Part shown: piece after piece, positions 1-64,000 of the stretch
Layout of the letters: every line of letters begins with the position of its first letter
Position numbering within the stretch: the stretch's first letter is position 1
Assembly (NCBI RefSeq): GCF_014649535.1
Contig: NZ_BMTF01000001.1
Coordinates: 241,872-305,871, forward strand
DNA: 64,000 bases
Direction of reading: 5' to 3'
Source: Streptomyces gelaticus
GTDB lineage: Bacteria > Actinomycetota > Actinomycetes > Streptomycetales > Streptomycetaceae
Notes under the pieces: model-generated
The model's input: the letters and a program-made list of their open reading frames with translations, nothing else
Told to the model about the DNA's origin: nothing
Database searches by the model: none
Made by a program: the position numbers and the translations under genes

Positions 1-455
1 GCGACGCCCTTGTCGGCGTCGACGAAGGCGGCGGCAGCGGCGAGCGGCTCGACGGACGGGTCGCCGAGCAGGCCGTCGGCGAGCGGTTCGAGTCCGGCCT
101 CCCGGGCGATCTGCGCCTTGGTGCGCCGCTTGGGCTTGAACGGCAGATAGATGTCCTCGAGGCGCGCCTTGGTGTCGGCGGCCCGGATCTGCGCCTCCAG
201 AGCGTCGTCCAGCTTGCCCTGCTCGCGTACCGAGTCGAGAATCGCCGTCCGGCGGTCCTCCAGCTCCCGCAGATACCGAAGCCGCTCCTCCAACGTGCGC
301 AGCTGCGCGTCGTCGAGCATCTCGGTCGCTTCCTTGCGGTAGCGCGCGATGAACGGCACGGTCGACCCGCCGTCGAGCAGCTCGACGGCCGCCTTCACCT
401 GCCGTTCGCGTACGCCGAGCTCCTCGGCGATCCTGCCTTCGATGGACGTCGTCAC
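1..455 (-). CDS. tex: Tex family S1 RNA-binding transcription accessory protein, N-terminal part (runs off the left edge)
   Basis: Reading the minus strand from a GTG at 455 gives an open frame to the window edge, so about 151 N-terminal residues are visible. It opens [19 protein letters not shown] and includes [15 protein letters not shown], followed by a helical stretch with the [16 protein letters not shown] motif. This is the typical N-terminal helical region of Tex/YqgF-like proteins, which are usually about 780 residues in Streptomyces with a C-terminal S1 domain. Tex binds nucleic acid and is a cytoplasmic transcription accessory factor. The catalytic-like YqgF and S1 domains lie outside the window. 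No ATG competes with the GTG start. Confidence 0.88.
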
Positions 456-602
456 GGTTCTACCGACTCGCCTTCTCGTACTGGCTCTACTGGCTGTGCA
501 TGCCGGGGCCGGGCCCCTTCGCCTGCATTCTGCCGGGTGGCCGGGCACCGTGTCGCCCGACCACCCCAGCGGCCCGCCGTCGGGATCGGGCCGGACGGCG
601 GC

Positions 603-1466
603 TCAGTCCTTGCCGATCAGACCGTCCGGGAACGCGCCCGCCGAGGCCGCCGTGAGCAGGAAGCCGCGTGCGAGCTCGGTCAGCCGCTCCACACCCTTCG
701 CGCCCAGGTGCTCGTACGGGGCCGCGTCCATCCGGTCCGTGGCCTCCTCCAGCTCCGCCCGGAGCGCGGTGCCCGCCTGCGTCAACTCGCCCTCGGCGTC
801 CAGGAGTCCGCGCCCGCGCAGCCGTTCGCAGGCGGCGTCCCAGTCCTCGCGGCGCCAGCCGCGGGTGGCGAGCACCCAGCGCGGGGACATCCCCTTGCCG
901 GTCGCCGTGTGGCTGACCAGGGCCTCCAACGGGTCGAGCCCGGCGGTCAGGAGTGCGGCGAGATGGCCGTCGCCGCGGTGTTCGCGCAGCAGCGTGGCGG
1001 CGTGCCAGTACGCCAGATGCGGCTCCTCGGGCATCGGGAGATCGGCATGGGCGGCGTAGAGCGGCCGGGCGTGTCGGGTGCACCCCTCGGCCGCGCGCAG
1101 CGCCAGTTCCGCCGCCTCGGCCAGTTCCGGGGAGACGATGATCTCCTCGCCCAGCAGCCGCCGCAGGGTGGCGTCGGCGGCACGCAGCCGGGCGTCCAGG
1201 ACCGCCTGCGGAGAGGCGACGGACCAGACTGCGGGCAGATGCCGGGCCACCAGGTCGTGGTTGAAGTTGTAGAACGTCGCGGTGACCGCGCCCGGTCCGA
1301 CGGCCCCCAGCGCGGCCGAACGCGCGACGAAATAGGCGGCGTTCGAGTCGTCGATGCCGAGCTCTCCGAGCTCCTTGCCGAGGTCGGGGGAGAAGTAGAC
1401 CGTCGAGTGCAGCGGGTTGATGGCGTGGTGACAGTGGCGTCCGGCGCGAGGCGGCAGAGTACTCAT
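603..1466 (-). CDS. SCO6745 family protein (helical, MarR/HTH-like)
   Basis: A 287-residue soluble protein. It has no signal peptide or membrane segment. Features are a conserved N-terminal segment (HHAINPLHSTVYFSPDLGKE), then mostly alpha-helical sequence with LVSHTATGKGMSPRWVLATR near residue 185, the part that resembles a winged-helix fold. This pattern matches the actinobacterial SCO6745 family, whose function is not known to me. It lies divergently from the AraC-type regulator gene, sharing a gap of about 125 bases that must hold both promoters. The first ATG is used; no strong ribosome binding site decides between this and downstream starts. Confidence 0.7.
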   Translation of the reverse strand: MSTLPPRAGRHCHHAINPLHSTVYFSPDLGKELGELGIDDSNAAYFVARSAALGAVGPGAVTATFYNFNHDLVARHLPAVWSVASPQAVLDARLRAADATLRRLLGEEIIVSPELAEAAELALRAAEGCTRHARPLYAAHADLPMPEEPHLAYWHAATLLREHRGDGHLAALLTAGLDPLEALVSHTATGKGMSPRWVLATRGWRREDWDAACERLRGRGLLDAEGELTQAGTALRAELEEATDRMDAAPYEHLGAKGVERLTELARGFLLTAASAGAFPDGLIGKD

Positions 1467-1590
1467 GACGGCACATTACCGACCGGTTGGTACGCGCGGT
1501 AACCCCGGACGGGGCCGGAACCACGACAACCCTGCCATGGCAGAAAAGGTGGGTTCTTCGTCATTGCGGCCATATGCGGGGGCCGCCAGG

Positions 1591-2592
1591 ATGACAGCCA
1601 TGACGCAGCGATCCGTACTCGTCGTCCTCTACGACGGCGTCCAGAGCCTCGATGTCACCGGGCCGGTGGAGGTCTTCGCCGGGGCCTCCCGCCTCCCCGG
1701 GGCCGGATACGGACTGCGCACCGCCTCGCTCGACGGCGCCCCCGTCCGCACCTGCAGCGGTCTCGTCCTCGTCCCGGACGGTGCCCTGGCCGACGCCGAG
1801 CCGCCCCACACCCTGCTCGTCCCGGGCGGTGAGGGCACCCGCGCCCCGGACCCGGCTCTCGTCGACTGGCTGCGGGACCATGCCCCGCAGGCCGAGCGGC
1901 TCGTCTCCGTCTGCACGGGCGCGCTGCTGCTCGCCGGGGCCGGACTGCTGGACGGGCACCGGGTGACCACGCACTGGACGGTCTGCGACCACCTCGCCCG
2001 CAACCATCCGGCCGTCGAGGTCGACCCGGACCCGATCTTCGTGCGCGACGGCCGGCTGGTCACCTCCGCCGGGGTCACCGCCGGAATCGATCTGGCCCTC
2101 GCACTCGTCGAGGAGGACCACGGCAGGGACATCGCGCTCAGCATCGCCCGGCATCTCGTGGTCTTTCTGCGCAGACCCGGCAACCAGGCCCAGTTCAGCG
2201 CCCAGCTCACCGCCCAGACCGCCCGGCGCGAACCGCTGCGCGCTGTCCAGCACTGGATCACCGAGAACCCCGGCGAGGACCTCTGCGTGGAGGCACTCGC
2301 CGCGCGGGCCCGGCTTTCGCCCCGCCATTTCGCGCGCGTCTTCCGGGCCGAGACGGGCCTCACGCCGGGCCGCTACGTCGACCGCGTACGCCTCGAACAG
2401 GCCCGCAGACTGCTGGAGGACACCACCGACGGTGTCTCCGGCGTCTCCCGCGCCTGCGGTTACGGCACCCCGGAGGCCATGCGCCGCGCGTTCGTCAAGG
2501 CACTGGGCACCACCCCCGCCGAATACCGCCGGCGCTTTCGTACCCGGCCCGCCGCCGAACCCGGCCCGCCACCGGGTCGACCGACCACCTGA
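1591..2592 (+). CDS. GlxA-family transcriptional regulator (DJ-1/PfpI domain plus AraC HTH)
   Basis: The open frame extends upstream to 1465, but the conserved family start SVLVVLYDGVQSLDVTGPVE begins just after the ATGs at 1591 and 1600, so the long 5' extension is rejected. Residues about 1-190 form a class I glutamine amidotransferase-like (DJ-1/PfpI) domain with the nucleophile-elbow region SVCTGALLLAGAGLLDG and the THWTVCDHL motif. Residues about 220-320 form the AraC-type double helix-turn-helix (LSPRHFARVFRAETGLTPGR). Such proteins are cytoplasmic regulators with a small-molecule-sensing N-terminal fold. A stand-alone PfpI gene follows, suggesting it may be a target or partner. Confidence 0.85.
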   Translation: MTAMTQRSVLVVLYDGVQSLDVTGPVEVFAGASRLPGAGYGLRTASLDGAPVRTCSGLVLVPDGALADAEPPHTLLVPGGEGTRAPDPALVDWLRDHAPQAERLVSVCTGALLLAGAGLLDGHRVTTHWTVCDHLARNHPAVEVDPDPIFVRDGRLVTSAGVTAGIDLALALVEEDHGRDIALSIARHLVVFLRRPGNQAQFSAQLTAQTARREPLRAVQHWITENPGEDLCVEALAARARLSPRHFARVFRAETGLTPGRYVDRVRLEQARRLLEDTTDGVSGVSRACGYGTPEAMRRAFVKALGTTPAEYRRRFRTRPAAEPGPPPGRPTT

Positions 2593-2654
2593 CCGACCGG
2601 CCGACTGACCACCTGACCGCCGGGCCGACCGACCACCTGACCGCCGCACCGCTC
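2583..2654. repeat. Three tandem 24-bp repeats between the GlxA-type and PfpI genes
   Basis: Three head-to-tail units of 24 bp start at 2583, 2607 and 2631. Each begins gaccacctgaccg and then diverges slightly. The first unit overlaps the last codons and TGA stop (2590-2592) of the regulator gene. The array sits directly upstream of the PfpI gene (ATG at 2681) and may act on its expression or may be replication slippage; the sequence alone does not say which. Confidence 0.8.
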
Positions 2655-2680
2655 GACCGCCCGACCGAGAAAGGGAACAC

Positions 2681-3316
2681 ATGCAGATCGCCATCGTCCT
2701 CTTCGACCGCTTCACCGCACTCGACGCGGTGGGCCCCCACGAAATGCTCGCCCGCACTCCCGGCGCCGACACCGTGTTCGTCGCCGAACGGACCGGCCCG
2801 GTGCGCAGTGACACCGGCACCCTCGCGCTCGTCGCGGACCAGACCTTCGCCGAGGTACCGGCACCGGACGTGGTGGTCGTGCCCGGTGGGCCCGGCCAGC
2901 GCGAACAGATGGAGAACGAGGCGCTGCTCGGCTGGCTGCGCACCGCCGATTCCACCAGCACCTGGACCACCTCCGTCTGCACCGGCTCGCTGCTGCTCGC
3001 CGCGGCCGGACTGCTGTCGGGCCGACGCGCCACCTCGCACTGGCTCCTGCTGGACACGCTGAAGGAACTCGGCGCCGAGCCGACCGGCGAGCGCGTCGTC
3101 GTCGACGGCAAGTACGTCACCGCGGCGGGCGTCTCGTCCGGCATCGACATGGGGCTCACCCTGGCGGGCCGGATCGCGGGCGACGAACACGCCCTGGCCG
3201 TACAGCTGCTGACCGAGTACGACCCGCAGCCGCCCTACGACGCGGGTTCGCCGGAGAAGGCACCGGCGGCCATGGTCGAGAGCTTCCGCGCCCAGCGCCA
3301 CTACCTCCTCCGGTAG
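2681..3316 (+). CDS. DJ-1/PfpI family protein
   Basis: A 211-residue cytoplasmic protein consisting of one DJ-1/PfpI domain. It starts IAIVLFDRFTALDAVGPHEM, has the nucleophile elbow TTSVCTGSLLLAAAGLL near residue 105 with the reactive Cys, and the partner motif ATSHWLLLDTLKELGAEP. The family includes isonitrile hydratases, chaperone-like proteins and amidases, so the reaction is not defined by sequence. The ribosome binding site is AGAAAGGGAA, 5-6 bases before the ATG. The gene follows the GlxA-type regulator on the same strand, and the two share the same fold, suggesting an ancestral duplication. It converges with the enoyl-CoA hydratase gene, 11 bases away. Confidence 0.83.
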   Translation: MQIAIVLFDRFTALDAVGPHEMLARTPGADTVFVAERTGPVRSDTGTLALVADQTFAEVPAPDVVVVPGGPGQREQMENEALLGWLRTADSTSTWTTSVCTGSLLLAAAGLLSGRRATSHWLLLDTLKELGAEPTGERVVVDGKYVTAAGVSSGIDMGLTLAGRIAGDEHALAVQLLTEYDPQPPYDAGSPEKAPAAMVESFRAQRHYLLR

Positions 3317-3327
3317 GGCGCGCTCCG

Positions 3328-4080
3328 TCAGGCGGTCCAGGTGAAGTGCGGCGCGCGCCGCTCCAGGAAGGCGGCGACCCCCTCGGCGGTGTCGCCGCTG
3401 CGGCGCGCCTGCTCCGCCCAGTACGCGTCCCGGTCCTCGCGCCCGGCGGCGAACTCCTTCGCCGCCGCCTGCGTCAGCTGCGAACGGGCCGTCAGGGTCA
3501 TCGCGTACGCCTCGACCCGCTTGTCCAGCTCACCGGCCGGCAGCACCTCGTCCACCAGACCGGTGCGCAGCGCCCGCGCGGTGTCGATCAGCTCGCCGGA
3601 GAACAGCAGGTGCTTCGCGGTGGCCGGGCCGGTCAGCGCCACCAGCCGCCGGGTCGACGACGCCGCGTACACGACGCCGAGCTTGGCCGGCGTGACGCCG
3701 AAGGAGGCGCCCTCCTCCGCGAACCGCAGATCACAGGCGACCGCCAGCTGGCTGCCGCCGCCCACGCAGTAGCCCCGGACCGCCGCGAGCGTCGGCCTGG
3801 GGAACGCGGCCAGCGCCTCCTCGGCCGCCACGGCGAGCGACTGCGGATCGTCCGCCGCCTCCCGCAGCGAGGAGATGTCCGCTCCGGCGCAGAAGGTGTC
3901 CCCGGCACCCGTCAGCACCAGCACCCGGACCGCGGGATCGGCCGCCAGCCGCTCCAGCAGACCGGGCAGTGCGCTCCACATCGCGGTCGTCATCGCATTG
4001 CGTTTGGCGGGGTTGCTGATGACGACGGTGGCGACGCCGTCCGCGACGGTGTGCTCCAGTCCGGGTTCCGTACGGTCCAT
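3328..4080 (-). CDS. Enoyl-CoA hydratase/isomerase family protein
   Basis: The frame is open further upstream, but the crotonase fold begins at EHTVADGVATVVISNPAKRN, so the ATG at 4080 is chosen, giving 250 residues. The oxyanion-hole motifs are visible: GAGDTFCAGADISSL near residue 60 and VRGYCVGGGSQLAVACDLR near residue 105. The second Glu typical of hydratases is not obvious, so hydration is less certain than membership in the crotonase superfamily. It probably acts on an acyl-CoA in fatty acid or amino acid breakdown. The gene stands alone and is transcribed divergently from the HdeD-type gene. Confidence 0.85.
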   Translation of the reverse strand: MDRTEPGLEHTVADGVATVVISNPAKRNAMTTAMWSALPGLLERLAADPAVRVLVLTGAGDTFCAGADISSLREAADDPQSLAVAAEEALAAFPRPTLAAVRGYCVGGGSQLAVACDLRFAEEGASFGVTPAKLGVVYAASSTRRLVALTGPATAKHLLFSGELIDTARALRTGLVDEVLPAGELDKRVEAYAMTLTARSQLTQAAAKEFAAGREDRDAYWAEQARRSGDTAEGVAAFLERRAPHFTWTA

Positions 4081-4160
4081 GCGCCGGATGCTATCCGTAC
4101 GGTTCGAACCTATGATCAAGAAGGGGTCGCCGATCCGGTACGTACCCCGAGGAGCTTCCC

Positions 4161-4784
4161 GTGGCAGATCCCGCAACCGAGGGCAGGCGGCTGAGCCGCA
4201 GTTTCGGCTGGCTCACCGTGCTGGGCGCCCTTCTCGTCGTGGCCGGCCTCGTCGGTCTCGTCTACACCGGCGTCGCGACGCTGACCTCGATGATCCTGTT
4301 CGGCTGGCTGCTGCTGATCGGCGGGATCGTCGGACTGCTGCACGCCATCGATTCCCGTGGCAGCGAGTACTTCTGGCTGGGTGTCGTGGTGGCCGCGCTG
4401 AACATCGCCGCCGGAATCGTCGTCATCCGCCACCCGCACGGCACGGCGGAGGCGCTGACCATGTTCGCCGCCCTGCTCTTCTTGACCGGCGGGGTGTTCC
4501 GCCTGGTGGGCAGCGTCGTGGTGCGCGGCCCACAGTTCGGCTGGACGCTGCTGCAGGGCGCATTCGGTCTGCTGCTGGGACTGCTGGTGCTCTTCGACTG
4601 GCCGCACAGCAGCCTCTACGTACTGGGTCTCTTCTTCTCGCTGGCGCTGCTCTTCGACGGGCTCGGCCTGATCGCGATGGGCGTGGGCGGACGCCGTATC
4701 GTCTCGATGGTCTCGGAACAGAGTGTGACCGGAGAGATTCCCGACTCACCCCGGCGAAACGAGCAGAAGCGGTCCAATGACTGA
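4161..4784 (+). CDS. HdeD-like (DUF308) membrane protein
   Basis: A 207-residue integral membrane protein. Six hydrophobic segments can be traced, for example LTVLGALLVVAGLVGLVYTG, FGWLLLIGGIVGLLHAI, FWLGVVVAALNIAAGIVVI and FSLALLFDGLGLIAMGVG. The repeated pattern of paired helices is typical of the HdeD/DUF308 family, linked in enterobacteria to acid resistance; the role in actinomycetes is unknown. The GTG start is preceded by GGAG with good spacing. The C-terminal tail is charged and probably cytoplasmic (ending NEQKRSND). Confidence 0.8.
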   Translation: MADPATEGRRLSRSFGWLTVLGALLVVAGLVGLVYTGVATLTSMILFGWLLLIGGIVGLLHAIDSRGSEYFWLGVVVAALNIAAGIVVIRHPHGTAEALTMFAALLFLTGGVFRLVGSVVVRGPQFGWTLLQGAFGLLLGLLVLFDWPHSSLYVLGLFFSLALLFDGLGLIAMGVGGRRIVSMVSEQSVTGEIPDSPRRNEQKRSND

Positions 4785-4919
4785 GTCATTCGCGTCCTGA
4801 CCGATCAGAACATGTCGATAGAGGTCGATTTCTTTTCAGTGACCCGGCCCGGACCGACTACGCCCCGCACTCTGTACTCGACGTGCAGTCACCATCGAGT
4901 GGAGAGCGGGTACCGGACT

Positions 4920-5375
4920 ATGGAGAGCCGCGGCAGTGTCCCCGCCCGGCCCGTGTCGTACGAGGGAGTCTGGCGGTTCACCGCCCCGGCCGTGGACGTC
5001 TCCGTACCGCAGGCCCGGCACGCGGTGCGCGACCTGCTCCAGCGCCAGGGCGTGCCGCTGGACGACGACCTCGCCGACGGGCTGCTGCTCATCGTCTCCG
5101 AGCTGGTCACCAACGCGGTGAAGCATGCCGCGCTGCTCTCGCCGGAGCTCGCCGTCGAGGTGGCCGTCGGCGAGGAGTGGGTCAGGGTGTCCGTCGAGGA
5201 CAACCATCCCTACCGTCCGAGCGCCCTGGAGACGGACTACGCGCAGACCGGCGGGCGCGGTCTGCTGCTGGTCCGGGAGATCACCCGGGAAGCGGGCGGA
5301 GCCTGCGATGTGGAGCACACCGCAGGCGGCGGAAAGATCATCTGGGTGGCGCTGCCACTGAGCCCGCGGCCCTGA
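4920..5375 (+). CDS. ATP-binding protein of the RsbW/anti-sigma type (HATPase_c)
   Basis: A GHKL-fold ATPase of 151 residues when begun at the ATG at 4920. An upstream ATG at 4812 would add a low-complexity extension without family similarity. The N-box is ELVTNAVKHA (about residues 60-70), the G1 box is represented by VSVEDNHPY and the G2 region by TGGRGLLLVREI. This is the standard architecture of the many small Streptomyces serine-kinase-type anti-sigma or regulatory ATPases. The partner sigma factor or anti-anti-sigma factor is not adjacent, so the target is unknown. The gene converges with idi. Confidence 0.82.
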   Translation: MESRGSVPARPVSYEGVWRFTAPAVDVSVPQARHAVRDLLQRQGVPLDDDLADGLLLIVSELVTNAVKHAALLSPELAVEVAVGEEWVRVSVEDNHPYRPSALETDYAQTGGRGLLLVREITREAGGACDVEHTAGGGKIIWVALPLSPRP

Positions 5376-5414
5376 GCACCGGCGCTCGTCGGCGCACACG
5401 GTGCCGTCCGCCCG

Positions 5415-6014
5415 TCACCAGCCGGCGGACGGCCCCGTCAGCTCCCTGATAGCCGGGCGCGCCGCGTCCAGCACCGTCATGAACCAGGCCGAGAACGGCG
5501 ACCGCGCATGCCGCTCGGCCAGTTCCTCGGCCGTCACGAACGCGGTCTCGCCGACCTCCTCCGGATCCGGGGCCGGCCGCTCCTGTGCCATCCCCACGAA
5601 GAGATGGTTGAACTCCTGCTCCACCAGACCGGAGGCCGGGTCGGGGTGGTTGTAACGGACCGTGCCCGCCTCGGCCAGCAGGGAGGGCGAGATCCCCAGC
5701 TCCTCGTGGGTGCGCCTCGCGGCGGCGGCGAAGGGCGCCTCGCCGGGGTACGGGTGGCCGCAGCAGGTGTTCGACCAGACACCGGGGGAGTGGTACTTGC
5801 CGAGCGCACGGCGCTGGAGCAGCAGCCTGCCCTGCTCGTCGAAGAGGAAGACCGAGAAGGCCCGGTGCAGTCGGCCGGGCGGCTGATGGGCGGCGAGCTT
5901 CTCCGCCGTACCGATGGTGGTGCCGTCCTCATCGACCAGTTCGAGCATGATCACTTCTGCTGTGCCGTTCGACGAGCTGTGCGCCGCGGTGGCTGGTGTG
6001 GTCGGCATACCCAT
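5415..6014 (-). CDS. idi: Isopentenyl-diphosphate delta-isomerase, type I
   Basis: A 199-residue Nudix-fold enzyme that interconverts IPP and DMAPP, the C5 units for all isoprenoids including the hopanoids encoded downstream. The type I signatures are visible: HRAFSVFLFDEQGRLLLQRR, the catalytic-Cys region WSNTCCGHPYPGE, and RTHEELGISP, which corresponds to the Nudix box. The cofactors are Mg2+/Mn2+ and the enzyme is cytoplasmic. The N-terminal first 20 residues are variable; starts at 6014 or at the ATG two codons later are equally plausible. It lies about 10 kb from the hopanoid operon. Confidence 0.93.
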   Translation of the reverse strand: MGMPTTPATAAHSSSNGTAEVIMLELVDEDGTTIGTAEKLAAHQPPGRLHRAFSVFLFDEQGRLLLQRRALGKYHSPGVWSNTCCGHPYPGEAPFAAAARRTHEELGISPSLLAEAGTVRYNHPDPASGLVEQEFNHLFVGMAQERPAPDPEEVGETAFVTAEELAERHARSPFSAWFMTVLDAARPAIRELTGPSAGW

Positions 6015-6109
6015 CCTTCGCTATGGTCCCGGCCCGGTGCGCCGGTCCCGTCGATTCCGGTCAAGTCTGCCGTACAAAAGCCGCTTGTCCGCACCTCGGG
6101 GTCTGGCAT

Positions 6110-6149
6110 GTCCGGTCCCGACGCACGGCGGCGTGCGTCGGGACCGGAC
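6110..6149 (-). terminator. Stem-loop terminator after the methyltransferase-acetyltransferase gene
   Basis: An 18-bp perfect inverted repeat (6110-6127 and 6132-6149) with a 4-base loop gcgg lies immediately downstream of the minus-strand stop codon at 6156-6158. There is no T tract, which is common for Streptomyces terminators. It also separates this gene from idi. Confidence 0.8.
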
Positions 6150-6155
6150 GGCGCG

Positions 6156-7424
6156 TCAGACGCCGAAGGCGGCCGGGTAGCGGATCGTGCCCCGCGGAAC
6201 CGGCACGGATTCGTCCAGCACCAGCGCCATCATGGCCTCGTCCGGGACGTCGAAGCCCGGCCGGATCCCGTACCGCGACGCCGGTACGAAACCGAACCTC
6301 GGGTAGTAATCGGGATGGCCGAGCACCAGGACGAGTGACTCGCCGCGCAGCCTTGCCGCGTCGAGCACCGCCCGCACCACGGCCTGCCCCGCACCCCGGC
6401 GCTGGTGTTCCGGGGCCGTCGCCACCGGGGCCAGCGCGAGTGCCGGAACGTCCCCGACCCGGCACCGGGTCAGCAGGGCGTACGCCGCGACGTCCCCGTC
6501 CGGGCCGTCCGTCGCGACCCGGGAGAGGCCGGGCAGCCAGGCCGCCGGGTCGGCGCGCAGCGCATCGACGAGAGCGGCCTCGTCCGGCGTCGGGAACGCG
6601 GCGGCGTTGACCGCGTGGACGGCCGCCGTGTCCGCCGCCGTCTCCGGCCGGGTCCTCCAGCGGGGGCCGGCGGGGCGCAGCACGTAGCAGGCGTAGCCGT
6701 ACTCCGTGCCGTGGTCGCGCCGCATGGCCAGCTCCTCGCGGGTCGCCGCGAGCGCCCACGCCATGCCGGGAGCCGACGCGTCGGCGGCCTCGACCCGCTC
6801 GGCGAGCGGGGTGTAGTACTCGTCCCAGTCGCTGTCGGGCTGCACCAGCGCCCCGAGGACGTGGTATCCGGCCGCGACGGCGGCCGCGGTGTTGCCCGCC
6901 ACGGGGCGCATCGACGTCTGCTGCTCCCAGAAGGCGCGCGCCTCGGCCGTCGGTGTGTCCGTCGTCCAGACGCACTCGCTGACGACCAGGGAGCCACCCG
7001 GGGCGAGCAGTCGCTTCCAGTCGCGCAGTGCGGTGTCGAAACCGATGATGTACGCCGACCCCTCGGCCCAGACGAGGTCGAACGACCCGTCGGGGAAGTC
7101 GGGGCCGGACAGCTCCGCCATGTCGGCCCGGACCGTACGGACGCGGTCGCCGAGCCCGCGGGCGTCGGCCGCCTCCCGCAGTTCGTCGAGGAACGGCTGG
7201 TGGAGGTCGACGGCGGTCACCTCGGCGCCGGACTCGGCGGCGAGGAGCAGCGCGGCCCGGCCGGGACCGCAGCCCAGATCCAGGACGCGCGGACGGTGCG
7301 GCAACGGGCCGACGAGCGCCAGCAGCCGTCGGGCGGTGGCATCGGAGCCGGGGCTCTGCCGGGGCAGGCCGTGGTGCAGGGAGAAGAACGCCTCGGTACG
7401 GAAGGCGTGGTCGTTGTCGGTCAA
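6156..7424 (-). CDS. Fusion of SAM-dependent methyltransferase and GNAT N-acetyltransferase
   Basis: A 422-residue two-domain protein. Residues about 1-250 are a class I SAM methyltransferase: motif I VLDLGCGPGRAALLLA, the acidic end of strand 2 at TAVDLHQPF, and post-motif DLVWAEGSAYIIGF. Residues about 255-400 are a GNAT acetyltransferase: the acetyl-CoA loop VAPEHQRRGAGQAVV-like segment (VATAPEHQRRGAGQAVV) followed by LVLGHPDYYPRFGFVPAS. Each domain is known alone; a single chain would couple methylation and acetylation of one or two substrates, which are not identifiable. The start is a TTG preceded by AAGGG. A 22-codon ORF and a hairpin lie upstream in the leader. Confidence 0.75.
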   Translation of the reverse strand: MTDNDHAFRTEAFFSLHHGLPRQSPGSDATARRLLALVGPLPHRPRVLDLGCGPGRAALLLAAESGAEVTAVDLHQPFLDELREAADARGLGDRVRTVRADMAELSGPDFPDGSFDLVWAEGSAYIIGFDTALRDWKRLLAPGGSLVVSECVWTTDTPTAEARAFWEQQTSMRPVAGNTAAAVAAGYHVLGALVQPDSDWDEYYTPLAERVEAADASAPGMAWALAATREELAMRRDHGTEYGYACYVLRPAGPRWRTRPETAADTAAVHAVNAAAFPTPDEAALVDALRADPAAWLPGLSRVATDGPDGDVAAYALLTRCRVGDVPALALAPVATAPEHQRRGAGQAVVRAVLDAARLRGESLVLVLGHPDYYPRFGFVPASRYGIRPGFDVPDEAMMALVLDESVPVPRGTIRYPAAFGV

Positions 7425-7464
7425 CGTGGGAACCCTTGGTGTACGAGGGGCTCCGGCCGGCGTG

Positions 7465-7483
7465 CCGACCCGTTGCGAGTCGG
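7465..7483 (-). promoter_or_regulatory. Leader hairpin between the 22-aa ORF and the fusion gene
   Basis: An 8-bp stem (one G-T pair) with a 3-base loop lies between the stop codon of the leader ORF and the TTG start of the methyltransferase-acetyltransferase gene. Position and strength fit an attenuator controlled by translation of the leader, but no alternative pairing was proved. Confidence 0.4.
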
Positions 7484-7487
7484 GGCG

Positions 7488-7556
7488 CTAGCCGAGAGCC
7501 CGGGAGATGAGGGAGGTCCGGATGCTGCGCCGGGCAGGCGCCTTCGCGACGGTCAT
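7488..7556 (-). CDS. Possible 22-aa leader peptide upstream of the fusion gene
   Basis: The ORF reads MTVAKAPARRSIRTSLISRA plus LG and stop. It has a Shine-Dalgarno-like GAGGAGCTGAGG just before its ATG, better than that of the main gene. Its stop lies 63 bases upstream of the TTG start of the methyltransferase-acetyltransferase gene and is followed by a hairpin. Short ORF plus hairpin ahead of a resistance-type enzyme is the layout of ribosome-mediated attenuators described for antibiotic-induced Streptomyces genes. This is inference; the peptide has no known family. Confidence 0.4.
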   Translation of the reverse strand: MTVAKAPARRSIRTSLISRALG

Positions 7557-7634
7557 CAACCTCAGCTCCTCTTTCGCACATGGGGAGGCCGAACGCCTCC
7601 GCGGGTACCCTACACGGCCCCGCCGGACGGGATC

Positions 7635-8576
7635 TCAGTGGCAGAGCCTGGCCTCGTGCTCGGCATGGCCGCTCGGCTCCAGCTGGAAGGTGCAGTGCTC
7701 CACGTCGAAGTGGACGCCCAGGCAGCCCTGGAGTTCGTGGAGGAGCTTCTCGTGCCCGATCGAGTCGAGCATGTCCTGGCGCACCACCACATGGGCGGAG
7801 AGCACCGGCATACCCGAGGTGATCGTCCAGGCGTGCAGGTCATGGACGTCCAGCACGCCGGGCAGGGCGGTGATGTGGGCCCGCACCTCACCCATGTCGA
7901 CCCCCTTGGGAGCCGACTCCAGGAGCACATTGAGCGTCTCCCTGAGCAGCTTCACGGTCCGGGGGACGATCATCAGGCCGATGACCAGCGAGGCGATCGG
8001 GTCGGCGGCCTGCCAGCCGGTGGCCAGGATGATCCCCGCCGAGATCAGCACCGCGAACGAGCCGAGCGTGTCCGCGAGCACCTCCAGGTAGGCGCCGCGC
8101 ACATTGAGGCTTTCCTTCTGCCCGCGCATCAGCAGCGACAGCGAGATCATGTTGGCGACCATGCCCACCAGGGCGAAGGCGATGGTCAGCCCGCCCCTGG
8201 TCTCCGCCGGGGTGATGAAGCGCTCGACGGCCTCGAAGAGGAGGAAGCCGCCCACACCGAGCAGCAGCAGACAGTTGGCGAGCGCGGCGAGGATCTCGGC
8301 ACGGGCGTAGCCGAAGGTGCGGTTCAGCCCGGCCGGCCGGTTGGCGAAGTGGATCGCCAGCAGCGCCATGCCCAGGCCGAGGGCGTCGGTCGCCATGTGG
8401 GCCGCGTCGGCGATCAGCGCCAGCGAGTCGGCGAGCAGACCGCCGACGATCTCCACCGTCATCACGGTGAGTGTGATGCCGAGTGCGATCCGCAGCCGCC
8501 CCTTGTGCGCGGCGGCTGCCGTGCCGGTCGGCGGCGGCCCGCCGTGTGTGTGCCCGTGGTCGTGCCCTGCCCCCAT
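7635..8576 (-). CDS. zitB: Cation diffusion facilitator, ZitB-type zinc exporter
   Basis: A 313-residue CDF transporter that would export Zn2+ by proton antiport across the plasma membrane. The start at 8576 gives a His-rich N-terminus (MGAGHDHGHTHGG) preceded by GGGAGG. Six transmembrane segments follow, with the metal site motifs ADSLALIADAAHMATDALGL (TM2) and VLADTLGSFAVLISAG (TM5). The C-terminal cytoplasmic domain (about residues 210-313) has the ferredoxin-like pattern DVHDLHAWTITSGMPVLSAH. The position next to idi and before the DUF5941 gene matches, from memory, the S. coelicolor zitB neighbourhood. A candidate Zur box lies 95 bp upstream. Confidence 0.82.
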   Translation of the reverse strand: MGAGHDHGHTHGGPPPTGTAAAAHKGRLRIALGITLTVMTVEIVGGLLADSLALIADAAHMATDALGLGMALLAIHFANRPAGLNRTFGYARAEILAALANCLLLLGVGGFLLFEAVERFITPAETRGGLTIAFALVGMVANMISLSLLMRGQKESLNVRGAYLEVLADTLGSFAVLISAGIILATGWQAADPIASLVIGLMIVPRTVKLLRETLNVLLESAPKGVDMGEVRAHITALPGVLDVHDLHAWTITSGMPVLSAHVVVRQDMLDSIGHEKLLHELQGCLGVHFDVEHCTFQLEPSGHAEHEARLCH

Positions 8577-8670
8577 GGGGAAAGCCTCCCGGTCGTCTCG
8601 CGGTCCCGGACGCGGTCGGCCCGGGCACTGCCAGTCAACTACGGGTGGGGGGTATCCGGCAACACGGTAC

Positions 8671-8685
8671 TGAACACCGTTGTCA
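8671..8685 (-). promoter_or_regulatory. Candidate Zur box upstream of the zinc exporter
   Basis: The 15-mer TGAACACCGTTGTCA is a 7-1-7 imperfect palindrome with TGA...TCA ends, close to the Streptomyces Zur-box form as I remember it. It is centred about 100 bp upstream of the zitB-type start, ahead of a plausible minus-strand -10 (GATACC), so Zur bound here could act as a zinc-dependent activator, as reported for S. coelicolor zitB. Confidence 0.5.
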
Positions 8686-8691
8686 TATGCT

Positions 8692-8719
8692 CTGACCTGC
8701 GGAAACGCTTGCAGGTCAG
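8692..8719. repeat. Inverted repeat in the zitB / DUF5941 intergenic region
   Basis: Perfect 9-bp arms CTGACCTGC and GCAGGTCAG flank a 10-base centre. It lies 6 bp beyond the candidate Zur box in the 380-bp divergent gap between 8577 and 8956. It could be a second operator. Apart from this repeat, the Zur box and the AAGGAG at 8942, I see nothing definite in the gap. Confidence 0.65.
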
Positions 8720-8956
8720 GGCGGCGGCGCGATGGTCGGGAGCGGGTCGCGCCGACGCGTTTTGTCAGGCGAGGCGGCGATCGACGATGATGATCGCGGG
8801 CGGCGTCGCATGATGCCGGTCCACCTCGAACAGAGCGCAAACAGGCAGTGAACTCGCGCTTCCGTTCATCCGATAGCCTCTGCCGACGTGCCGCCGGCCC
8901 GCCTCCGGGCCGCACTGTCGCGCGCCGACCCCGTCAGCACCAAGGAGTGAGTTCGT

Positions 8957-10783
8957 CTGTCGACCGCCATCCTCACCGGTGCACCGGTACCCGGATCGTC
9001 GCTCGCGGACGATCTGCGGTCACTGGGCTTCGACGTACAGGCCGCCGCCGATGTGTCCGAGGCCGCACGGCTGCTCTCGGCCGTCCCCGCAGACCGCCGC
9101 GTCGCACTGGTCGACCCCCGATTCGTCGGGCATGTCCACGCCCTGCGGCTCGGACTGACCGACCCGCGCTTCCCCGCCGCCACCGTGCCCGGCGCGCTCA
9201 CCGCGCAGCCGGAGGCACGCCCCGCGCTCGTCCGGGCCCTGGACACCACGGCCGAGGCCGTCGGCGCCGGCGTACCCACGGGCAGGCCGGACGCACCGGT
9301 CATCGACCGCACCGTGCCCGGCCGCATCGCCGTCACCATGGACGCCGAGGGCACCGCCGTGCAGCGTCCCGAGCTGGGCTCGCTGGTCGCGGCCGTGCCG
9401 GTCGACGACGCGGCACGCGAGGCCGCCCTGAGCGACCGCGCCGCGGTCGACGACGAGGCGGTGCGGCTGCGCAGCGCAGTGAAGGCCCACGACGGCTTCT
9501 TCACCACGTTCTTCATCAGCCCGTACTCCCGCTACATCGCCCGCTGGTGCGCCCGCCGCGGCCTCACACCGAACCAGGTCACCACCGCGTCCCTGCTGAC
9601 CGCGCTGATAGCGGCCGGCAGCGCGGCGACCGGCACCCGCGGCGGCTACATCGCCGCCGGGCTGCTGCTGCTCCTCTCCTTCGTCCTGGACTGCACCGAC
9701 GGGCAGCTCGCCCGCTACTCGCTCCAGTACTCGACGATGGGCGCCTGGCTGGACGCGACCTTCGACCGGGCCAAGGAGTACGCCTACTACGCGGGCCTCG
9801 CGCTCGGCGCCGCCCGCGGCGGGGACGACGTATGGGCGCTCGCCCTCGGCGCGATGGTGCTCCAGGCCTGCCGGCACGTCATCGACTTCTCGTTCAACGA
9901 GGCCAACCACGACGCGGTGGCCAATTCGAGCCCCACGGCAGCACTCTCCGACCGGCTCGACAGCGTCGGCTGGACCGTCTGGCTGCGCCGGATGATAGTG
10001 CTGCCGATCGGTGAGCGCTGGGCGATGATCGCGGTGCTGACCGCGGTGACCACCCCCCGGATCGTCTTCTACGCCCTGCTCGTCGGCTGCTCCTTCGCCG
10101 CCTGCTACACCACCGCGGGACGGCTGCTGCGCTCCCTGACCCGCAAGGCCGAGCGCACCGACCGCGCCGCGCGGGCCCTCGCGGACCTCGCCGACTCCGG
10201 CCCGCTGGCCGAGACCGTCGCCGCGGTCGGGCCCCGGCTCGGTGGCCGCTGGAGCCCCCCGGTCACGGCCCTGCTCGCCGGGGCGCTCATGATCGCCTCC
10301 GCGCTCTCGCAGCCCTTCGGCAGCTGGCACACCATCCTGGCGGCCGTGGTCTGCGCGATGTTCTCCGGCATGGCCGTCTCCCGCCCCCTCAAGGGTGCGT
10401 TGGACTGGCTCGTGCCCCCGATATTCAGGGCGGCCGAGTACTGCACCGTCCTGATCCTCGCGGCCCGCAGCGATGTCCAGGGAGCCCTTCCCGCGGCTTT
10501 CGGGCTGGTCTCGGCCGTCGCCTACCATCACTACGACACGGTGTACCGCATCCGCGGCGGCACCGGTGCGCCGCCCCAGTGGCTGGTACGCACGATCGGT
10601 GGGCACGAGGGCCGCACCCTGGTGGTGGCCGTACTCGCCGCCGTATTCACTCAGCATCCGGCTTTCACCGTGGCACTCACCACGCTCGCCGTGGCGGTGG
10701 CCCTGGTGGTGCTCGTGGAGTCCATCCGCTTCTGGGTGTCCTCCGGAGCACCCGCCGTTCACGACGAAGGAGAACCCGCATGA
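8957..10783 (+). CDS. CDP-alcohol phosphotransferase with N- and C-terminal extensions (DUF5941-type)
   Basis: A 608-residue membrane enzyme. Residues about 1-180 are a soluble nucleotidyltransferase-like region (STAILTGAPVPGSSLADDLR at the start). Residues about 190-400 are a CDP-alcohol phosphotransferase domain with an intact DG(x2)AR(x8)G(x3)D(x3)D motif, starting DGQLARYS. The rest is a multi-helix DUF5941-type region with AYHHYDTVYRIRGG. The start is inferred: a stop codon at 8948 bars longer forms, and the only start with an RBS is CTG at 8957, 9 bases after AAGGAG; the GTG at 9053 would delete 32 conserved-looking residues. The enzyme would move an alcohol phosphate from a CDP-alcohol. 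It is the first gene of the operon and overlaps the next by ATGA. Confidence 0.8.
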   Translation: MSTAILTGAPVPGSSLADDLRSLGFDVQAAADVSEAARLLSAVPADRRVALVDPRFVGHVHALRLGLTDPRFPAATVPGALTAQPEARPALVRALDTTAEAVGAGVPTGRPDAPVIDRTVPGRIAVTMDAEGTAVQRPELGSLVAAVPVDDAAREAALSDRAAVDDEAVRLRSAVKAHDGFFTTFFISPYSRYIARWCARRGLTPNQVTTASLLTALIAAGSAATGTRGGYIAAGLLLLLSFVLDCTDGQLARYSLQYSTMGAWLDATFDRAKEYAYYAGLALGAARGGDDVWALALGAMVLQACRHVIDFSFNEANHDAVANSSPTAALSDRLDSVGWTVWLRRMIVLPIGERWAMIAVLTAVTTPRIVFYALLVGCSFAACYTTAGRLLRSLTRKAERTDRAARALADLADSGPLAETVAAVGPRLGGRWSPPVTALLAGALMIASALSQPFGSWHTILAAVVCAMFSGMAVSRPLKGALDWLVPPIFRAAEYCTVLILAARSDVQGALPAAFGLVSAVAYHHYDTVYRIRGGTGAPPQWLVRTIGGHEGRTLVVAVLAAVFTQHPAFTVALTTLAVAVALVVLVESIRFWVSSGAPAVHDEGEPA

Positions 10784-11517
10784 TCGGCCTCGTACTGGCA
10801 GCCGGTGCAGGACGGCGTCTGCGTCCCTACACCGACACGCTCCCGAAGGCGCTCGTGCCTGTCGACGGCGAGAAGACGGTACTGGACCTCACGCTGGCCA
10901 ACTTCGCGGAGATCGGCCTCACCGAGGTCGCGGTCGTCGTCGGCTACCGCAAGGAAGCCGTGTACGACCGCAAGGCCGAGCTGGAGGCCAAGTACGGCGT
11001 GACCCTCACCCTGATCGACAACGACAAGGCCGAGGAGTGGAACAACGCCTACTCCCTGTGGTGCGCCCGCGAGGTCCTGGGGCGCGGTGTCATCCTGGCC
11101 AACGGCGACACCGTCCACCCCGTCTCCGTCGAGAAGACCCTGCTCGCCGCCCGGGGCAACGGCCAGAAGATCATCCTCGCTCTCGACACGGTGAAGCACC
11201 TCGCCGACGAGGAGATGAAGGTCGTCACCGAGGACGGCAAAGGTGTGCGGCGCATCACCAAGCTGATGGACCCGGCCACCGCGACCGGTGAGTACATCGG
11301 CGTCACCCTCATCGAGCCCGAGGCCGCCGCGGAGCTCGCGGACGCTCTGAGGACGACCTTCGAGCGCGACCCCGACCTCTACTACGAGGACGGCTACCAG
11401 GAGCTCGTGAACCGCGGCTTCACCGTCGACGTGGCACCCATCGGCGAAGTGACGTGGGTGGAGATCGACAACCACGACGACCTCGCGAAGGGCCGTGAGA
11501 TCGCGTGCCAGTACTGA
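10780..11517 (+). CDS. LicC-like CTP:alcohol-phosphate nucleotidyltransferase
   Basis: A 245-residue nucleotidyltransferase. It has the nucleotide-binding signature LVLAAGAGRRLRPYTDTLPK at the N-terminus, and DNDKAEEWNNAYSLWCARE (about residues 85-105) that matches the N-x-YSL pattern of LicC and inositol-1-phosphate cytidylyltransferases. The metal Asp is in ILANGDTVHP and the second in WVEIDNHDDL. It should activate an alcohol phosphate to a CDP-alcohol, the donor for the phosphotransferases encoded on either side. The start ATG overlaps the preceding stop by 4 bp; an upstream frame extension to 10579 lies inside the previous gene and is rejected. Confidence 0.82.
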   Translation: MIGLVLAAGAGRRLRPYTDTLPKALVPVDGEKTVLDLTLANFAEIGLTEVAVVVGYRKEAVYDRKAELEAKYGVTLTLIDNDKAEEWNNAYSLWCAREVLGRGVILANGDTVHPVSVEKTLLAARGNGQKIILALDTVKHLADEEMKVVTEDGKGVRRITKLMDPATATGEYIGVTLIEPEAAAELADALRTTFERDPDLYYEDGYQELVNRGFTVDVAPIGEVTWVEIDNHDDLAKGREIACQY

Positions 11518-12566
11518 CCCGGCTCATCCCGTCCCCGGTCGTCGTCGACATCCGTCGCGGCGCTCTGGACGACCTGGCCGGCCTCCTCGCGGACCAGCGG
11601 ATCTCCGCCTCCGGCAAGCTGGCCGTCGCGATCAGCGACGGCTCGGGGCGCGCCCTGCGGGAGCGGCTGACTCCCGCGCTGCCCGGTGCCCACTGGTATC
11701 CCGTGGCCGACGGCACCCTCGACTCGGCGGTCAAGCTGGCCGACGACATCAAGGGCAACCGCTACGACGCCGTGGTCGGCCTCGGCGGCGGCAAGATCGT
11801 CGACGTGGCGAAGTACGCGGCGGCGCGGGTCGGGCTGCCCATGGTCGCGGTGGCGACCAACCTCGCCCACGACGGCCTGTGCTCGCCCGTCGCGACGCTC
11901 GACAACGACAACGGCCGCGGCTCCTACGGAGTCCCCACCCCGATCGCCGTGGTCATCGACCTCGACATCGTCCGCCAGGCGCCGGCCCGCTTCGTGCGCT
12001 CCGGCATCGGCGACGCGGTCTCCAACGTCTCCTGCGTGGCCGACTGGGAACTCGCCCACGAGGTCAACGGCGAGGAGATCGACGGCCTCGCCGCCGCCAT
12101 GGCCCGCCAGGCCGGTGAGGCCGTGCTGCGCCACCCCGGCGGGATCGGCGACGACGCCTTTCTCAAGGTGCTGGCCGAGGGCCTCGTGCTGACCGGCATC
12201 TCGATGTCCGTCGCCGGGGACTCCCGGCCGGCCTCGGGCGCCTGCCACGAGATCAACCACGCCTTCGACCTGCTGTACCCCAAGCGCGCCGCCAGCCACG
12301 GTGAGCAGGTCGGCCTCGGCGCCTGCTTCGCCATGCACCTGCGCGGCGCGCGCGAGGAGTCGCTGCTCATGGCAGCCACCCTGCGCCGTCACGGTCTGCC
12401 GGTCATGCCCGACGAGATCGGGTTCACCACCGACGAGTTCGTCCGGGCCGTCGCATACGCACCGCAGACCCGCCCGGGGCGGTTCACCGTCCTGGAACAC
12501 CTCAAACTGTCCACCGATCAGATCAGGGACGCGTACGCCGACTATGCAAAAGCCATCCATAGCTGA
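11505..12566 (+). CDS. sn-Glycerol-1-phosphate dehydrogenase family protein (iron-containing ADH superfamily)
   Basis: A 353-residue NAD(P)-dependent dehydrogenase. It carries the dinucleotide motif VVGLGGGKIVDVAKYAA (about residue 85-100), then VATNLAHDGLCSPVATL, SGIGDAVSNVSCVADWELAH, and the metal-site motifs RPASGACHEINHAFDLLYP and SHGEQVGLG. These line up closely with archaeal G1P dehydrogenases and Bacillus AraM, which reduce DHAP to sn-glycerol-1-phosphate, the enantiomer used in archaeal lipids. The GTG start overlaps the previous gene by 13 bp, and its 3' end overlaps the next gene by 23 bp, showing tight coupling. The substrate is inferred from family motifs only. Confidence 0.82.
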   Translation: MPVLTRLIPSPVVVDIRRGALDDLAGLLADQRISASGKLAVAISDGSGRALRERLTPALPGAHWYPVADGTLDSAVKLADDIKGNRYDAVVGLGGGKIVDVAKYAAARVGLPMVAVATNLAHDGLCSPVATLDNDNGRGSYGVPTPIAVVIDLDIVRQAPARFVRSGIGDAVSNVSCVADWELAHEVNGEEIDGLAAAMARQAGEAVLRHPGGIGDDAFLKVLAEGLVLTGISMSVAGDSRPASGACHEINHAFDLLYPKRAASHGEQVGLGACFAMHLRGAREESLLMAATLRRHGLPVMPDEIGFTTDEFVRAVAYAPQTRPGRFTVLEHLKLSTDQIRDAYADYAKAIHS

Positions 12567-13323
12567 ACTCCGTCCGGTCGTGCACCCCCCGGGTGTGAAG
12601 GACCGGCGCAGCGGTGAGCACTGGGCTGGTCGGCTCTACATGCGCGAGATCTCGCTGCGCATCGACCGGCACCTGGTGAACACCAGGGTCACTCCCAACC
12701 AGCTGACCTATCTGATGACGGTCGCCGGAGTGCTCTCCGCGCCTGCCCTGCTCGTCCCGGGCATTCCCGGTGCGCTGCTCGGGGTGCTCATGGTCCAGCT
12801 CTACCTCCTGCTCGACTGTGTCGACGGCGAGGTGGCCCGCTGGAAGAAGCAGTTCTCGCTGGGCGGGGTCTACCTGGACCGGGTCGGCGCGTACCTCTGC
12901 GACGCGGCCGTGCTGGTCGGCTTCGGCCTGCGAGCCGCCGACCTGTGGGGCACCGGGCGGATCGACTGGCTCTGGGCCTTCCTGGGCACGCTCGCGGCCC
13001 TCGGCGCCATCCTGATCAAGGCCGAGACCGACCTGGTCGGCGTCGCCCGCCACCAGGGCGGGCTGCCGCCGGTCAAGGAGGCCGCCTCGGAGCCGCGCTC
13101 GTCCGGGATGGCGCTCGCCCGCCGGGCCGCCGGCGCGCTCAAGTTCCACCGGCTGATCCTCGGGGTCGAGGCATCACTGGTCATCCTGGTGGCCGCCGTC
13201 CTCGACACGGTCCGCGACGATCTGTTCTTCAGCCGTCTCATGGTCGCGGTGCTGGCCGGCATCGCGCTGCTGCAGACGCTCCTGCATCTGGTGTCGATCC
13301 TGGCGTCGAGCAGGCTGAAGTGA
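12544..13323 (+). CDS. Second CDP-alcohol phosphotransferase family protein
   Basis: A 259-residue membrane protein with about six hydrophobic helices. The family motif region reads DCVDGEVARWKKQFSLGGVY then LDRVGAY: DG, AR, G and the third Asp are present, but the fourth Asp of D(x3)D, usually the catalytic base, is Ala; an Asp occurs three residues later (YLCD). So either the enzyme uses a shifted residue or it is a non-catalytic partner of the first phosphotransferase. The ATG lies inside the end of the dehydrogenase gene. It overlaps the glycosyltransferase gene by GTGA. Confidence 0.8.
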   Translation: MQKPSIAELRPVVHPPGVKDRRSGEHWAGRLYMREISLRIDRHLVNTRVTPNQLTYLMTVAGVLSAPALLVPGIPGALLGVLMVQLYLLLDCVDGEVARWKKQFSLGGVYLDRVGAYLCDAAVLVGFGLRAADLWGTGRIDWLWAFLGTLAALGAILIKAETDLVGVARHQGGLPPVKEAASEPRSSGMALARRAAGALKFHRLILGVEASLVILVAAVLDTVRDDLFFSRLMVAVLAGIALLQTLLHLVSILASSRLK

Positions 13324-14204
13324 GCAAGCCCATGAAACTCGGCGCGGTCGTCATCACGATGGGCAACCGGCCGGCCGAGCTGCGCGCGCTCCTCGATTCG
13401 GTCGCCGGGCAGGACGGCGACCGGATCGAGGTGGTGGTCGTCGGCAACGGCGCCCCCGTGCCGGACGTCCCCGCAGGTGTGCGGGCCGTCGAACTGCCCG
13501 AGAACCTGGGCATCCCCGGCGGCCGCAATGTCGGGATCGAGGCCTTCGGTCCGTCCGGCGCCGACGTGGACGCCCTGCTCTTCCTCGACGACGACGGGCT
13601 GCTGCCGCTGACCGACACCGCCGAGCTGTGCCGGCAGGCCTTCGAGGCCGATCCCGGGCTGGGCATCATCAGCTTCCGTATCGCCGACCCGGACACCGGT
13701 GTCACGCAGCGCCGCCACGTACCGCGGCTGCGTGCCTCCGATCCGATGCGCTCCTCACGCGTGACGACCTTCCTCGGCGGCGCCAACGCCGTACGCACCA
13801 AGGTCTTCGCCGAGGTCGGGCCGCTGCCCGGCCGGTTCTTCTACGCCCACGAGGAGACCGATCTCGCCTGGCGGGCACTGGACGCCGGCTGGATGATCGA
13901 CTACCGCGCGGACATGGTCCTCAACCACCCGACGACCGCCCCCTCGCGGCACGCCGTGTACCACCGCATGGTGGCCCGCAACCGGGTCTGGCTGGCCCGA
14001 CGGAACCTGCCTGCCCCCCTGGTACCGCTCTACCTCGGGGTGTGGCTGCTGCTGACCCTGCTCCGCAAGCCCTCGGGCCCCGCGCTGAAGGCCTGGTTCG
14101 GCGGCTTCCGGGAAGGCTGGTCCACCCCGTGCGGAACCCGCCGTCCGATGAAGTGGCGCACGGTATGGCGGCTGACCAGACTCGGCCGACCTCCCGTGAT
14201 CTGA
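13320..14204 (+). CDS. Family 2 glycosyltransferase
   Basis: A 294-residue GT-A glycosyltransferase. It opens KLGAVVITMGNRPAELRALL, has ENLGIPGGRNVGIEAF (nucleotide-sugar binding region, about residue 60-75), LLFLDDDGLLPL (the DxD motif) and FFYAHEETDLAWRALDAG (the ED catalytic-base region, about residue 175). The C-terminus has one hydrophobic segment (LVPLYLGVWLLLTLL) that may anchor it to the inner face of the membrane. The GTG at 13320 overlaps the upstream stop (GTGA); an ATG at 13332 is an alternative. Related enzymes add rhamnose, galactose or similar sugars to cell-wall or polysaccharide intermediates. The acceptor here is probably the operon's product. Confidence 0.82.
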   Translation: MSKPMKLGAVVITMGNRPAELRALLDSVAGQDGDRIEVVVVGNGAPVPDVPAGVRAVELPENLGIPGGRNVGIEAFGPSGADVDALLFLDDDGLLPLTDTAELCRQAFEADPGLGIISFRIADPDTGVTQRRHVPRLRASDPMRSSRVTTFLGGANAVRTKVFAEVGPLPGRFFYAHEETDLAWRALDAGWMIDYRADMVLNHPTTAPSRHAVYHRMVARNRVWLARRNLPAPLVPLYLGVWLLLTLLRKPSGPALKAWFGGFREGWSTPCGTRRPMKWRTVWRLTRLGRPPVI

Positions 14205-14311
14205 GAGGCTCACCTCTGAGAGCATGGGACGTACGTCTTCTCCACGCGACCTGTCCGCTCCGAGCCGCGCCCACGACCGGCTGCGCATCTTGAATACGAG
14301 AGTTTCATCTG

Positions 14312-15241
14312 GTGAGTGACACAACCCACGATGGTGCGGTCGCATTGAGCACCCCACCATACGCCGACGACGGCCTGAGCTCGGCCGAACTGGCCGCCAA
14401 GCACGGCCTGACGGTGAGCGGCGCCCGGCCGGGGCTCTTCGAGTACATCCGGCAGCTCTGGGGCCGGCGCCACTTCATCATGGCGTTCTCCAGGGCGAAG
14501 CTGACCGCCCAGTACAGCCAGGCGAAGCTCGGCCAGCTGTGGCAGGTGGCCACACCGCTGCTCAACGCCCTGGTCTACTACTTGATCTTCGGGCTGATCC
14601 TGGGTACCCGGAAGGGAATGACCCAGGAGGTCTTCATCCCGTTCCTGGTGACCGGAGTCTTCGTCTTCACCTTCACCCAGAGTTCGGTGATGGCGGGCGT
14701 GCGGGCCATCTCCGGCAATCTGGGCCTGGTCCGGGCACTGCACTTCCCGCGTGCCTCGCTGCCGATCTCGTTCTCGCTCCAGCAGCTCCAGCAGCTGCTG
14801 TTCTCGTTGATCGTGCTCGCGGCGGTGGCCGTCGCCTTCGGCAGCTACCCGAGCCTCTCGTGGCTGCTGATCATTCCCGCGCTGGTCATGCAGTTCGTCT
14901 TCAACACCGGTCTGGCGCTGATCATGGCCAGGCTCGGCAGCAAAACCCCCGACCTCGCCCAGCTGATGCCGTTCGTCATGCGGACCTGGATGTACGCCTC
15001 GGGCGTCATGTTCTCCATCCCGGTGATGCTCAAGGACAAGCCGGACTGGATCGCCAACGTGCTCCAGTACAACCCGGCGGCCATCTACATGGACCTGGTC
15101 CGCTTCGCTCTGATCGACGGGTACGGCGCGGGGAACCTGCCGGCGCACGTCTGGATCGTGGCGCTCGCCTGGGCGGTCCTCATCGGCCTCGTGGGCTTCG
15201 TGTACTTCTGGAAGGCAGAGGAACGGTACGGCCGTGGCTGA
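14312..15241 (+). CDS. ABC-2 type polysaccharide exporter permease (Wzm/TagG-like)
   Basis: A 309-residue permease with a cytoplasmic N-terminus of about 75 residues and six transmembrane segments, including LNALVYYLIFGLILGTRKG and VFVFTFTQSSVMAGVRAI. The pattern AKLGQLWQVATPLLNALVYY matches the ABC2_membrane family that exports O-antigen, teichoic acid or similar polymers. It is paired with the ATPase gene, overlapping by 8 bp. The start is GTG with only a weak purine-rich site (GAGAG), and a 107-bp gap separates it from the glycosyltransferase gene. Confidence 0.85.
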   Translation: MSDTTHDGAVALSTPPYADDGLSSAELAAKHGLTVSGARPGLFEYIRQLWGRRHFIMAFSRAKLTAQYSQAKLGQLWQVATPLLNALVYYLIFGLILGTRKGMTQEVFIPFLVTGVFVFTFTQSSVMAGVRAISGNLGLVRALHFPRASLPISFSLQQLQQLLFSLIVLAAVAVAFGSYPSLSWLLIIPALVMQFVFNTGLALIMARLGSKTPDLAQLMPFVMRTWMYASGVMFSIPVMLKDKPDWIANVLQYNPAAIYMDLVRFALIDGYGAGNLPAHVWIVALAWAVLIGLVGFVYFWKAEERYGRG

Positions 15242-16019
15242 CGACAAGAATCCGGGGCGCGTCCCCACCGTCATCGCCGACGATGTGCACATCGTGTACC
15301 GCGTCAACGGCGCCGGCGGCGGCAAGGGCAGCGCCACCGCGGCGCTGAGCCGGATCCTGCGCCGCGGCAAGGGCGAGTCGCGCGGTGTGCGCAAGGTGCA
15401 CGCCGTCCGCGGTGTCTCCTTCACCGCCTACCGGGGCGAGGCGATCGGCCTCATCGGGACCAACGGCTCCGGGAAGTCGACGCTGCTGCGGGCCATCGCC
15501 GGCCTGCTGCCGACCGAGCACGGCAAGGTCTACACCGACGGGCAGCCGTCGCTGCTCGGGGTGAACGCCGCGTTGATGAGCGATCTGACCGGTGAGCGCA
15601 ATGTGGTGCTCGGCGGTCTCGCGATGGGCATGTCCCGCGAGGAGATCCACGAGCGTTACCAGGGCATCGTCGACTTCTCCGGCATCAACGAGAAGGGCGA
15701 CTTCATCACCCTGCCGATGCGTACGTACTCCTCCGGCATGGCCGCACGCCTGCGCTTCTCCATCGCCGCCGCCAAGAACCACGACGTCCTCATGATCGAC
15801 GAGGCGCTGGCGACCGGTGACCGCAAGTTCCAGATCCGCTCCGAGAAGCGCATCAGGGAGCTCCGCAAGGAGGCCGGCACCGTCTTCCTGGTCAGCCACA
15901 GCAACAAGTCCATCAGGGACACCTGTGACCGGGTGCTGTGGCTGGAGAAGGGCGAGCTGCTGATGGACGGCCCCACGGACGAGGTGCTCAAGGCGTACGA
16001 GCGCGAGACCGGCAAGTAG
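15234..16019 (+). CDS. ABC exporter ATP-binding protein (Wzt/TagH-like)
   Basis: A 261-residue ATPase. Walker A is GLIGTNGSGKSTLLRAIAGL (about residues 75-95), the signature region is TYSSGMAARLRFSIA, Walker B is DVLMIDEALATGD and the H-loop is VFLVSHSNKSI. The signature YSSGM is typical of Wzt/TagH-type polysaccharide exporters. There is no C-terminal carbohydrate-binding domain, so export is probably not coupled to recognition of a modified chain end as in some Wzt proteins. A strong terminator follows, ending the operon before the hopanoid genes. Confidence 0.88.
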   Translation: MADDKNPGRVPTVIADDVHIVYRVNGAGGGKGSATAALSRILRRGKGESRGVRKVHAVRGVSFTAYRGEAIGLIGTNGSGKSTLLRAIAGLLPTEHGKVYTDGQPSLLGVNAALMSDLTGERNVVLGGLAMGMSREEIHERYQGIVDFSGINEKGDFITLPMRTYSSGMAARLRFSIAAAKNHDVLMIDEALATGDRKFQIRSEKRIRELRKEAGTVFLVSHSNKSIRDTCDRVLWLEKGELLMDGPTDEVLKAYERETGK

Positions 16020-16046
16020 CGGTTCTCCCGGTCCCGCGACGCCCAG

Positions 16047-16078
16047 GCGGCCTTTGCCGGTACTCCGGCAAGGGCCGC
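16047..16078 (+). terminator. Stem-loop terminator after the ABC exporter operon
   Basis: A 14-bp stem with one G-T pair (16047-16060 and 16065-16078) and loop tact, 28 bp downstream of the ATPase stop codon. It separates the exporter operon from the hopanoid operon. Confidence 0.8.
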
Positions 16079-16404
16079 TGCGGTGTCCGGATCGTGGACC
16101 GCCGCCGGCACTCTCCACGCCCGGCGGTATGTCCCGCACCGGATCTCGTCCCGACGGATGACGCCAATGGCCTTGTGTGCGGGGAAGGTTGGCGGGGCGG
16201 GAAGCGTACCGGCGACGCGCCCAACACCCCGCCGTATGGATGAGCCTTGTACAACGTAAGCTGTACCGGTGCTGATTCGAGGCAAGTGGGGCGATAGCGC
16301 CTGGTGCACGGCCCGTAGGCAGCGCTCCGTACTCGGCAGAGCGGGCGGCGTGTCCGGAATGGGATGTTTTGGGTCAGCAGTGTAGAACGGGAGATGTGAC
16401 GGCC
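16079..16404. other. Intergenic region upstream of the hopanoid operon
   Basis: A gap of about 330 bp with no convincing gene. It should hold the hopanoid operon promoter. An imperfect operator-like inverted repeat, GTACA-8-TGTAC, lies at 16249-16266. A possible -10 (TAGAAC) is at about 16384, just ahead of the short leader ORF, but no good -35 pairs with it. Confidence 0.4.
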
Positions 16405-16467
16405 ATGACGGAAAATCTCCAGCTCCGAGGTGTTCACGCCGTCCCAGCACCGGGCGGTCCCTGGTGA
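16405..16467 (+). CDS. Possible 20-aa leader ORF coupled to hpnC
   Basis: The ORF reads MTENLQLRGVHAVPAPGGPW and stop. Its TGA overlaps the GTG start of hpnC (GTGA), while hpnC itself has no recognisable ribosome binding site; the leader has GGGAG about 11 bases upstream. Translation of hpnC may therefore depend on termination-reinitiation from this ORF. The peptide has no known family. Confidence 0.4.
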   Translation: MTENLQLRGVHAVPAPGGPW

Positions 16468-17384
16468 CCCGTACCCGGCAGGCGCACCCCGACGACGTCG
16501 CGCCCAGCACCCTCGACAAGGCCGCGGACGAGAATTTCCCCGTAGCCCCCTTCTTCCTGCCCCGCGCCTGGCGCGACGACCTCATGGCCGTCTACGGCTT
16601 CGCCCGTCTGGTCGACGACATCGGCGACGGCGACCTCGCCCCCGGCGGCGGGGACGCCCGTCACCTCGGTGTCGATCCCGCACGGACCGACGACCGGCTC
16701 GCCGTGCTCGACGCCTTCGAGGCCGATCTGCACCGGGTCTTCGACACCGCGGGCGACGGCCCCCGCCACCCTCTGCTGCGAGGCCTGCGTCCCACCGTGC
16801 GGCGCTGCGGGCTCACTCCCGAACCCTTCCTCGGGCTCATCGAGGCGAACCGGCAGGACCAGAAGGTCCGCCGCTACGGGACGTACGAGGAGCTCCTGGC
16901 CTACTGCGAGCTCTCCGCCAACCCCGTGGGCCGGCTGGTCCTGCAGATCACCGGGACCGCCAGCCCCGAGCGCATCCGGCGTTCCGACGCGGTCTGCACC
17001 GCCCTCCAGATCGTCGAGCACCTCCAGGACGTCACCGAGGACCTCGGCCGTGACCGGATCTACCTCCCCGCCGAAGACATGGCGCGGTTCCACGTCGACG
17101 AAACCGGTCTCGCCGCCCCCTCGGGGAGCGCATCGGTGCGTTCACTGGTCGCGTACGAAGCGGAACGCGCTCGGGAACTGCTGAAGGAAGGCACCCCTCT
17201 GGTGGGCAGCGTCCACGGCAGGCTCAAGCTGCTTCTCGCCGGATTCGTGGGAGGGGGGCGCGCCGCCCTCACCGCGATCGCGGCTGCCGGGTTCGACGTA
17301 CTGCCCGGACCGCCCAAGCCCACCAGGCCCGGCCTGCTGCGCGAGGTGGGAGTTGTCTTGCGAGAAGCGCGTAGAGAGGGGTGA
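16464..17384 (+). CDS. hpnC: Hydroxysqualene synthase HpnC (squalene/phytoene synthase family)
   Basis: A 306-residue trans-isoprenyl diphosphate synthase-fold enzyme. In the HpnCDE route it converts presqualene diphosphate to hydroxysqualene. Two Asp-rich motifs are visible: YGFARLVDDIGDGDLAPG (about residue 50) and EHLQDVTEDLGRDRIYLP (about residue 190), the latter part of the family signature. It is soluble or membrane-associated and uses Mg2+. The GTG at 16464 is the only start compatible with the frame. Its stop overlaps the hpnD start by 4 bp. Order hpnC then hpnD identifies it against its paralogue. Confidence 0.9.
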   Translation: MTRTRQAHPDDVAPSTLDKAADENFPVAPFFLPRAWRDDLMAVYGFARLVDDIGDGDLAPGGGDARHLGVDPARTDDRLAVLDAFEADLHRVFDTAGDGPRHPLLRGLRPTVRRCGLTPEPFLGLIEANRQDQKVRRYGTYEELLAYCELSANPVGRLVLQITGTASPERIRRSDAVCTALQIVEHLQDVTEDLGRDRIYLPAEDMARFHVDETGLAAPSGSASVRSLVAYEAERARELLKEGTPLVGSVHGRLKLLLAGFVGGGRAALTAIAAAGFDVLPGPPKPTRPGLLREVGVVLREARREG

Positions 17385-18334
17385 GCCGGACCGTGGAGGG
17401 ACAGACGACGTACATGTCGGCACCGGTACAGGCCGCATACAGTTACTGCGAGGCGGTCACCGGACAGCAGGCGCGTAACTTCGCGTACGGCATCAGACTG
17501 CTGCCGACCGGGAAGCGGCAGGCCATGTCGGCGCTGTACGCCTTCTCGCGGCGCGTCGACGACATCGGCGACGGCGAGCTGGACGCGGACACCAAGCGGG
17601 CCCGCCTGGAGGGCACCCGCTCCGTCCTGGACCGGATCCGGGGCGGAGCGGTCGACGAGGACGACACCGACCCGGTGGCCGTCGCGCTCGCCGACGCCGC
17701 GCGCAGGTTCCCGCTCCCGCTCGGCGGGCTCGACGAACTCATCGACGGCGTACTGATGGACGTGCGCGGCGCGACGTACGAGACCTGGGACGACCTCAAG
17801 GTCTACTGCCGCTGTGTCGCGGGCGCCATCGGCCGCCTCAGCCTGGGCGTCTTCGGCACCGAGCCCGGCGCCCCGGGGGCCGACCGGGCCGCCGAGTATG
17901 CCGACACGCTGGGCCTCGCGCTCCAGCTGACCAACATCCTGCGCGATGTCCGCGAGGACGCGGGCAACGGACGTACGTATCTGCCCGCCGACGACCTCGC
18001 CAAGTTCGGCTGCTCGGCCGGCTTCCACCGGGCCACACCGCCGCCCGGCGCCGACTTCGCCGGCCTCGTCCACTTCGAGGTACGGCGCGCCCGCGCCCTG
18101 TTCGCCGAGGGATACCGGTTGCTGCCCATGCTGGACCGGCGCAGCGGAGCCTGCGTCGCGGCCATGGCAGGCATCTACCGCCGGCTGCTCGACCGGATCG
18201 AACGCGACCCCGAGGCGGTGCTGCGCGGCCGGGTCTCGCTGCCGGGCCACGAGAAGGCGTACGTCGCGGTGCGCGGGCTGTCCGGCCTCGACGCCCGGTA
18301 CATCTCCAGGCGCACCACCAGGGGGCGTGTCTGA
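17381..18334 (+). CDS. hpnD: Presqualene diphosphate synthase HpnD
   Basis: A 317-residue paralogue of HpnC that condenses two farnesyl diphosphates to presqualene diphosphate. Asp-rich motif 1 is ALYAFSRRVDDIGDGELD (about residue 60) and motif 2 is NILRDVREDAGNGRTYLP (about residue 185), both intact. The GTG at 17381 overlaps the hpnC stop; the ATG 11 codons later is an alternative start at the conserved SAPVQAAYSYCEAVTG. The stop TGA shares one base with the ATG of the following 40-aa ORF. Confidence 0.92.
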   Translation: MSRTVEGQTTYMSAPVQAAYSYCEAVTGQQARNFAYGIRLLPTGKRQAMSALYAFSRRVDDIGDGELDADTKRARLEGTRSVLDRIRGGAVDEDDTDPVAVALADAARRFPLPLGGLDELIDGVLMDVRGATYETWDDLKVYCRCVAGAIGRLSLGVFGTEPGAPGADRAAEYADTLGLALQLTNILRDVREDAGNGRTYLPADDLAKFGCSAGFHRATPPPGADFAGLVHFEVRRARALFAEGYRLLPMLDRRSGACVAAMAGIYRRLLDRIERDPEAVLRGRVSLPGHEKAYVAVRGLSGLDARYISRRTTRGRV

Positions 18335-18456
18335 TGCGCCGTGAGGACATCTCGCGCACCATGTGGAACACGGAGACCCGATCCGCCCGGCGATCAACCC
18401 TGCGCCGTACCGACGCGTCCCAGACTGAAGTGGCCCGGCGAAAGGAGGACGCATGA
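18334..18456 (+). CDS. 40-aa small ORF between hpnD and hpnE (resembles DUF6380-type peptides)
   Basis: ATG at 18334 overlaps the hpnD stop (TGATG), and its own TGA overlaps the hpnE start (ATGA at 18453), so it is fitted exactly into the operon. The peptide is basic, with a pattern TRSARRSTLRRTDASQTEVA. That pattern, a short Arg-rich start and a TLRR-x-ASQT/LT core, recalls the small Streptomyces DUF6380 family from memory. The AAGGAGG that serves hpnE lies in its last codons. It uses several codons that are rare here (CGA, TCA, GAA). It could act mainly as a translational coupler, or as a real microprotein. Confidence 0.55.
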   Translation: MRREDISRTMWNTETRSARRSTLRRTDASQTEVARRKEDA

Positions 18457-19841
18457 CGGACGGTGCCCCCCGCTCCTCCCGTGCGGTCGTCATCGGCGGC
18501 GGTCTCGCCGGAATCACCTCGGCGCTGCGCCTCGCCGACGCCGGGCTTGACGTGACCCTGCTCGAAGGCCGGCCCCGCCTCGGCGGCCTCGTCTTCTCCT
18601 TCCGGCGCGGCGAACTGACGGTCGACAACGGACAGCATGTCTATCTGCGCTGCTGCACCGCCTACCGCTGGTTCCTCGACCGCGTCGACGGGGCCCGTCT
18701 GGCGCCCCTGCAAGACCGTTTGGACGTGCCCGTTCTCGATGTCGGACGCCCCTCGGGCCCCCGGCTGGGACGGCTGCGCCGCAACGGGCTCCCGGTACCC
18801 TTCCACCTCGCCGCCGGACTGGCCGGCTACCCGCACCTCTCGCTCGCCGAGCGGGCCGGTGTCGGCCGTGCCGCACTGGCGCTCGGCCGCCTCGACCCCG
18901 ACGACCCCGCGCTCGACACCGTCGACTTCGGCAGCTGGCTCGCCCGGCACGGCCAGTCGCCGCGCACCGTCGAAGCCCTCTGGGACCTGGTCGGCGTCGC
19001 CACGCTCAACGCCACCGCGCCGAACTCCTCGCTGGCCCTGGCCGCGAAGGTCTTCAGGACCGGACTCCTCTCCGAGCCCGGCGCCGCCGACATCGGCTGG
19101 GCGAGCGTGCCCCTCGGAGAGGTCCACGACACGCTGGCCCGCAAGGCCCTCGACGCCGCCGGAGTCCGTACCCAGCTGCGCACGAAGGCGTCCTCCCTCA
19201 CCCGTACGGAGCACGGCCGCTGGATCGTGGAGACCGGCGCCGAACGGATCGAGGCGGACACCGTCGTCCTCGCCGTCCCGCAGCGCGAGACCCACGACCT
19301 GCTGCCCGAGGGCGCGCTCGACGAGCCCGAGCGGCTGCTCGGCATCGGCACGTCACCGATCCTCAACGTGCACGTCGTCTACGACCGCAAGGTGCTGCGC
19401 CGCCCGTTCTTCGCCGCGCTCGGCTCCCCGGTCCAGTGGGTCTTCGACCGTACGGACGCCTCGGGCCTCACCGGACCCGGCCAGTACCTCGCCGTGTCCC
19501 AGTCCGCCGCCGACGAGGAGATCGACCTCCCCGTCGCCGAGCTGCGTGCCCGCTACCTGCCCGAGCTGGAGCGGCTGCTGCCGGCCGCCCGCGGGGCCGG
19601 CATCAGGGATTTCTTCGTCACCCGGGAGCGTGCGGCGACCTTCGCCCCCGCCCCCGGCGTCGGCCGGCTGCGGCCGGGGGCCCGCACCCGCCTCCCCGGC
19701 CTCTGCCTGGCCGGGGCGTGGACGGCCACCGGCTGGCCCGCGACGATGGAGGGTGCCGTCCGCAGCGGGTTCAGCGCGGCGGACGCCGCGCTCCGGGCGC
19801 TCGGCCGCTCCCATGAACATCCGCTGCAGGAGGCGGCATGA
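18453..19841 (+). CDS. hpnE: Hydroxysqualene dehydroxylase HpnE
   Basis: A 462-residue FAD-dependent amine oxidase/phytoene desaturase-like enzyme that reduces hydroxysqualene to squalene. The N-terminal dinucleotide motif is AVVIGGGLAGITSALRLADA followed by GLDVTLLEGRPRLGGLVFSF. The C-terminal FAD motif is LCLAGAWTATGWPATMEGAV, with SGFSAADAAL. The ATG has an excellent AAAGGAGG site inside the preceding small ORF. Its stop overlaps the polyprenyl synthase start by 4 bp. It completes the HpnC-HpnD-HpnE route to squalene. Confidence 0.92.
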   Translation: MTDGAPRSSRAVVIGGGLAGITSALRLADAGLDVTLLEGRPRLGGLVFSFRRGELTVDNGQHVYLRCCTAYRWFLDRVDGARLAPLQDRLDVPVLDVGRPSGPRLGRLRRNGLPVPFHLAAGLAGYPHLSLAERAGVGRAALALGRLDPDDPALDTVDFGSWLARHGQSPRTVEALWDLVGVATLNATAPNSSLALAAKVFRTGLLSEPGAADIGWASVPLGEVHDTLARKALDAAGVRTQLRTKASSLTRTEHGRWIVETGAERIEADTVVLAVPQRETHDLLPEGALDEPERLLGIGTSPILNVHVVYDRKVLRRPFFAALGSPVQWVFDRTDASGLTGPGQYLAVSQSAADEEIDLPVAELRARYLPELERLLPAARGAGIRDFFVTRERAATFAPAPGVGRLRPGARTRLPGLCLAGAWTATGWPATMEGAVRSGFSAADAALRALGRSHEHPLQEAA

Positions 19842-20941
19842 GCAGTACCACCGGAACAAGAGGAGAGTCAGTGACCCCGGCGAATCCGGCTTTCGACACC
19901 GTGGCCGATACCACGGACGTCACCGCGCTTCTGGAGCGCGGACGGGCCCTTTCCACGCCGGTGCTCCGGGCCGCCGTTGACCGGCTCGCACCGCCCATGG
20001 ACACCGTCGCCGCCTACCACTTCGGCTGGATCGACGCCCAGGGACAGCCCGCCGACGGCGACGGCGGCAAGGCCGTCCGCCCGGCCCTCGCCCTGCTGTC
20101 CGCGGAGGCCGCGGGCGCCGCGGCCGAGGCCGGCGTACCCGGCGCCGTGGCCGTCGAACTCGTGCACAACTTCTCGCTGCTGCACGACGACCTGATGGAC
20201 GGCGACGAACAGCGCCGCCACCGCGACACCGTCTGGAAGGTGCACGGCCCCGCCCAGGCGATCCTGGTCGGCGACGCGCTCTTCGCCCTGGCCAACGAGG
20301 TCCTGCTGGAGCTCGGCACGGTCGTGGCGGGCCGCGCGACCCGCCGGCTGACCGCGGCCAGCCGCAAGCTCATCGACGGGCAGGCCCAGGACATCTCCTA
20401 CGAGCACCGCGAGCGGGTCACCGTCGAGGAGTGCCTGGAGATGGAGGGCAACAAGACGGGCGCCCTGCTCGCCTGCGCCTGCTCCATCGGCGCGGTCCTC
20501 GGCGGCGCCGACGACCGGACCGCCGACACCCTGGAGGCGTACGGATACCACCTCGGTCTCGCCTTCCAGGCCGTCGACGATCTGCTCGGCATCTGGGGCG
20601 ACCCCGAGTCCACCGGCAAGCAGACCTGGAGCGACCTGCGCCAGCGCAAGAAGTCCCTGCCGGTCGTCGCCGCGCTCGCAGCGGGCGGACCGGCATCGGA
20701 GCGCCTGGGCGAACTGCTCGCGGCCGACGCCAAGAGCAGCGATTTCGACAGCTTCTCCGAAGAGGAGTTCGCCGCCCGTGCGGCACTCATCGAGGAGGCG
20801 GGCGGCCGCGAGTGGACCGCCCAGGAGGCCCGTCGGCAGCATGCGGTCGCCATCGAGGCGCTGCACCGCGTCGACATGCCGCAGACCGTGCGGGCGCAGC
20901 TCACGGCGCTCGCGGACTTCGTCGTCGTACGAAAGAGATGA
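19838..20941 (+). CDS. Polyprenyl (farnesyl-type) diphosphate synthase of the hopanoid operon
   Basis: A 367-residue trans-polyprenyl synthase. The first Asp-rich motif is SLLHDDLMDGDEQRR (about residue 110), the second is FQAVDDLLGIWGDPESTGK (about residue 245), with KAVRPALALL binding the homoallylic diphosphate. It most likely makes farnesyl diphosphate for HpnD. The ATG at 19838 overlaps the hpnE stop. A GTG at 19871 has a much better ribosome binding site (AGAGGAGA) and may be the main start, removing 11 residues. A gap of about 108 bp precedes shc. Confidence 0.88.
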   Translation: MSSTTGTRGESVTPANPAFDTVADTTDVTALLERGRALSTPVLRAAVDRLAPPMDTVAAYHFGWIDAQGQPADGDGGKAVRPALALLSAEAAGAAAEAGVPGAVAVELVHNFSLLHDDLMDGDEQRRHRDTVWKVHGPAQAILVGDALFALANEVLLELGTVVAGRATRRLTAASRKLIDGQAQDISYEHRERVTVEECLEMEGNKTGALLACACSIGAVLGGADDRTADTLEAYGYHLGLAFQAVDDLLGIWGDPESTGKQTWSDLRQRKKSLPVVAALAAGGPASERLGELLAADAKSSDFDSFSEEEFAARAALIEEAGGREWTAQEARRQHAVAIEALHRVDMPQTVRAQLTALADFVVVRKR

Positions 20942-21049
20942 TCATTATCTGCTCCATATGACTCGCAGTCGCCGGCCGGTGCCCGTATCAGGCACCGGCC
21001 GACGGAGACCCCAGCACAGCAGATGACCGGACTGCACGAAGGGGAAGCC

Positions 21050-23050
21050 ATGACAGCGACGACCGACGGAAGCACCGGGGCCGTGAATCCCCGGGCAGCC
21101 TCGGCCAGTGAACCGACCGACACAACCATCGCCGCGGACGACGTATTCACCGCCGCGAGGCGGGCCGCGGAACGCTCGGTGGAGCACCTCCTCGGCAGGC
21201 AGGACGAACAGGGCTGGTGGAAGGGCGACCTCGCCACCAACGTCACGATGGACGCCGAGGACCTGCTGCTCCGTCAGTTCCTGGGAATCCAGGACCCGGC
21301 CGTCGTCCAGGCGGCCGGCCGCTTCATCCGCGGCGAACAGCTGGGAGACGGCACCTGGGCCACCTTCCACGACGGCCCCGGCGAACTCTCCACCACCATC
21401 GAGGCGTACGTCGCCCTGCGGCTGGCCGGAGACCGGCCGGACGAACCGCACATGGCCCGCGCCTCGGCCTGGATCAGGGAACAGGGCGGAATCGCGGCCG
21501 GCCGGGTCTTCACCCGCATCTGGCTCGCCCTCTTCGGCTGGTGGAAGTGGGACGACCTGCCGGAACTCCCGCCCGAGATGATGTTCTTTCCCAAGTGGGC
21601 CCCGCTCAACATCTATGACTTCGGCTGCTGGGCCCGCCAGACCATCGTGCCGCTCACCATCGTCTCGGCGAAGCGCCCAGTACGCCCGGCCCCCTTCCCG
21701 CTCGACGAACTGCACACCGATCCGCGCAATCCGAACCCCCCGAGGCGCCCCGCCCCGGCCGCGAGCTGGGACGGCGTCTTCCAGCGCCTGGACAAGGCGC
21801 TGCACGTCTACCACCGGATCGCACCGCGTGGGCTGCGCAGGATCGCGATGAACTCGGCGGCCCGCTGGATCATCGAGCGCCAGGAGAACGACGGCTGCTG
21901 GGGCGGCATCCAGCCGCCCGCCGTGTACTCCGTCATCGCCCTGCACCTGCTCGGCTACGACCTCGACCACCCGGTCATGAGGGCCGGACTCGAATCGCTC
22001 GACCGGTTCGCGGTGTGGCGCGAGGACGGCGCCCGGATGATCGAGGCCTGCCAGTCCCCGGTGTGGGACACCTGCCTCGCCACCATCGCGCTCGCCGACG
22101 CCGGGGTCCGGCCCGACCACCCGGCGCTCGTCAAGGCCGCGGACTGGATGCTCGGCGAGGAGATCGTCCGGCCCGGCGACTGGTCGGTGCGCCGACCCCG
22201 GCTCAACCCGGGCGGCTGGGCCTTCGAGTTCCACAACGACAACTACCCGGACATCGACGACACCGCGGAGGTGGTCCTCGCACTGCGCCGGGTCCGCCAC
22301 CCGGACCGGGCGCGCGTCGAGGCGGCCATCAAGCGCGGAGTCCGCTGGAACATCGGGATGCAGTCCCGCAACGGAGCCTGGGGCGCCTTCGACGCGGACA
22401 ACACCAGCGCGTTCCCCAACCGGCTGCCGTTCTGCGACTTCGGCGAGGTCATCGACCCGCCGTCCGCCGATGTCACGGGGCACGTGGTGGAGATGCTCGC
22501 CGTCGAGGGGCGCTCCGGTCACCGTGCCACCCGGCGGGGCGTCGAGTGGCTGCTCGCCGAACAGGAGGCGAGCGGTGCCTGGTTCGGCCGCTGGGGCGTC
22601 AACTACGTGTACGGCACGGGGTCGGTGGTGCCGGCCCTGGTGGCCGCCGGACTGCCCGTGACGCACCCGGCGATCCGCCGCGCGGTCGGCTGGCTGGAGT
22701 CGGTGCAGAACGACGACGGCGGCTGGGGCGAGGACCTGCGCTCGTACCAGGAGGAGAAGTGGATCGGGCACGGCGCCTCGACCGCCTCCCAGACCGCCTG
22801 GGCCCTGCTCGCGCTGCTCGCCGCCGGACGCCGGGACAGCCGGGCCGTGGAGCGGGGCGTGTCCTGGCTCATCGAGACGCAGCAGGCCGACGGCTCCTGG
22901 GACGAGCCGTTCTTCACGGGCACCGGCTTCCCGTGGGACTTCTCCATCAACTACCACCTCTACCGCCAGGTCTTCCCGCTCACCGCACTCGGGCGGTACG
23001 TGTACGGCGAACCGTTCGCCGACCGCACGGCCACCCGCAAGGGGGCCTGA
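21050..23050 (+). CDS. shc: Squalene-hopene cyclase
   Basis: A 666-residue class II triterpene cyclase that converts squalene to hopene/hopanol at the inner membrane face. The protonating motif DIDDTA lies at about residues 401-406. Several QW repeats can be seen (for example QENDGCWGG and QNDDGGWGEDLRS), and the substrate-channel region is MFFPKWAPLNIYDFGCWAR. The ATG at 21050 follows AAGGGGAA; an ATG at 21023 has no site and would add nine residues. It is followed directly by hpnG (TGATG). Confidence 0.95.
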   Translation: MTATTDGSTGAVNPRAASASEPTDTTIAADDVFTAARRAAERSVEHLLGRQDEQGWWKGDLATNVTMDAEDLLLRQFLGIQDPAVVQAAGRFIRGEQLGDGTWATFHDGPGELSTTIEAYVALRLAGDRPDEPHMARASAWIREQGGIAAGRVFTRIWLALFGWWKWDDLPELPPEMMFFPKWAPLNIYDFGCWARQTIVPLTIVSAKRPVRPAPFPLDELHTDPRNPNPPRRPAPAASWDGVFQRLDKALHVYHRIAPRGLRRIAMNSAARWIIERQENDGCWGGIQPPAVYSVIALHLLGYDLDHPVMRAGLESLDRFAVWREDGARMIEACQSPVWDTCLATIALADAGVRPDHPALVKAADWMLGEEIVRPGDWSVRRPRLNPGGWAFEFHNDNYPDIDDTAEVVLALRRVRHPDRARVEAAIKRGVRWNIGMQSRNGAWGAFDADNTSAFPNRLPFCDFGEVIDPPSADVTGHVVEMLAVEGRSGHRATRRGVEWLLAEQEASGAWFGRWGVNYVYGTGSVVPALVAAGLPVTHPAIRRAVGWLESVQNDDGGWGEDLRSYQEEKWIGHGASTASQTAWALLALLAAGRRDSRAVERGVSWLIETQQADGSWDEPFFTGTGFPWDFSINYHLYRQVFPLTALGRYVYGEPFADRTATRKGA

Positions 23051-23706
23051 TGGCCGACGGGCCGGGTACGGTCGGCCCCGTGCCGCTGCTGATCGCCTGC
23101 GCGCTCGGCATCGAGCAGTTCGCCCTGCGCAGTGGCCGGGGCAGGGTCGAAACCGCTCCCGGCCCGGTGTCCGTACTCCGTACGGGCATGGGGCCCCGGG
23201 CCGCCGAAACGGCCGTCGCACGGGCGCTCGGTCAGGAGCGGGCGCCCGGCACGGCGGTTCTCGCCTCCGGGTTCTGCGCCGGGCTGGTGCCCGGAATGCA
23301 CCCCGGGGACCTGGTGGTCGCCGACGAGACCCGGGAAGCCGGGGACTCCACGGTCTGCACCGGTTCCGGCCTGCTTGCCGAGGCCCTGGCCAGGGCGGTG
23401 CCCGGCCACGCCGTCCACACCGGTCCGCTGACCGGCTCCGCCCATGTCGTACGCGGACATGAGCGGGCCGAGCTGCGGGCCACCGGAGCGATCGCGGTGG
23501 ACATGGAGTCCGCCGCCACTCTGCGCACCGCTCTGCGGTCCGGGCCGCGCCCGGTTGCCGCCGTACGGGTGGTCGTGGATGCTCCGGAGCATGAGCTCGT
23601 CCGCATCGGCACGATACGCGGTGGAATATCAGCTTTCCGTGTTCTCCGTGCCGTCCTGCCGGCTTTCCATGAATGGCACCGATCTTTGCTGCTCCCCAGG
23701 AGGTGA
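23050..23706 (+). CDS. hpnG: HpnG, nucleoside-phosphorylase-like hopanoid enzyme
   Basis: A 218-residue purine-nucleoside-phosphorylase-fold protein. In hopanoid producers HpnG removes adenine from adenosylhopane to give ribosylhopane (phosphorylated). Features include VLASGFCAGLVPGMHPGDLV (phosphate/nucleoside pocket), AIAVDMESAATLRTALR (the conserved M-E-S/A motif near residue 155) and VVVDAPEHELVR. The start ATG shares one base with the shc stop. Length is slightly shorter than typical nucleosidases but normal for HpnG. Confidence 0.86.
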   Translation: MADGPGTVGPVPLLIACALGIEQFALRSGRGRVETAPGPVSVLRTGMGPRAAETAVARALGQERAPGTAVLASGFCAGLVPGMHPGDLVVADETREAGDSTVCTGSGLLAEALARAVPGHAVHTGPLTGSAHVVRGHERAELRATGAIAVDMESAATLRTALRSGPRPVAAVRVVVDAPEHELVRIGTIRGGISAFRVLRAVLPAFHEWHRSLLLPRR

Positions 23707-23711
23707 GCCAG

Positions 23712-24731
23712 ATGGCCATGCCGCTCCGTCAGTCCATCAAGGTTGCGACGTACCTCATTGAACAGAAGCTCCGCAGGCGGGAGAAATTCCCGCTCATTGT
23801 GGAACTGGAGCCGTTGTACGCCTGCAATCTCGCGTGCGAGGGGTGCGGGAAGATCCAGCATCCGGCCGGTGTGCTCAAGCAGCGCATGCCGGTGGCCCAG
23901 GCCATGGGTGCCGTGCTCGAATCGGGTGCCCCGATGGTTTCCATCGCGGGCGGCGAACCGCTGATGCATCCGCAGATCGACGAAATCGTCCGGCAGTTGG
24001 TGGCACGGAGAAAGTACGTCTTCCTGTGCACAAACGCGATGCTGCTGCGGAAGAAGATCGAGAAATTCACGCCCTCGCCGTACTTCGCATTCGCCGTGCA
24101 CATCGACGGGCTGCGCGAACGCCACGACGAATCGGTTGCCAAGGAAGGTGTTTTCGACGAGGCGGTGGCGGCGATCAAGGAGGCCAAGCGGCGCGGCTTC
24201 CGGGTCACCACGAACTCCACCTTCTTCAACACCGACACCCCGCAGACCGTCATCGAGGTCCTCAATTACCTCAATGACGACCTGAAGGTCGACGAGATGA
24301 TGATCTCGCCCGCGTACGCCTACGAGAAGGCGCCCGACCAGGAGCACTTCCTGGGCGTCGATCAGACCCGCGAACTGTTCAAGAAGTCGTTCGCCGGCGG
24401 CAACCGGTCGCGCTGGCGGCTGAACCACTCGCCACTCTTCCTGGACTTCCTGGAAGGCAAGGCGGACTTCCCGTGCACGGCCTGGGCCATTCCGAACTAC
24501 TCACTGTTCGGCTGGCAGCGGCCCTGCTACCTGATGAGCGACGGCTACGTACCGACGTACCGTCAGCTCATCGAGGAGACCGACTGGGACAAGTACGGCC
24601 GGGGCAAGGACCCGCGCTGCGCCAACTGCATGGCGCACTGCGGCTACGAGCCCACCGCCGTGCTCGCCACCATGGGATCGCTGAAGGAGTCCCTGCGCGC
24701 GGCGCGCGAGACCGTCTCCGGCAACCGGTGA
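23712..24731 (+). CDS. hpnH: HpnH, adenosyl-hopene transferase (radical SAM)
   Basis: A 339-residue radical SAM enzyme that joins the 5'-deoxyadenosyl group of SAM to hopene, making the C35 side chain. The [4Fe-4S] motif CNLACEGC gives Cys38, Cys42 and Cys45, followed by MVSIAGGEPLMHP. The C-terminal part has the conserved CYLMSDGYV and DPRCANCMAHCGYEP cysteines. The start at 23712 is fixed by AGGAGGTGA; the longer frame overlaps hpnG. The next intact gene is dxs, with a dead ispG copy in the 318-bp gap. Confidence 0.94.
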   Translation: MAMPLRQSIKVATYLIEQKLRRREKFPLIVELEPLYACNLACEGCGKIQHPAGVLKQRMPVAQAMGAVLESGAPMVSIAGGEPLMHPQIDEIVRQLVARRKYVFLCTNAMLLRKKIEKFTPSPYFAFAVHIDGLRERHDESVAKEGVFDEAVAAIKEAKRRGFRVTTNSTFFNTDTPQTVIEVLNYLNDDLKVDEMMISPAYAYEKAPDQEHFLGVDQTRELFKKSFAGGNRSRWRLNHSPLFLDFLEGKADFPCTAWAIPNYSLFGWQRPCYLMSDGYVPTYRQLIEETDWDKYGRGKDPRCANCMAHCGYEPTAVLATMGSLKESLRAARETVSGNR

Positions 24732-24735
24732 CGTC

Positions 24736-25021
24736 ATGACGGCCGGCGAGCCGGTCGAACCGGGTCTCCCCGGGCTGCCGGCCCGGCCGCTCGTGATGCG
24801 CCGCCACTCGCGGCGCATCCGGGTCCGGTGCCGGTGCAGTCGATGACCACGACGCGGACGTCGGACATGGGCGCGACGTGGCAGCGGATCGCGGAGCCGA
24901 CGGCGTCAAAGGCTGTCAGATCGTGCGGGTGTCGTCGAGCCGTTGATCGAAGAGCCCATGAGGATCGCCGAGGGCATTGCGGAGGCGGGGTGCCGTCGGG
25001 GGTTCCCGCCGTCACCGTGAG
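24736..25021 (+). pseudogene. ispG: Internally deleted remnant of ispG (gcpE) between hpnH and dxs
   Basis: Three pieces of IspG (HMB-PP synthase) can be read in order but in different frames. ATG at 24736 starts an N-terminal piece ending MRRHSRRIRV. Shifted by one base, VPVQSMTTTRTSDMGATWQR continues with IAEPTAS, then GCQIVRVS in a second shift. After that, about 300 codons are missing and only the C-terminal piece VEPLIEEPMRIAEGIAEAG remains before a stop at 25019-25021. Functional IspG is about 385 residues, so roughly 75% is lost. Streptomyces usually has another ispG elsewhere, so this was probably the redundant operon copy. Confidence 0.8.
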
Positions 25022-25049
25022 CTGAGACAGAACCAGAGAGGGCCCGAAC

Positions 25050-26951
25050 GTGACAATTCTGGAGAGCATCCGGGGGCCGCACGATCTCAAGGCGCTGAAT
25101 GGGGCACAACTCGGTGAACTCGCTGGGGAAATCAGGCAGTTCCTCATCGAGGCGGTGGCCAGGACCGGCGGTCATCTGGGACCCAACCTCGGGGTGGTGG
25201 AGCTCTCCATCGCCCTGCACCGCACCTTCGACTCGCCCGCCGACCGCATCCTCTGGGACACCGGGCACCAGAGCTATGTGCACAAACTGCTCACCGGGCG
25301 GCAGGACTTCTCCAAGCTGCGCGGCAAGGGGGGGCTGTCCGGATACCCCTCCCGGGAGGAGTCCGCGCACGACGTCATCGAGAACTCGCACGCCTCGACC
25401 GTCCTCGGCTGGGCCGACGGCATCGCCAAGGCCCATCAGGTGCGGGGACGGAGCGACCACGTCGTGGCCGTCATCGGGGACGGGGCCCTCACCGGCGGGA
25501 TGGCCTGGGAGGCGCTCAACAACATCGCCGCCGCCCGCGACCGGCCGCTGGTCATCGTGGTGAACGACAACGAGCGCTCCTACGGCCCGACGATCGGCGG
25601 CCTCGCCGATCACCTCGCCACCCTCCGTACCACCGACGGATACGAGCGCTTCCTGTCCTGGGGCAAGGAGGTGCTCCAGCAGACGCCCGTCATCGGACAG
25701 CCGCTGTACGAGTCGCTGCACGGCGCGAAGAAGGGGTTCAAGGACGCCTTTGCCCCGCAGGGCATGTTCGAGGACCTCGGGCTCAAGTACGTCGGGCCGA
25801 TCGACGGCCATGACATCGCGGCTGTCGAATCCGCCCTGCACCGGGCGAAACGCTTCCACGGCCCCGTGCTTGTGCACTGCCTCACCGAGAAGGGCCGCGG
25901 CTACCCGCCCGCGCTCCGGGACGAGAACGACCATTTCCACACCGTCGGTGCGATGGACCCGCTGACCTGCGCGCCGCTCGCCCCGGCCGGCGGGCCCTCG
26001 TGGACGTCGGTGTTCGGGGACGAGATCGCCGCGATCGGCGCGGAGCGGCCGGACGTCGTGGCCATCACCGCGGCGATGCTCCACCCCGTCGGACTGACGA
26101 GGTTCGCCGAGGCGTTCCCCGGCCGGGTCTGGGACGTCGGCATCGCCGAGCAGCACGCCGCCGTGTCCGCGGCCGGACTGGCCACCGGCGGGCTGCACCC
26201 GGTCGTCGCCGTCTACGCCACCTTCCTCAACCGGGCCTTCGACCAGCTGTTGATGGACGTCGCGCTGCACCGGTGCGGGGTGACCTTCGTGCTCGACCGG
26301 GCCGGCGTCACCGGACCCGACGGGGCCTCGCACAACGGTGTGTGGGACATGTCCGTGCTCCAGGTCGTCCCCGGGCTGCGGATCGCCGCCCCGCGCGACG
26401 CGGGCCAGCTCCGTGCCCAGCTCCGCGAGGCCGTCGACGTCGACGACGCACCCACCGTGATCCGTTTCCCCAAGGAGCCGGTGGGGGAGCCGGTCCCGGC
26501 GGTCGGCCGGATCGGCGGCATGGACGTGCTGCACCGGGCGGAGGACCCCGATGTGCTGCTCGTGGCCGTAGGCGTGCTCGCCCCGGTCTGTCTGAAGGCT
26601 GCCGACCTGCTGGCCGGGGCCGGACTGCGCTGCACCGTCGTCGACCCCCGCTGGGTCAGGCCCGTCGACGAGGAACTTCCTCCGCTCGCCGCCCGGCACC
26701 GGCTGGTCGCCGTCGCAGAGGACAACAGCCGGGCCGGTGGCGTCGGTTCGGCGGTCGGACAGGCGCTGCGGGACGCCGGGGTCGACGTACCGCTGCGGAC
26801 GTTCGGCATCCCCGAGCAGTTCCTCGCGCACGGCAAGCGTGCCGAGGTGCTGGCCGACATCGGGCTCACCCCGGTCGAGATCGCCGGACGGATCAGCGCA
26901 GCACTGGCCGCCAAGGAGGCGGCGACGAGAACCGAGGAGAGCGGGGAATGA
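25050..26951 (+). CDS. dxs: 1-Deoxy-D-xylulose-5-phosphate synthase
   Basis: A 633-residue transketolase-family enzyme for the first step of the MEP pathway (pyruvate plus glyceraldehyde-3-phosphate to DXP). Signatures include [35 protein letters not shown], the thiamine-diphosphate motif [18 protein letters not shown], and [15 protein letters not shown] with the catalytic Glu in the pyrimidine domain. The C-terminal transketolase domain ends the chain. The GTG start follows AGAGAGGG. It probably boosts precursor supply for hopanoids, as its pathway partner ispG beside it is dead. Its stop overlaps the aminotransferase start (ATGA). Confidence 0.94.
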
Positions 26952-28345
26952 AGGACGACGGGCCCAAGGGCTTCGACCTGGCACGGCTCCTCGCGGAGCG
27001 CGGCGCCGAACGCTACGAGCTGCACACGAAACACCTCAACCACCAGCTGCCCCGGATGCTCCACACCATCGGCTTCGACAAGGTCTACGAACGGGCCGAG
27101 GGCGCCCACTTCCGCGACGCGGACGGCAACGACTACCTCGACATGCTCGCCGGATTCGGCGTGATGGGCCTCGGACGGCACCACCCCGTCGTACGCAAGG
27201 CCCTGCACGACGTCCTGGACGCTTCGCTCGCCGACCTCACCCGCTTCGACTGCCAGCCGCTGCCCGGACTGCTGGCCGAGCGGCTGCTCGCGCACAGCCC
27301 GCACCTGGACCGGGTCTTCTTCGGCAACAGCGGCACGGAAGCGGTCGAGACGGCCCTGAAGTTCGCCCGCTACGCCACCGGCAGGCCCAGGATCCTCTAC
27401 TGCACCCACGCCTTCCACGGGCTGACCACCGGCTCCCTCTCGGTCAACGGGGAGGACGGCTTCCGGGACGGCTTCGCCCCCCTGCTGCCGGACACCGCCA
27501 TCGGGCTCGGCGACCTCGACGCGCTGCGGCGCGAGCTGAAGCGGGGTGACGTGGCGGCACTGGTCGTCGAGCCGATCCAGGGCAAGGGCGTCCACGCCGC
27601 GCCTCCCGGCTTCCTGCGGGACGCGCAGGAGCTGCTGCACAAGCACAAGGCGCTGCTCATCGCCGACGAGGTGCAGACCGGGCTCGGCCGGACCGGCGAT
27701 TTCTACGCGTACCAGCACGAGGAGGGTGTCGAGCCCGATCTGGTCTGTGTCGCCAAGGCCCTCTCCGGCGGCTATGTGCCGGTCGGGGCGACCCTGGGCA
27801 AGGACTGGATCTTCCGGCGCGTCTACTCGTCGATGGACCGGGTCCTGGTCCACTCCGCGAGCTTCGGCTCCAATGCCCAGGCGATGGCGGCCGGGCTCGC
27901 GGTCCTCGCGGTGATGGAGGACGAGGAGACCGTTGCCCACGCGCGCCGCATCGGCGAGCTGCTGCGTGCCCGGCTGACCGCCCTGGTCGACCGCTACGAA
28001 CTGCTGCACGAGGTGCGCGGGCGCGGGCTGATGATCGGCATCGAGTTCGGCCGGCCCACCTCGCTCAAGCTGCGCAGCCGCTGGACCATGTTGCAGGCGG
28101 CCCGCAAGGGGCTCTTCGCGCAGATGGTGGTGGTGCCCCTGCTCCAGAAACACCGCATCCTCACCCAGGTCTCGGGCGACCATCTGGAAGTGATCAAGCT
28201 GATTCCGCCCCTGGTGATCGACGAGTCGGATGTCGACCGGTTTGTCACGGCGTTCACCGCTGTGATGGACGACGCACACAGCGGCGGTGGGCTGATGTGG
28301 GACTTCGGCAGGACACTGGTGAAGCAGGCAGTCGCCAACCGCTGA
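26948..28345 (+). CDS. Class III aminotransferase of the hopanoid operon (HpnO-like)
   Basis: A 465-residue PLP-dependent fold-type I enzyme. The N-terminal part reads [20 protein letters not shown], the substrate region [20 protein letters not shown], the PLP-Asp motif [15 protein letters not shown] and the Schiff-base lysine in [15 protein letters not shown] (about residue 270). From its position after hpnH/dxs it most likely aminates ribosylhopane to aminobacteriohopanetriol, the role given to HpnO and the equivalent S. coelicolor gene. That substrate is inferred from context. Translation is coupled to dxs by ATGA. An inverted repeat follows. Confidence 0.85.
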
Positions 28346-28352
28346 GTGCTTT

Positions 28353-28385
28353 TGCCTGAGAGGTAAGAAATTTGCCTCTCAGGCA
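28353..28385. promoter_or_regulatory. Perfect 11-bp inverted repeat, operator or terminator, ahead of the XRE-cupin gene
   Basis: Arms TGCCTGAGAGG and CCTCTCAGGCA flank an A/T-rich 11-base centre. It lies 8 bp after the aminotransferase stop and 22 bp before the ATG of the XRE-cupin regulator. The symmetric arms and A/T-rich centre suit a dimeric operator for autoregulation; a weak terminator for the hopanoid operon is the alternative. Confidence 0.65.
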
Positions 28386-28406
28386 GGATCCTGGCCCAAT
28401 AGGTAC

Positions 28407-29015
28407 ATGAATCCTCCAGACGGAGGGGTGGCCGACGAGCTGCCCGGAGTCGCGCCGCGCCTGCGCGATCTGCGCCGGAGTCGTGGTCTCACCCTGGAGG
28501 CCGCCGCTCAGCGGGCCGGGCTCTCACCTGCTCATCTCTCCCGGCTCGAAACGGGTCGCCGCCAGCCTTCGCTGCCGATGCTCCTCGGTCTTGCCAGGAT
28601 CTACGGTACGACGGTCTCCGAACTGCTCGGCGAGACGCCCCCGGAACGCGACGCGATCATCCGCGGCGGGAAGTTCGAGGGGGCCGAGGCGGACGGCTGG
28701 ATGTACCAGCAGGCAGGCGGCTCCGGCCGGGCGATGCAGGCGCTCCGTGTCCGGGTTCCGCAGGCCGCGCAGAGCGATCTCGTGCGCGTCCACCCCGGCG
28801 AGGAATGGCTGTACGTGCTCGCCGGGCACCTGCGGGTGTGGCTCGGGGAGACCGTGCATGATCTCGCCCCCGGTGACAGCGCGCACTTCGACTCGCTCAC
28901 CCCGCACCGGATCACCGCTGTCGACCGCGACGGCGCCGAGCTGCTCTTCGTCCACACCCTGCTGCAGAGCCCCGCTGCCGAGCTGTGCCTCGGCAGCGGC
29001 ATCCATCGCCGCTGA
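28407..29015 (+). CDS. XRE-family regulator with C-terminal cupin domain
   Basis: A 202-residue DNA-binding protein. Residues about 15-72 are an XRE helix-turn-helix (RLRDLRRSRGLTLEAAAQRA then LSPAHLSRLETGRRQPSLPM). Residues about 105-190 are a cupin_2 sensor (VHPGEEWLYVLAGHLRVWLG and DLAPGDSAHFDSLTPH). Such PuuR/SutR-type regulators bind a small ligand in the cupin barrel. The ATG is close behind the inverted repeat. Gene order, hopanoid aminotransferase, XRE-cupin, then 55-aa membrane protein, matches what I recall of the end of the S. coelicolor locus. Whether it controls hopanoid genes is unknown. Confidence 0.85.
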   Translation: MNPPDGGVADELPGVAPRLRDLRRSRGLTLEAAAQRAGLSPAHLSRLETGRRQPSLPMLLGLARIYGTTVSELLGETPPERDAIIRGGKFEGAEADGWMYQQAGGSGRAMQALRVRVPQAAQSDLVRVHPGEEWLYVLAGHLRVWLGETVHDLAPGDSAHFDSLTPHRITAVDRDGAELLFVHTLLQSPAAELCLGSGIHRR

Positions 29016-29046
29016 GACCGGTCTCCGGTCGCCAGAGAGGATCGTC

Positions 29047-29214
29047 ATGTCCGATTCAGAGAACTTCGACCCGCTCGGGTCCAGCAAGAAGTACGAGGCC
29101 CAGGAGCGGAAGTTTCCGCGCGGTGTGGTGATCCGGCTGTTCGCCTACCTCATCGCCGGACACATCTTCGCGGCCTTCCTCTACCTGCTCTTCGCGGTGG
29201 CCGGCAAGGGCTGA
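29047..29214 (+). CDS. Small single-pass membrane protein (DUF6126-like), 55 aa
   Basis: It has a soluble N-terminus (MSDSENFDPLGSSKKYEAQE) with basic residues before a single hydrophobic helix LFAYLIAGHIFAAFLYLLFA and a short VAGKG tail. The likely topology is N-in. GAGAGG lies 7 bases before the ATG. It follows the XRE-cupin regulator by 31 bp and is probably co-transcribed. Short proteins of this form next to XRE-cupin regulators correspond to the DUF6126 family as I recall it. The function is unknown; a role as a membrane-bound partner of the regulator is speculative. Confidence 0.78.
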   Translation: MSDSENFDPLGSSKKYEAQERKFPRGVVIRLFAYLIAGHIFAAFLYLLFAVAGKG

Positions 29215-29234
29215 CCACCGCTGCCGCGCGGCCC

Positions 29235-30047
29235 CTACGCCTCGTCGAGGAGCCGGTCGCGCAGCCGTTCGCGGGTCTCGGGGGTGAGCCCCAGGCCCTC
29301 GGAGAAGTAGCGTTCCGTGCTGCCCCAGGTCTCGTCGATGGTGGCGAACGCCGCGGCGAGGTACTCGGCGTGGGCACCGAAGAGCGGGTTGAGCAGTTCC
29401 ATCACCTCGGCCGACATGCCCTGCGCCGAGGTGTCGCTGCGGCGCACCTTGTAGCGGCGGTGGGCGTCGTTGGACTTGAGGTAGTCGGCCTCGATGGCAT
29501 CGCGCTCGACGCCGACGGCGAGCAGGGACACCGCTATCGACAGACCGGCCCGGTCCTTGCCCGCCGCACAGTGCATCAGGGCGGGCACGCTGTCCTCGGC
29601 CAGCGCGTGCAGGACCCGGCTGTGCTCGGCGGTGCGGTCCCGGATGATCGAGCGGTACGAGGCGATCATCCGGTTCGTGCCCTTGCCGTCACCCAGGATC
29701 GAGCGCAGCTGTGCGATGTCGCCGTCGCGGACCATGTGCCAGAACTCCGAGCCGTCGACCGGGTCGGAGAGCGGGATGCTCACGTTCCGTACGCCCGGCA
29801 GCTCCACGTCCAGGCCGTCGAGCCGGCGGTCGGCGTCATTGCGGAAGTCGAAGATCGTGTGGAGACCGAGGCCGCCGAGGAAGGAGGCGTCCTCTGCGGT
29901 GGCGTGTGCCAGGTGACCGCTGCGGAAGAGCCGCCCGTGCCGCACCCGCCGGCCGTCCGCGGTGGGCAGCCCGCCCACGTCGCGGAAGTTGCGGACACCC
30001 GCCAGCTCGGGTTCCGTCGACGGTACCTGCGGCAACTGCTGGGTCAC
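29235..30047 (-). CDS. Tyrosine-protein phosphatase (Y_phosphatase3 / dual-specificity type)
   Basis: A 270-residue cytoplasmic phosphatase. The P-loop is MHCAAGKDRAGLSIAVSLLA with the C-x5-R signature (Cys about 160). The N-terminal segment GVRNFRDVGGLPTADGRRVR is the hallmark of the bacterial family with PtpB of Mycobacterium (MptpB), which also acts on phosphoinositides. The Asp general acid may be in LSDPVDGSEF. The start is GTG/ATG-ambiguous; the ATG at 30047 is used. The gene converges with the 55-aa membrane protein gene and diverges from the GH36 gene across 225 bp. Confidence 0.85.
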   Translation of the reverse strand: MTQQLPQVPSTEPELAGVRNFRDVGGLPTADGRRVRHGRLFRSGHLAHATAEDASFLGGLGLHTIFDFRNDADRRLDGLDVELPGVRNVSIPLSDPVDGSEFWHMVRDGDIAQLRSILGDGKGTNRMIASYRSIIRDRTAEHSRVLHALAEDSVPALMHCAAGKDRAGLSIAVSLLAVGVERDAIEADYLKSNDAHRRYKVRRSDTSAQGMSAEVMELLNPLFGAHAEYLAAAFATIDETWGSTERYFSEGLGLTPETRERLRDRLLDEA

Positions 30048-30272
30048 AGTGACTCCTCGGGTGTCCGGTGCCGACGCGGGTCGCCGGCAAGGCAGCTCCC
30101 GCGACCATACGACATTGATTCCTCAGGCAATCATCTCGGCCATTCCCTGTCGATACCCGGGCGAACTCCGTTGCTCCGGCGGCGAATCCGCCCGCCGAAT
30201 TCCTCGCAAGTCCGTTGCCCGCACCCTGGCGATGGTCGATGATGTGCGGAACTGTTGGAATGTGGGGATGCG

Positions 30273-32369
30273 ATGATCGAGACGGGCAACACCGGCCGGA
30301 CCTGGCTGCTCACCGGGGCGAGCAGCAGCTACGCACTGCGGCTGACCGAGCAGGACGAGCTGGTCCATCTGCACTGGGGGCCGAGGATCTCCCTCGCGGC
30401 GGCCGAGGCGCTGGCCGCGGCACCGGAGCTCCCCTTCAGGGCCTTCGAGTCCCACCTCGACGGCCGGGAGGAGTATCCGGTGGAGGGCGGCCCCCGGTTC
30501 GTCCGCCCGGCGCTCTCGGTGCGTACCCCTGAAGTCCGGGGCACCGAGTGGGCCTTCGCCGCCGCCTCGGTGGACGGGGACGAACTGCGGATCGGCTTCA
30601 CCGACTCCGTGCACCGGCTCGCCCTCACCCTGCACTACCGGATGCGGGACGACTCCGATGTCGTGGAGCGCTGGGCCACCGTCGCCCATGCCGGAGCGGA
30701 CGGCCCGCCGCTGGAGCTGCTGCGCGCCGACGCGGCCGCCTGGTCGCTGCCCGCCCGCGACGGCTGGCGGCTGAGCCGGCTGCACGGGCGCTGGGCGGCG
30801 GAGTCGCGGCTGGCGCGGGCGGAGCTGACCCACGGCGAGAGCGTCATCTCCAGCAGGCGCGGCCACACCGGCCACCAGTACCTGCCGTGGGTCGCCCTGG
30901 ACGCCGACGGTGCCGCGACCGAGGAGAGCGGCGAGGTGTACGGCTGTGCGCTCGGCTGGTCCGGCTCATGGCGGATCTCCGTGCAGCGGCTGCCCGACGG
31001 GCTCGTCCAGATCACCGGCGGCGCCGGCTACGACGACTCCGGACTGCTGCGGCTCGCACCGGGGGAGTCGTACACCACGCCCGTGTTCGCCGGGCTGTGG
31101 AGCGGCCAGGGGTTCGGCGGGGCGAGCCGCGCCTGGCACGCCTGGCAGCTGGCCCATGTGATCCCGGACGCACACAAGCCGCGGCCGGTGCTCTACAACT
31201 CCTGGGAGGCGACGGGCTTCGACATCTCGCTGGACCAGCAGCGCGCCCTCGCCGAGCGCGCCGCCGCGATGGGTGTCGAGCTGTTCGTGGTGGACGACGC
31301 GTGGTTCGGGCAGCGGACCAGCGACCGGGCCGGGCTCGGCGACTGGACGGCGAATCCGGACCGCTTTCCCGGCGGGCTGAAGCCGCTCGCCGACGAAGTG
31401 CACGGGCTCGGCATGCAGTTCGGAATCTGGGTCGAGCCGGAAATGGTGAATGCCGACAGTGACCTCTACCGCGCGCACCCCGATTGGGTGCAGCACTTCC
31501 CCGGGCGGGCGCGGACGGAGTACCGCAACCAACTGGTCCTCAATCTGGCCCGCCCCGATGTGCAGGAATATCTCTGGGAGCAGCTGGACACGCTGCTCTC
31601 CGGCACGCCCGTCGACTATGTGAAGTGGGATTTCAACCGCTGCTTCACCGATGCGGGATGGCCGGGCGAGGAGTACCCGCAGAAGCTCTGGATCGAGCAT
31701 GTGGACGCCCTGTACGCACTGATCGACCGGCTCAGGGCCGCGCATCCCTCGGTCGCGTTCGAGTCCTGCTCGGGCGGCGGAGGCCGGATCGACCTGGGAA
31801 TCCTGTCCCGTACGGACCAGGTGTGGACCTCCGACAACACCGACCCGCTCGACCGTCTCGCCATCCAGGAGGGTTTCGGGCACATCCACCCGGCCAGGGT
31901 GATGGCCGCCTGGGTCACCGACAGCCCGAATCACCAGCTCAACGGCAGGGTCAGTTCGCTGCGCTTCCGTTTCGTGAGCGCCATGGCCGGGGTGCTCGGG
32001 GTCGGTGGGGACCTCACCGAATGGAGCGAGGAGGAGCTGGCCGAGGCGCGGTCCTGGGTGGACCTCTACAAGGAGATCCGGCCGGTCGTGCAGTACGGCG
32101 CGCTGTACCGGCTGCGCGAGCCGCGCGGCGGACTCAGCGCGGTCCAGTACGTCCACGGCGAGGAGACCGTGGTTCTGATGTGGCTGGAGGCGCAGCGGTA
32201 CGGGGAGCGGCCCCCGGCCCTGCGGCTGCGCGGGCTCGACCCCGCGGCGACCTATACCTGCCTGGACACGGGGACGGTGCACCACGGTTCGGCGCTGCTC
32301 CACCAGGGGCTGCACACGGAACTCCAGGGGGATCTCGACGCACGGGTGCTGCGGCTGCGGCGGGGGTGA
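30273..32369 (+). CDS. Alpha-galactosidase, glycoside hydrolase family 36
   Basis: A 698-residue cytoplasmic enzyme, no signal peptide. The N-terminal beta-supersandwich domain is followed by a TIM barrel with VLYNSWEATGFDISLDQQ, the catalytic nucleophile in VDYVKWDFNRCF (Asp about 453) and the acid/base Asp in QVWTSDNTDPLDR (about 521). FESCSGGGGRIDLGIL and HQLNGRVSSLRFRF are standard GH36 motifs. It would release galactose from alpha-galactosides taken up by other systems. The ATG at 30273 is preferred to 30255 because the family start falls there. No transporter is adjacent. Confidence 0.9.
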   Translation: MIETGNTGRTWLLTGASSSYALRLTEQDELVHLHWGPRISLAAAEALAAAPELPFRAFESHLDGREEYPVEGGPRFVRPALSVRTPEVRGTEWAFAAASVDGDELRIGFTDSVHRLALTLHYRMRDDSDVVERWATVAHAGADGPPLELLRADAAAWSLPARDGWRLSRLHGRWAAESRLARAELTHGESVISSRRGHTGHQYLPWVALDADGAATEESGEVYGCALGWSGSWRISVQRLPDGLVQITGGAGYDDSGLLRLAPGESYTTPVFAGLWSGQGFGGASRAWHAWQLAHVIPDAHKPRPVLYNSWEATGFDISLDQQRALAERAAAMGVELFVVDDAWFGQRTSDRAGLGDWTANPDRFPGGLKPLADEVHGLGMQFGIWVEPEMVNADSDLYRAHPDWVQHFPGRARTEYRNQLVLNLARPDVQEYLWEQLDTLLSGTPVDYVKWDFNRCFTDAGWPGEEYPQKLWIEHVDALYALIDRLRAAHPSVAFESCSGGGGRIDLGILSRTDQVWTSDNTDPLDRLAIQEGFGHIHPARVMAAWVTDSPNHQLNGRVSSLRFRFVSAMAGVLGVGGDLTEWSEEELAEARSWVDLYKEIRPVVQYGALYRLREPRGGLSAVQYVHGEETVVLMWLEAQRYGERPPALRLRGLDPAATYTCLDTGTVHHGSALLHQGLHTELQGDLDARVLRLRRG

Positions 32370-32669
32370 CAGAAGGGTCATGTCCGTAATGCGGGCTTTT
32401 GTCCGAACATCGCCCGTTTGTGCGGGAGATGGTGGCCGCCTCGTGAGCGGGATCATATCCGTGACGGTGTGTGGCGACAGGTGAGTCGGGTATTCCGTGC
32501 GCCGCGCGGAAAGGAAAGATCCTTAATCCACGGAGTGTGACCGGAATTCCGCGCCGATTTCCCCGGCGCGGATTCCGGCACGGAACCCGCGGCTTGTTCT
32601 CGTCGTCCCGGCTCGCTTACGGTCACCGTCAATCCGGTCGGACCGCCTAATCCTGCCGCCGCCCGGAAT
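32370..32669. other. Intergenic region, upstream half of the M23 gene leader
   Basis: About 300 bp between the GH36 stop and the riboswitch. It should hold the promoter of the M23 gene transcript. I see no gene and no clear terminator. The sequence is slightly less GC-rich than its surroundings (for example ggaaaggaaagatccttaat), consistent with a promoter region. Confidence 0.4.
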
Positions 32670-32819
32670 TCGCATCCACTCATCGCGTGGCAGGAGCGGG
32701 GGAACCAGGTAAGTCGCCGACCGGAGAATTCCGGCCGGCTCGGGGTGAAGTCGCGCTCAGCGCGGCCGGGCATCTCCAGCCCGAACCCGACAGCTCACCT
32801 CGCAGGCGCCGGAGAGGAA
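32670..32819 (+). ncRNA. ydaO-yuaA (c-di-AMP) riboswitch upstream of the M23 peptidase gene
   Basis: Conserved blocks of the ydaO class appear in order: GGCAGGAGCGGGGGAACCA at about 32689, CGGGGTGAAG at about 32741, CCCGAACCCGACAGCT at about 32780, and CACCTCGCAGGCG at about 32797, with stems between. It ends some 8 bases before the ATG, next to the AGAGGAAA ribosome binding site. Riboswitches of this class bind c-di-AMP and, in actinobacteria, usually switch off cell-wall hydrolase genes when the ligand is high. That agrees with the gene downstream. Confidence 0.92.
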
Positions 32820-32826
32820 ATACGTC

Positions 32827-33753
32827 ATGCCCACATCGGGTAAGCACCGCCGTCCGAAGATCGGTCCCGTCGCCCGTGGCATCGCCGCGGTCAGCGCCGG
32901 CGGCGCCGTCATCGCACTGCCGCTGCTCGGCGCCACCGGTGCCCACGCCGCGGAGCAGGCCGCCCCGGCCGCCGCCCCGCAGCAGGCCGCCGCCACGCAC
33001 GCCCAGCCGGTCGCGCAGAAGCAGGCCGCCACCACGACCTACTCCGTCGTCTCCGGCGACTATCTGTCGAAGATCGCCGCCGAGCACAAGATCAAGGGCG
33101 GCTGGCAGAAGCTGTACCAGGACAACCGCAAGGTCGTCGGCGAAGACCCCAGTCTGATCTTCCCGGGCATGAAGCTGACCCTCGGCGCCGAGGCGGCCGG
33201 CAGCGCCGCGCCCACCGGCGCCGGCGCCGGCTCGGCTCTCCCGTCGAAGGCGCCCTCGGCCGTCGCGTCGGCCGCCGAGAAGTCCGCCCCGGCCAAGTCC
33301 GTGACCGCCGCCCCGGAGAGCAAGGCGCCGGCTGCCAAGAGCAGCAGCTCCGGCTACGTCCACCCGGTCCCCGGCAACCACACCACCAACTACCGTGCCT
33401 CCGGTTCCAACTGGTCCAGCGGCAGCCACAGCGGGATCGACTTCCCCGTCGCCAGCGGCACCAGCGTGAAGGCCATCACCTCCGGCACCGTCGTCACCGC
33501 CGGCTGGGGCGGCGCGTACGGCAACCAGGTCGTCATCAAGCACGCCGACGGCCGCTACTCGCAGTACGGCCACATGTCCTCCCTCTCTGTCTCGGCGGGC
33601 CAGAGCGTGGGCGCCGGCCAGCAGGTCGGCCTCTCCGGCTCCACCGGCAACTCCACCGGCCCGCACCTGCACTTCGAGGTCCGTACCGGCCCGGCGTACG
33701 GCTCGGACATCGACCCGATCGCCTACCTGGCCTCGCACGGCATCTACGTCTGA
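32827..33753 (+). CDS. Secreted LysM-M23 peptidoglycan endopeptidase
   Basis: A 308-residue exported protein. A signal peptide (basic KHRRPKIGPVARG, then a hydrophobic GGAVIALPLLGATG, cleavage near AHAAEQ) precedes a LysM domain (TYSVVSGDYLSKIAAEHKIK, about residues 72-118), an Ala/Lys/Ser-rich linker (about 120-178), and an M23 domain. The zinc ligands are in SHSGIDFPV and HLHFEVRTG, with SQYGHMSS. The protein would cut peptidoglycan peptide cross-links and bind glycan through LysM. It is under a c-di-AMP riboswitch, and a strong terminator follows. Confidence 0.93.
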   Translation: MPTSGKHRRPKIGPVARGIAAVSAGGAVIALPLLGATGAHAAEQAAPAAAPQQAAATHAQPVAQKQAATTTYSVVSGDYLSKIAAEHKIKGGWQKLYQDNRKVVGEDPSLIFPGMKLTLGAEAAGSAAPTGAGAGSALPSKAPSAVASAAEKSAPAKSVTAAPESKAPAAKSSSSGYVHPVPGNHTTNYRASGSNWSSGSHSGIDFPVASGTSVKAITSGTVVTAGWGGAYGNQVVIKHADGRYSQYGHMSSLSVSAGQSVGAGQQVGLSGSTGNSTGPHLHFEVRTGPAYGSDIDPIAYLASHGIYV

Positions 33754-33799
33754 GCCGAACGGCCGGACGGCTGAGCAACACGGCATGACCTGAGCAACA

Positions 33800-33837
33800 C
33801 AGAAGGGGCGGTGCGCGTCGGCGCACCGCCCCTTCTG
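33800..33837. terminator. Strong stem-loop terminator after the M23 gene
   Basis: A 17-bp perfect stem (33800-33816 and 33821-33837) with loop gtcg, followed by ctta. It is symmetric enough to work in both directions, but only the M23 gene reads into it. Confidence 0.9.
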
Positions 33838-33942
33838 CTTATTCCCCCTTTACCGAAACCTGACCGGGTGGTCTATCTCACCACCCGTCAACCCCTTATT
33901 ACGGTCGCGTAGGTCACATTCCGCGGTGCAGGATAGGCGTTT

Positions 33943-34788
33943 GTGGCAGACGATTCGAGAAAAAATCAACGTGGCGTCATCAACCGACAGGGCGTCATCG
34001 GGTCGTACGCGGCGATCGGCGACAGCTTCACCGAGGGAGTCGGCGACCCCGGCCCGGACGGGACCTTCGTCGGCTGGGCGGACCGTTTCGCGGTACTTCT
34101 CGCGGACCAGCTCCCGGACCCCGATGCGGCGACGGGCACCGAGGGCTCCGCGCACGGCCATTTCAGGTACGCCAATCTCGCCGTACGAGGACGCCTCCTC
34201 GACCAGATCGTCGAGGAGCAGGTGCCGCGCGCCAAGGAGCTCGCCCCCGACCTGGTGAGCTTCTGCGCGGGTGGCAACGACATCATCCGGCCGGGCACCG
34301 ACCCCGACGACGTGGCCGAGCGCTTCGAGCGCGCCGTCGCCGAACTGACCGCGGCGGTCGGCACGGTCATGGTCACCACCGGCTTCGACACCCGTGGCGT
34401 TCCCGTGCTGCGCCATCTGCGCGGCAAGATCGCCACGTACACCGCCCATGTGCGGGCCATCGCCGACCGCTACGACTGCCCGGTCCTCGACCTGTGGTCG
34501 CTGCGGTCCGTCCAGGACCGGCGTGCCTGGGACGACGACCGGCTCCATCTGTCGGCCGAGGGACACACCAGGGTCGCCCTGCGCGCCGCCCAGGTCCTCG
34601 GCATCGACGTGCCGGCCGACCCCGACCAGGAATGGCCCCCGCAGGAGCAGCGCGGCACCCTCGAAGTGCGGCGCGACGACATCCACTGGGCGCGCGAGTA
34701 CCTGGTTCCGTGGATCGGCCGGCGGCTGCGCGGCGAATCCTCCGGTGACCACGTCGAGGCGAAGCGGCCGGACCTGCTGCCGCTCTAG
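33943..34788 (+). CDS. SGNH/GDSL hydrolase family protein
   Basis: A 281-residue predicted esterase/lipase. All catalytic blocks are present: block I SYAAIGDSFTEGVGDP (Ser about 28), block III FCAGGNDIIRPGTD, and block V DDDRLHLSAEGHTRVA (Asp and His). There is no signal peptide, so it is likely cytoplasmic or associated by other means. The first 20 residues are charged, and the GTG at 33943 gives the family's usual length. The substrate cannot be told from sequence. It converges with the STM4011-type gene. Confidence 0.88.
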   Translation: MADDSRKNQRGVINRQGVIGSYAAIGDSFTEGVGDPGPDGTFVGWADRFAVLLADQLPDPDAATGTEGSAHGHFRYANLAVRGRLLDQIVEEQVPRAKELAPDLVSFCAGGNDIIRPGTDPDDVAERFERAVAELTAAVGTVMVTTGFDTRGVPVLRHLRGKIATYTAHVRAIADRYDCPVLDLWSLRSVQDRRAWDDDRLHLSAEGHTRVALRAAQVLGIDVPADPDQEWPPQEQRGTLEVRRDDIHWAREYLVPWIGRRLRGESSGDHVEAKRPDLLPL

Positions 34789-34827
34789 TGCCGCGACCGG
34801 CAAGGCCTCGCCGGATGTGTCCGGAGC

Positions 34828-35718
34828 TCAGGCACGTCCGGCGGGCGGCGGCGGCAGCGACGCCGGTATCCGCTCCAGCACCCCGCCCGCGAAGACGTCG
34901 TACAGCGGCAGCGTCTCCAGATGCACATAGCCGATGTGGCAGTCGCAGACCGCCAGCGGACAGGCGCGCGGACCGAGGGCCCGCCGGTAGCTCCCGTCGT
35001 AGAGATTGCCGAGCTCGGCCGGGACGAAATGGCAGCGCCGCACCGTGCCGTCACCGTCCACCGAGACGACCGACTCACCGGTCCTGCAAGGCAGTCCGGC
35101 CGACCGGTGCGGATGCCGGCTGTACGGGAAGAGCGGGTCGATGGCCGTCCAGCGGTCCGCCTCCTCGTCCGTGTACGTGTGGCCCTCCGCCGCGTTCACC
35201 CAGAGATAGACCTCCTCGGGCAGCGCGGCGCGCAGCCGCCGCGCCTCGTCGAGGTGGTCGTCGAGCCCGACGACCCCGACACTGTGCCGGATGCCGAGCG
35301 CGGTCAGCTCCCGGCACTTGGTGAGGAACCGCTCGTAGGGTGTCTGCCCCGGGTGGTACGTGCACCACAGCGCGATCTTCTCTCGGCCCGCCTCGCCGGC
35401 CTCGGCCAGCCACCCCGTACGGCTGCTGATGTTGGTCTGGATCGCGACCCGACGGATGTGCGGCAGCCGCGCCAGATCGACCAGCGCCCGGCGGTACCAG
35501 GAGCGGACCAGCCCCTCGCCCCACGGCGTGAACAGGACCGAGATCCGGTCACCGGTCTGCCCCGCGGCCCACTCCGTGAACCGCTCCAGCGCGGCCCGGT
35601 CGGCCAGCAGCTGCTCCCGGCTGTCGCGGCGCTTGGCGAACGGGCAGTACGGGCAGTCGTAGTCGCACGAGGCGAGCGGGCCACGGTAGAGGATCGTCAG
35701 GTCCATCGGCGCGCTCAC
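34828..35718 (-). CDS. STM4011 family radical SAM protein
   Basis: A 296-residue radical SAM enzyme. The cluster-binding motif CDYDCPYC gives Cys18, Cys22 and Cys25, unusually close to the N-terminus. A C-terminal group of cysteines (SAGLPCRTGES, VRRCHFVPAE, RACPLAVCDCHIGY) could bind an auxiliary Fe-S cluster, as in SPASM-type maturases. Its GTG start overlaps the stop of the STM4012-type gene by 4 bp, so it is the last gene of a six-gene operon. The reaction is unknown; the name comes from the Salmonella cluster. Confidence 0.85.
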   Translation of the reverse strand: MSAPMDLTILYRGPLASCDYDCPYCPFAKRRDSREQLLADRAALERFTEWAAGQTGDRISVLFTPWGEGLVRSWYRRALVDLARLPHIRRVAIQTNISSRTGWLAEAGEAGREKIALWCTYHPGQTPYERFLTKCRELTALGIRHSVGVVGLDDHLDEARRLRAALPEEVYLWVNAAEGHTYTDEEADRWTAIDPLFPYSRHPHRSAGLPCRTGESVVSVDGDGTVRRCHFVPAELGNLYDGSYRRALGPRACPLAVCDCHIGYVHLETLPLYDVFAGGVLERIPASLPPPPAGRA

Positions 35719-37085
35719 TTCAGCTCGTACGCGGCCATCGCGGCCCGTACACCGGGGGAGAACAGCTCCGGGCCCAGGGCGTCGGAGTGGGCCAGGCCCT
35801 CGGGGGAGAGTCGTAGTAGTCCGGCGGCCCCGGCCGACGTGTCGAGCCAGCCGCGCGCCTCGAAGCCGGCCAGCTCAAGGGGGAAGTCGTCGGCCGGCGA
35901 CGTGCCGAACCGCTCCCGGTAGTCGGCCAGTCGAAGCCCCTCCGCCTGGAGGACCGACTGCAGGAGGTGGCGACGGCGCGCCTCCTCGCCGTCTACGTAC
36001 CGCCCGACCTGCGCGCGGGAGAAGTCCTCGGTGGCCGCGTAGCCGTCGATGATCGCCCGCACCTCCCGCATCTCCACCGCGTAGTCGAAGGAGTAGTGCA
36101 GCTTCGTGGTGTACGAGCGGGCACCGCACCCCAGACCGATCATGCCGTCGGTCTGGCAGGCGTAGTCGTCCGGGCCGTCCGTGCGCGGGGCATCGGCGCG
36201 ACGGAACATCCGCATCGAAACCTGCTCGTAGCCGTGGGCCAGGAGATGGTCCCGGCCCGCTCGGTACAACCGCAGCCGCTGCTGGTCCCAGGCCGCGTCC
36301 GCCGCGGCGCCACCGTCCGCGTCGAGCCGTCCGAGACCGGTCAGCGGGCGCACGTACAGCGGGTAGAGATACAGCTCCTCCGGCCGCCAGCCGAGCGCCG
36401 CGTCCAGCGAGGCGCGCCAGCTCTGCTCGGTCTGCCCGTCGATGCCGTAGATCAGGTCGATGTTGAGAACCGGGATGCGGGCATCGCGTATCCGGTCCAG
36501 CGCCGCCTCCACATCGGCCCGCCGCTGCGGGCGCACCGCGGCCCGCGCCTCCGCCTCGACGAAGCTCTGCACCCCGATGCTGATCCTGGTCGTACCGCGG
36601 TCGGCGAGGACGGCCAGCCGGTCGGCCGTCGCGGTCGACGGCGACGTCTCGACCGACAGCGGAACGGCCCGCAGATCGGCGCCCATCCGCTTCTCCGCGA
36701 TGTCGCAGAGCCGCTCCAGTTCCGCGGCGGTCAGGAACGTGGGAGTGCCCCCGCCGAACGCGGCCGCGGCGAAACGCACCGGCTCCTCGTCGCCCAGCGC
36801 GTCCCGGACCGCGGTGGCCTGCCGGTCCAGCGCGTCGAGATACCGGGTCGTCAGCTCGTCCGGGGCGCCGATGCGGGTGAAGAGATTGCAGAATCCGCAG
36901 CGGACCTCGCAGAACGGTATGTGCAGGTAGAGCGAGAGCGCGTCCTTGCGCTCGGCCGCCCACAGCTCGCGCAGTGCCGGCCGGTCGGCGAGCGGCCGGT
37001 AGACGGTCTTGTGCGGGTAGGCGTAGACATAGCTCCGGTACGGCCGGACGGCCGGCGCGGCGCTCGTGGTGCTCATGGTGCTCAT
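35715..37085 (-). CDS. STM4012 family radical SAM protein (HemN-like)
   Basis: A 456-residue HemN/coproporphyrinogen-dehydrogenase-like radical SAM protein. The motif LHIPFCEVRCGFCNLFTR gives Cys59, Cys63 and Cys66, followed by AAAFGGGTPTFLTAAELERL. It also keeps VLNIDLIYGIDGQTEQSW and MIGLGCGARSYTTKLHYS, typical of HemN/HemW relatives. It is unlikely to be the cell's heme enzyme because of its place in the operon. It is coupled to the STM4013-type gene (ATGA overlap) and to the STM4011-type gene. The alternative ATG three codons in is possible. Confidence 0.85.
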   Translation of the reverse strand: MSTMSTTSAAPAVRPYRSYVYAYPHKTVYRPLADRPALRELWAAERKDALSLYLHIPFCEVRCGFCNLFTRIGAPDELTTRYLDALDRQATAVRDALGDEEPVRFAAAAFGGGTPTFLTAAELERLCDIAEKRMGADLRAVPLSVETSPSTATADRLAVLADRGTTRISIGVQSFVEAEARAAVRPQRRADVEAALDRIRDARIPVLNIDLIYGIDGQTEQSWRASLDAALGWRPEELYLYPLYVRPLTGLGRLDADGGAAADAAWDQQRLRLYRAGRDHLLAHGYEQVSMRMFRRADAPRTDGPDDYACQTDGMIGLGCGARSYTTKLHYSFDYAVEMREVRAIIDGYAATEDFSRAQVGRYVDGEEARRRHLLQSVLQAEGLRLADYRERFGTSPADDFPLELAGFEARGWLDTSAGAAGLLRLSPEGLAHSDALGPELFSPGVRAAMAAYELK

Positions 37086-37954
37086 GGTGCGATGGCCCCC
37101 GGTTCCAGGAAGAAGTGCGCGTACGGAACGGTCCAGACGGACTCGTGCCCGAGCCGGTGACCGGTGTAGCCGTCGTCCCCGTACGCCGTGCCGTGGTCCG
37201 AGCAGACGATGGCGAAACAGCGACGGCGGCTGCTCGCGGCGGCGAAGAGCCTGCCGATGTGGGCGTCGACGTACTCCAGGGCCGCGGCGTGCGTGTCACG
37301 GGAGTCGCCCGCCTCGCGGGTGGCGCCCGGGCGGTGGAACCAGTTGGGCTGGTGCAGGGCGGAGACGTTGACGAAGAGGAACAGCCGCTGCTCCTCGGGG
37401 AGCCCGGCGACGACCTCCTCGGCACGGGCCACCTGCGCCTCGAAGGAGGTGGGCGACGCCACGCCGAACTCCGGCTCCCAGTGGCTCTCCTGGAACATGC
37501 CGGGCAGCACGGAACCCAGCGGCGCCTGCTTGTTGAAGAAGCCGACACCGCCGATGCACACCGTGCGGTAGCCCACGTCGGCGAGGCCGGAGAGCAGATC
37601 CGGCGTGTCGAAGACGAAGGTCCCCGAGGCGGTGGACTCACTGCCCGCGAAACGCGCCGCGAACAGCCGGGGGTGCGGCCCCTGCCCCGCCGGTGTGGGC
37701 AGGAATCCCGCGAAGATCGCCTGGTGCGAGGCGTAGGTGAAGCTACCCGGCGCATGCCGCTTCTCCCAGACACCGCCCGGCAGATGGCGCGCCAGATGCG
37801 GGATGCGGCCCGCGGCGGCGAGCTCCACCGCCACGTCGTGGCGCAGCGTGTCGAGGGTGACGAGCAGCAGATCGTGGCTGCCCACGATCTCGCTCATGTC
37901 CGGGTTCCGGGCGTCCACGGGAGTGCGCGGGGTGTCAGGCGGTGGTGGTTGCAC
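37082..37954 (-). CDS. STM4013/SEN3800 family hydrolase (alkaline phosphatase/sulfatase superfamily)
   Basis: A 290-residue protein of the alkaline phosphatase-like fold. The metal-site start LLLVTLDTLRHDVAVELA has Thr where sulfatases have the formylglycine Cys/Ser, and the second metal motif is CFAIVCSDHGTAYGDDGYTG. So it may be a phosphodiesterase, phosphatase or a sulfatase-like enzyme that needs no formylglycine. No signal peptide is present, so it is cytoplasmic. Its 5' end overlaps the STM4014-type gene by 20 bp. The start choice (37954) could be trimmed to the ATG at MSEIVGSHD. Confidence 0.83.
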   Translation of the reverse strand: MQPPPPDTPRTPVDARNPDMSEIVGSHDLLLVTLDTLRHDVAVELAAAGRIPHLARHLPGGVWEKRHAPGSFTYASHQAIFAGFLPTPAGQGPHPRLFAARFAGSESTASGTFVFDTPDLLSGLADVGYRTVCIGGVGFFNKQAPLGSVLPGMFQESHWEPEFGVASPTSFEAQVARAEEVVAGLPEEQRLFLFVNVSALHQPNWFHRPGATREAGDSRDTHAAALEYVDAHIGRLFAAASSRRRCFAIVCSDHGTAYGDDGYTGHRLGHESVWTVPYAHFFLEPGAIAP

Positions 37955-39089
37955 GGTGGTCCCTTGCTGTGTTCATTACGGCGGCGACCTGCGCCGCGTA
38001 GGTGTCCAGGCCCTCGGCGCCGCTGCCCGGAAGACCGGTCAGCCGCGGCAGGAGATCACCGAAGGCGTTGACCTCGCCGACGGCGAAGCGCCGCCAGCCG
38101 GTCGAGGGCAGCAGATCGACACCCACACACAGGGTGTCCGGGAAGCACGCCGCGGCCCGTTCGCACACGGCCAGGGCCTCGCTCCAGCTGCCGCCCGCAG
38201 CCTCGACGGCGGCGCGGACCTCGCCGAGATTCCCGCGCTCGCCGCCGAGATGGAGATTGGTCATGGGGGAGCGGCTGGTGCGCACCACGGCGTGGGTGGC
38301 CCGGCCGGCCACCACGACGACCCGCAGATCCGTCGCCCGGCCCCGCCGGGTGGCCTTGGGCAGCCAGCGCTCGATGTGCAGCCCGTCCGGAGCGAGCGCG
38401 TCGACGATCGCCGCGACCTCCCGCTCCGTCGTGACGCGGCGCACCCGCAAGGAGTTGAAGAGCCGGCCCGAGGCGTCCCGCTCCACCGAGGTGGTGGCCC
38501 TGACCCGGCCGGGCCCGGCCGTCTCCACGGCCAGGACCCCCGAGGCGGACGAGCCGTGCGCGAGCTTCACGAAGAATCTGGGCAGACCGCGGTCCGCCGT
38601 CCGCTCCCGTACGTCCGCCCAGTCCCGCACCACGGGCGCGGCGACTCCCGAGGTCGGTGAGGCCGGGACCGGTACCCCTTCGCCGGTGAGCACGCCATGG
38701 CAGAGCCGCTTGTCGAACAACACCGCGACATCGCCGGGATCGTCGAGCAGCACGGCACCCGCAGCGGCCGCCGCGCGCTCCACCTCCCGCACGGCCGCGG
38801 TGAACCGGGCGTACCAGAGGGCGGTGCCTTCGACCCTTGTCGGATCCCCGACCGCGCGGAGCAGCCGCTCCACCTCGGCGTCCTCACCCGGCGAGTCCAT
38901 CCGTACGGTGTCACCGGGCAGAAAGCCCGCTTCGCCGCGCAGGACGTCGAGCCAGGACACGACACGCGCCGCCGGCAGCCCGGCGGCGCGCACGGCGTCC
39001 TGGAAGAGCGTGACCCGGCGGTTGCCGGGCACACCCACGACGGCGAAGCGCGGCACCGGGCCGGTCGTACTACTCGTCGACGGCGACAT
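37935..39089 (-). CDS. STM4014 family protein, ATP-grasp-like
   Basis: A 384-residue protein. The N-terminus (RFAVVGVPGNRRVTLFQDAV) is a Rossmann-like pre-ATP-grasp region. The body has the ATP-grasp pattern: LFDKRLCHGVLTGEGVPVPA, FVKLAHGSSASGVLAVE (lysine binding the phosphate), IERWLPKA, DLRVVVVAGRATHAVVRTS, and VGEVNAFGDLL near the C-terminus, where metal ligands usually sit. It therefore probably forms an amide, ester or thioester by an acyl-phosphate. The acceptor is unknown. It overlaps neighbours on both sides by 20 bp. Confidence 0.82.
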   Translation of the reverse strand: MSPSTSSTTGPVPRFAVVGVPGNRRVTLFQDAVRAAGLPAARVVSWLDVLRGEAGFLPGDTVRMDSPGEDAEVERLLRAVGDPTRVEGTALWYARFTAAVREVERAAAAAGAVLLDDPGDVAVLFDKRLCHGVLTGEGVPVPASPTSGVAAPVVRDWADVRERTADRGLPRFFVKLAHGSSASGVLAVETAGPGRVRATTSVERDASGRLFNSLRVRRVTTEREVAAIVDALAPDGLHIERWLPKATRRGRATDLRVVVVAGRATHAVVRTSRSPMTNLHLGGERGNLGEVRAAVEAAGGSWSEALAVCERAAACFPDTLCVGVDLLPSTGWRRFAVGEVNAFGDLLPRLTGLPGSGAEGLDTYAAQVAAVMNTARDHRATTTA

Positions 39090-40041
39090 AGCGGTGGCCG
39101 TCCTCTTCCGGATCCCAGTCCTCGGCCTCGTCGATGTCGGTGTTCACCCGGTCCGGACCGAGCAGGTTCCCCAGGCGTTCCACCAACGGCTCGCTCATGT
39201 AGTGGTGGTGCAGGTCCAGCGAGGTCAGGTGGGTGAGCGGCTGGCCCGAGAGCAGCGCTTCGGCGCCTTCGTCGCCCAGGGTCCCCATCGCGAGGGAGAG
39301 CGACTCCAGCCGGGCGACGACCGGGGCGGACGCCACGGCGGCGGCGATCTCGTCCTGGATTTCGCTGTTCTGCAGCCCCAGATGGCGCAGGGCGGGGAAC
39401 GTCGCACCCGAGAGCAGCGGGGCGAGGTCCTCGACCGAGGTGTCACCGCCGTACTCGGAGACACCGAGCCAGAGTTCGAGGCGCTCCAGCGCCGGGAGAT
39501 CGGAGGCTCCGATCGCCCGCACGATGCCGGACGGAAGCCCGCCCGACTCGAACCGCAGCGATTTGAGCGCCTTGTGCCGTACCGGCTGCAGATCCAGTGA
39601 CGATCCGTCGGAGCCCGCATCCCCGGAGCCGCGTACCGCCAACTCCTCCAGCTGCCCGAACGCCTCGACCACCGGGGTGATGTCGCACATCTCCAGCCAC
39701 GACAATTCGCACTCCTCGCTGACGACGTCGGCGAGGAAGAGCGCCCGCAGGGACGGGAAGCGCTCGGCATCACGGACCAGCAGATCGGCGACCGGGGCGA
39801 AGGGCTCGTACTCCTGCTGCCACCAGCCGCCGATCACCAGCGCCCGCACCCGCGTCGTGTCGACCGTGTCGACGAAGTGCTGCCACAGCGGGCCGAATGC
39901 CAGATCGCCCTGCCAGGCGCTCTCCAGCCGCCATGCGACCGAACCGGCCTCCGGCAGCGGGGTGGCAGGGGTCCGGCCGGGACCGGGAAGGGTGTGGACG
40001 GGCAGACCGTGGAACGACTCGGGGTGTTCGATGTCGGTCAT
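39070..40041 (-). CDS. STM4015 family leucine-rich-repeat protein, copy A
   Basis: A 323-residue protein with leucine-rich repeats of the ribonuclease-inhibitor type from about residue 85 on: LPALERLELWLGVSEYGGD, FPALRHLGLQNSEIQDEI, VARLESLSLAMGTLGDEGA and LTHLTSLDLHHHYMSEPL. The N-terminal 80 residues hold a conserved segment VRALVIGGWWQQEYEPFAP. The C-terminal tail is strongly acidic (DIDEAEDWDPEEDG). There is no signal peptide. It may be a scaffold or a substrate of the operon's enzymes. It is a tandem paralogue of the next gene. Confidence 0.85.
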   Translation of the reverse strand: MTDIEHPESFHGLPVHTLPGPGRTPATPLPEAGSVAWRLESAWQGDLAFGPLWQHFVDTVDTTRVRALVIGGWWQQEYEPFAPVADLLVRDAERFPSLRALFLADVVSEECELSWLEMCDITPVVEAFGQLEELAVRGSGDAGSDGSSLDLQPVRHKALKSLRFESGGLPSGIVRAIGASDLPALERLELWLGVSEYGGDTSVEDLAPLLSGATFPALRHLGLQNSEIQDEIAAAVASAPVVARLESLSLAMGTLGDEGAEALLSGQPLTHLTSLDLHHHYMSEPLVERLGNLLGPDRVNTDIDEAEDWDPEEDGHRYVAVDE

Positions 40042-40047
40042 GGCACG

Positions 40048-41004
40048 TCACTCCGAGGCCGAGGTGTAGCGGCCTTCGACGCCGCGGTCGCCCCAGGGCT
40101 TCTCGCGCTCCGACACATCGACCCGCACGCCGTGCGGCCTCAGCGCCTCCAGGACCCGGCGCTCCATCGGCTCGGTCATGAAGTGGTGGTGCAGATCGAG
40201 CTTTTCGAGATGGGTCAGCGGCTGGCCGTCCAGCAGCGCCGCCGCGCCCTCGTCGCCCATGGTGCCCTCCGACAGGTCCAGGACACGCAGCTGCGCGACG
40301 ACCGGGGCACTCGCGACGGCCGTCGCGATCTCGTTCTGCAACTCGCTGTTGCGCAGACCGAGATGGGTGAGCCGGGGGAATCGGGTGCCGGAGAGCAGCG
40401 GGGCCAGGTCGGCCACATCGGCGTCGCCCCCGTACGCGGACACACCGAGCCAGAGGTCGAGCCGCTCCAGCGCGGGCAGCTCGCTGTCCAGAACACCCCG
40501 GATCACCGAGACCGGCAGACCGCCGGTCTCGATGGTCAGTGAACGCAGCCGCTCGTGCTTCGTGGGGGAGAAGACCAGGTCGGTGCCGCCGCGCACGCCC
40601 AGTTCGAGCAGACCGGGGAAGGCCTTCAGCAGAGCCGTCACATCCGACTGCTCGATCCAGGAGATTTCGTTCTCCTCCGAGATCATGTCGCCGACGAAGA
40701 CGGCCTCCAGTGAGGTCAGCCGGTCGGCGGCGGCGATGATCAGATCGATCGGGTAGGACGAGGGCTCCTCGTACGACTCGCCCCACTGGCCGACTATCAG
40801 GGCCCGCACCCCGGCCGGGTCGACCGCCTTCAGGAACGCCTGGAAGGCGTCCTCCCAGGTCATCTCGGAATCGTCGTCGTACGGATCGACCGAGATGCGC
40901 CAGGCTGCCGCATCGGCGGCCTGCACGGGCGCCTCACCCGTCGCGTGCTGGAAGTCGACAGTGGGCAGGCCGAGCAACTCGTGCAGATGGTCCACACCGG
41001 ACAT
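40048..41004 (-). CDS. STM4015 family leucine-rich-repeat protein, copy B
   Basis: A 318-residue paralogue of copy A. The repeats align closely (LPALERLDLWLGVSAYGGD, FPRLTHLGLRNSELQNEI, LTHLEKLDLHHHFMTEP), while the N-terminus and C-terminal tail differ. The central segment VRALIVGQWGESYEEPSSYP matches VRALVIGGWWQQEYEPF of copy A. The ATG at 41004 follows CAGGAG with 9-base spacing and is preferred to 41046. It is the first gene of the minus-strand operon, divergent from the small-protein gene at 41195 across 190 bp. Confidence 0.86.
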   Translation of the reverse strand: MSGVDHLHELLGLPTVDFQHATGEAPVQAADAAAWRISVDPYDDDSEMTWEDAFQAFLKAVDPAGVRALIVGQWGESYEEPSSYPIDLIIAAADRLTSLEAVFVGDMISEENEISWIEQSDVTALLKAFPGLLELGVRGGTDLVFSPTKHERLRSLTIETGGLPVSVIRGVLDSELPALERLDLWLGVSAYGGDADVADLAPLLSGTRFPRLTHLGLRNSELQNEIATAVASAPVVAQLRVLDLSEGTMGDEGAAALLDGQPLTHLEKLDLHHHFMTEPMERRVLEALRPHGVRVDVSEREKPWGDRGVEGRYTSASE

Positions 41005-41194
41005 GACCGTGGGCTCCTGGTACTGGGGAACGGCTGATGCCCACAAGGTCTATCAAGCCGCACTGACAACGGCGCGACCGGGACCGCCGCGACGGCCCGC
41101 CGTTCCGGTCGGACGCCGGTCGATTGTCAGACCCTGCCCGTAGCGTTTTCTCCGTGGTCGGCACAGCGGGTGCGGCCATCGAGGGGAGACGTCT

Positions 41195-41521
41195 GTGTAC
41201 CGGCAGGGCGATGTACTGATCGTGTCGTTGGACGAGTCGGCTGTGCCGGCGCATCTCGTGGACGCGCCGGGTGAACCGAGGGACGGCAAGGGCCGCATGG
41301 TCCTCGCGCTGGGCGAGGTCACCGGCCATGCCCACGCGGTCCAGGGCCCGGGCCGGCTGATACGCGAGGCGGGGGTGTTCGGGCCGATGCTGCTCCATCT
41401 TCCGGACGGCGGCCGGGTGGTGCACGAGGAGCACGCGGCGATACCGCTCTCGAAGGGCTGGTACCGCGTGGTGCGCCAGCGGGAGTACACACCGGGTGCG
41501 GTCCGCATCGTCGCGGACTGA
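41195..41521 (+). CDS. Conserved small protein of unknown function upstream of the DUF6745 gene
   Basis: A 108-residue soluble protein. It is mainly beta-strand by pattern, with a GEVTGHAHAVQGPG motif (about residues 40-53) and HEEHAAIPLSKGWYRVVRQR near the C-terminus, ending REYTPGAVRIVAD. The histidines suggest a metal or nucleotide site, but nothing establishes this. The GTG start follows GGGGAG. The DUF6745 gene lies 135 bp downstream on the same strand, and I recall such pairs together in other genomes. I do not recognise a function. Confidence 0.65.
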   Translation: MYRQGDVLIVSLDESAVPAHLVDAPGEPRDGKGRMVLALGEVTGHAHAVQGPGRLIREAGVFGPMLLHLPDGGRVVHEEHAAIPLSKGWYRVVRQREYTPGAVRIVAD

Positions 41522-41656
41522 AGGCGGTCCGGGGAGAAGCCCGGCGATCCCGCGGCGCACGGCGTACGACGCACAACGACACGAGGCACAGCGCGCCGCG
41601 AACAACACAGCACACGAACACCGATCGCAGAACAACACAGGGGACAGGGAAGACCG

Positions 41657-42658
41657 ATGCAGTACGTGGACTCATGGCGGGCCGTGGCAGCGGCGACCGG
41701 CGCGGCCGACCGGTCCGCGGCCGAGGACGGGCTGCGGCTCGCCTACCGCAGCGCAGGACTCGCCGAGCCGGAGCAGATCGTCTGGGTCGACTCGCCGAGG
41801 GCCGCGGTGGAGGCCGTGGAGAAGCTCGTCGACGCCGGACGCTCGGTGCGCGACGAGGTGCGGACGCGGCCCTGGGCCCAGGAGCGTCGCCGGATGTACG
41901 ACGAACTGGGCCCGGCGGGCTGGTCCGCGCTGTGGTCCGCCACGGGCGCACAGCTCTGGGAGACCACCGCGGCACTGGCCGATCGGATCAGGGCCGGTGT
42001 CGTCGCCGACCTCGCCGGGCGCCCCGAGGACGAGTCCGCCGTCCGGCTGGTGCTGCTCGACGCGGTTCTGGGCCAGCACGACGCGGCCTGGCTCGCCGCT
42101 TTCGACGGCCGGGGCGACCGGCTCCGCGGTCTGGCCGAGGTGGCCAGGCACGCGGGCTGGTGGTGGCCCTATGAGCGCGTCGTGGTGATCAGCGAGCGCC
42201 CGGAGGCGCTGTACCGGGACGAGGCGGGCCGGCTCGACCGCGGGGACGGCCCGGCGCTCGCCTACCGCGACGGCTTCGCGCTCCACGCCTGGCGCGGCAT
42301 GCCCGTGCCCGCCGAGTTCCTGGAAGAGCTGAACTCCCTCACCCCGAAGCGGATACGCGAGGAGGAGAACGCGGAACTGCGCCGCGTGATGCTGGAGTTC
42401 TACGGCTACGACCGCTACCTCGCCGAATCCGGCGCCGAGCCGGTCCACCGCGACGAGACGGGCGTCCTCTGGCGCATCGCGATGGACGGCGACGAGGACG
42501 TGGTCATGGTCGAGGTGGTCAACTCCACCCCGGAGCCGGACGGCACACACCGCGTCTACTGGCTGCGGGTGCCGCCGAGCACCAGGACCGCGAAGGACGG
42601 CGTGGCCTGGACCTTCGGACTTCAGGGCGACGCGTACGAACCGGTGCGCCAGACCTGA
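41657..42658 (+). CDS. DUF6745 domain protein
   Basis: A 333-residue soluble protein. The N-terminal half is helical (VDSPRAAVEAVEKLVDAGRS, YDELGPAGWSALWSATGAQL). The C-terminal half carries the likely domain core RDGFALHAWRGMPVPAEFLE, LRRVMLEFYGYDRYLAESGA and VYWLRVPPSTRTAKDGVAWT, ending with the short YEPVRQT tail. It has no catalytic motif I can name. DUF6745 proteins are often beside leucine-rich-repeat proteins, as here. The ATG follows AGGGAAG. A weak pattern shared by both pair members is an RQ/RQREYTP-like tail. Confidence 0.72.
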   Translation: MQYVDSWRAVAAATGAADRSAAEDGLRLAYRSAGLAEPEQIVWVDSPRAAVEAVEKLVDAGRSVRDEVRTRPWAQERRRMYDELGPAGWSALWSATGAQLWETTAALADRIRAGVVADLAGRPEDESAVRLVLLDAVLGQHDAAWLAAFDGRGDRLRGLAEVARHAGWWWPYERVVVISERPEALYRDEAGRLDRGDGPALAYRDGFALHAWRGMPVPAEFLEELNSLTPKRIREEENAELRRVMLEFYGYDRYLAESGAEPVHRDETGVLWRIAMDGDEDVVMVEVVNSTPEPDGTHRVYWLRVPPSTRTAKDGVAWTFGLQGDAYEPVRQT

Positions 42659-42723
42659 CCTGACCGCCGGCCATGGATCGCGTTGCCGGACCACCGCCCG
42701 GACCGCCGCCGGGGCGGGCGGGA

Positions 42724-43335
42724 TCAGGCCGTCAGCGCCTCGTGGTCGATGCCGAGTTCGCGGGCGAGCGCCTCGTCGGTCCAGGCCAGCATCGTGGCCC
42801 GGGAGAGCGGACCCGCGTACGACGTCGTCTGCACGGCCAGGCCGTCCAGCAGGGCGGTCAGCCGCCAGGCGGCGGACATCGGGTCGTCGCAGTGGAACTC
42901 ACCGGCGGCTGCGCCCTCCTCGATGACCTCGGCCAGTTCCGCCTTCCACTGCTGGTCGAGATCGCCGGCCACATTGCGCAGGGCCGGATCACGCAGCGAG
43001 GCGGCCCAGGCCTCGATCCACAGCCGCCAGCCCTTGGCCTGCCCCGTCGGCGCGTACCAGCGCACGGCGGCGCGCAGCCGCCGTACCGCGCTGGTGCGGC
43101 GTCCGAGCACCTTGCGCAGATGGGCGAGGTCGGCCTCGGCGGCATGCGCGAACGCTGCCGCGACCAGCTTCTCCTTGGTCGAGAAGTGATAGAGCACGAG
43201 TGCGTTGCTCACTCCGAGCACGGCGGCCACATCGGCGATCCGGACCGCCGCGACGCCCCGTACCTCGATCTGTTCGACGGCAGCGCGCAGCAACTCTTCA
43301 CGTCGTTCCGCCACGCTCAACCGCACTCTTGCCAC
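42724..43335 (-). CDS. TetR/AcrR-family transcriptional regulator
   Basis: A 203-residue regulator. The N-terminal helix-turn-helix domain is RREELLRAAVEQIEVRGVAA, RIADVAAVLGVSNALVLYHF and STKEKLVAAAFAHA. The C-terminal ligand-binding part resembles the BetI-like TetR_C_6 type (WIEAWAASLRDPALRNVAGD, LTALLDGLAVQT). The start is GTG at 43335. The gene has no adjacent co-oriented partner; the relic downstream of its promoter side suggests that its former target may have been lost. The ligand is unknown. Confidence 0.85.
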   Translation of the reverse strand: MARVRLSVAERREELLRAAVEQIEVRGVAAVRIADVAAVLGVSNALVLYHFSTKEKLVAAAFAHAAEADLAHLRKVLGRRTSAVRRLRAAVRWYAPTGQAKGWRLWIEAWAASLRDPALRNVAGDLDQQWKAELAEVIEEGAAAGEFHCDDPMSAAWRLTALLDGLAVQTTSYAGPLSRATMLAWTDEALARELGIDHEALTA

Positions 43336-43458
43336 GGCGTCACCCTAACGAATATGCCCCGCACGGGAAGAGCGGGGGGCGGGGCCGCCCACGACCCCGC
43401 CCCCTTGCTCAGCCGGCGCCCTCCGCGCCGGCGCGCGTCGCCGGCACCGGATGTCGGC

Positions 43459-43816
43459 TCAGCCCGAGTTGTAGGCATCGATCAGCGTCTCGTTCAGCGA
43501 AGGATGCGCAGCGAGTTCCGTCCCGGCGTCCGTGTAGCCCGAGGCGGCGAGCGGTCACGTCGAACGGCCGCTGGTCCACCCGGCCGCCGGAGATCCGGCC
43601 GAGAACGTCGACCGGGACGGCGTGCTCGTGGCCGTCCGCCCGGAAGCGGGTGAAGCCCATGCCCTCACGGCCGGCACCCGGCACGATCGAGCTGATCTGT
43701 ACGCCGTTCCCATGGCCGGAGTACGTCACCACGTCGCCGGTCAGCAGGGTGACGGTGCTGCTCCGGCCGGGCGTTGCCGGGGGAACCGGGGCGGACGTGC
43801 CGGCCGATTCGCCGGG
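43459..43816 (-). pseudogene. Relic of a subtilisin-like (S8) peptidase: prodomain piece with frameshifted tail
   Basis: On the minus strand one frame from about 43816 to 43550 reads STVTLLTGDVVTYSGHGNGV, then GFTRFRADGHEHAVPVDVLG and GGRVDQRPFDVT. This is the prodomain pattern of large Streptomyces S8 peptidases (V-T-L-L-T-G-D-x-V and L-D-x-R-L-F-D-V-T). No start codon or signal peptide precedes it. After FDVT the frame shifts and a C-terminal piece SGYTDAGTELAAHPSLNETL, IDAYNSG and stop follows at 43459. The catalytic domain is wholly missing. I could not identify the tail with certainty. The remaining bases 43336-43458 hold nothing I recognise. Confidence 0.6.
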
Positions 43817-44380
43817 TCAGCGGTTCGCGGGAGGTTCCACCTCGCACCGGTCCTTGAAGCCCTGACTGGTGAGGCCGAGAGCGGAATTCGTCCGCGAACG
43901 CATGTTCTCCACCGCGACCATCGTCGTGAGTTCGACGAACGCCGCCTCGCCGAGCGCGGCCCCCAGTCGCTCCGCCAGCTCGTCCCCGACCTCCGGCGGG
44001 GTGAGGCTCATCGCCTCCGCGTACTCCATGACGTCGCGCTCCAGCGGGGTGTACAGCTCGCTCTCCCGCCACACCGGCACATCGCGCAGCTTGCGCGGGT
44101 CCATGCCGTGGCGCTGGTTCTCCCAGTAGCCGAAGTCCATGCACCAGCTGCAGCCGATCGTGGCCGCCGACGCCATCACGGCCAGCGCCTTGAGCTGCGC
44201 GTCCAGCTTCTTCCAGCGGCCCACCGACAGCTCGAACCGGGCCCCGGCCCACAGCACCCCGGTGTGGTGGGCGGAGGCCCGCAGCGGATCGATGACCTTG
44301 CCGTACGCACGGTTCGAGTACCACGACACGGCACGGAAGAGGAGGGAACGGGGCGGGTCGAGCGGGATTCGAGCGGTCAT
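43817..44380 (-). CDS. Carboxymuconolactone decarboxylase (AhpD-like) family protein
   Basis: A 187-residue helical protein. The AhpD-like CxxC motif is in IGCSWCMDFGYWENQRHG (about residues 75-95), followed by MEYAEAMSLTPPEVGDELAE and VELTTMVAVENMRSRTNSAL. These motifs suit thiol-dependent peroxidase-type members rather than true decarboxylases. The ATG at 44380 is preferred over the long upstream extension, which has no family similarity. It is divergent from the PPOX-family gene. A prodomain relic follows immediately after the stop. Confidence 0.82.
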   Translation of the reverse strand: MTARIPLDPPRSLLFRAVSWYSNRAYGKVIDPLRASAHHTGVLWAGARFELSVGRWKKLDAQLKALAVMASAATIGCSWCMDFGYWENQRHGMDPRKLRDVPVWRESELYTPLERDVMEYAEAMSLTPPEVGDELAERLGAALGEAAFVELTTMVAVENMRSRTNSALGLTSQGFKDRCEVEPPANR

Positions 44381-44538
44381 GGCCGGTCTCCTTCGGTACG
44401 GCTCCGGTGCCGTCCGGCGGCGTCGGGTGCCACCGGAGGGCTGCTTGCACCGGTGTGACGGACGAGGGGTCCCCGGATGTGACATCGCGATCCTGCCGGA
44501 TGCGGAATCCTGTGGCGGGCACGGACGTTGGATTCGGC

Positions 44539-44979
44539 ATGACGGGATTCGACGCACGGCAGGAAGCTCTGCTCGGGCTGCTCGCCGAGGAGAACGGCGG
44601 AGTGCTCGTGACACTCAGGCGGGACGGCCGGCCCCAGCTGTCCAATGTCAACCACTTCTACTACCCCAAGGAGCGCATCGTCCGCGTCTCGATCACCGAC
44701 GACCGGGCGAAGACGAAGAACCTCCGCCGCGACCCCCGGGCGAGCTACCACGTCACCAGCGCGGACCGCTGGGCGTGGACGGTCGTGGACGCCACCGCCG
44801 AACTGTCCCCGGTCGCCACCGATCCGCACGACGCGACGGTGGAGGAGCTCATCGCTCTCTACCGTGACGTCCAGGGCGAACATCCCGACTGGGACGACTA
44901 CCGCAGCGCGATGGTCCGGGACCGGCGCATCGTGCTGCGGCTGCACATCGACCATGTGTACGGGCAGCCGCGTGGCTGA
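44539..44979 (+). CDS. PPOX-class F420-dependent oxidoreductase
   Basis: A 146-residue split beta-barrel flavin/deazaflavin oxidoreductase. It has GGVLVTLRRDGRPQLSNVNH near the N-terminus, VSITDDRAKTKNLRRDPRAS in the middle (phosphate-binding Lys/Arg) and YRSAMVRDRRIVLRLHIDHV at the end, which is the typical pattern of F420-dependent PPOX-fold proteins in actinobacteria. It is cytoplasmic and probably dimeric. The ATG at 44539 matches the family start; the upstream extension to 44407 is unlikely. The substrate is unknown. Confidence 0.87.
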   Translation: MTGFDARQEALLGLLAEENGGVLVTLRRDGRPQLSNVNHFYYPKERIVRVSITDDRAKTKNLRRDPRASYHVTSADRWAWTVVDATAELSPVATDPHDATVEELIALYRDVQGEHPDWDDYRSAMVRDRRIVLRLHIDHVYGQPRG

Positions 44980-45079
44980 CGCGGACCGGTCCGGCCGCCG
45001 GTCCCGCGGGGCCTTCCGCCCTCGCGCCGTCGTACCCCCTGCCCACAATGAGACGACACCGACTCCCCCAGGAGATGTT

Positions 45080-46321
45080 GTGACCGGCGCCGACCCCTTG
45101 CCACCGCTCCGCACCCGGCTGCGTTCGCTGCGACCCGCCGCATTCGGCGCGGACCCGGACGGCGCCCGCATGGAGCGCATCCGCCGCTCGCCCAACTTCG
45201 CCGACGGCGTCTTCCAGAACCCGGAGGGGGCGCGGACCAGGCCGTCCGGATCGGCGCTGGAGTTCGCCAAGGTCTACTTCCGCAAGGAGGAGCGGGCACG
45301 CAGGGCACCGGCCGGCACCGTGCCCGTGCACGCCACCACCTACGCCGATCTCGCCGAGACACCCGCCACGGGGCTGCGGCTCACCTGGATGGGCCATTCC
45401 AGTGTTCTCGCCGAGATCGACGGCCGACGGGTGCTCTTCGACCCGGTGTGGGGCGAGCGCTGTTCCCCCTTCGCCTTCGCCGGGCCCAAACGGCTGCACC
45501 CCGTCCCGCTGCCGCTCGCCGCGCTCGGGCCGGTGGACGCGGTGGTGATCTCGCACGACCACTACGACCACCTCGATCTGCCGACGATCCGGGCCCTCGC
45601 CGGCACGGACACGGTGTTCGCCGTCCCGCTCGGTGTCGGCGCCCACCTGGAGCGGTGGGGCGTGTCCGCTGACCGGATGCGCGAACTGGACTGGAACGAG
45701 ACCACGAAGATCGCCGGTATCGGCCTGACGGCCACGCCGGCGCGCCATTTCTGCGGCCGCGGCCTGCGCAACCAGCAGCACACGCTCTGGGCGTCCTGGG
45801 CAGTCGTCGGCCCCGAGCACCGCATCTACCACAGCGGCGACACCGGCTATTTCCCCGGCTTCAAGGACATCGGCGCCGAACACGGCCCGTTCGACGCGAC
45901 GATGATCCAGATCGGTGCTTATTCCGAGTACTGGCCCAAGAACCACACGGACCGTACGCCGCTGCCCGGTGGGTGGCCCGACATTCACATGACGCCGGCT
46001 CAGGGGGTACAGGCGCACCTTGACCTGCAAGGGGGTAAGCCGTACGGCGTCATGATGCCGATCCACTGGGGCACCTTCACCCTTTCCGTGCACCCGTGGG
46101 CAGAGCCCGGCGAGTGGACCAAGGATGCCGCGGAGGAAGCCGAGCAGTCGGCCGCATTTCCTCGTCCTGGCGAGCCCTTCGAGCCTGCGGGAGCGCTTCC
46201 GCTCGATCCCTGGTGGCGGGCCGTGGCTGGCCCGATTGCACATCCCTGGCGCCGCGGCGAGGCAACGGACGTTACTCAGGGGCAGGGCGACCGCGATCTT
46301 GACCTTGCGGGTGAGCGGTGA
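45080..46321 (+). CDS. MBL-fold metallo-hydrolase (NAPE-PLD-like)
   Basis: A 413-residue metallo-beta-lactamase-fold hydrolase. The metal motif is VVISHDHYDHLDL (H-x-H-x-D-H), preceded by LTWMGHSSVLAEIDGRRVLF and followed by ATPARHFCGRGL, IYHSGDTGYFPGF and MPIHWGTFTLS. These match the N-acyl-phosphatidylethanolamine phospholipase D-like subgroup. The GTG follows CAGGAG with good spacing. No signal peptide. The last 40 residues are variable and enter a region of changed composition, so the C-terminus may have been altered by a nearby rearrangement. Confidence 0.85.
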   Translation: MTGADPLPPLRTRLRSLRPAAFGADPDGARMERIRRSPNFADGVFQNPEGARTRPSGSALEFAKVYFRKEERARRAPAGTVPVHATTYADLAETPATGLRLTWMGHSSVLAEIDGRRVLFDPVWGERCSPFAFAGPKRLHPVPLPLAALGPVDAVVISHDHYDHLDLPTIRALAGTDTVFAVPLGVGAHLERWGVSADRMRELDWNETTKIAGIGLTATPARHFCGRGLRNQQHTLWASWAVVGPEHRIYHSGDTGYFPGFKDIGAEHGPFDATMIQIGAYSEYWPKNHTDRTPLPGGWPDIHMTPAQGVQAHLDLQGGKPYGVMMPIHWGTFTLSVHPWAEPGEWTKDAAEEAEQSAAFPRPGEPFEPAGALPLDPWWRAVAGPIAHPWRRGEATDVTQGQGDRDLDLAGER

Positions 46322-46846
46322 CTCGGGGCAGGGGGGAATGCCTGAACGCAATGACGCAGTCGCGGTGGAGTCTGCCATGCCCGGTGAGGGGTGGTATTCG
46401 TTCCCGGACATCTGGGCGGAGTGACCCGGATTGTCACGCCCGGGCTGGTCGATCGGGTGCTTCAGGGTTGCCGTCGGCGCGGCCGACGCAGCCTTCTTCG
46501 GGCGCCGCGAAGGCTTGCACGGCCCGGCCGGGTATCCAGTGGTGCGGCTGTTCGCGCCGGTCGGCGATCTCGTAGCCGAGGACCACGCAGATGACGTTCA
46601 GGTCCTCCAGCTTGAGCGAGACCGGTTGGTCGGACCACAGCCCAGACATTTTGCCGGCCGAGATCACCAATTGGCTGCGCCGGGAACAGCCGGTGCGGTC
46701 GGCACGGTTGCATCGACCGAGGGGCCGGCCGTACGGGCGGGGAGGCGCGGAGGGGGTGTCCGCCCCGCCAGGATCCGGACCCCAGGGTCGCGGTACGCCC
46801 GCCGTGCACTCGGACCAACCCGTACTTTCTGCAGGAGGACTGTTTC
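46322..46846. other. Non-coding stretch with a regulator relic
   Basis: About 525 bp between the MBL-fold and PIG-L genes. It holds the minus-strand XRE relic (46434-46670, separate entry). A 28-codon ORF at 46338-46424 with a G-rich upstream site is possible but unsupported. The end of the stretch should hold the PIG-L promoter; its ribosome binding site (GGAGGA) is clear. Confidence 0.5.
46434..46670 (-). pseudogene. Truncated short XRE-type regulator, probably from a mobile element
   Basis: The frame opens VISAGKMSGLWSDQPVSLKL and continues EDLNVICVVLGYEIADRR, which is the second half of a short helix-turn-helix protein usually found next to site-specific recombinases in Streptomyces (family form ...EISAGKMSGLW...LDDLDVICVVLGCEI..). 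The first half (wHTH helices 1-2) is missing and the sequence after GYEIADRR diverges from the family. So it is a broken fragment. No integrase remains nearby. Confidence 0.5.
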
Positions 46847-47680
46847 ATGACCGACCGGCCCTTGACGCTCATGGCAGTGCACGCCCACCCCGACGACGAG
46901 GCGACCGGAACCGGAGGGGTCCTCGCGCGGTACGCGGCGGAAGGCGTCCGCACGGTTCTCGTGACGTGTACCGACGGCCGTTGCGGTGACGGAACGGGGG
47001 GTGTCAAGCCGGGCGATCCCGGGCATGATCCGGCGGCCGTTGCCTTGATGCGCCGCCAAGAACTCAAGGCGAGCTGCGACGTCCTGAAGGTCAGCGATCT
47101 GGAGCTGCTGGACTATGCCGACTCCGGGATGATCGGCTGGCCGAGCAACGACGCCCCCGGATCCTTCTGGCAGACCCCCGTGGAGGAAGGCGCTGCCCGA
47201 CTTGCGGAACTCATGCGGCACTACCGACCCGATGTGGTCGTCACCTATGACGAGAACGGCTTCTACGGCCACCCCGACCACATCCAGGCCCACCGCATCA
47301 CGATGGCGGCGCTGGAGATGACCGCGCTGACACCGAAGGTTTACTGGACGACGATGCCTCGCTCGATGATGCAGCGGTTCGGGGAGACCATGCGCGAGTT
47401 TCATGAGGACATGCCGGAGCCGGATCCTGCCGAGGCCGCCGCGATGGCCGAGATCGGCCTGCCCGACGACGAGATCACCACATGGGTGGACACCACCGCA
47501 TTCAGCGGCCAGAAGTTCGATGCGCTGGCCGCGCACGCCAGTCAGGGCGAGAACATCTTCTTCCTCAAGATGGGCAAGGAGAGGTTCGGCGAGTTGATGG
47601 GCATGGAGACCTTTGTACGTGTCAAGGACGCCACCGGCGCGGCCGTACCCGAGAACGATCTCTTCGCCGGACTGCGTTGA
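46847..47680 (+). CDS. PIG-L family deacetylase (MshB/Mca-like)
   Basis: A 277-residue zinc-dependent N-deacetylase/amidase. The signature AVHAHPDDEATGTGG (AHPDDE zinc motif) opens the chain, and the third zinc ligand region is TYDENGFYGHPDHIQAHRIT. Central EYGADY-like DLELLDYADSGMIGWPSN is similar to mycothiol S-conjugate amidase (Mca) more than to MshB. In actinomycetes the family acts on GlcNAc-inositol or mycothiol conjugates; this stand-alone gene may be a second Mca-type or detoxification enzyme. The ATG follows GGAGGA. Confidence 0.85.
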   Translation: MTDRPLTLMAVHAHPDDEATGTGGVLARYAAEGVRTVLVTCTDGRCGDGTGGVKPGDPGHDPAAVALMRRQELKASCDVLKVSDLELLDYADSGMIGWPSNDAPGSFWQTPVEEGAARLAELMRHYRPDVVVTYDENGFYGHPDHIQAHRITMAALEMTALTPKVYWTTMPRSMMQRFGETMREFHEDMPEPDPAEAAAMAEIGLPDDEITTWVDTTAFSGQKFDALAAHASQGENIFFLKMGKERFGELMGMETFVRVKDATGAAVPENDLFAGLR

Positions 47681-48305
47681 TCCGCTGTGTGTCGTCATTA
47701 CCGCGATGGCGTTGGCGCTGGCGTGGACTGGACGGTGCGCCAGTCCCGTGGCGGCCGAACCCACGGCGCGAACCGTTCCTTCCGAGCCCTGGTGGCGCGA
47801 GGTGGCTCCGCAATCGCTGGAGCGCGCAGGCCCGCGGGTGCGGCCCGGATCACGGAGCTGTCGGCCGATGCGGCGGTTGGCAGGGGCCGGGAGCCCGAGG
47901 CCGCGGAGGCCGACCATGCCGAGGTGGCGCCGAGCGCGTAACGGCGTACGGATCACACGGGGGACAGCAGGCGGCCCGGCCCGTCCGGCATGACCGGACG
48001 GGCCGGGCCGTTTCGTGCGTTCAGGGGTTCGCATCCGTAGGCCGTTCAGGCGCCTGCCGACCGGGGGCCAATGCGGAGTAATCGGTCTACTGTGCGAAAG
48101 CTCATACCAGAGCGGGACGGATGGCGGGCAAGTTCGACAACTGCCCGCCGCACTCGTGTGCTTGACGACTACCGTGTGTGGCCGGTGATCAACGGTGGGC
48201 TCACAACTTTCGAGCCTTCCCGACCGATGAACCGAGCCTGACCGACCACCGCAGGTGCCACCTCATGAACGCCGATTCCAGGTGCCCCACGTACCGAGGA
48301 CACTG
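47681..48305. other. Intergenic region between the PIG-L gene and the conservon
   Basis: About 625 bp without a gene that I can support. It holds a strong terminator at 47972-48010 and a bulged hairpin at 48123-48149 (7+4 bp stem, loop cgac). TTGACG at about 48162 is a possible -35 for the conservon, but no good -10 follows. Short ORFs at 47687-47941 have no family similarity and poor initiation. Confidence 0.55.
47972..48010. terminator. Perfect 17-bp stem-loop terminator
   Basis: Arms 47972-47988 and 47994-48010 with a 5-base loop (catga), followed by tttcgtgcgtt. It lies about 290 bp after the PIG-L stop and ahead of the conservon. Confidence 0.85.
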
Positions 48306-50270
48306 ATGTCTCAACTTCGCGCACCCGAAGCGCGACCGGAACGCCGAGAGGGCGGACGGCACGGCCGACCGGGTGCCCGTTCCCACTCGGCCGCGAGCAG
48401 GCCGCGCGCCGCCCAGCCGTCCCCCGAGGCGCGTATACGGCCCCAGATCCTGCGCACCGCGGTGCTGCCGACCCTCGTAGCGGTACTGAGTGGGGCCGCA
48501 GCGGTCGTCTTCACCGCCCGCACCACCGGAGCCCGGTCCTCCACCGAACTCTGGATCGCGCTGGGCGCGGCCGGTGCGCCGGCGCTGGCCGCGGTGCTGG
48601 CCGCGTACCTCGCCGCAAACCGAGTCGCCACCACCGTCTTCGGCCGCTGTCTGGCACTGCGCCGCACGTGCGCCCAGGGCCAGGCCGAACTGCGGCACGT
48701 GGTGGAACAGCTCCGCAACGGCGAACCGGTGAGCGCGCGCAGGGCCACCGAGCCCGCCGCCCCGGGCAGCGACGCCTTCGAGCTGCTCGCCCAGGAACTC
48801 GGCCGCCAGCAGGAAGCCGCCGTCGCCGCGGTCGTCCAGGCGTCCCGGCTCTCCGACCACTCCGGCGAGGACCAGAAGGTCGAGGTCTTCGTCAATCTCG
48901 CCCGCCGGCTCCAGTCGCTGGTGCACCGCGAGATCCAGCTGCTCGACGAGCTGGAGAACGAGGTCGAGGACCCCGATCTGCTCAAGGGCCTCTTCCAGGT
49001 CGACCATCTCGCCACCCGCATCCGCAGGCACGCCGAGAACCTCGCCGTCCTCGGTGGCGCCGTGTCCCGGCGGCAGTGGAGCAACCCGGTCACCATGACC
49101 GAGATCCTGCGCTCGGCGATCGCCGAGGTCGAGCAGTATCCCCGGGTCAAGCTCGTCCCGCCGATCGACGGCACGCTGCGCGGCCACGCCGTGGCCGACG
49201 TCATCCATCTGCTGGCCGAACTGGTCGAGAACGCGACCGTGTTCTCTGCCCCCCACACCCAAGTGCTGCTGCGCGCCCAGCAGGTCACCGCCGGGCTGGC
49301 CCTCGAAGTGGAGGACCGCGGACTGGGCATGCCGGGCAACGAGCAGAAGCGGATGAACGCCCTGCTCGCCGATCCCGACCAGGTCAATGTGGCCCACCTG
49401 CTCCAGGACGGCCGGATCGGCCTGTACGTCGTCGCGTCACTGGCCCGCCGGCACGGCATCGCGGTCCGGCTGCAGAGCAACATCTACGGCGGCACACAGG
49501 CCGTACTGGTCCTCCCGCAGTCCCTGCTGGGCGTGGACGCGGACGCCCCGGCCGCCGAAGGCGCGACCCCGGTCCCGCCCCCGGGTCCCGTGCACCGCCC
49601 ACCGTCCGAGGACGGGAGGGGCGGCCACCACAGGCCGAACCCGAGCCTGACCCCCGGTCCAGGCACCGCACCGGGCCCGCAGTCGAACACCGGCCGTCAG
49701 CCGTACGTACCCAGCCAGCCGCTGCGCCTGCACCAACCGCCCCAGCAGGCACAGAGCCAGGGCGGAGCACCACCGCTCCCGCTGCGCGCCGAGCGTCCCG
49801 ACCGCCCCACCCCGGCCGAGGCCCGCCCCGGAATCCGGCCCACGGACGAGGTTCCCGACGTACTCCACTCCGAGCCCGGAGTGGTACGCGGCACCATGGG
49901 CCGGCCCCAGTTGCCCAGGCGCGCCAACCAGGAGCACCTGGTTCCGCAGCTCAGGGAGGCACCGGCCCCGCGCACCGAGGACGAACAGGCCCTGCACGAC
50001 CCGGGACTCATGGCCGCCTTCCGGCGAGGCATCGAGCTCGCCGAGGCCCGCAGCGAATCCGAGGCCGACGCAGCCCCGGAGCCGGACACGGCCCTGGAGC
50101 CGGACACGGCCCTGGAGGCGGAGAATCCGCAGTCCTGGCAGTCCCGCACCCCGCTCGAACCGCTGCCGGTACGCGGGCTCACCGCGCCCGCCGCCCCGCA
50201 CCCCTCGGCTCCGGGCCACGGAGCGGCCCCCACCGACGACCACATCGAAACGAACACCTCCAAGGAGTAG
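48306..50270 (+). CDS. cvnA: Conservon sensor-like histidine kinase CvnA
   Basis: A 654-residue protein. The N-terminus has two transmembrane segments (ILRTAVLPTLVAVLSGAAAV and GAAGAPALAAVLAAYLAANR), a coiled linker, then a dimerisation/HATPase unit: LVHREIQLLDELENEVEDPD, HLLAELVENATVFSAPHTQV (N-box), LEVEDRGLGMPGNEQ (G1) and GRIGLYVVASLARRHGIAV (G2). The C-terminal 250 residues are Pro-rich and disordered, with two exact 18-bp repeats at 50079-50114 (EPDTAL twice). CvnA works with CvnB-D as a membrane signalling complex resembling eukaryotic GPCR-type parts. The ATG at 48306 follows GAGGA. Confidence 0.9.
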   Translation: MSQLRAPEARPERREGGRHGRPGARSHSAASRPRAAQPSPEARIRPQILRTAVLPTLVAVLSGAAAVVFTARTTGARSSTELWIALGAAGAPALAAVLAAYLAANRVATTVFGRCLALRRTCAQGQAELRHVVEQLRNGEPVSARRATEPAAPGSDAFELLAQELGRQQEAAVAAVVQASRLSDHSGEDQKVEVFVNLARRLQSLVHREIQLLDELENEVEDPDLLKGLFQVDHLATRIRRHAENLAVLGGAVSRRQWSNPVTMTEILRSAIAEVEQYPRVKLVPPIDGTLRGHAVADVIHLLAELVENATVFSAPHTQVLLRAQQVTAGLALEVEDRGLGMPGNEQKRMNALLADPDQVNVAHLLQDGRIGLYVVASLARRHGIAVRLQSNIYGGTQAVLVLPQSLLGVDADAPAAEGATPVPPPGPVHRPPSEDGRGGHHRPNPSLTPGPGTAPGPQSNTGRQPYVPSQPLRLHQPPQQAQSQGGAPPLPLRAERPDRPTPAEARPGIRPTDEVPDVLHSEPGVVRGTMGRPQLPRRANQEHLVPQLREAPAPRTEDEQALHDPGLMAAFRRGIELAEARSESEADAAPEPDTALEPDTALEAENPQSWQSRTPLEPLPVRGLTAPAAPHPSAPGHGAAPTDDHIETNTSKE

Positions 50271-50277
50271 ATGCACC

Positions 50278-50712
50278 ATGGCGACCGATATGCCGTCCGG
50301 TCAGGTCTCGGACCTCGACTGGCTGCTGAGCGGACTGGTCCAACGTGTTCCGTACACACGCAGCGCGGTTCTTCTCTCCGCCGACGGGCTGGTGAAATCC
50401 CTTCATGGCATGGACGCCGACAGCGCCGACCACATGGCGGCGCTGGCCGCCGGCCTGTACTCGCTCGGCCGCAGCGCGGGCGCGCGCTTCGGCGACAGCG
50501 GCGAGGTGCGACAAGTGGTGGTCGAGCTCGATTCGACCCTGCTGTTCGTCTCCACCGCAGGGTCCGGCACCTGCCTCGCGGTCCTCGCCGGACGCGAGAC
50601 GGACGCGGCGGTGCTCGGCTACGAGATGACCATGCTGGTCAAGAGCGTCCGGCCCTATCTGATGACGCCTGTGAGACAGGCGGCCGGAACCCCCGGCGCC
50701 ACGGGGCTGTGA
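50278..50712 (+). CDS. cvnB: Roadblock/LC7-domain protein CvnB
   Basis: A 144-residue roadblock/LC7 fold protein, like MglB, that acts on the partner GTPase. The pattern is DLDWLLSGLVQRVPYTRSAV, LLSADGLVKSLHGMDADSAD, HMAALAAGLYSLGRSAGARF and RQVVVELDSTLLFVSTAGSG. The ATG is 7 bp after the cvnA stop, with CAAGGAG as ribosome binding site. Its stop is within the GTGA start of cvnC. Confidence 0.92.
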   Translation: MATDMPSGQVSDLDWLLSGLVQRVPYTRSAVLLSADGLVKSLHGMDADSADHMAALAAGLYSLGRSAGARFGDSGEVRQVVVELDSTLLFVSTAGSGTCLAVLAGRETDAAVLGYEMTMLVKSVRPYLMTPVRQAAGTPGATGL

Positions 50713-51086
50713 GGGTGACGCTCCCGCAGGACGGGCCGCTGCTCGACGACGCGGCAGGCCGGCTCATCCGCCCCTACACCGTGAGCAACGGCCGTACCCG
50801 TCCGACGGCCGTGCTCGATCTGCTCTCCCTGGTCATGGCCACGGGGACCGAACCGCAGATACATCTCGGTCCCGAGCACTCCGTCGCACTGGGGCTGTGC
50901 GGCGGCCCCACCTCGGTGGCCGAGATCGCCGCCCATCTGCGGCTGCCCGCAGTCGTCACCAAGGTGCTCGTCTCCGACCTGGTCGACTGCGGGGCAGTGA
51001 CCGCGCACCCGCCCGCCTTCCATGACATGCCCACCGACCGATCCCTGCTGGAGGCAGTGCTCGATGGCTTACGACGACAGCTCTGA
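50709..51086 (+). CDS. cvnC: DUF742 protein CvnC
   Basis: A 125-residue DUF742 protein: GRLIRPYTVSNGRTRPTAVL, LDLLSLVMATG then VALGLCGGPTSVAEIAAHLR and VVTKVLVSDLVDCGAVTAHP. The first part (PYTVSNGRT) is the family hallmark and the second is a winged-helix-like unit. The GTG at 50709 overlaps the cvnB stop; the GTG two codons on is an alternative. Its 3' end overlaps cvnD by 23 bp. It is thought to regulate the CvnD GTPase. Confidence 0.9.
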   Translation: MRVTLPQDGPLLDDAAGRLIRPYTVSNGRTRPTAVLDLLSLVMATGTEPQIHLGPEHSVALGLCGGPTSVAEIAAHLRLPAVVTKVLVSDLVDCGAVTAHPPAFHDMPTDRSLLEAVLDGLRRQL

Positions 51087-52023
51087 CGGCTTCGGCAGCT
51101 CTGCCGCGTACGAGAACAACGCAAGCTCCGAAGGTTTCGGGAGTTACGGAAGCAACGAAAGCAACGGAAGCCTCGGCCCGTTGGAGGGCTTCGGAGGTCC
51201 GGAGGGCTACGGGGGCGCGCAGAACTACGGAAACGCGCAGGAGTGCGGAGCCGTGCGGAACCACAGCTACGGGGAAAACCCGGGCTACGGCTACGGTGGC
51301 GCGCAGGGCTACGGAGATGCTCCGGGTTTTGAATCCGGGCAGGGTTTCGAAACCGGGGCGCGCTACGAGTCCGTACCCGTCCATGGCGACCCCGCCGACG
51401 CCCCGGATGTCTCCGGAGCCGCAGGTCCCGTCGGCTCCGAGGGCTTTCCCGTCGCGCTCAAGGTGCTGGTGGCGGGCGGCTTCGGTGTCGGTAAGACGAC
51501 GTTCGTCGGGGCGGTCAGCGAAATCGCACCGCTGAGCACGGAGGAACTGCTGACCCAGGTCAGCGCCGCGACCGACAGCCTCGACGGCATCGAGTCCAAG
51601 ACCGCCACCACCGTGGCGATGGACTTCGGCCGCATCACGCTCGACGAGCAGCACGTTCTCTATCTGTTCGGAACCCCGGGCCAGGAACGCTTCTGGTTCA
51701 TGTGGGACGAACTCTCCCAGGGCGCGCTGGGAGCGGTCGTGATCGCGGACACCCGTCGGCTCGCCGAGTGCTTCGCCGCCGTCGACTTCTTCGAGCGGCG
51801 CGGCATCGGGTTCATCATCGCGGTCAATGAGTTCGACGGCGCTTACCGCTACGCGCCCGAGGAGATCCGGGCCGCACTCGACCTGGGACCGGACGTCCCG
51901 GTGGTGCTCTGCGATGCCCGGATCGCCAGCTCGGGCACCGGGGCACTGGTCACGCTGGTCCAGCACCTGATCAACGCCACCTCGGCCCCGTCCCCGCTGA
52001 CCGGCTTCGGAGCCCACCCGTGA
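51064..52023 (+). CDS. cvnD: Ras-like GTPase CvnD with a long low-complexity N-terminal tail
   Basis: A 319-residue protein, far longer than the usual 190-200 of CvnD. Residues about 130-319 are the GTPase: P-loop VLVAGGFGVGKTTFVGAVSE (Lys144), switch II LYLFGTPGQERFWFMWDELS, and VNEFDG as the G4-like motif. Residues 1-128 are Gly, Ser, Tyr, Asn, Glu and Phe-rich (SDGFGSSAAYENNASSEGFG, GYGGAQNYGNAQ, GYGYGGAQGYGDAPGFESGQ), with repeated FG and YG dipeptides. The ATG at 51064 is inside cvnC; it is followed by the GAF gene (GTGA overlap). The tail looks intrinsically disordered. Confidence 0.9.
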   Translation: MAYDDSSDGFGSSAAYENNASSEGFGSYGSNESNGSLGPLEGFGGPEGYGGAQNYGNAQECGAVRNHSYGENPGYGYGGAQGYGDAPGFESGQGFETGARYESVPVHGDPADAPDVSGAAGPVGSEGFPVALKVLVAGGFGVGKTTFVGAVSEIAPLSTEELLTQVSAATDSLDGIESKTATTVAMDFGRITLDEQHVLYLFGTPGQERFWFMWDELSQGALGAVVIADTRRLAECFAAVDFFERRGIGFIIAVNEFDGAYRYAPEEIRAALDLGPDVPVVLCDARIASSGTGALVTLVQHLINATSAPSPLTGFGAHP

Positions 52024-52607
52024 CCCGGAACGCCATCGGTCGCATGCTGCTCACACCCGAAGACCGCGATGCCATGTTCCGTACCCAGCGACTGAGGACG
52101 CTCGGGCTCGGGGAACGCCCCGACGCTTCGTTCGACAACTTCGACGCCTTCGCCGACCGGGTGGCCGAGGTGACCGAAGTGCCCTTCTCGATGGTCAACT
52201 TCATCGACGGCAACCGGCAGTTCTTCGCCGGGCTCCACACCCCGGCCGGCACGCACAAGGGCTCCGACCTGGGCGTCACGGCCGCGGGCAGCAGCCGCAG
52301 CGGCCGGTACGTCGCGCTCGACCGCGGCTACTGCCCGCATGTCGTCGTCCGGCGCAAGGCGCTCGTGCTGGAGGACGTCTGCGACTACCCGCGGTTCGCG
52401 GGCAATCCGGTGGTCGACGACATAGGCATCCGCTCCTATCTCGGCGCGCCCCTCATCGACCGCACGGGCATTGTCCTGGGTGCGGTCTGCGCCGTCGACA
52501 CCGAGCCCCGCCCGTGGGGCAGGGCGGGGCTCGACACGATCAAGTCCCTGGCCCTGGAGCTCATCGGGCACATCGACCAACGGGAGGCGAACAGCGTCGG
52601 AATCTGA
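52020..52607 (+). CDS. GAF-domain protein of the conservon operon
   Basis: A 195-residue protein with one GAF domain: FADRVAEVTEVPFSMVNFID, RQFFAGLHTPAGTHKGSDLG, LDRGYCPHVVVRRKALVLED and IRSYLGAPLIDRTGIVLGAV. A Cys-Pro-His motif (YCPHVVV) could bind a ligand or heme, but this is only a suggestion. It overlaps cvnD by 4 bp, so it likely feeds a sensed signal into the CvnA-D complex. Some conservons carry a P450 (CvnE) here instead. It converges with the DUF2264 gene. Confidence 0.85.
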   Translation: MTRNAIGRMLLTPEDRDAMFRTQRLRTLGLGERPDASFDNFDAFADRVAEVTEVPFSMVNFIDGNRQFFAGLHTPAGTHKGSDLGVTAAGSSRSGRYVALDRGYCPHVVVRRKALVLEDVCDYPRFAGNPVVDDIGIRSYLGAPLIDRTGIVLGAVCAVDTEPRPWGRAGLDTIKSLALELIGHIDQREANSVGI

Positions 52608-52701
52608 CCGGCCGACGACCGCTCGGGCGGCGCCCCGGCCCACGACCGCGATCCGAATCCCGCCGCGACCGTGCTTCGGACACACCGGACTCCGGACGCG
52701 A

Positions 52702-54612
52702 TCAGACTTCGACTGTCGTACCGTCCAGGAAGGTCAGCATCACCGAGTCCACACCTGCCCGTACCCGCACCGCGTCGCGCAACGCCTCCGGATACAGGGT
52801 GTCCCGGGAGAGGGCGACCAGCGAGACATGGACGCTCCGTCCGCCCGGGTGCGGCCCGCTGCGGAGATACGGAATCGCCGAGTGCGGCCCGTACGCGTTG
52901 GACTGGACATCACGCGCCACAGCGGCCCCTTCCTTACCGCCGTCCCAGCCGTGCAGCGCGATCAGGGCGCTGCTCAGACCGTCGGCCGTGCGCGCGAGTG
53001 CCCAGTCGGGGCCCGCCAGGGCGAACGGGCTCTGGACATGGGAGACCGCGTGACCGCCCTCCCGCACCACCGCGCCCTCCGGCGCCTCGACCCGGTGCAC
53101 CCGGATCTCCCACGGACCGTGCAGCACACTCGTCGTCTCGATCCGGTACGGATGGTCGTCACCGGGCAGCCGGGCCGCGTACCAGGACGCCGCGACACGG
53201 TCCTCGCAGCGCAGTGGATGGATCCGGCGGCGCAGTGAAGGGGTGCCGTCGGCCGTGACCAGAGCCAGATGGCCGTCGATGGAGCGTGCCACGGCGTGCG
53301 GGGCGGCCTCGGGTGCCGTCGCCGTCGAGTACGCGAGCCTGGCGTAGTGCGGATCGTCGGTGCCCTCGGACGGGTCGGCCGACTCGTCGTACGGGGGATT
53401 GTGGTCGCTGCCGTGATTGATCAGCCGGACGATGCCGTCGTCACGGGTGCCGTGCAGCAGCCAGCCGGTGGCGGGCAGCGCGGTGTACCGGTCGGACTCC
53501 TCGATGGGCAGCGGCAGTTCGCGCTCCGTCCACACGGGATGGCCGGCCGGCAGCAGCAGCCCGAGGAAACCCTTGCTCGCCCAGTACGGCGAGGCGGGAC
53601 CGGAGTACGGCTGGGTGCTCGGCAGGAACGTCTCGTACCAGCCCAGCGTCAGCAGCCCCCGCTCGTCCGGTACACCGCGCTCCGCGAAGTGCCGCATCGT
53701 GCCCGAGGCGAGCCGGCGGGTGAGCCCCGGCGCCAGGGGGGTGCAGTCGGCCAGCGCCCCCATCCACACCGGCGCCAGGGCGGCGAACCGGTAGGTCAGC
53801 GAACGGCCCTGGTGGACCGGCGCGCCGTCGGAGCCGAAGAAGTGCGGATAGTCCTCCAGGAACCGGCTCAGCCGCTGCCGGTAGACCTCGGTCCTGCCCC
53901 CGTCGTCGGCGCCCGCGATCCGCGACCACAGCAGCGGGTACAGATGCATGGCCCAGCCGATGTAGTAGTCGAAGTTCCGGCCGTCCCCGTCGGTGTACCA
54001 GCCGTCACCGACGTACCAGTCCTCGATCCGGTCCAGGTTCGACTCGATGTCCGAGCGGCTGTACGGCGCCCCGACCGAGGCGAGGAACTGCTCGGAAACC
54101 ACCTGGAAGAGCCGCCAGTTGTTGTCCCAGGTGCGTCCGCCGACGAACCCGGAGAACCAGTCGACGACCCGCTCCTGCACCCGGGCGTCCAGTCGGTCCC
54201 AGATCCACGGCCGGGTCTCGTGCAGCGCCACCGCGACCGAGGCCGCCTCCACCATCTGCTGCGAACAGTCCGTCAGCTTCGGCCAGGCCTCGCCGCTACT
54301 GGCGTCCGTGCCGGCGGCCAGTCCCGCCGCGTACCGCTCGATCAGCGCGGGGTCGGCCGCCCCGCCCGCGCCCGCGATCCGGCAGGCGGCGAGCAGGAAC
54401 GACCGGGCGAACCCTTCGAGACCGTCCGAGACGACCCCCGACCAGCTGCTGCGGCCGGGCAGCCGGTACTGGGCGAAGCCGGGGGTCGCGTACGGCACCA
54501 GCGCATCCAGCATCCGGTCGGCCGTCGCCTCCCAGTGGGCCCGGGTCCAGCCGGTTCGTGACGACAGGAGCCGGTCGGGCGGCGGCAGGTGCAGATGCGG
54601 TGCGACGGACAT
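52702..54612 (-). CDS. DUF2264 protein (heparinase/alginate-lyase-like helical barrel)
   Basis: A 636-residue protein of the DUF2264 type. An N-terminal (alpha/alpha) barrel region reads LVPYATPGFAQYRLPGRSSW, WVFGG-like GFVGGRTWDNNWRLFQVVSE, DWYVGDGWYTDGDGRNFDYY and NFDYYIGWAMHLYPLLWSRI, followed by a beta-rich C-terminal part. No signal peptide. Proteins of this family are found in polysaccharide-utilisation loci beside lyases. The ATG at 54612 follows GAGGAG; the longer frame crosses the PL8 relic. It probably acts on uronic-acid or GAG-like oligosaccharides, inferred from context. Confidence 0.85.
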   Translation of the reverse strand: MSVAPHLHLPPPDRLLSSRTGWTRAHWEATADRMLDALVPYATPGFAQYRLPGRSSWSGVVSDGLEGFARSFLLAACRIAGAGGAADPALIERYAAGLAAGTDASSGEAWPKLTDCSQQMVEAASVAVALHETRPWIWDRLDARVQERVVDWFSGFVGGRTWDNNWRLFQVVSEQFLASVGAPYSRSDIESNLDRIEDWYVGDGWYTDGDGRNFDYYIGWAMHLYPLLWSRIAGADDGGRTEVYRQRLSRFLEDYPHFFGSDGAPVHQGRSLTYRFAALAPVWMGALADCTPLAPGLTRRLASGTMRHFAERGVPDERGLLTLGWYETFLPSTQPYSGPASPYWASKGFLGLLLPAGHPVWTERELPLPIEESDRYTALPATGWLLHGTRDDGIVRLINHGSDHNPPYDESADPSEGTDDPHYARLAYSTATAPEAAPHAVARSIDGHLALVTADGTPSLRRRIHPLRCEDRVAASWYAARLPGDDHPYRIETTSVLHGPWEIRVHRVEAPEGAVVREGGHAVSHVQSPFALAGPDWALARTADGLSSALIALHGWDGGKEGAAVARDVQSNAYGPHSAIPYLRSGPHPGGRSVHVSLVALSRDTLYPEALRDAVRVRAGVDSVMLTFLDGTTVEV

Positions 54613-54755
54613 GGTGGTGGTGCTCCTCGGGTGGTGCGGTGGGTTACCGGTTGAGTTCGGCTCGGTGGGTGTGGCCGCGCGAGCCGCCGACGGCGACGGT
54701 GAGTACGGGCCTGCGGCCCGGAACGAGACGGGAGCCGGTACGGATCGACGGTCGG

Positions 54756-55000
54756 TCAGAAGCCGTCGTTGACCTGCCCCAGGTCGTCGCCTCGGTGTCG
54801 GCCGTGTCGAACCCGCCACCGGTGAGCAGGGATTCGGCCCGCTGGAGCAGGGTGTCGAAGCCGGCGGTGGCCGTGGCCGGGGCGGAGGTGACCGCGGCGG
54901 GTGAGGCGTGCGCCGCGCCTGCCGGGGTCAGGAGTGCGGTCGCGGCCGTGACGGCGGTGGCGCTGCTCGCCGAGAGGAACGTTCGTCTGCTGAGGATCAC
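54756..55000 (-). pseudogene. Relic of a secreted polysaccharide lyase family 8 enzyme
   Basis: GTG at 55000, preceded by AAGGGAG, starts a Tat-type signal (ILSRRTFLSASSATAVTAAT, then AGAAHASP) followed by the first PL8 residues FDTLLQRAESLLTGGGFDTA. The frame then jumps: a C-terminal DLGQVNDGF and stop are read at 54756 in another frame. A working PL8 lyase has about 750-800 residues; more than 85% is deleted. The main frame runs on with nonsense to 54644. It once would have cut hyaluronate- or xanthan-like polymers outside the cell. Confidence 0.65.
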
Positions 55001-55023
55001 GCCGAACTCCCTTGTCACCGTGG

Positions 55024-56424
55024 TCAGTCGGCCAGTGTGGCCGGGTCGACGGGCGGCTTCGGCAGGTTCAGCGCGGCCAGCTCGGCCCGGCCCGTGGCGT
55101 CGATCGGGAAGGCCCAGGTGTTCACGAAGAAGTCCGTGAGGTCGTAGCCCGCGACCCGGCTGGAGCAGGTGGCGAGGGCCCGGTAGCGCTTGTCGGTCTC
55201 GGTGTAGTCGGACTGCGGGTTCTCCTCGCGGACCAGCTTGTGCAGCCGGGGCCAGAAGTCGTCGCCGAACGCCAGCTCCAGCTGGCGCAGCGGAACGAGC
55301 TTCTCGTACGCGCCGAAGGACTTCTCGTAGGTCAGCCCGGCGGTGCCGAACTTCTGCCGCGCCGACTGGAAGTAGGTGAGCCCTGTCTTCGGGTCGACGG
55401 TGAGGAGGTTGGACGGCTGCTTCAGGGTGCGCTGCGTGGCCAGCGAGTAGATGTTGACCGTGACCTCGGTCAGGCCGCCGGGCTTGTAGGCGAACTGCTG
55501 GTGGAGATGGCCCAGTTCGTGGTACAGCCCCCAGCCCCGGGTCCGCAGCCCCTCCACGGTCGTGGCCCGGTCGAGATAGGCGCGCGGGAAGCCGTTGTAG
55601 CCGTGGGTGGCGTAGGCACCGACGCCGCTGGGCACCTTGCTGACCTCGGTGAAGTGGTACGGCCCGGCCTTGCGCCGGTGCACCGGCTTCGAACCGTCGA
55701 GACCGCTGATCCGGGCATGGGAGTCGGTGATCGTCTCGACCAGGTCGAGCAGCGCGGCGTGGTCCTCGTCGCGGTACAGCAGCGCACCCTCGCGAGTGAG
55801 CGTCATGGTCGTGTGCGGTGCGTGCAGTTCGACGTACGGCGAGGTGGTGAGCGTGTCCAGCTGCCGCTGGTAGTCGGCCTCCGACGTGCGGCCCAGGGTG
55901 AAGACCGGCATGGGTACGGCGCCGGAACGCAGCAGCACACCGGCCCGCTCGCCGCGGCCCGTCAGGGTGAGGTAGACCGGGCCGCCGTGCGGGTCCGTGA
56001 CGGTGTTCGCCCCCGCGGTCAGCGGATAGCTGCGCGGCTCGGTCATCTCGCCGTAGTAGTCCCAGGTGCCGATCCACAGGGTGGGCAGCAGGCCGTCGTA
56101 CGGCTGGACGGTGAGGGAGAGCGGGGTGCCGGCCGGAACATACAGGCCGGTGGCCTGGAACTCCGAACCGCGCAGGGCCTGTCCGAGCCGCAGCCGCTCG
56201 GCCTCGGCGGCGGGCCGGGCGGTCAGGGCCAGCTCGACCGGGCGGCCGGCCCGCAGCTCCGGACCGGTGGCGGCCGTGGTCGCCCGAGCCGTTCCGGTGG
56301 CGGCGCCGAGAGCGACGGCCGCTCCGGCACCGGCGGCCGCGGCGAGAACGGAACGCCGGCCGACGGGTGCGGAGACGGTGGAGGAAGTGGTGGCGGAGCC
56401 GGCGGGGTCTGTGGGCATACGCAT
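55024..56424 (-). CDS. Secreted M60 family (enhancin/mucinase-like) metallopeptidase
   Basis: A 466-residue exported protein. A Tat-like signal (GRRSVLAAAAGAGAAVALGA, then ATGTARATT) is followed by a beta-rich segment (residues about 70-170) and the M60 catalytic domain. The gluzincin site is GLYHELGHLHQQF (His302, Glu303, His306) with the third ligand Glu320 in GGLTEVTVNIYS; this fits HExxHx(8,28)E. M60 enzymes cut glycoproteins such as mucin. The ATG at 56424 follows CAGGGAG. Two PL8/DUF2264 neighbours and a LacI regulator suggest host- or plant-glycan use. Confidence 0.85.
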   Translation of the reverse strand: MRMPTDPAGSATTSSTVSAPVGRRSVLAAAAGAGAAVALGAATGTARATTAATGPELRAGRPVELALTARPAAEAERLRLGQALRGSEFQATGLYVPAGTPLSLTVQPYDGLLPTLWIGTWDYYGEMTEPRSYPLTAGANTVTDPHGGPVYLTLTGRGERAGVLLRSGAVPMPVFTLGRTSEADYQRQLDTLTTSPYVELHAPHTTMTLTREGALLYRDEDHAALLDLVETITDSHARISGLDGSKPVHRRKAGPYHFTEVSKVPSGVGAYATHGYNGFPRAYLDRATTVEGLRTRGWGLYHELGHLHQQFAYKPGGLTEVTVNIYSLATQRTLKQPSNLLTVDPKTGLTYFQSARQKFGTAGLTYEKSFGAYEKLVPLRQLELAFGDDFWPRLHKLVREENPQSDYTETDKRYRALATCSSRVAGYDLTDFFVNTWAFPIDATGRAELAALNLPKPPVDPATLAD

Positions 56425-56490
56425 GCGGAACTCCCTGCGGAAATGAGTGAGGGCGGAGGCGTGCGGAACGGTGCTGCTCGGCGCCAGCAT

Positions 56491-56507
56491 GTAAGCGGTT
56501 GCTATCC
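56491..56507 (-). promoter_or_regulatory. Candidate LacI-type operator ahead of the M60 gene
   Basis: The minus strand reads GGATAGCAACCGCTTAC. Its AACCGCTTAC core equals that at 58996-59005 upstream of the ABC importer. It sits between a possible -35 (TTGCCT) and overlaps the -10 (TACATG), about 67 bp before the M60 start, a position expected for repression by the adjacent LacI regulator. Confidence 0.55.
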
Positions 56508-56577
56508 AGAGGCAAGAGGGGGTACGAAGTTACTGTGATTTTCTATGGCCAACTATGGACGGGCGGGAAGTAACCGG

Positions 56578-57672
56578 TCACATCCGGGAGGAACGTCCGA
56601 GGCTCGGAGCGACGGAATCGCGTACCACGATGTGGGTACCGAGCCGCAGCGCGCCCGTGGTCGGCTCGCGCCAGTCGTCCTCGTCCCCGCTGTTCACGGC
56701 GAGCCGGACCGCCTGACGTCCCATCTCCTCCAGCGGAATATGGACGGTGGTCAGCCGCGGCCGCAGCTCCTGGGCCACCGGGACGTCGTCGTACCCCACC
56801 AGGGACACGTCCTTCGGCACCCGGACCCCGGCCTCCTCCAGCGCCTGGGCCGCGCCTGCCGCCACCATGTCGTTGGCCGCGAAGACGGCGGTGAAGTCCG
56901 GTCCGTCCCGCAGTACTTCGGCCATCTTCCGGTAGCCGAAGCTGCGGCTGAACGCGCCGGGCCGGACCAGGTCGGGATCCGGGTCGATGCCGCGCAGCCG
57001 CAGCGCCCGCTGGTACCCGGCCAGCCGGTCCCGGGTGGTGGAGAGCTTGGGCGGGCCGGCGAGGTGGAGGATCCGCTCGTGCCCCTGCATCAGCAGATGG
57101 TCGGTGATGGCGAAGGCGCCGCCCTCGTTGTCGTACTCGACCGCGACGGTCGGGGCCTGCTCGCCCAGCGGCGGCCTGCCGCACAGCACCAGCTTCGATC
57201 CGCCCGCGTCCAGCTCGCGCGCCCGGCGGGCCAGTTCGGTGGTGTAGCCCCGGTCCGCGATGGAGCCGCCGACCACGACCACCGCGTCCGCCCTGCGCTC
57301 GTGCATCAGATCGATGAAGGCCAGCTCCCGCTGCGGGTCGCCCTGGGTGCAGCAGACCAGGCAGAGCCTTCCGCCCAGGGCCGCTTCCCGTTCCACACCA
57401 CGCGCGATGTACGCGTAGAAGGGATCGACGACCTCGTTGACGATGATCCCGACGGTGCGGTTGGATACGCCGGCCAGTGCGCGGGCGTGGGCGTTGACGA
57501 CATAGCCCAGCTCGCGCATCGCGGACTCGACCCGCTCCCGGGTCGCCTCGGCGACCGGGTAGTTGCGGTTCAGTACACGGGAGACCGTGGCCGTGGAGAC
57601 GCCCGCGTGCCGCGCGACGTCGGTGACCGTCGCCCGCCGTTGTCCGTCCCCGGCTGTGCTCTGCCGGCGCAT
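56578..57672 (-). CDS. LacI-family transcriptional regulator
   Basis: A 364-residue regulator. The DNA-binding hinge is ATVTDVARHAGVSTATVSRV then LNRNYPVAEATRERVESAM (residues about 12-55), followed by a periplasmic-binding-like sensor (GIIVNEVVDPFYAYIARGVE, FAANDMVAAGAAQALEEAGV, SLVGYDDVPVAQELRPRLTT). It likely senses a sugar or glycan fragment and represses the ABC importer and M60 genes through the shared AACCGCTTAC element. It is in the same orientation as the M60 gene, upstream of it. No operator lies in its own short 5' gap of 62 bp. Confidence 0.92.
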   Translation of the reverse strand: MRRQSTAGDGQRRATVTDVARHAGVSTATVSRVLNRNYPVAEATRERVESAMRELGYVVNAHARALAGVSNRTVGIIVNEVVDPFYAYIARGVEREAALGGRLCLVCCTQGDPQRELAFIDLMHERRADAVVVVGGSIADRGYTTELARRARELDAGGSKLVLCGRPPLGEQAPTVAVEYDNEGGAFAITDHLLMQGHERILHLAGPPKLSTTRDRLAGYQRALRLRGIDPDPDLVRPGAFSRSFGYRKMAEVLRDGPDFTAVFAANDMVAAGAAQALEEAGVRVPKDVSLVGYDDVPVAQELRPRLTTVHIPLEEMGRQAVRLAVNSGDEDDWREPTTGALRLGTHIVVRDSVAPSLGRSSRM

Positions 57673-57734
57673 CCGGCTCACCCCCTGGTGGCTGTTGTGT
57701 GACGCCGAGCCTAGAGCCTGCGCCGGCAACGGAC

Positions 57735-58805
57735 TCACGCGATCCTCCCCAGGTCGGCCCGGTGCACCGGGTGGTCGAACGGCGTGCCCCGCGCGTACCG
57801 TGCCAGCTCCTCCACCGCGAGCGCCCCGAGCCGCCCGACCTCGTTGCCCTGGGCGCCCGCCAGGTGCGGGGTGAGGAAGACGTTCGGCAGGTCCCACAGG
57901 GGGTGGCCGTGCGGCAACGGCTCGGGCGACGTCACGTCGAGGACCGCGTCCAGCCGCCCGCTGACCAGGTGCCCGGTCAGCGCCTCGGTGTCCACCAGGC
58001 GGCCCCGCGCGGTGTTGACGAGCAGGGTGCCGGGGCGCATCAGGCCGATCCGCCGGGCGTCGATGATCCCGCGGGTCTCCGGGGTGTCGGGGGCGTGGAC
58101 GGTCACCACGTCGCTGGTCGCCACCAGGGTGTCGAGGTCGGTCGGGGTGACGCCGAGCAGTTCCGCCTCGGCCCGGTCGACGTACGGGTCGTAGAGCAGT
58201 ACCTCCGCGTCGAGGACCCGGAGGAGTTCGATGACCCGGCGGCCGATCCGGGAGGCCCCGACCACCCCGATGGTCAGCCCGTGCGTGCCGAGCCAGTGCT
58301 GCCGGTCGAGGTCGGCGCCGGTGCGGTGGGTGCGCCGGCTGCGGAAGAGTCCGGCCAGCGGGAACACCCGCTTGGCGCCCATGATGATCGCCGCCAGGGT
58401 GAACTCGGCGACGGGGACGGCGTTGGCGGCGGCGGCCGACGAGACGACGATCCCGCGATCGAACGCAACCGGGGACAGAAACGTTTTCACCGTGCCGGCC
58501 GCGTGGATCACGGCACGCAGCGCGGGCGTCCGGTCCAGCAGTGCGGCGTCGACGGGCGGGCAGCCCCAGCCGGTGAGCAGGACCTCGGCTCCACCCAGTG
58601 CCTCGGCGGCCTCCGGGGAGTCGAACTCGCTGATCACGAAAGGCGCGAGGAGATCGGCGGTCTCCTCCAGTCGGGCCCGTACCGGTGGTGGAAAGACGTC
58701 GTCCAGCAGTCCGGGGCTCATGACCAGGAGCGTGCGCGGCCGTCGCGGGGACGGTGCCGCGGCATCGCTACCGGAATGCGCCGATGCCTCTTCGGTGGTT
58801 CGCAC
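57735..58805 (-). CDS. NAD-dependent D-2-hydroxyacid dehydrogenase
   Basis: A 356-residue enzyme. The NAD-binding Rossmann motif is GLTIGVVGASRIGRRVIELL (about residue 180), followed by DVVTVHAPDTPETRGIIDA and NTARGRLVDTEALTGHLVSG. The catalytic Arg is in NTARGRLV and the His in TPHLAGAQGNE (about 325); the acidic Glu is LDVTSPEPLPHGHPL. It would reduce or oxidise 2-keto/2-hydroxy acids, possibly a uronate-derived compound. The GTG start at 58805 follows GGAGG. It is divergent from the ABC importer, with a 255-bp gap. Confidence 0.88.
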   Translation of the reverse strand: MRTTEEASAHSGSDAAAPSPRRPRTLLVMSPGLLDDVFPPPVRARLEETADLLAPFVISEFDSPEAAEALGGAEVLLTGWGCPPVDAALLDRTPALRAVIHAAGTVKTFLSPVAFDRGIVVSSAAAANAVPVAEFTLAAIIMGAKRVFPLAGLFRSRRTHRTGADLDRQHWLGTHGLTIGVVGASRIGRRVIELLRVLDAEVLLYDPYVDRAEAELLGVTPTDLDTLVATSDVVTVHAPDTPETRGIIDARRIGLMRPGTLLVNTARGRLVDTEALTGHLVSGRLDAVLDVTSPEPLPHGHPLWDLPNVFLTPHLAGAQGNEVGRLGALAVEELARYARGTPFDHPVHRADLGRIA

Positions 58806-58981
58806 CCTGCCTCCGGACAGTAATCGCGTTCTATGGGATGACCGGCACGCTAAGGAGCGTGATGGCCGACCGTCAAGCTCCAGACCGCTGCAACTGTCCA
58901 GTTCAGCTGGATATTTGCGGGTTCGATGCGTCGGATTCGACCGCTGGAGAATCGCGGCTCAATGACTTTTGCCCGGATCTC

Positions 58982-59011
58982 TTGACGCTTTGGTTAACCG
59001 CTTACTAACTT
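58982..59011 (+). promoter_or_regulatory. Promoter and LacI-type operator of the ABC importer operon
   Basis: TTGACG (58982-58987), an 18-bp spacer and TAACTT (59006-59011) form a plausible promoter for the ABC importer. The operator core GGTTAACCGCTTAC (58992-59005) fills the spacer and touches the -10. Its AACCGCTTAC is the same as that ahead of the M60 gene, so one repressor, likely the LacI regulator between them, may control both. Confidence 0.6.
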
Positions 59012-59060
59012 GCGGCCCCAGAAGGCCCACCACGCGCCACCCAGCCGAACAGGACGCACC

Positions 59061-60074
59061 ATGGCTGAAACAGCACCCCCGTTGCCGCGGGAAAAGCGGC
59101 GGAAGATGGCTGAAACACCCTCCCCGCCAGCCGCCGGGGCCGTTGTCGCACAGCACCGGCTGAGCCTCTGGCAGCGGATCAAGCGGGACCGGGTGATGCT
59201 GCTGCTCACCCTGCCCGGCCTGCTGTACTTCGTCGTCTTCCACTACGTACCGCTGCTCGGCTATGTCGTGGCGTTCCAGGACTACCAGCCGTACCTCGGC
59301 TACATGCACAGCGTCTGGGTGGGGTTCGCCAACTTCTCCGCTGCGTTCAGCGAGCCGGCCTTTTGGTCCGCGACCTTCAACACCCTGGAGATCGCCCTCG
59401 TCCAGCTGGTGTTCTTCTTCCCGGTCCCGATCGCCCTGGCCCTGCTGCTCAACAGCATCGCCAGCGACCGGATCAGGCGCTTCGTACAGAGCGTCGTCTA
59501 TCTGCCGCACTTCATCGGCTGGGTCATCATCGTCTCGATCTTCCAGCAGATCCTGGGCGGTGCCGGGCTCCTGCCCGATGTCCTCGGCGGTCTGGGGCTG
59601 CCGCGCTACGACATGATGAGCGACCCCGACGCCTTCCCCTGGCTGTTGACCCTTCAGGTCGCCTGGAAGGATGCCGGCTGGGGCACGATCATCATCCTCG
59701 CCGCGCTGTTGAACATCGACAAACAGCAGTACGAGGCCGCCGCCATCGACGGTGCGGGACCGCGCCGCCGCCTGTGGCACGTGACCCTGCCGGGCATCGC
59801 TCCCGTACTCGTCCTGCTGCTGATCCTCAACCTCGGGCAGATCCTCTCCGTCGGCTTCGAGCAGATCCTGCTCCAGCGCGACGCGGTCGGCCCGAACGCG
59901 GGTGAAGTCCTCGACACCTACGTCTACTACCACGGCATCAAGGACAACGACTGGGGCGTCGCCGCCGCCGTCGGACTCGTCAAGGCGGTCATCGGCACCG
60001 CACTCGTCCTGGGCGCGAACAAGTTCGCCCACCGGCTCGGCCACGAAGGGGTGTACCGCGGTGCTGACCGCTGA
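59061..60074 (+). CDS. ABC sugar importer permease 1 (LplB/MalF-like)
   Basis: A 337-residue permease with six transmembrane segments (for example LLLTLPGLLYFVVFHYVPLL, VPIALALLLNSIAS) and the EAA loop YEAAAIDGAGPRRRLWHVTL (about residue 230), which contacts an ATPase not encoded here. Family: carbohydrate permeases of the LplB/YtmP type, which take up complex oligosaccharides. The ATG at 59061 is used; a second ATG at 59106 repeats the first 12 bases (atggctgaaaca) and could be an alternative start. The next gene overlaps by 14 bp. Confidence 0.9.
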   Translation: MAETAPPLPREKRRKMAETPSPPAAGAVVAQHRLSLWQRIKRDRVMLLLTLPGLLYFVVFHYVPLLGYVVAFQDYQPYLGYMHSVWVGFANFSAAFSEPAFWSATFNTLEIALVQLVFFFPVPIALALLLNSIASDRIRRFVQSVVYLPHFIGWVIIVSIFQQILGGAGLLPDVLGGLGLPRYDMMSDPDAFPWLLTLQVAWKDAGWGTIIILAALLNIDKQQYEAAAIDGAGPRRRLWHVTLPGIAPVLVLLLILNLGQILSVGFEQILLQRDAVGPNAGEVLDTYVYYHGIKDNDWGVAAAVGLVKAVIGTALVLGANKFAHRLGHEGVYRGADR

Positions 60075-61017
60075 GAAGACGCGCGCCACAACGGAATCCA
60101 CCGCACCGGCGCCCCGCCCCGCACCCGCAGGGAAGTCCGACGGCCGGCCCCCGTGGATGGAGCGGCCGACCCGCATCGGACAGACCGCCAAGGCCGTCGC
60201 GATCGTGGTCGTCGTGCTCGCCGTCGCCTACCCGCTGGTCGGTGTCATCGGCACGAGCTTCGCCTCGCAGACCGACATCATCAAGAGCTCCGGCCTCGTC
60301 CTGTGGCCGGACCACCCCACCGTGGACGCCTACCGCACCATCTTCACCGGCGGAGTCGTCACCCGGGCGCTGATCGTCTCCGTGGGCATCACCGTCATCG
60401 GCACCCTCGCGAGCCTCCTCGTCACCGTCGGCATGGCCTACGGGCTCTCCCGCCGCGAGGTCACGGGCTCCCGCTTCATCCTGATGACGGCCCTGTTCAC
60501 CATGCTCTTCAACGCGGGCATCATCCCGAACTTCCTGCTGGTCAAGGGCCTCGGCCTCTACGACACCTACGCGGCGCTCGTCATGCCCACCCTGGTCAGC
60601 GCCTTCAATCTGGTCGTCCTGCGGTCCTTCTTCATGAACCTGCCCGAGGAGCTGTACGACGCCGCGAAGGTCGACGGAGCGGGCGACTTCCGGGTCCTGG
60701 TACGGATCGTGCTGCCGCTGTCCAAGGCCGTCCTCGCCGTGATCAGCCTCTTCTACGCGGTGACGTACTGGAACGCCTTCTTCAACTCGCTCCTGTACCT
60801 CAACGACTCCGACAAATGGCCGCTGCCGATGGTGCTGCGCACCTATGTGCTCCAGGGCCAGAGCCTGAACGCCGCCTCGGCCGGCGAGGTGCTCGCCCCG
60901 CAGCAGGCCGTACAGATGGCGGTTCTGGTGATCGCCGTCGTACCGATCCTCTGTGTCTACCCGTTCCTCCAGCGCTACTTCACCAAGGGTGTGCTCACAG
61001 GCGCCGTCAAGGGCTGA
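60061..61017 (+). CDS. ABC sugar importer permease 2 (YtcP/MalG-like)
   Basis: A 318-residue permease with six transmembrane segments, a Pro/Ala-rich cytoplasmic N-terminus and the EAA loop LYDAAKVDGAGDFRVLVRIV (about residue 205). It partners permease 1. GTG at 60061 is inside the end of permease 1, showing coupled translation. It ends with the typical FLQRYFTKGVLTGAVKG tail found in YtcP-type proteins. The ATPase (usually a shared MsiK-type in Streptomyces) is elsewhere. Confidence 0.9.
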   Translation: MLTAEKTRATTESTAPAPRPAPAGKSDGRPPWMERPTRIGQTAKAVAIVVVVLAVAYPLVGVIGTSFASQTDIIKSSGLVLWPDHPTVDAYRTIFTGGVVTRALIVSVGITVIGTLASLLVTVGMAYGLSRREVTGSRFILMTALFTMLFNAGIIPNFLLVKGLGLYDTYAALVMPTLVSAFNLVVLRSFFMNLPEELYDAAKVDGAGDFRVLVRIVLPLSKAVLAVISLFYAVTYWNAFFNSLLYLNDSDKWPLPMVLRTYVLQGQSLNAASAGEVLAPQQAVQMAVLVIAVVPILCVYPFLQRYFTKGVLTGAVKG

Positions 61018-61091
61018 GAGGTCACCCGAGGACCTCTGAGCGCAACCACCGCCCCCCACACCTTCCTTCCCCGTCTCTCAAGGAGATTCAG

Positions 61092-62765
61092 GTGTCGAGC
61101 TCCACCCCCATCAATCGCAGAGCACTGTTCCGCATGGGTGCGGGCGTCGGTCTGGGACTGGCCGCCGCCCCGCTGCTCGCCGCCTGCGGCGACGGCGGCA
61201 CGACCGCGAAGGCGGAGGCCAAGAGCGCCTCGCTGCTGCCCAGTACCGCGGTCCGCAACATCGGCCTCAAGCCCGACCTGGCCGGCACCGCGGCCGGTGT
61301 ACCGCAGGGCTTCTTCAGCTACCCGGCCAAGCCGCTGCGCGCCACCGGGAACACCCCGCTCAAGGGGGCGAAGCCGATCAGCGCGACGATGGAGACGTTC
61401 TCCCCGCCGCCGCCCGCGCGTGGCGGCAACGCCGCCTGGCAGGAGATCGAGAAGCTGCTGGGCGGCCAGGTCGACATCACCGCCGTGCCCGCCGACGACT
61501 ACGGCACCAAGTTCTCCACCATGGTCGCCAGCGACAGCCTGCCCGACATCTTCATGTACCCGGAGAGCGGCGGCGTCGACAACAAGGCCGCCTTCCTCCG
61601 GGCCAAGTGCGCCGACCTCACCCCGTATCTCGCCGGGGACAAGATCAAGGACTACCCGAACCTGGCCGCGATCCCGAAGGGCGCCTGGCAGGGCGCGATC
61701 TTCGGCGGGAAGCTCTACGGCATCCCGATCGCCCGCACCGGCACCGGCGGCGCCGGCGTCTACCGCCACGACCTGTTCGCGGAGGTCGGCGTCACGAGCC
61801 TGGACCAGATCACCGACCTCGACCGGTTCGTCGAGGTCTGCAAGGAGCTGACCCGGCCCAAGAAGGACCAGTACGCCATCATCGCGGGCGCCACCGGCAT
61901 GCTGGCCATGTCCGCGGGCGCGCCCAACTTCTGGCGGCTGGACGAGAAAACCGGCAAGTTCACGGTCGACCTGGAGACCCCGGAGTACCGCAAGGCCGTC
62001 GAGACGGCCCGGCTGCTGTACAAGGCCGGCTGCTACTACCCCGGCACCCTCCAGATGTCCGGGGCGCAGAAGGCCCAGTACACGGACATGTTCAAGAACG
62101 GCAAGGGCGCCTACGTCTACGACGGCATGCCCACCTACCTGGCCCCCGGCGTCGGCTACATCGCCTCGATGAAGGCGATCGACAAGAAGTACGACCCGCG
62201 CCCCTTCGTGCCGGTCGGCAAGGACGCCGTCGCCTGGATGGACAACATCGCGCTGCAGAACACCCACATCAAGAAGGCGTCCGGGGACCGCGTCAAGGAG
62301 GTCCTGGCCCTCGCCGACTTCGCCGCGTCCCCGTTCGGCAGCCAGGAGTACACCCTCATCAACTACGGGGTCGAGGGCAAGGACTTCACCCGCGACGCCA
62401 AGGGCAACCCGGCGCTCACCAAGCAGGGCACCCAGGACGTCACCGTGCCCTGGAAATTCCTGGCCTCCGCCGTCCCGGCGATCTTCAGCGCGGACTCGGA
62501 GCAGGGCGTCCGCCACGTCCACGACGCCTTCAGCAAGATGATCCCGATGATGGTGCCGGACCCGACCCTCCAGTACTCCTCGCCCACCTGGGACTCCAAG
62601 GGCTCCGGCAGCCTCAACACGCTCAAGGGCGACGGGCTGAAGGACATCATCTCCGGCCGCAAGCCCATGTCCGCCTACGACCAGCTCGTCAAGGACTACC
62701 TGGCCAAGGGCGGCGAGCAGGCCCGCGGCGAGTTCGAGGAAGCCTTCCAGAAGGGGAAGAAGTGA
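61092..62765 (+). CDS. ABC importer substrate-binding lipoprotein
   Basis: A 557-residue solute-binding protein with a Tat/lipoprotein signal: NRRALFRMGAGVGLGLAAAP, then LLAACGDGG giving the lipobox Cys. The binding domain begins GAKPISATMETFSPPPPARG and contains ICRELTRPKK-like VEVCKELTRPKKDQYAIIAG. Its size is typical of LplA-like proteins that bind oligosaccharides with the permease pair. The GTG follows AAGGAGA. It is co-transcribed with both permeases and overlaps the M1 peptidase start (GTGA). Confidence 0.9.
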   Translation: MSSSTPINRRALFRMGAGVGLGLAAAPLLAACGDGGTTAKAEAKSASLLPSTAVRNIGLKPDLAGTAAGVPQGFFSYPAKPLRATGNTPLKGAKPISATMETFSPPPPARGGNAAWQEIEKLLGGQVDITAVPADDYGTKFSTMVASDSLPDIFMYPESGGVDNKAAFLRAKCADLTPYLAGDKIKDYPNLAAIPKGAWQGAIFGGKLYGIPIARTGTGGAGVYRHDLFAEVGVTSLDQITDLDRFVEVCKELTRPKKDQYAIIAGATGMLAMSAGAPNFWRLDEKTGKFTVDLETPEYRKAVETARLLYKAGCYYPGTLQMSGAQKAQYTDMFKNGKGAYVYDGMPTYLAPGVGYIASMKAIDKKYDPRPFVPVGKDAVAWMDNIALQNTHIKKASGDRVKEVLALADFAASPFGSQEYTLINYGVEGKDFTRDAKGNPALTKQGTQDVTVPWKFLASAVPAIFSADSEQGVRHVHDAFSKMIPMMVPDPTLQYSSPTWDSKGSGSLNTLKGDGLKDIISGRKPMSAYDQLVKDYLAKGGEQARGEFEEAFQKGKK

Positions 62766-64000
62766 CGACTCGACGCTCGGCCCTCGGACTCGGCGGCGCG
62801 GCGGTGGCCGCGGCCGTCGCCGTACCCGCCCTCGGCTCACCCGCCTTTGCCCGGTCGCACGGCTTCGACCCGAAGCCGGGCTCGGACGGCGTCGGCGACC
62901 CGCTCTTCCCGACCCTCGGCAACGGTGGCTACCAGGTCGTCCACTACGACCTGACCTTCGACTTCACCCCGGTCAGCTACGACTTCACCGCCGTGGTGCG
63001 GATCAACGCCAAGGCCACCCAGGACCTCTCCGCGTTCAACCTGGACACCGACGGCCACACCATCGAATCCGTCACCGTCGGCGGCCGCCCCGCCACCTGG
63101 GCGCTCGCGCCCGGCAAGAGCGGGCAGGAGCTCACCGTCACTCCCGCCCGCCCGCTCCACAACGGGCAGGCCTTCACCGCCGAGGTGCGCTACCGGGGCA
63201 ACGGCAAGGCACCCCGACTCGGCCTGACCGGCTGGAAGTTCGGCACCGACGGCGGCTTCGCCTCCGCCGCCCAGTCCTCCCGCGCCGACACCTTCCTGCC
63301 CTGCAACGACACTCCGTCCGACAAGACGACGTGGACCTTCCACATCAGCGCACCCCAGGGCTACGTCGCCGCGGCCAACGGCGAACTCCTCCACAAGACC
63401 CCGCGCGCCGACGGCTCCACGGTCTGGCACTTCGCCCTGCGCGAGCGCATGGCGACCGAACTCATCGGCATCGCCGTCGTCAAGGGCACCTACCTCTACG
63501 GCACCAGCCGTCGCGGGCTCCCGCTGCGCCACATCGTCCCCCAGGGCCAGGAGGGCAAGTACGCCCCGATCGTCGCCCGTACCGCGGACCATCTGGCCTG
63601 GCTGGAGGCGAAGTTCGGCCGCTACCCCTTCTCCGTGTACGGCGTCCACATCTACGACGGCTACACCGACGCACTGGAGAACCAGACCCTCTCCCTGTTC
63701 TCCACCAACTGGTTCAAGCTCGATGTCAACGGCCGGCCCGGTTACGAGACGACCATGGTCCACGAACTGGTCCACCAATGGTTCGGCGACTCCGTCACCC
63801 CGAACGACTGGCAGCAGGCCTGGCTCAACGAGGGCCCCGCCGTGTACTACGCCGGTATGTACGGCGAGGAGCGCGGCTGGTCGGTCTTCGAGGACAAGAT
63901 GAAGGCGACGTACGAGAAGCTCGACGCGGTCCGTGCCGTCGACGGCCCGCCCGGACTGCCCAAGGCGCTCGGTGGCACCAACATCTACGACGGTGGCGCA
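62762..64000 (+). CDS. Secreted M1-family metallopeptidase (5' part; runs off the right edge)
   Basis: At least 413 residues are visible. A Tat-type signal (TTRRSALGLGGAAVAAAVAV, then PALGSPAFARS) is followed by the M1 N-terminal beta domain and catalytic domain. The zinc motif HELVHQWFG has His334, Glu335 and His338, with Glu357 in AWLNEG, fitting HExxH-x18-E. The substrate-recognition motif is TDALENQTLS, a GxMEN-like form. The GTG overlaps the stop of the substrate-binding protein gene. It may trim peptides from glycoproteins opened by the M60 enzyme. The C-terminal region is outside the window. Confidence 0.9.
   Translation, partial: MTTRRSALGLGGAAVAAAVAVPALGSPAFARSHGFDPKPGSDGVGDPLFPTLGNGGYQVVHYDLTFDFTPVSYDFTAVVRINAKATQDLSAFNLDTDGHTIESVTVGGRPATWALAPGKSGQELTVTPARPLHNGQAFTAEVRYRGNGKAPRLGLTGWKFGTDGGFASAAQSSRADTFLPCNDTPSDKTTWTFHISAPQGYVAAANGELLHKTPRADGSTVWHFALRERMATELIGIAVVKGTYLYGTSRRGLPLRHIVPQGQEGKYAPIVARTADHLAWLEAKFGRYPFSVYGVHIYDGYTDALENQTLSLFSTNWFKLDVNGRPGYETTMVHELVHQWFGDSVTPNDWQQAWLNEGPAVYYAGMYGEERGWSVFEDKMKATYEKLDAVRAVDGPPGLPKALGGTNIYDGGA

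Follow-up and report, generated by a model that had tools for sequence, protein, structure and literature searches.

The LRR protein STM4015 ends in a near-invariant glutamate beside a LysX/RimK-like ligase gene and may act as a covalent carrier

ATP-grasp enzymes use many different substrates, and RimK acts on the C-terminal glutamate (Glu) of ribosomal protein S6. LysX attaches an amino acid to LysW, whose C-terminal Glu accepts it on the gamma-carboxyl, and a GSWGR motif in LysX reads the carrier tail, whose motif is EDWGE (excerpt of PMC10433800). In the pearlin systems (TglA/TmoA), a gene-encoded carrier peptide bears a group as an amide at its C terminus, where a radical SAM enzyme modifies it (excerpt of PMC9303977). 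Here we analyze a gene cluster of Streptomyces gelaticus in which a LysX/RimK-like ligase gene adjoins genes for LRR proteins of the STM4015 family. What is new is the conserved C-terminal end of STM4015, a tail with its terminal Glu. In the open-access literature that we searched, the STM4011-STM4015 names appear only in single table rows, and DUF6745, a family encoded beside the cluster, is not mentioned.

The cluster lies in a 64,000-nucleotide stretch of contig NZ_BMTF01000001.1 (the window, in whose numbering all coordinates are given). An earlier sequence-only reading had described an STM4011-STM4015-type cluster with two tandem LRR genes and a divergent DUF6745 pair; all eight genes lie where that reading placed them. 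Six minus-strand genes form the core, and all five NCBIfam families exceed their curated cut-offs. STM4015 is represented twice (NF038076, cut-off 275 bits): copy b at 40048..41046 (389.8 bits) ends in R-Y-T-S-A-S-E, encoded at 40051..40071 on the same strand, and copy a at 39070..40041 (375.2 bits) ends in R-Y-V-A-V-D-E, encoded at 39073..39093, also on the minus strand. The start codon of copy b is ambiguous, either TTG at 41046 or ATG at 41004. Downstream follow the ATP-grasp ligase STM4014 (37935..39089; NF038074, 457.1 bits, cut-off 175), the alkaline-phosphatase-superfamily hydrolase STM4013 (37082..37954; NF038075, 421.8 bits, cut-off 250), the HemN-like radical SAM enzyme STM4012 (35715..37085; NF006067, 647.8 bits, cut-off 380) and the SPASM/twitch-like radical SAM enzyme STM4011 (34828..35718; NF038073, 409.5 bits, cut-off 200). 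The divergent plus-strand pair consists of a small His protein (41195..41521; phrog_27831) and a DUF6745 protein (41657..42658; Pfam PF20530, 390.7 bits, cut-off 27).

The core genes are tightly packed, with 6 bp between the LRR genes, a 20 bp overlap of copy a with STM4014, whose start codon falls within the copy a tail codons, and 4 bp overlaps at STM4013/STM4012 and STM4012/STM4011. These spacings agree with the earlier description; a further 20 bp overlap, between STM4014 and STM4013, holds only if STM4013 starts at the GTG at 37954, and in two annotated Streptomyces relatives the start is the equivalent of 37897, which leaves a 37 bp gap. This spacing leaves no space for a precursor gene within the operon, in line with the earlier remark that no short precursor is visible. 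The tail of the LRR protein itself may take the place of this missing "precursor peptide".

We found the LRR and enzyme genes together well beyond close relatives: all five core families are present in 81 of the 91 loci examined, spread over about ten phyla as judged from record titles and general taxonomy, so we rejected a purely Streptomyces-restricted cluster. The family is nonetheless rare outside Streptomyces in whole-phylum samples, with STM4014 above its cut-off in 6 of 296 genomes from the window's phylum and STM4015, at E 1e-15, in 1/398 and 2/198 genomes of two phyla (the center genome counted in each of these two samples). In 80 of 81 loci the ligase gene directly neighbors an LRR gene, even where the remaining cluster genes sit elsewhere. 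LRR copy number varies, from one to four matches per genome in the genus to six in tandem at one locus (L103). The DUF6745 pair is a module that is optional and occurs independently: of the 91 loci, 51 hold both genes, 38 hold neither and 2 hold a single one, and its genes also turn up in phages. In the small His protein, H45, H47, H77 and H80 are invariant among 14 aligned sequences, and the C-terminal residue is Asp. Beyond the Streptomyces group, no extra conserved neighbor family was convincing among the clusters listed, most of which were shadow ORFs. Two other identities were rejected: a viral system, as viral contigs scanned once with the STM4011 alignment gave no relative, and an anti-phage defense system, as PADLOC yields only one weak radical SAM match (PDC-M51A, E 6e-7) and nothing at E 0.01 for the other seven proteins.

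In STM4015, a variable acidic linker joins the LRR body to a tail close to R-Y-V-A-V-x-E. Among 121 closed STM4015 ORFs scoring above 100 bits, taken from loci selected on STM4011 or STM4014 without regard to the tail, 119 end in Glu. A second set gave 61/64; it overlaps the first and otherwise comprises the best-scoring STM4015 matches, and is therefore biased towards tails. When both sets were pooled, 190 proteins fell into 36 clusters at 50% identity, 34 of which end in Glu. Conservation is higher in the tail than in the LRR core, although the variable linker separates them (mean entropy 1.01 bits for the tail, 1.44 for the core and 2.57 for the linker). Elsewhere in the loci examined, all 11,996 remaining closed ORFs lack the tail, and the pattern that we searched, which does not cover the copy b tail, has a single hit in the entire genome, in copy a. 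Three divergent LRR proteins (63-86 bits; two at L073, one at L074) retain the terminal Glu. The AlphaFold2 model of copy a (mean pLDDT 94.6) has no secondary structure beyond residue 306; because pLDDT is about 78-80 at residues 311-323, the tail may pack against the LRR instead of hanging free. In 2ra8, a solved STM4015 relative from Bacteroides fragilis, ITE lies at 352-354, as guessed beforehand, followed by eight residues that we take to be an expression tag.

Profile matches of STM4014 are LysX and RimK. Its AlphaFold2 model (pLDDT 92.9) is closest to ArgX:LysW (3vpb, Z 24.6), LysX (3vpd, 23.8), LysX/ArgX (5k2m, 23.6) and RimK (5zct, 23.6), with the graspetide ligase PsnB also among the top matches and glutathione synthetase (22.0), DcsG (21.9) and Ddl (about 20) slightly lower. 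STM4014 is thus predicted to have the LysX/ArgX fold with intact ATP-grasp residues: K127, K175, D254, R256, D325 and N341 are present in 80 of 80 proteins passing our cuts and E339 in 79, with presumed catalytic roles. A T-N-L-x-L segment by the ATP site is also invariant. Identity to LysX/ArgX is 13-20%, over the aligned part only. In LysX, WGR follows GS; STM4014 lacks the GSWGR motif, and the aligned segment in the window protein is GSSASG. We saw no clean pattern of co-variation between ligase loop and tail in an alignment judged by eye.

This ligase admits more than one role. STM4015 could itself be the end product, with STM4014 adding at least one amino acid to its C-terminal Glu in the manner of RimK and S6; whether the LRR domain binds its partner would then depend on this modification. 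RimK's place among the top matches by both profile and fold fits such a role, as does an LRR core that is well conserved and has invariant residues of its own; we nevertheless judge it quite unlikely, as by itself it leaves two radical SAM enzymes and a hydrolase, found with the LRR-ligase pair in 81 of 91 loci, without explanation. It is very unlikely, in our estimate, that the tail is instead a docking peptide gathering the enzymes on an LRR scaffold while STM4014 ligates free small molecules, as do DcsG (D-cycloserine synthetase) or glutathione synthetase. Both of these score just under LysX and RimK, and Glu could be conserved without chemical use, but a conserved last residue with a free carboxylate across so many phyla, retained even in the three divergent proteins, suits chemistry better.

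In all 91 STM4011 proteins we found C18, C22 and C25 (CX3CX2C) together with C211, C229, C253, C258 and C260; the Pfam SPASM score is 13.8 against a cut-off of 21.5, alongside these five invariant extra cysteines, and the C-terminal part weakly matches SkfB, the sporulation killing factor maturation protein (E 6.5e-4). STM4012 has C59, C63 and C66 in 86/86, and its nearest solved structures are HemN (1olt) and NocN (9p2u). The cysteines and the SkfB match would also suit a RiPP, in which the tail is a core peptide attached to an outsized leader: cross-linking or trimming of R-Y-V-A-V-x-E would fall to the radical SAM enzymes, STM4014 would close an amide or add an amino acid, and the modified heptapeptide would be cut off as a cofactor-like product. 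PQQ arises from Tyr-Glu and mycofactocin from a C-terminal Tyr, and an aromatic residue (Tyr or Phe) occupies position -6 in 113 of 121 tails; PsnB among the fold matches fits as well. We regard this as unlikely, however. Glu alone is near-invariant among the tail residues: Methylobacterium, Rhodococcus and Salmonella have Ser or Asn at position -6, and the Salmonella tail lacks the R-Y pair; a 300-residue leader of LRR type would be unusual; and no protease gene recurs in the clusters, among the matches listed in a coarse neighbor clustering.

Sulfatases carry a Cys/Ser motif at the nucleophile position, and phosphodiesterases can use a Thr nucleophile. STM4013 has D16, T54, D234, H235, H247 and H251 in all 82 proteins passing score and length cuts. 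The absence of the formylglycine Cys/Ser, noted from the letters alone, is thereby confirmed, and with Thr (T54) at that position throughout we rejected a formylglycine sulfatase identity.

Across 246 genomes of the genus, the LRR gene is present in 108 of 108 genomes with the ligase. Three LRR-bearing genomes have no ligase match at E 1e-50, and none within about 6 kb, and their LRR proteins have all lost the terminal Glu. Altogether, Glu is missing from six isolated STM4015 copies, among them the copies in the three ligase-less genomes; among 12 isolated copies in ligase-bearing genomes, Glu is kept in nine and lost in three. One tailless clade accounts for two of the three ligase-less cases and for two copies from ligase-bearing genomes, so this pattern is small and not clean.

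These comparisons show which families are present, how the gene set is conserved, what the tail looks like, which fold the ligase has, that its gene adjoins the LRR gene and how losses are distributed; we infer that the tail is loaded, by what chemistry, in what order the enzymes act and what they make. We propose, with a probability of roughly 0.5, that the LRR protein STM4015 is a carrier: STM4014 would attach a group to its terminal Glu as an amide, and the remaining enzymes would then work on that group. By analogy with LysX, ArgX and RimK, STM4014 would use ATP to phosphorylate a carboxylate of the terminal Glu and couple it to an amine, most likely an amino acid, through an amide bond. 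The group would stay tethered while STM4011 and STM4012 remodel it, and STM4013, by its family a Thr-nucleophile phosphatase/phosphodiesterase-type hydrolase, would remove or transfer an ester group. Additional LRR copies would be further carriers. Several observations weigh against this carrier role: STM4014-LysX/ArgX identity is low, other ATP-grasp folds score close, and GSWGR and EDWGE are both absent; the loss pattern is not clean, and the tail may be packed onto the LRR; no release enzyme or exporter recurs in the clusters among the matches listed by coarse neighbor clustering, and at one locus (L148) the two radical SAM genes occur without STM4013-4015 adjoining.

The sequence-only reading had proposed a modification system with the LRR proteins as scaffold or substrate. 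Co-occurrence, the near-invariant Glu and the adjoining LysX/RimK-like ligase give this idea strong comparative support, while the DUF6745 pair proves not to be integral to it. More tentatively, and at somewhat less than even odds, the cluster may represent a new class of amide-tethered biosynthesis: the LRR solenoid would be a reusable carrier and docking frame charged on its terminal Glu by a dedicated LysX-like ligase, the radical SAM enzymes would build a metabolite or cofactor, tandem LRR copies would provide several carriers, and the phage-travelling small His/DUF6745 module would add an optional later step. The conserved Glu with its adjoining ligase turns "function unknown" into something directly testable. 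If the proposal is true, covalent carriage would be a new role for LRR proteins, and a metabolite or cofactor that scattered bacteria of about ten phyla produce could then be found.

Among described relatives, the Salmonella STM4011-STM4015 cluster has the same five families in the same order, but within 7 kb the plasmid copy has no DUF6745 pair, and its LRR gene is single. The B. fragilis structure 2ra8 differs in about 70 extra N-terminal residues, and its title names no function. RimK/S6 shares the fold class and the C-terminal Glu acceptor; STM4014, in contrast, scores 16 against a rimK_fam (NCBIfam) cut-off of 143.4 and has a dedicated LRR partner within an enzyme cluster. The pearlin systems resemble the proposal in a C-terminal amide-tethered group and radical SAM modification. 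They differ in using a tRNA-dependent PEARL where this cluster has an ATP-grasp ligase and a proposed LRR carrier; no Pfam or NCBIfam match to a PEARL (lantibiotic dehydratase-like) ligase was found among the eight cluster proteins, and again no protease gene recurs among the matches listed by coarse neighbor clustering. Compared with LysW/ArgW-LysX/ArgX of Thermus and archaea, the proposed carrier is a ~320-residue LRR protein instead of a 54-residue zinc protein, its tail is R-Y-V-A-V-x-E instead of E-D-W-G-E, which was not found in the tails read, and the cluster has two radical SAM enzymes in place of recognized lysine or arginine pathway genes. Both systems nevertheless pair an ATP-grasp ligase of the same fold class with a partner whose conserved C-terminal tail ends in Glu, and here the ligase gene adjoins that of the proposed carrier.

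The six core genes in the window run on the minus strand from 41046 down to 34828, encoding two tandem LRR proteins (STM4015b, 40048..41046, and STM4015a, 39070..40041), the ligase STM4014, the hydrolase STM4013 and the radical SAM enzymes STM4012 and STM4011, and all six proteins exceed their NCBIfam cut-offs. Divergently on the plus strand lie genes for a His protein of 108 residues and for a protein of the DUF6745 family. NCBIfam scores and gene positions bear out the sequence-only reading of this cluster except at the start of STM4013, which is more likely at 37897 than at 37954. The genome is 7.75 Mb, and the nearest relatives of the cluster are in Streptomyces.

For comparison, we combined the window with 10 plasmid regions and 80 loci found by scanning genomes with an alignment of STM4011 (the best 80 of at least 460 relatives), and annotated the resulting 91 loci with profiles made from nine loci. 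By record names, about half are Streptomyces, and the set includes Actinomycetota, Deinococcota, Bacillota, Pseudomonadota, Myxococcota, Planctomycetota, Chloroflexota, Verrucomicrobiota, Bacteroidota and Acidobacteriota. The core genes co-occur well beyond close relatives, with all five families found in 81 of 91 loci and in about ten phyla. Several of the other ten loci, not all, begin or stop at a contig edge; L148 carries STM4011 and STM4012 with the rest of the core absent from the locus, and L073 lacks STM4014 at the locus and has it elsewhere in the same genome. An Armatimonadetes contig carries STM4011 and STM4012 only, and we found no STM4015 match in its genome. The common gene order is 4015-4014-4013-4012-4011, rearranged in L074, L101 and L149 with all core genes kept. 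A GDSL-type hydrolase gene (33943-34788) adjoins STM4011 in the window; its ORF family occurs in 25 of the 91 loci, all within a hand-made list of Streptomyces-group loci.

LRR copy number varies, a point the earlier reading had singled out. Of 246 genomes in the window's genus, 112 have STM4015 matches, with one match in 61, two in 42, three in 8 and four in 1; these are matches rather than genes, and in G407 one gene gave two. Among the 91 loci, four STM4015 genes lie in tandem in L080 and six in L103 (1021-6747, Actinomadura rifamycini), where each of the six ends in Glu. Genome G360 holds a decaying cluster copy (L197) with STM4015, STM4014, STM4012 and STM4011 in pieces.

Protein alignment shows that STM4015 ends in a conserved block, which a variable acidic linker sets apart from the LRR. 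All 51 of 51 aligned sequences have Glu in the final column, and mean entropy is 1.01 bits in the tail, 1.44 in the LRR core and 2.57 in the linker. The 91 loci contain 121 closed STM4015 ORFs that score above 100 bits; Glu is the last residue in 119 of them, the others being a broken-gene fragment (L134) and an L080 copy with four residues past the Glu. The tail had no part in choosing these loci, since they were selected by STM4011 or STM4014. A second set, made up partly of the same genes and partly of top-scoring STM4015 matches from the 246-genome search, ends in Glu in 61 of 64 cases; a broken gene that was counted two times accounts for two of its exceptions and the L080 copy with extra residues for the third. 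The 190 proteins from both sets fall into 36 clusters at 50% identity, 34 with the final Glu; of the remaining two, one is half of a broken gene and the other an LRR match that is unrelated. Even the divergent LRR proteins of L073 and L074 keep the final Glu. A strict pattern, R[YF][VTI]A[VL][SGAD]E, closes 83 of the 124 STM4015 ORFs. With shadow frames counted, these loci hold 11,996 other closed ORFs; 280 of them have a terminal Glu, and none closes with the pattern. The DNA tail pattern, which does not cover the variant tail of copy b, has a single match in the whole genome, within STM4015a.

An AlphaFold2 model of STM4015 has a confident LRR (mean pLDDT 94.6); residues 307-323 form no secondary structure, with pLDDT dropping to 78-80 from residue 311 onward. 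Its top fold match is 2ra8, a solved B. fragilis protein (E 3.8e-19, 29% identity), in an alignment reaching residue 351. From Paenibacillus and Salmonella tails we guessed beforehand that 2ra8 352-354 would read ITE, which the database letters confirmed. The following eight residues in the chain are presumably a tag.

Pfam gives no ATP-grasp match for STM4014 at E 1, so its earlier ATP-grasp label needed testing; profile and fold matches to LysX, ArgX and RimK uphold it. Against solved structures, a 28-sequence profile places LysX (1uc8, E 2e-6) and RimK (5zct, 4iwx) at the top. The best matches of the AlphaFold2 model (pLDDT 92.9) are LysW-bound ArgX (3vpb, E 1.4e-12), LysX (3vpd), LysX/ArgX with LysW-gamma-AAA (5k2m), DcsG, RimK and PsnB. 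On realignment, ArgX reaches a Z score of 24.6, LysX 23.8, and LysX/ArgX and RimK 23.6 each, against 22.0 with glutathione synthetase, 21.9 with DcsG and roughly 20 with Ddl; we count differences below 1 as ties.

In published work on LysX (PMC10433800), the enzyme attaches aminoadipate to its carrier LysW, at the gamma-carboxyl of the C-terminal residue Glu54, reading the EDWGE tail through a GSWGR motif and choosing the amino acid through a five-residue motif; an E54A carrier strain is an arginine auxotroph. In our profile alignment, K-P-V-I-G-S of LysX stands opposite the STM4014 consensus K-L-A-H-G-S, and I-T-N-T-A-R-G-G opposite M-T-N-L-H-L-G-G in the window protein. T277, N278, L279 and L281 are invariant in 80/80 STM4014 proteins (for this and other families, proteins below a score or length cut were left out beforehand). 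The conserved places thus coincide and the letters in them differ, as would be expected if STM4014 bound a different tail and a different amine.

Ligase and LRR gene are closely linked. They are adjacent on the same strand in 80 of 81 loci holding both (the exception is L087), and remain so placed side by side where STM4011 lies on another contig (L162, L165, L170, L173). Within the genus, STM4015 is present in 108/108 genomes with STM4014 (E 1e-50; 246 genomes), and by eye comparison of listed places the ligase lies at most ~430 bp from an LRR gene in 107 of these, including G390 and G498 through second LRR copies. In G445 a distance of 2.2 Mb separates the ligase from the listed LRR gene, but a broken LRR piece with the final Glu directly precedes the ligase. 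That cluster is split between L211 and L212, the LRR piece and STM4014 versus STM4015, 4013, 4012, 4011 and the DUF6745 pair.

Four of the 246 genomes carry STM4015 without STM4014. The G322 copy (L065) stops at the edge of a contig and retains the Glu; in G385, G320 and G361 the gene is isolated, its LRR domain intact and its Glu missing, and no other cluster genes lie within ~6 kb. In a tree, two of these three share a clade with two tailless copies from ligase-bearing genomes (G326, G371), so independent losses are few, which counts against a simple reading. Of 12 isolated copies from genomes that do have the ligase, 9 retain the Glu; this sample was drawn non-randomly from 16 of the 51 genomes in which STM4015 matched more than once; the isolation of one of the nine (G418) is unsure because it lies on a 5.2 kb contig, and a thirteenth stretch (G496) was left out as part of a cluster. 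A clade of isolated Streptomyces copies (L194, L195, L209, L210) lacks the Glu tail, and three of the four end in G-P-[LV]-[ST]-Y; it is possibly a repurposed LRR subfamily.

Among the remaining enzymes, STM4011 has a CX3CX2C motif plus five further invariant Cys (91/91) and a weak match to SkfB. STM4012 is HemN-like, with CX3CX2C invariant in 86/86 and HemN and the methyltransferase NocN as closest solved structures. STM4013 matches sulfatases and nucleotide phosphodiesterases; it has metal-site-like Asp and His, and Thr occupies the nucleophile position in 82/82.

The His protein-DUF6745 pair, whose co-occurrence the sequence-only reading had raised, is optional: of the 91 loci, 51 have both genes, 38 have neither and 2 have one alone (L083, with the small gene at a contig edge, and L096), and the pair is found in several arrangements relative to the core. 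DUF6745 (E <1e-100) occurs in 94 of 112 genomes with STM4015 and 2 of 134 without, uncorrected for kinship; a weaker DUF6745 class occurs alone in 9 genomes, one of which has STM4015. The small protein has invariant His residues (14 aligned) and a C-terminal Asp in 51/51. The pair also exists without the core in Microcystis phage Ma-LMM01 (neighbouring genes 175 and 174; L154 5968-7499, among replication genes) and a spring siphovirus, side by side in both phage stretches (L155 4622-6315); the STM4011-STM4015 core is absent from L154 and L155 as read. On actinobacterial plasmids, DUF6745 lies at L153 4252-6573, as the C-terminal part of a larger protein, and at L151 1123-1932, with the core absent in the stretch read. 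Our guess is that the pair provides an accessory step.

Our best reading of these comparisons is that STM4015 would be an LRR carrier, that a LysX-like ligase would load its terminal Glu and that the radical SAM enzymes would act on the group tethered there. Because several LysW membership tests failed, we do not class the system with LysW; in its mode of working, the proposed system resembles both the LysW carriers and the pearlin system, in which a group is amide-linked to the C terminus of the carrier peptide.
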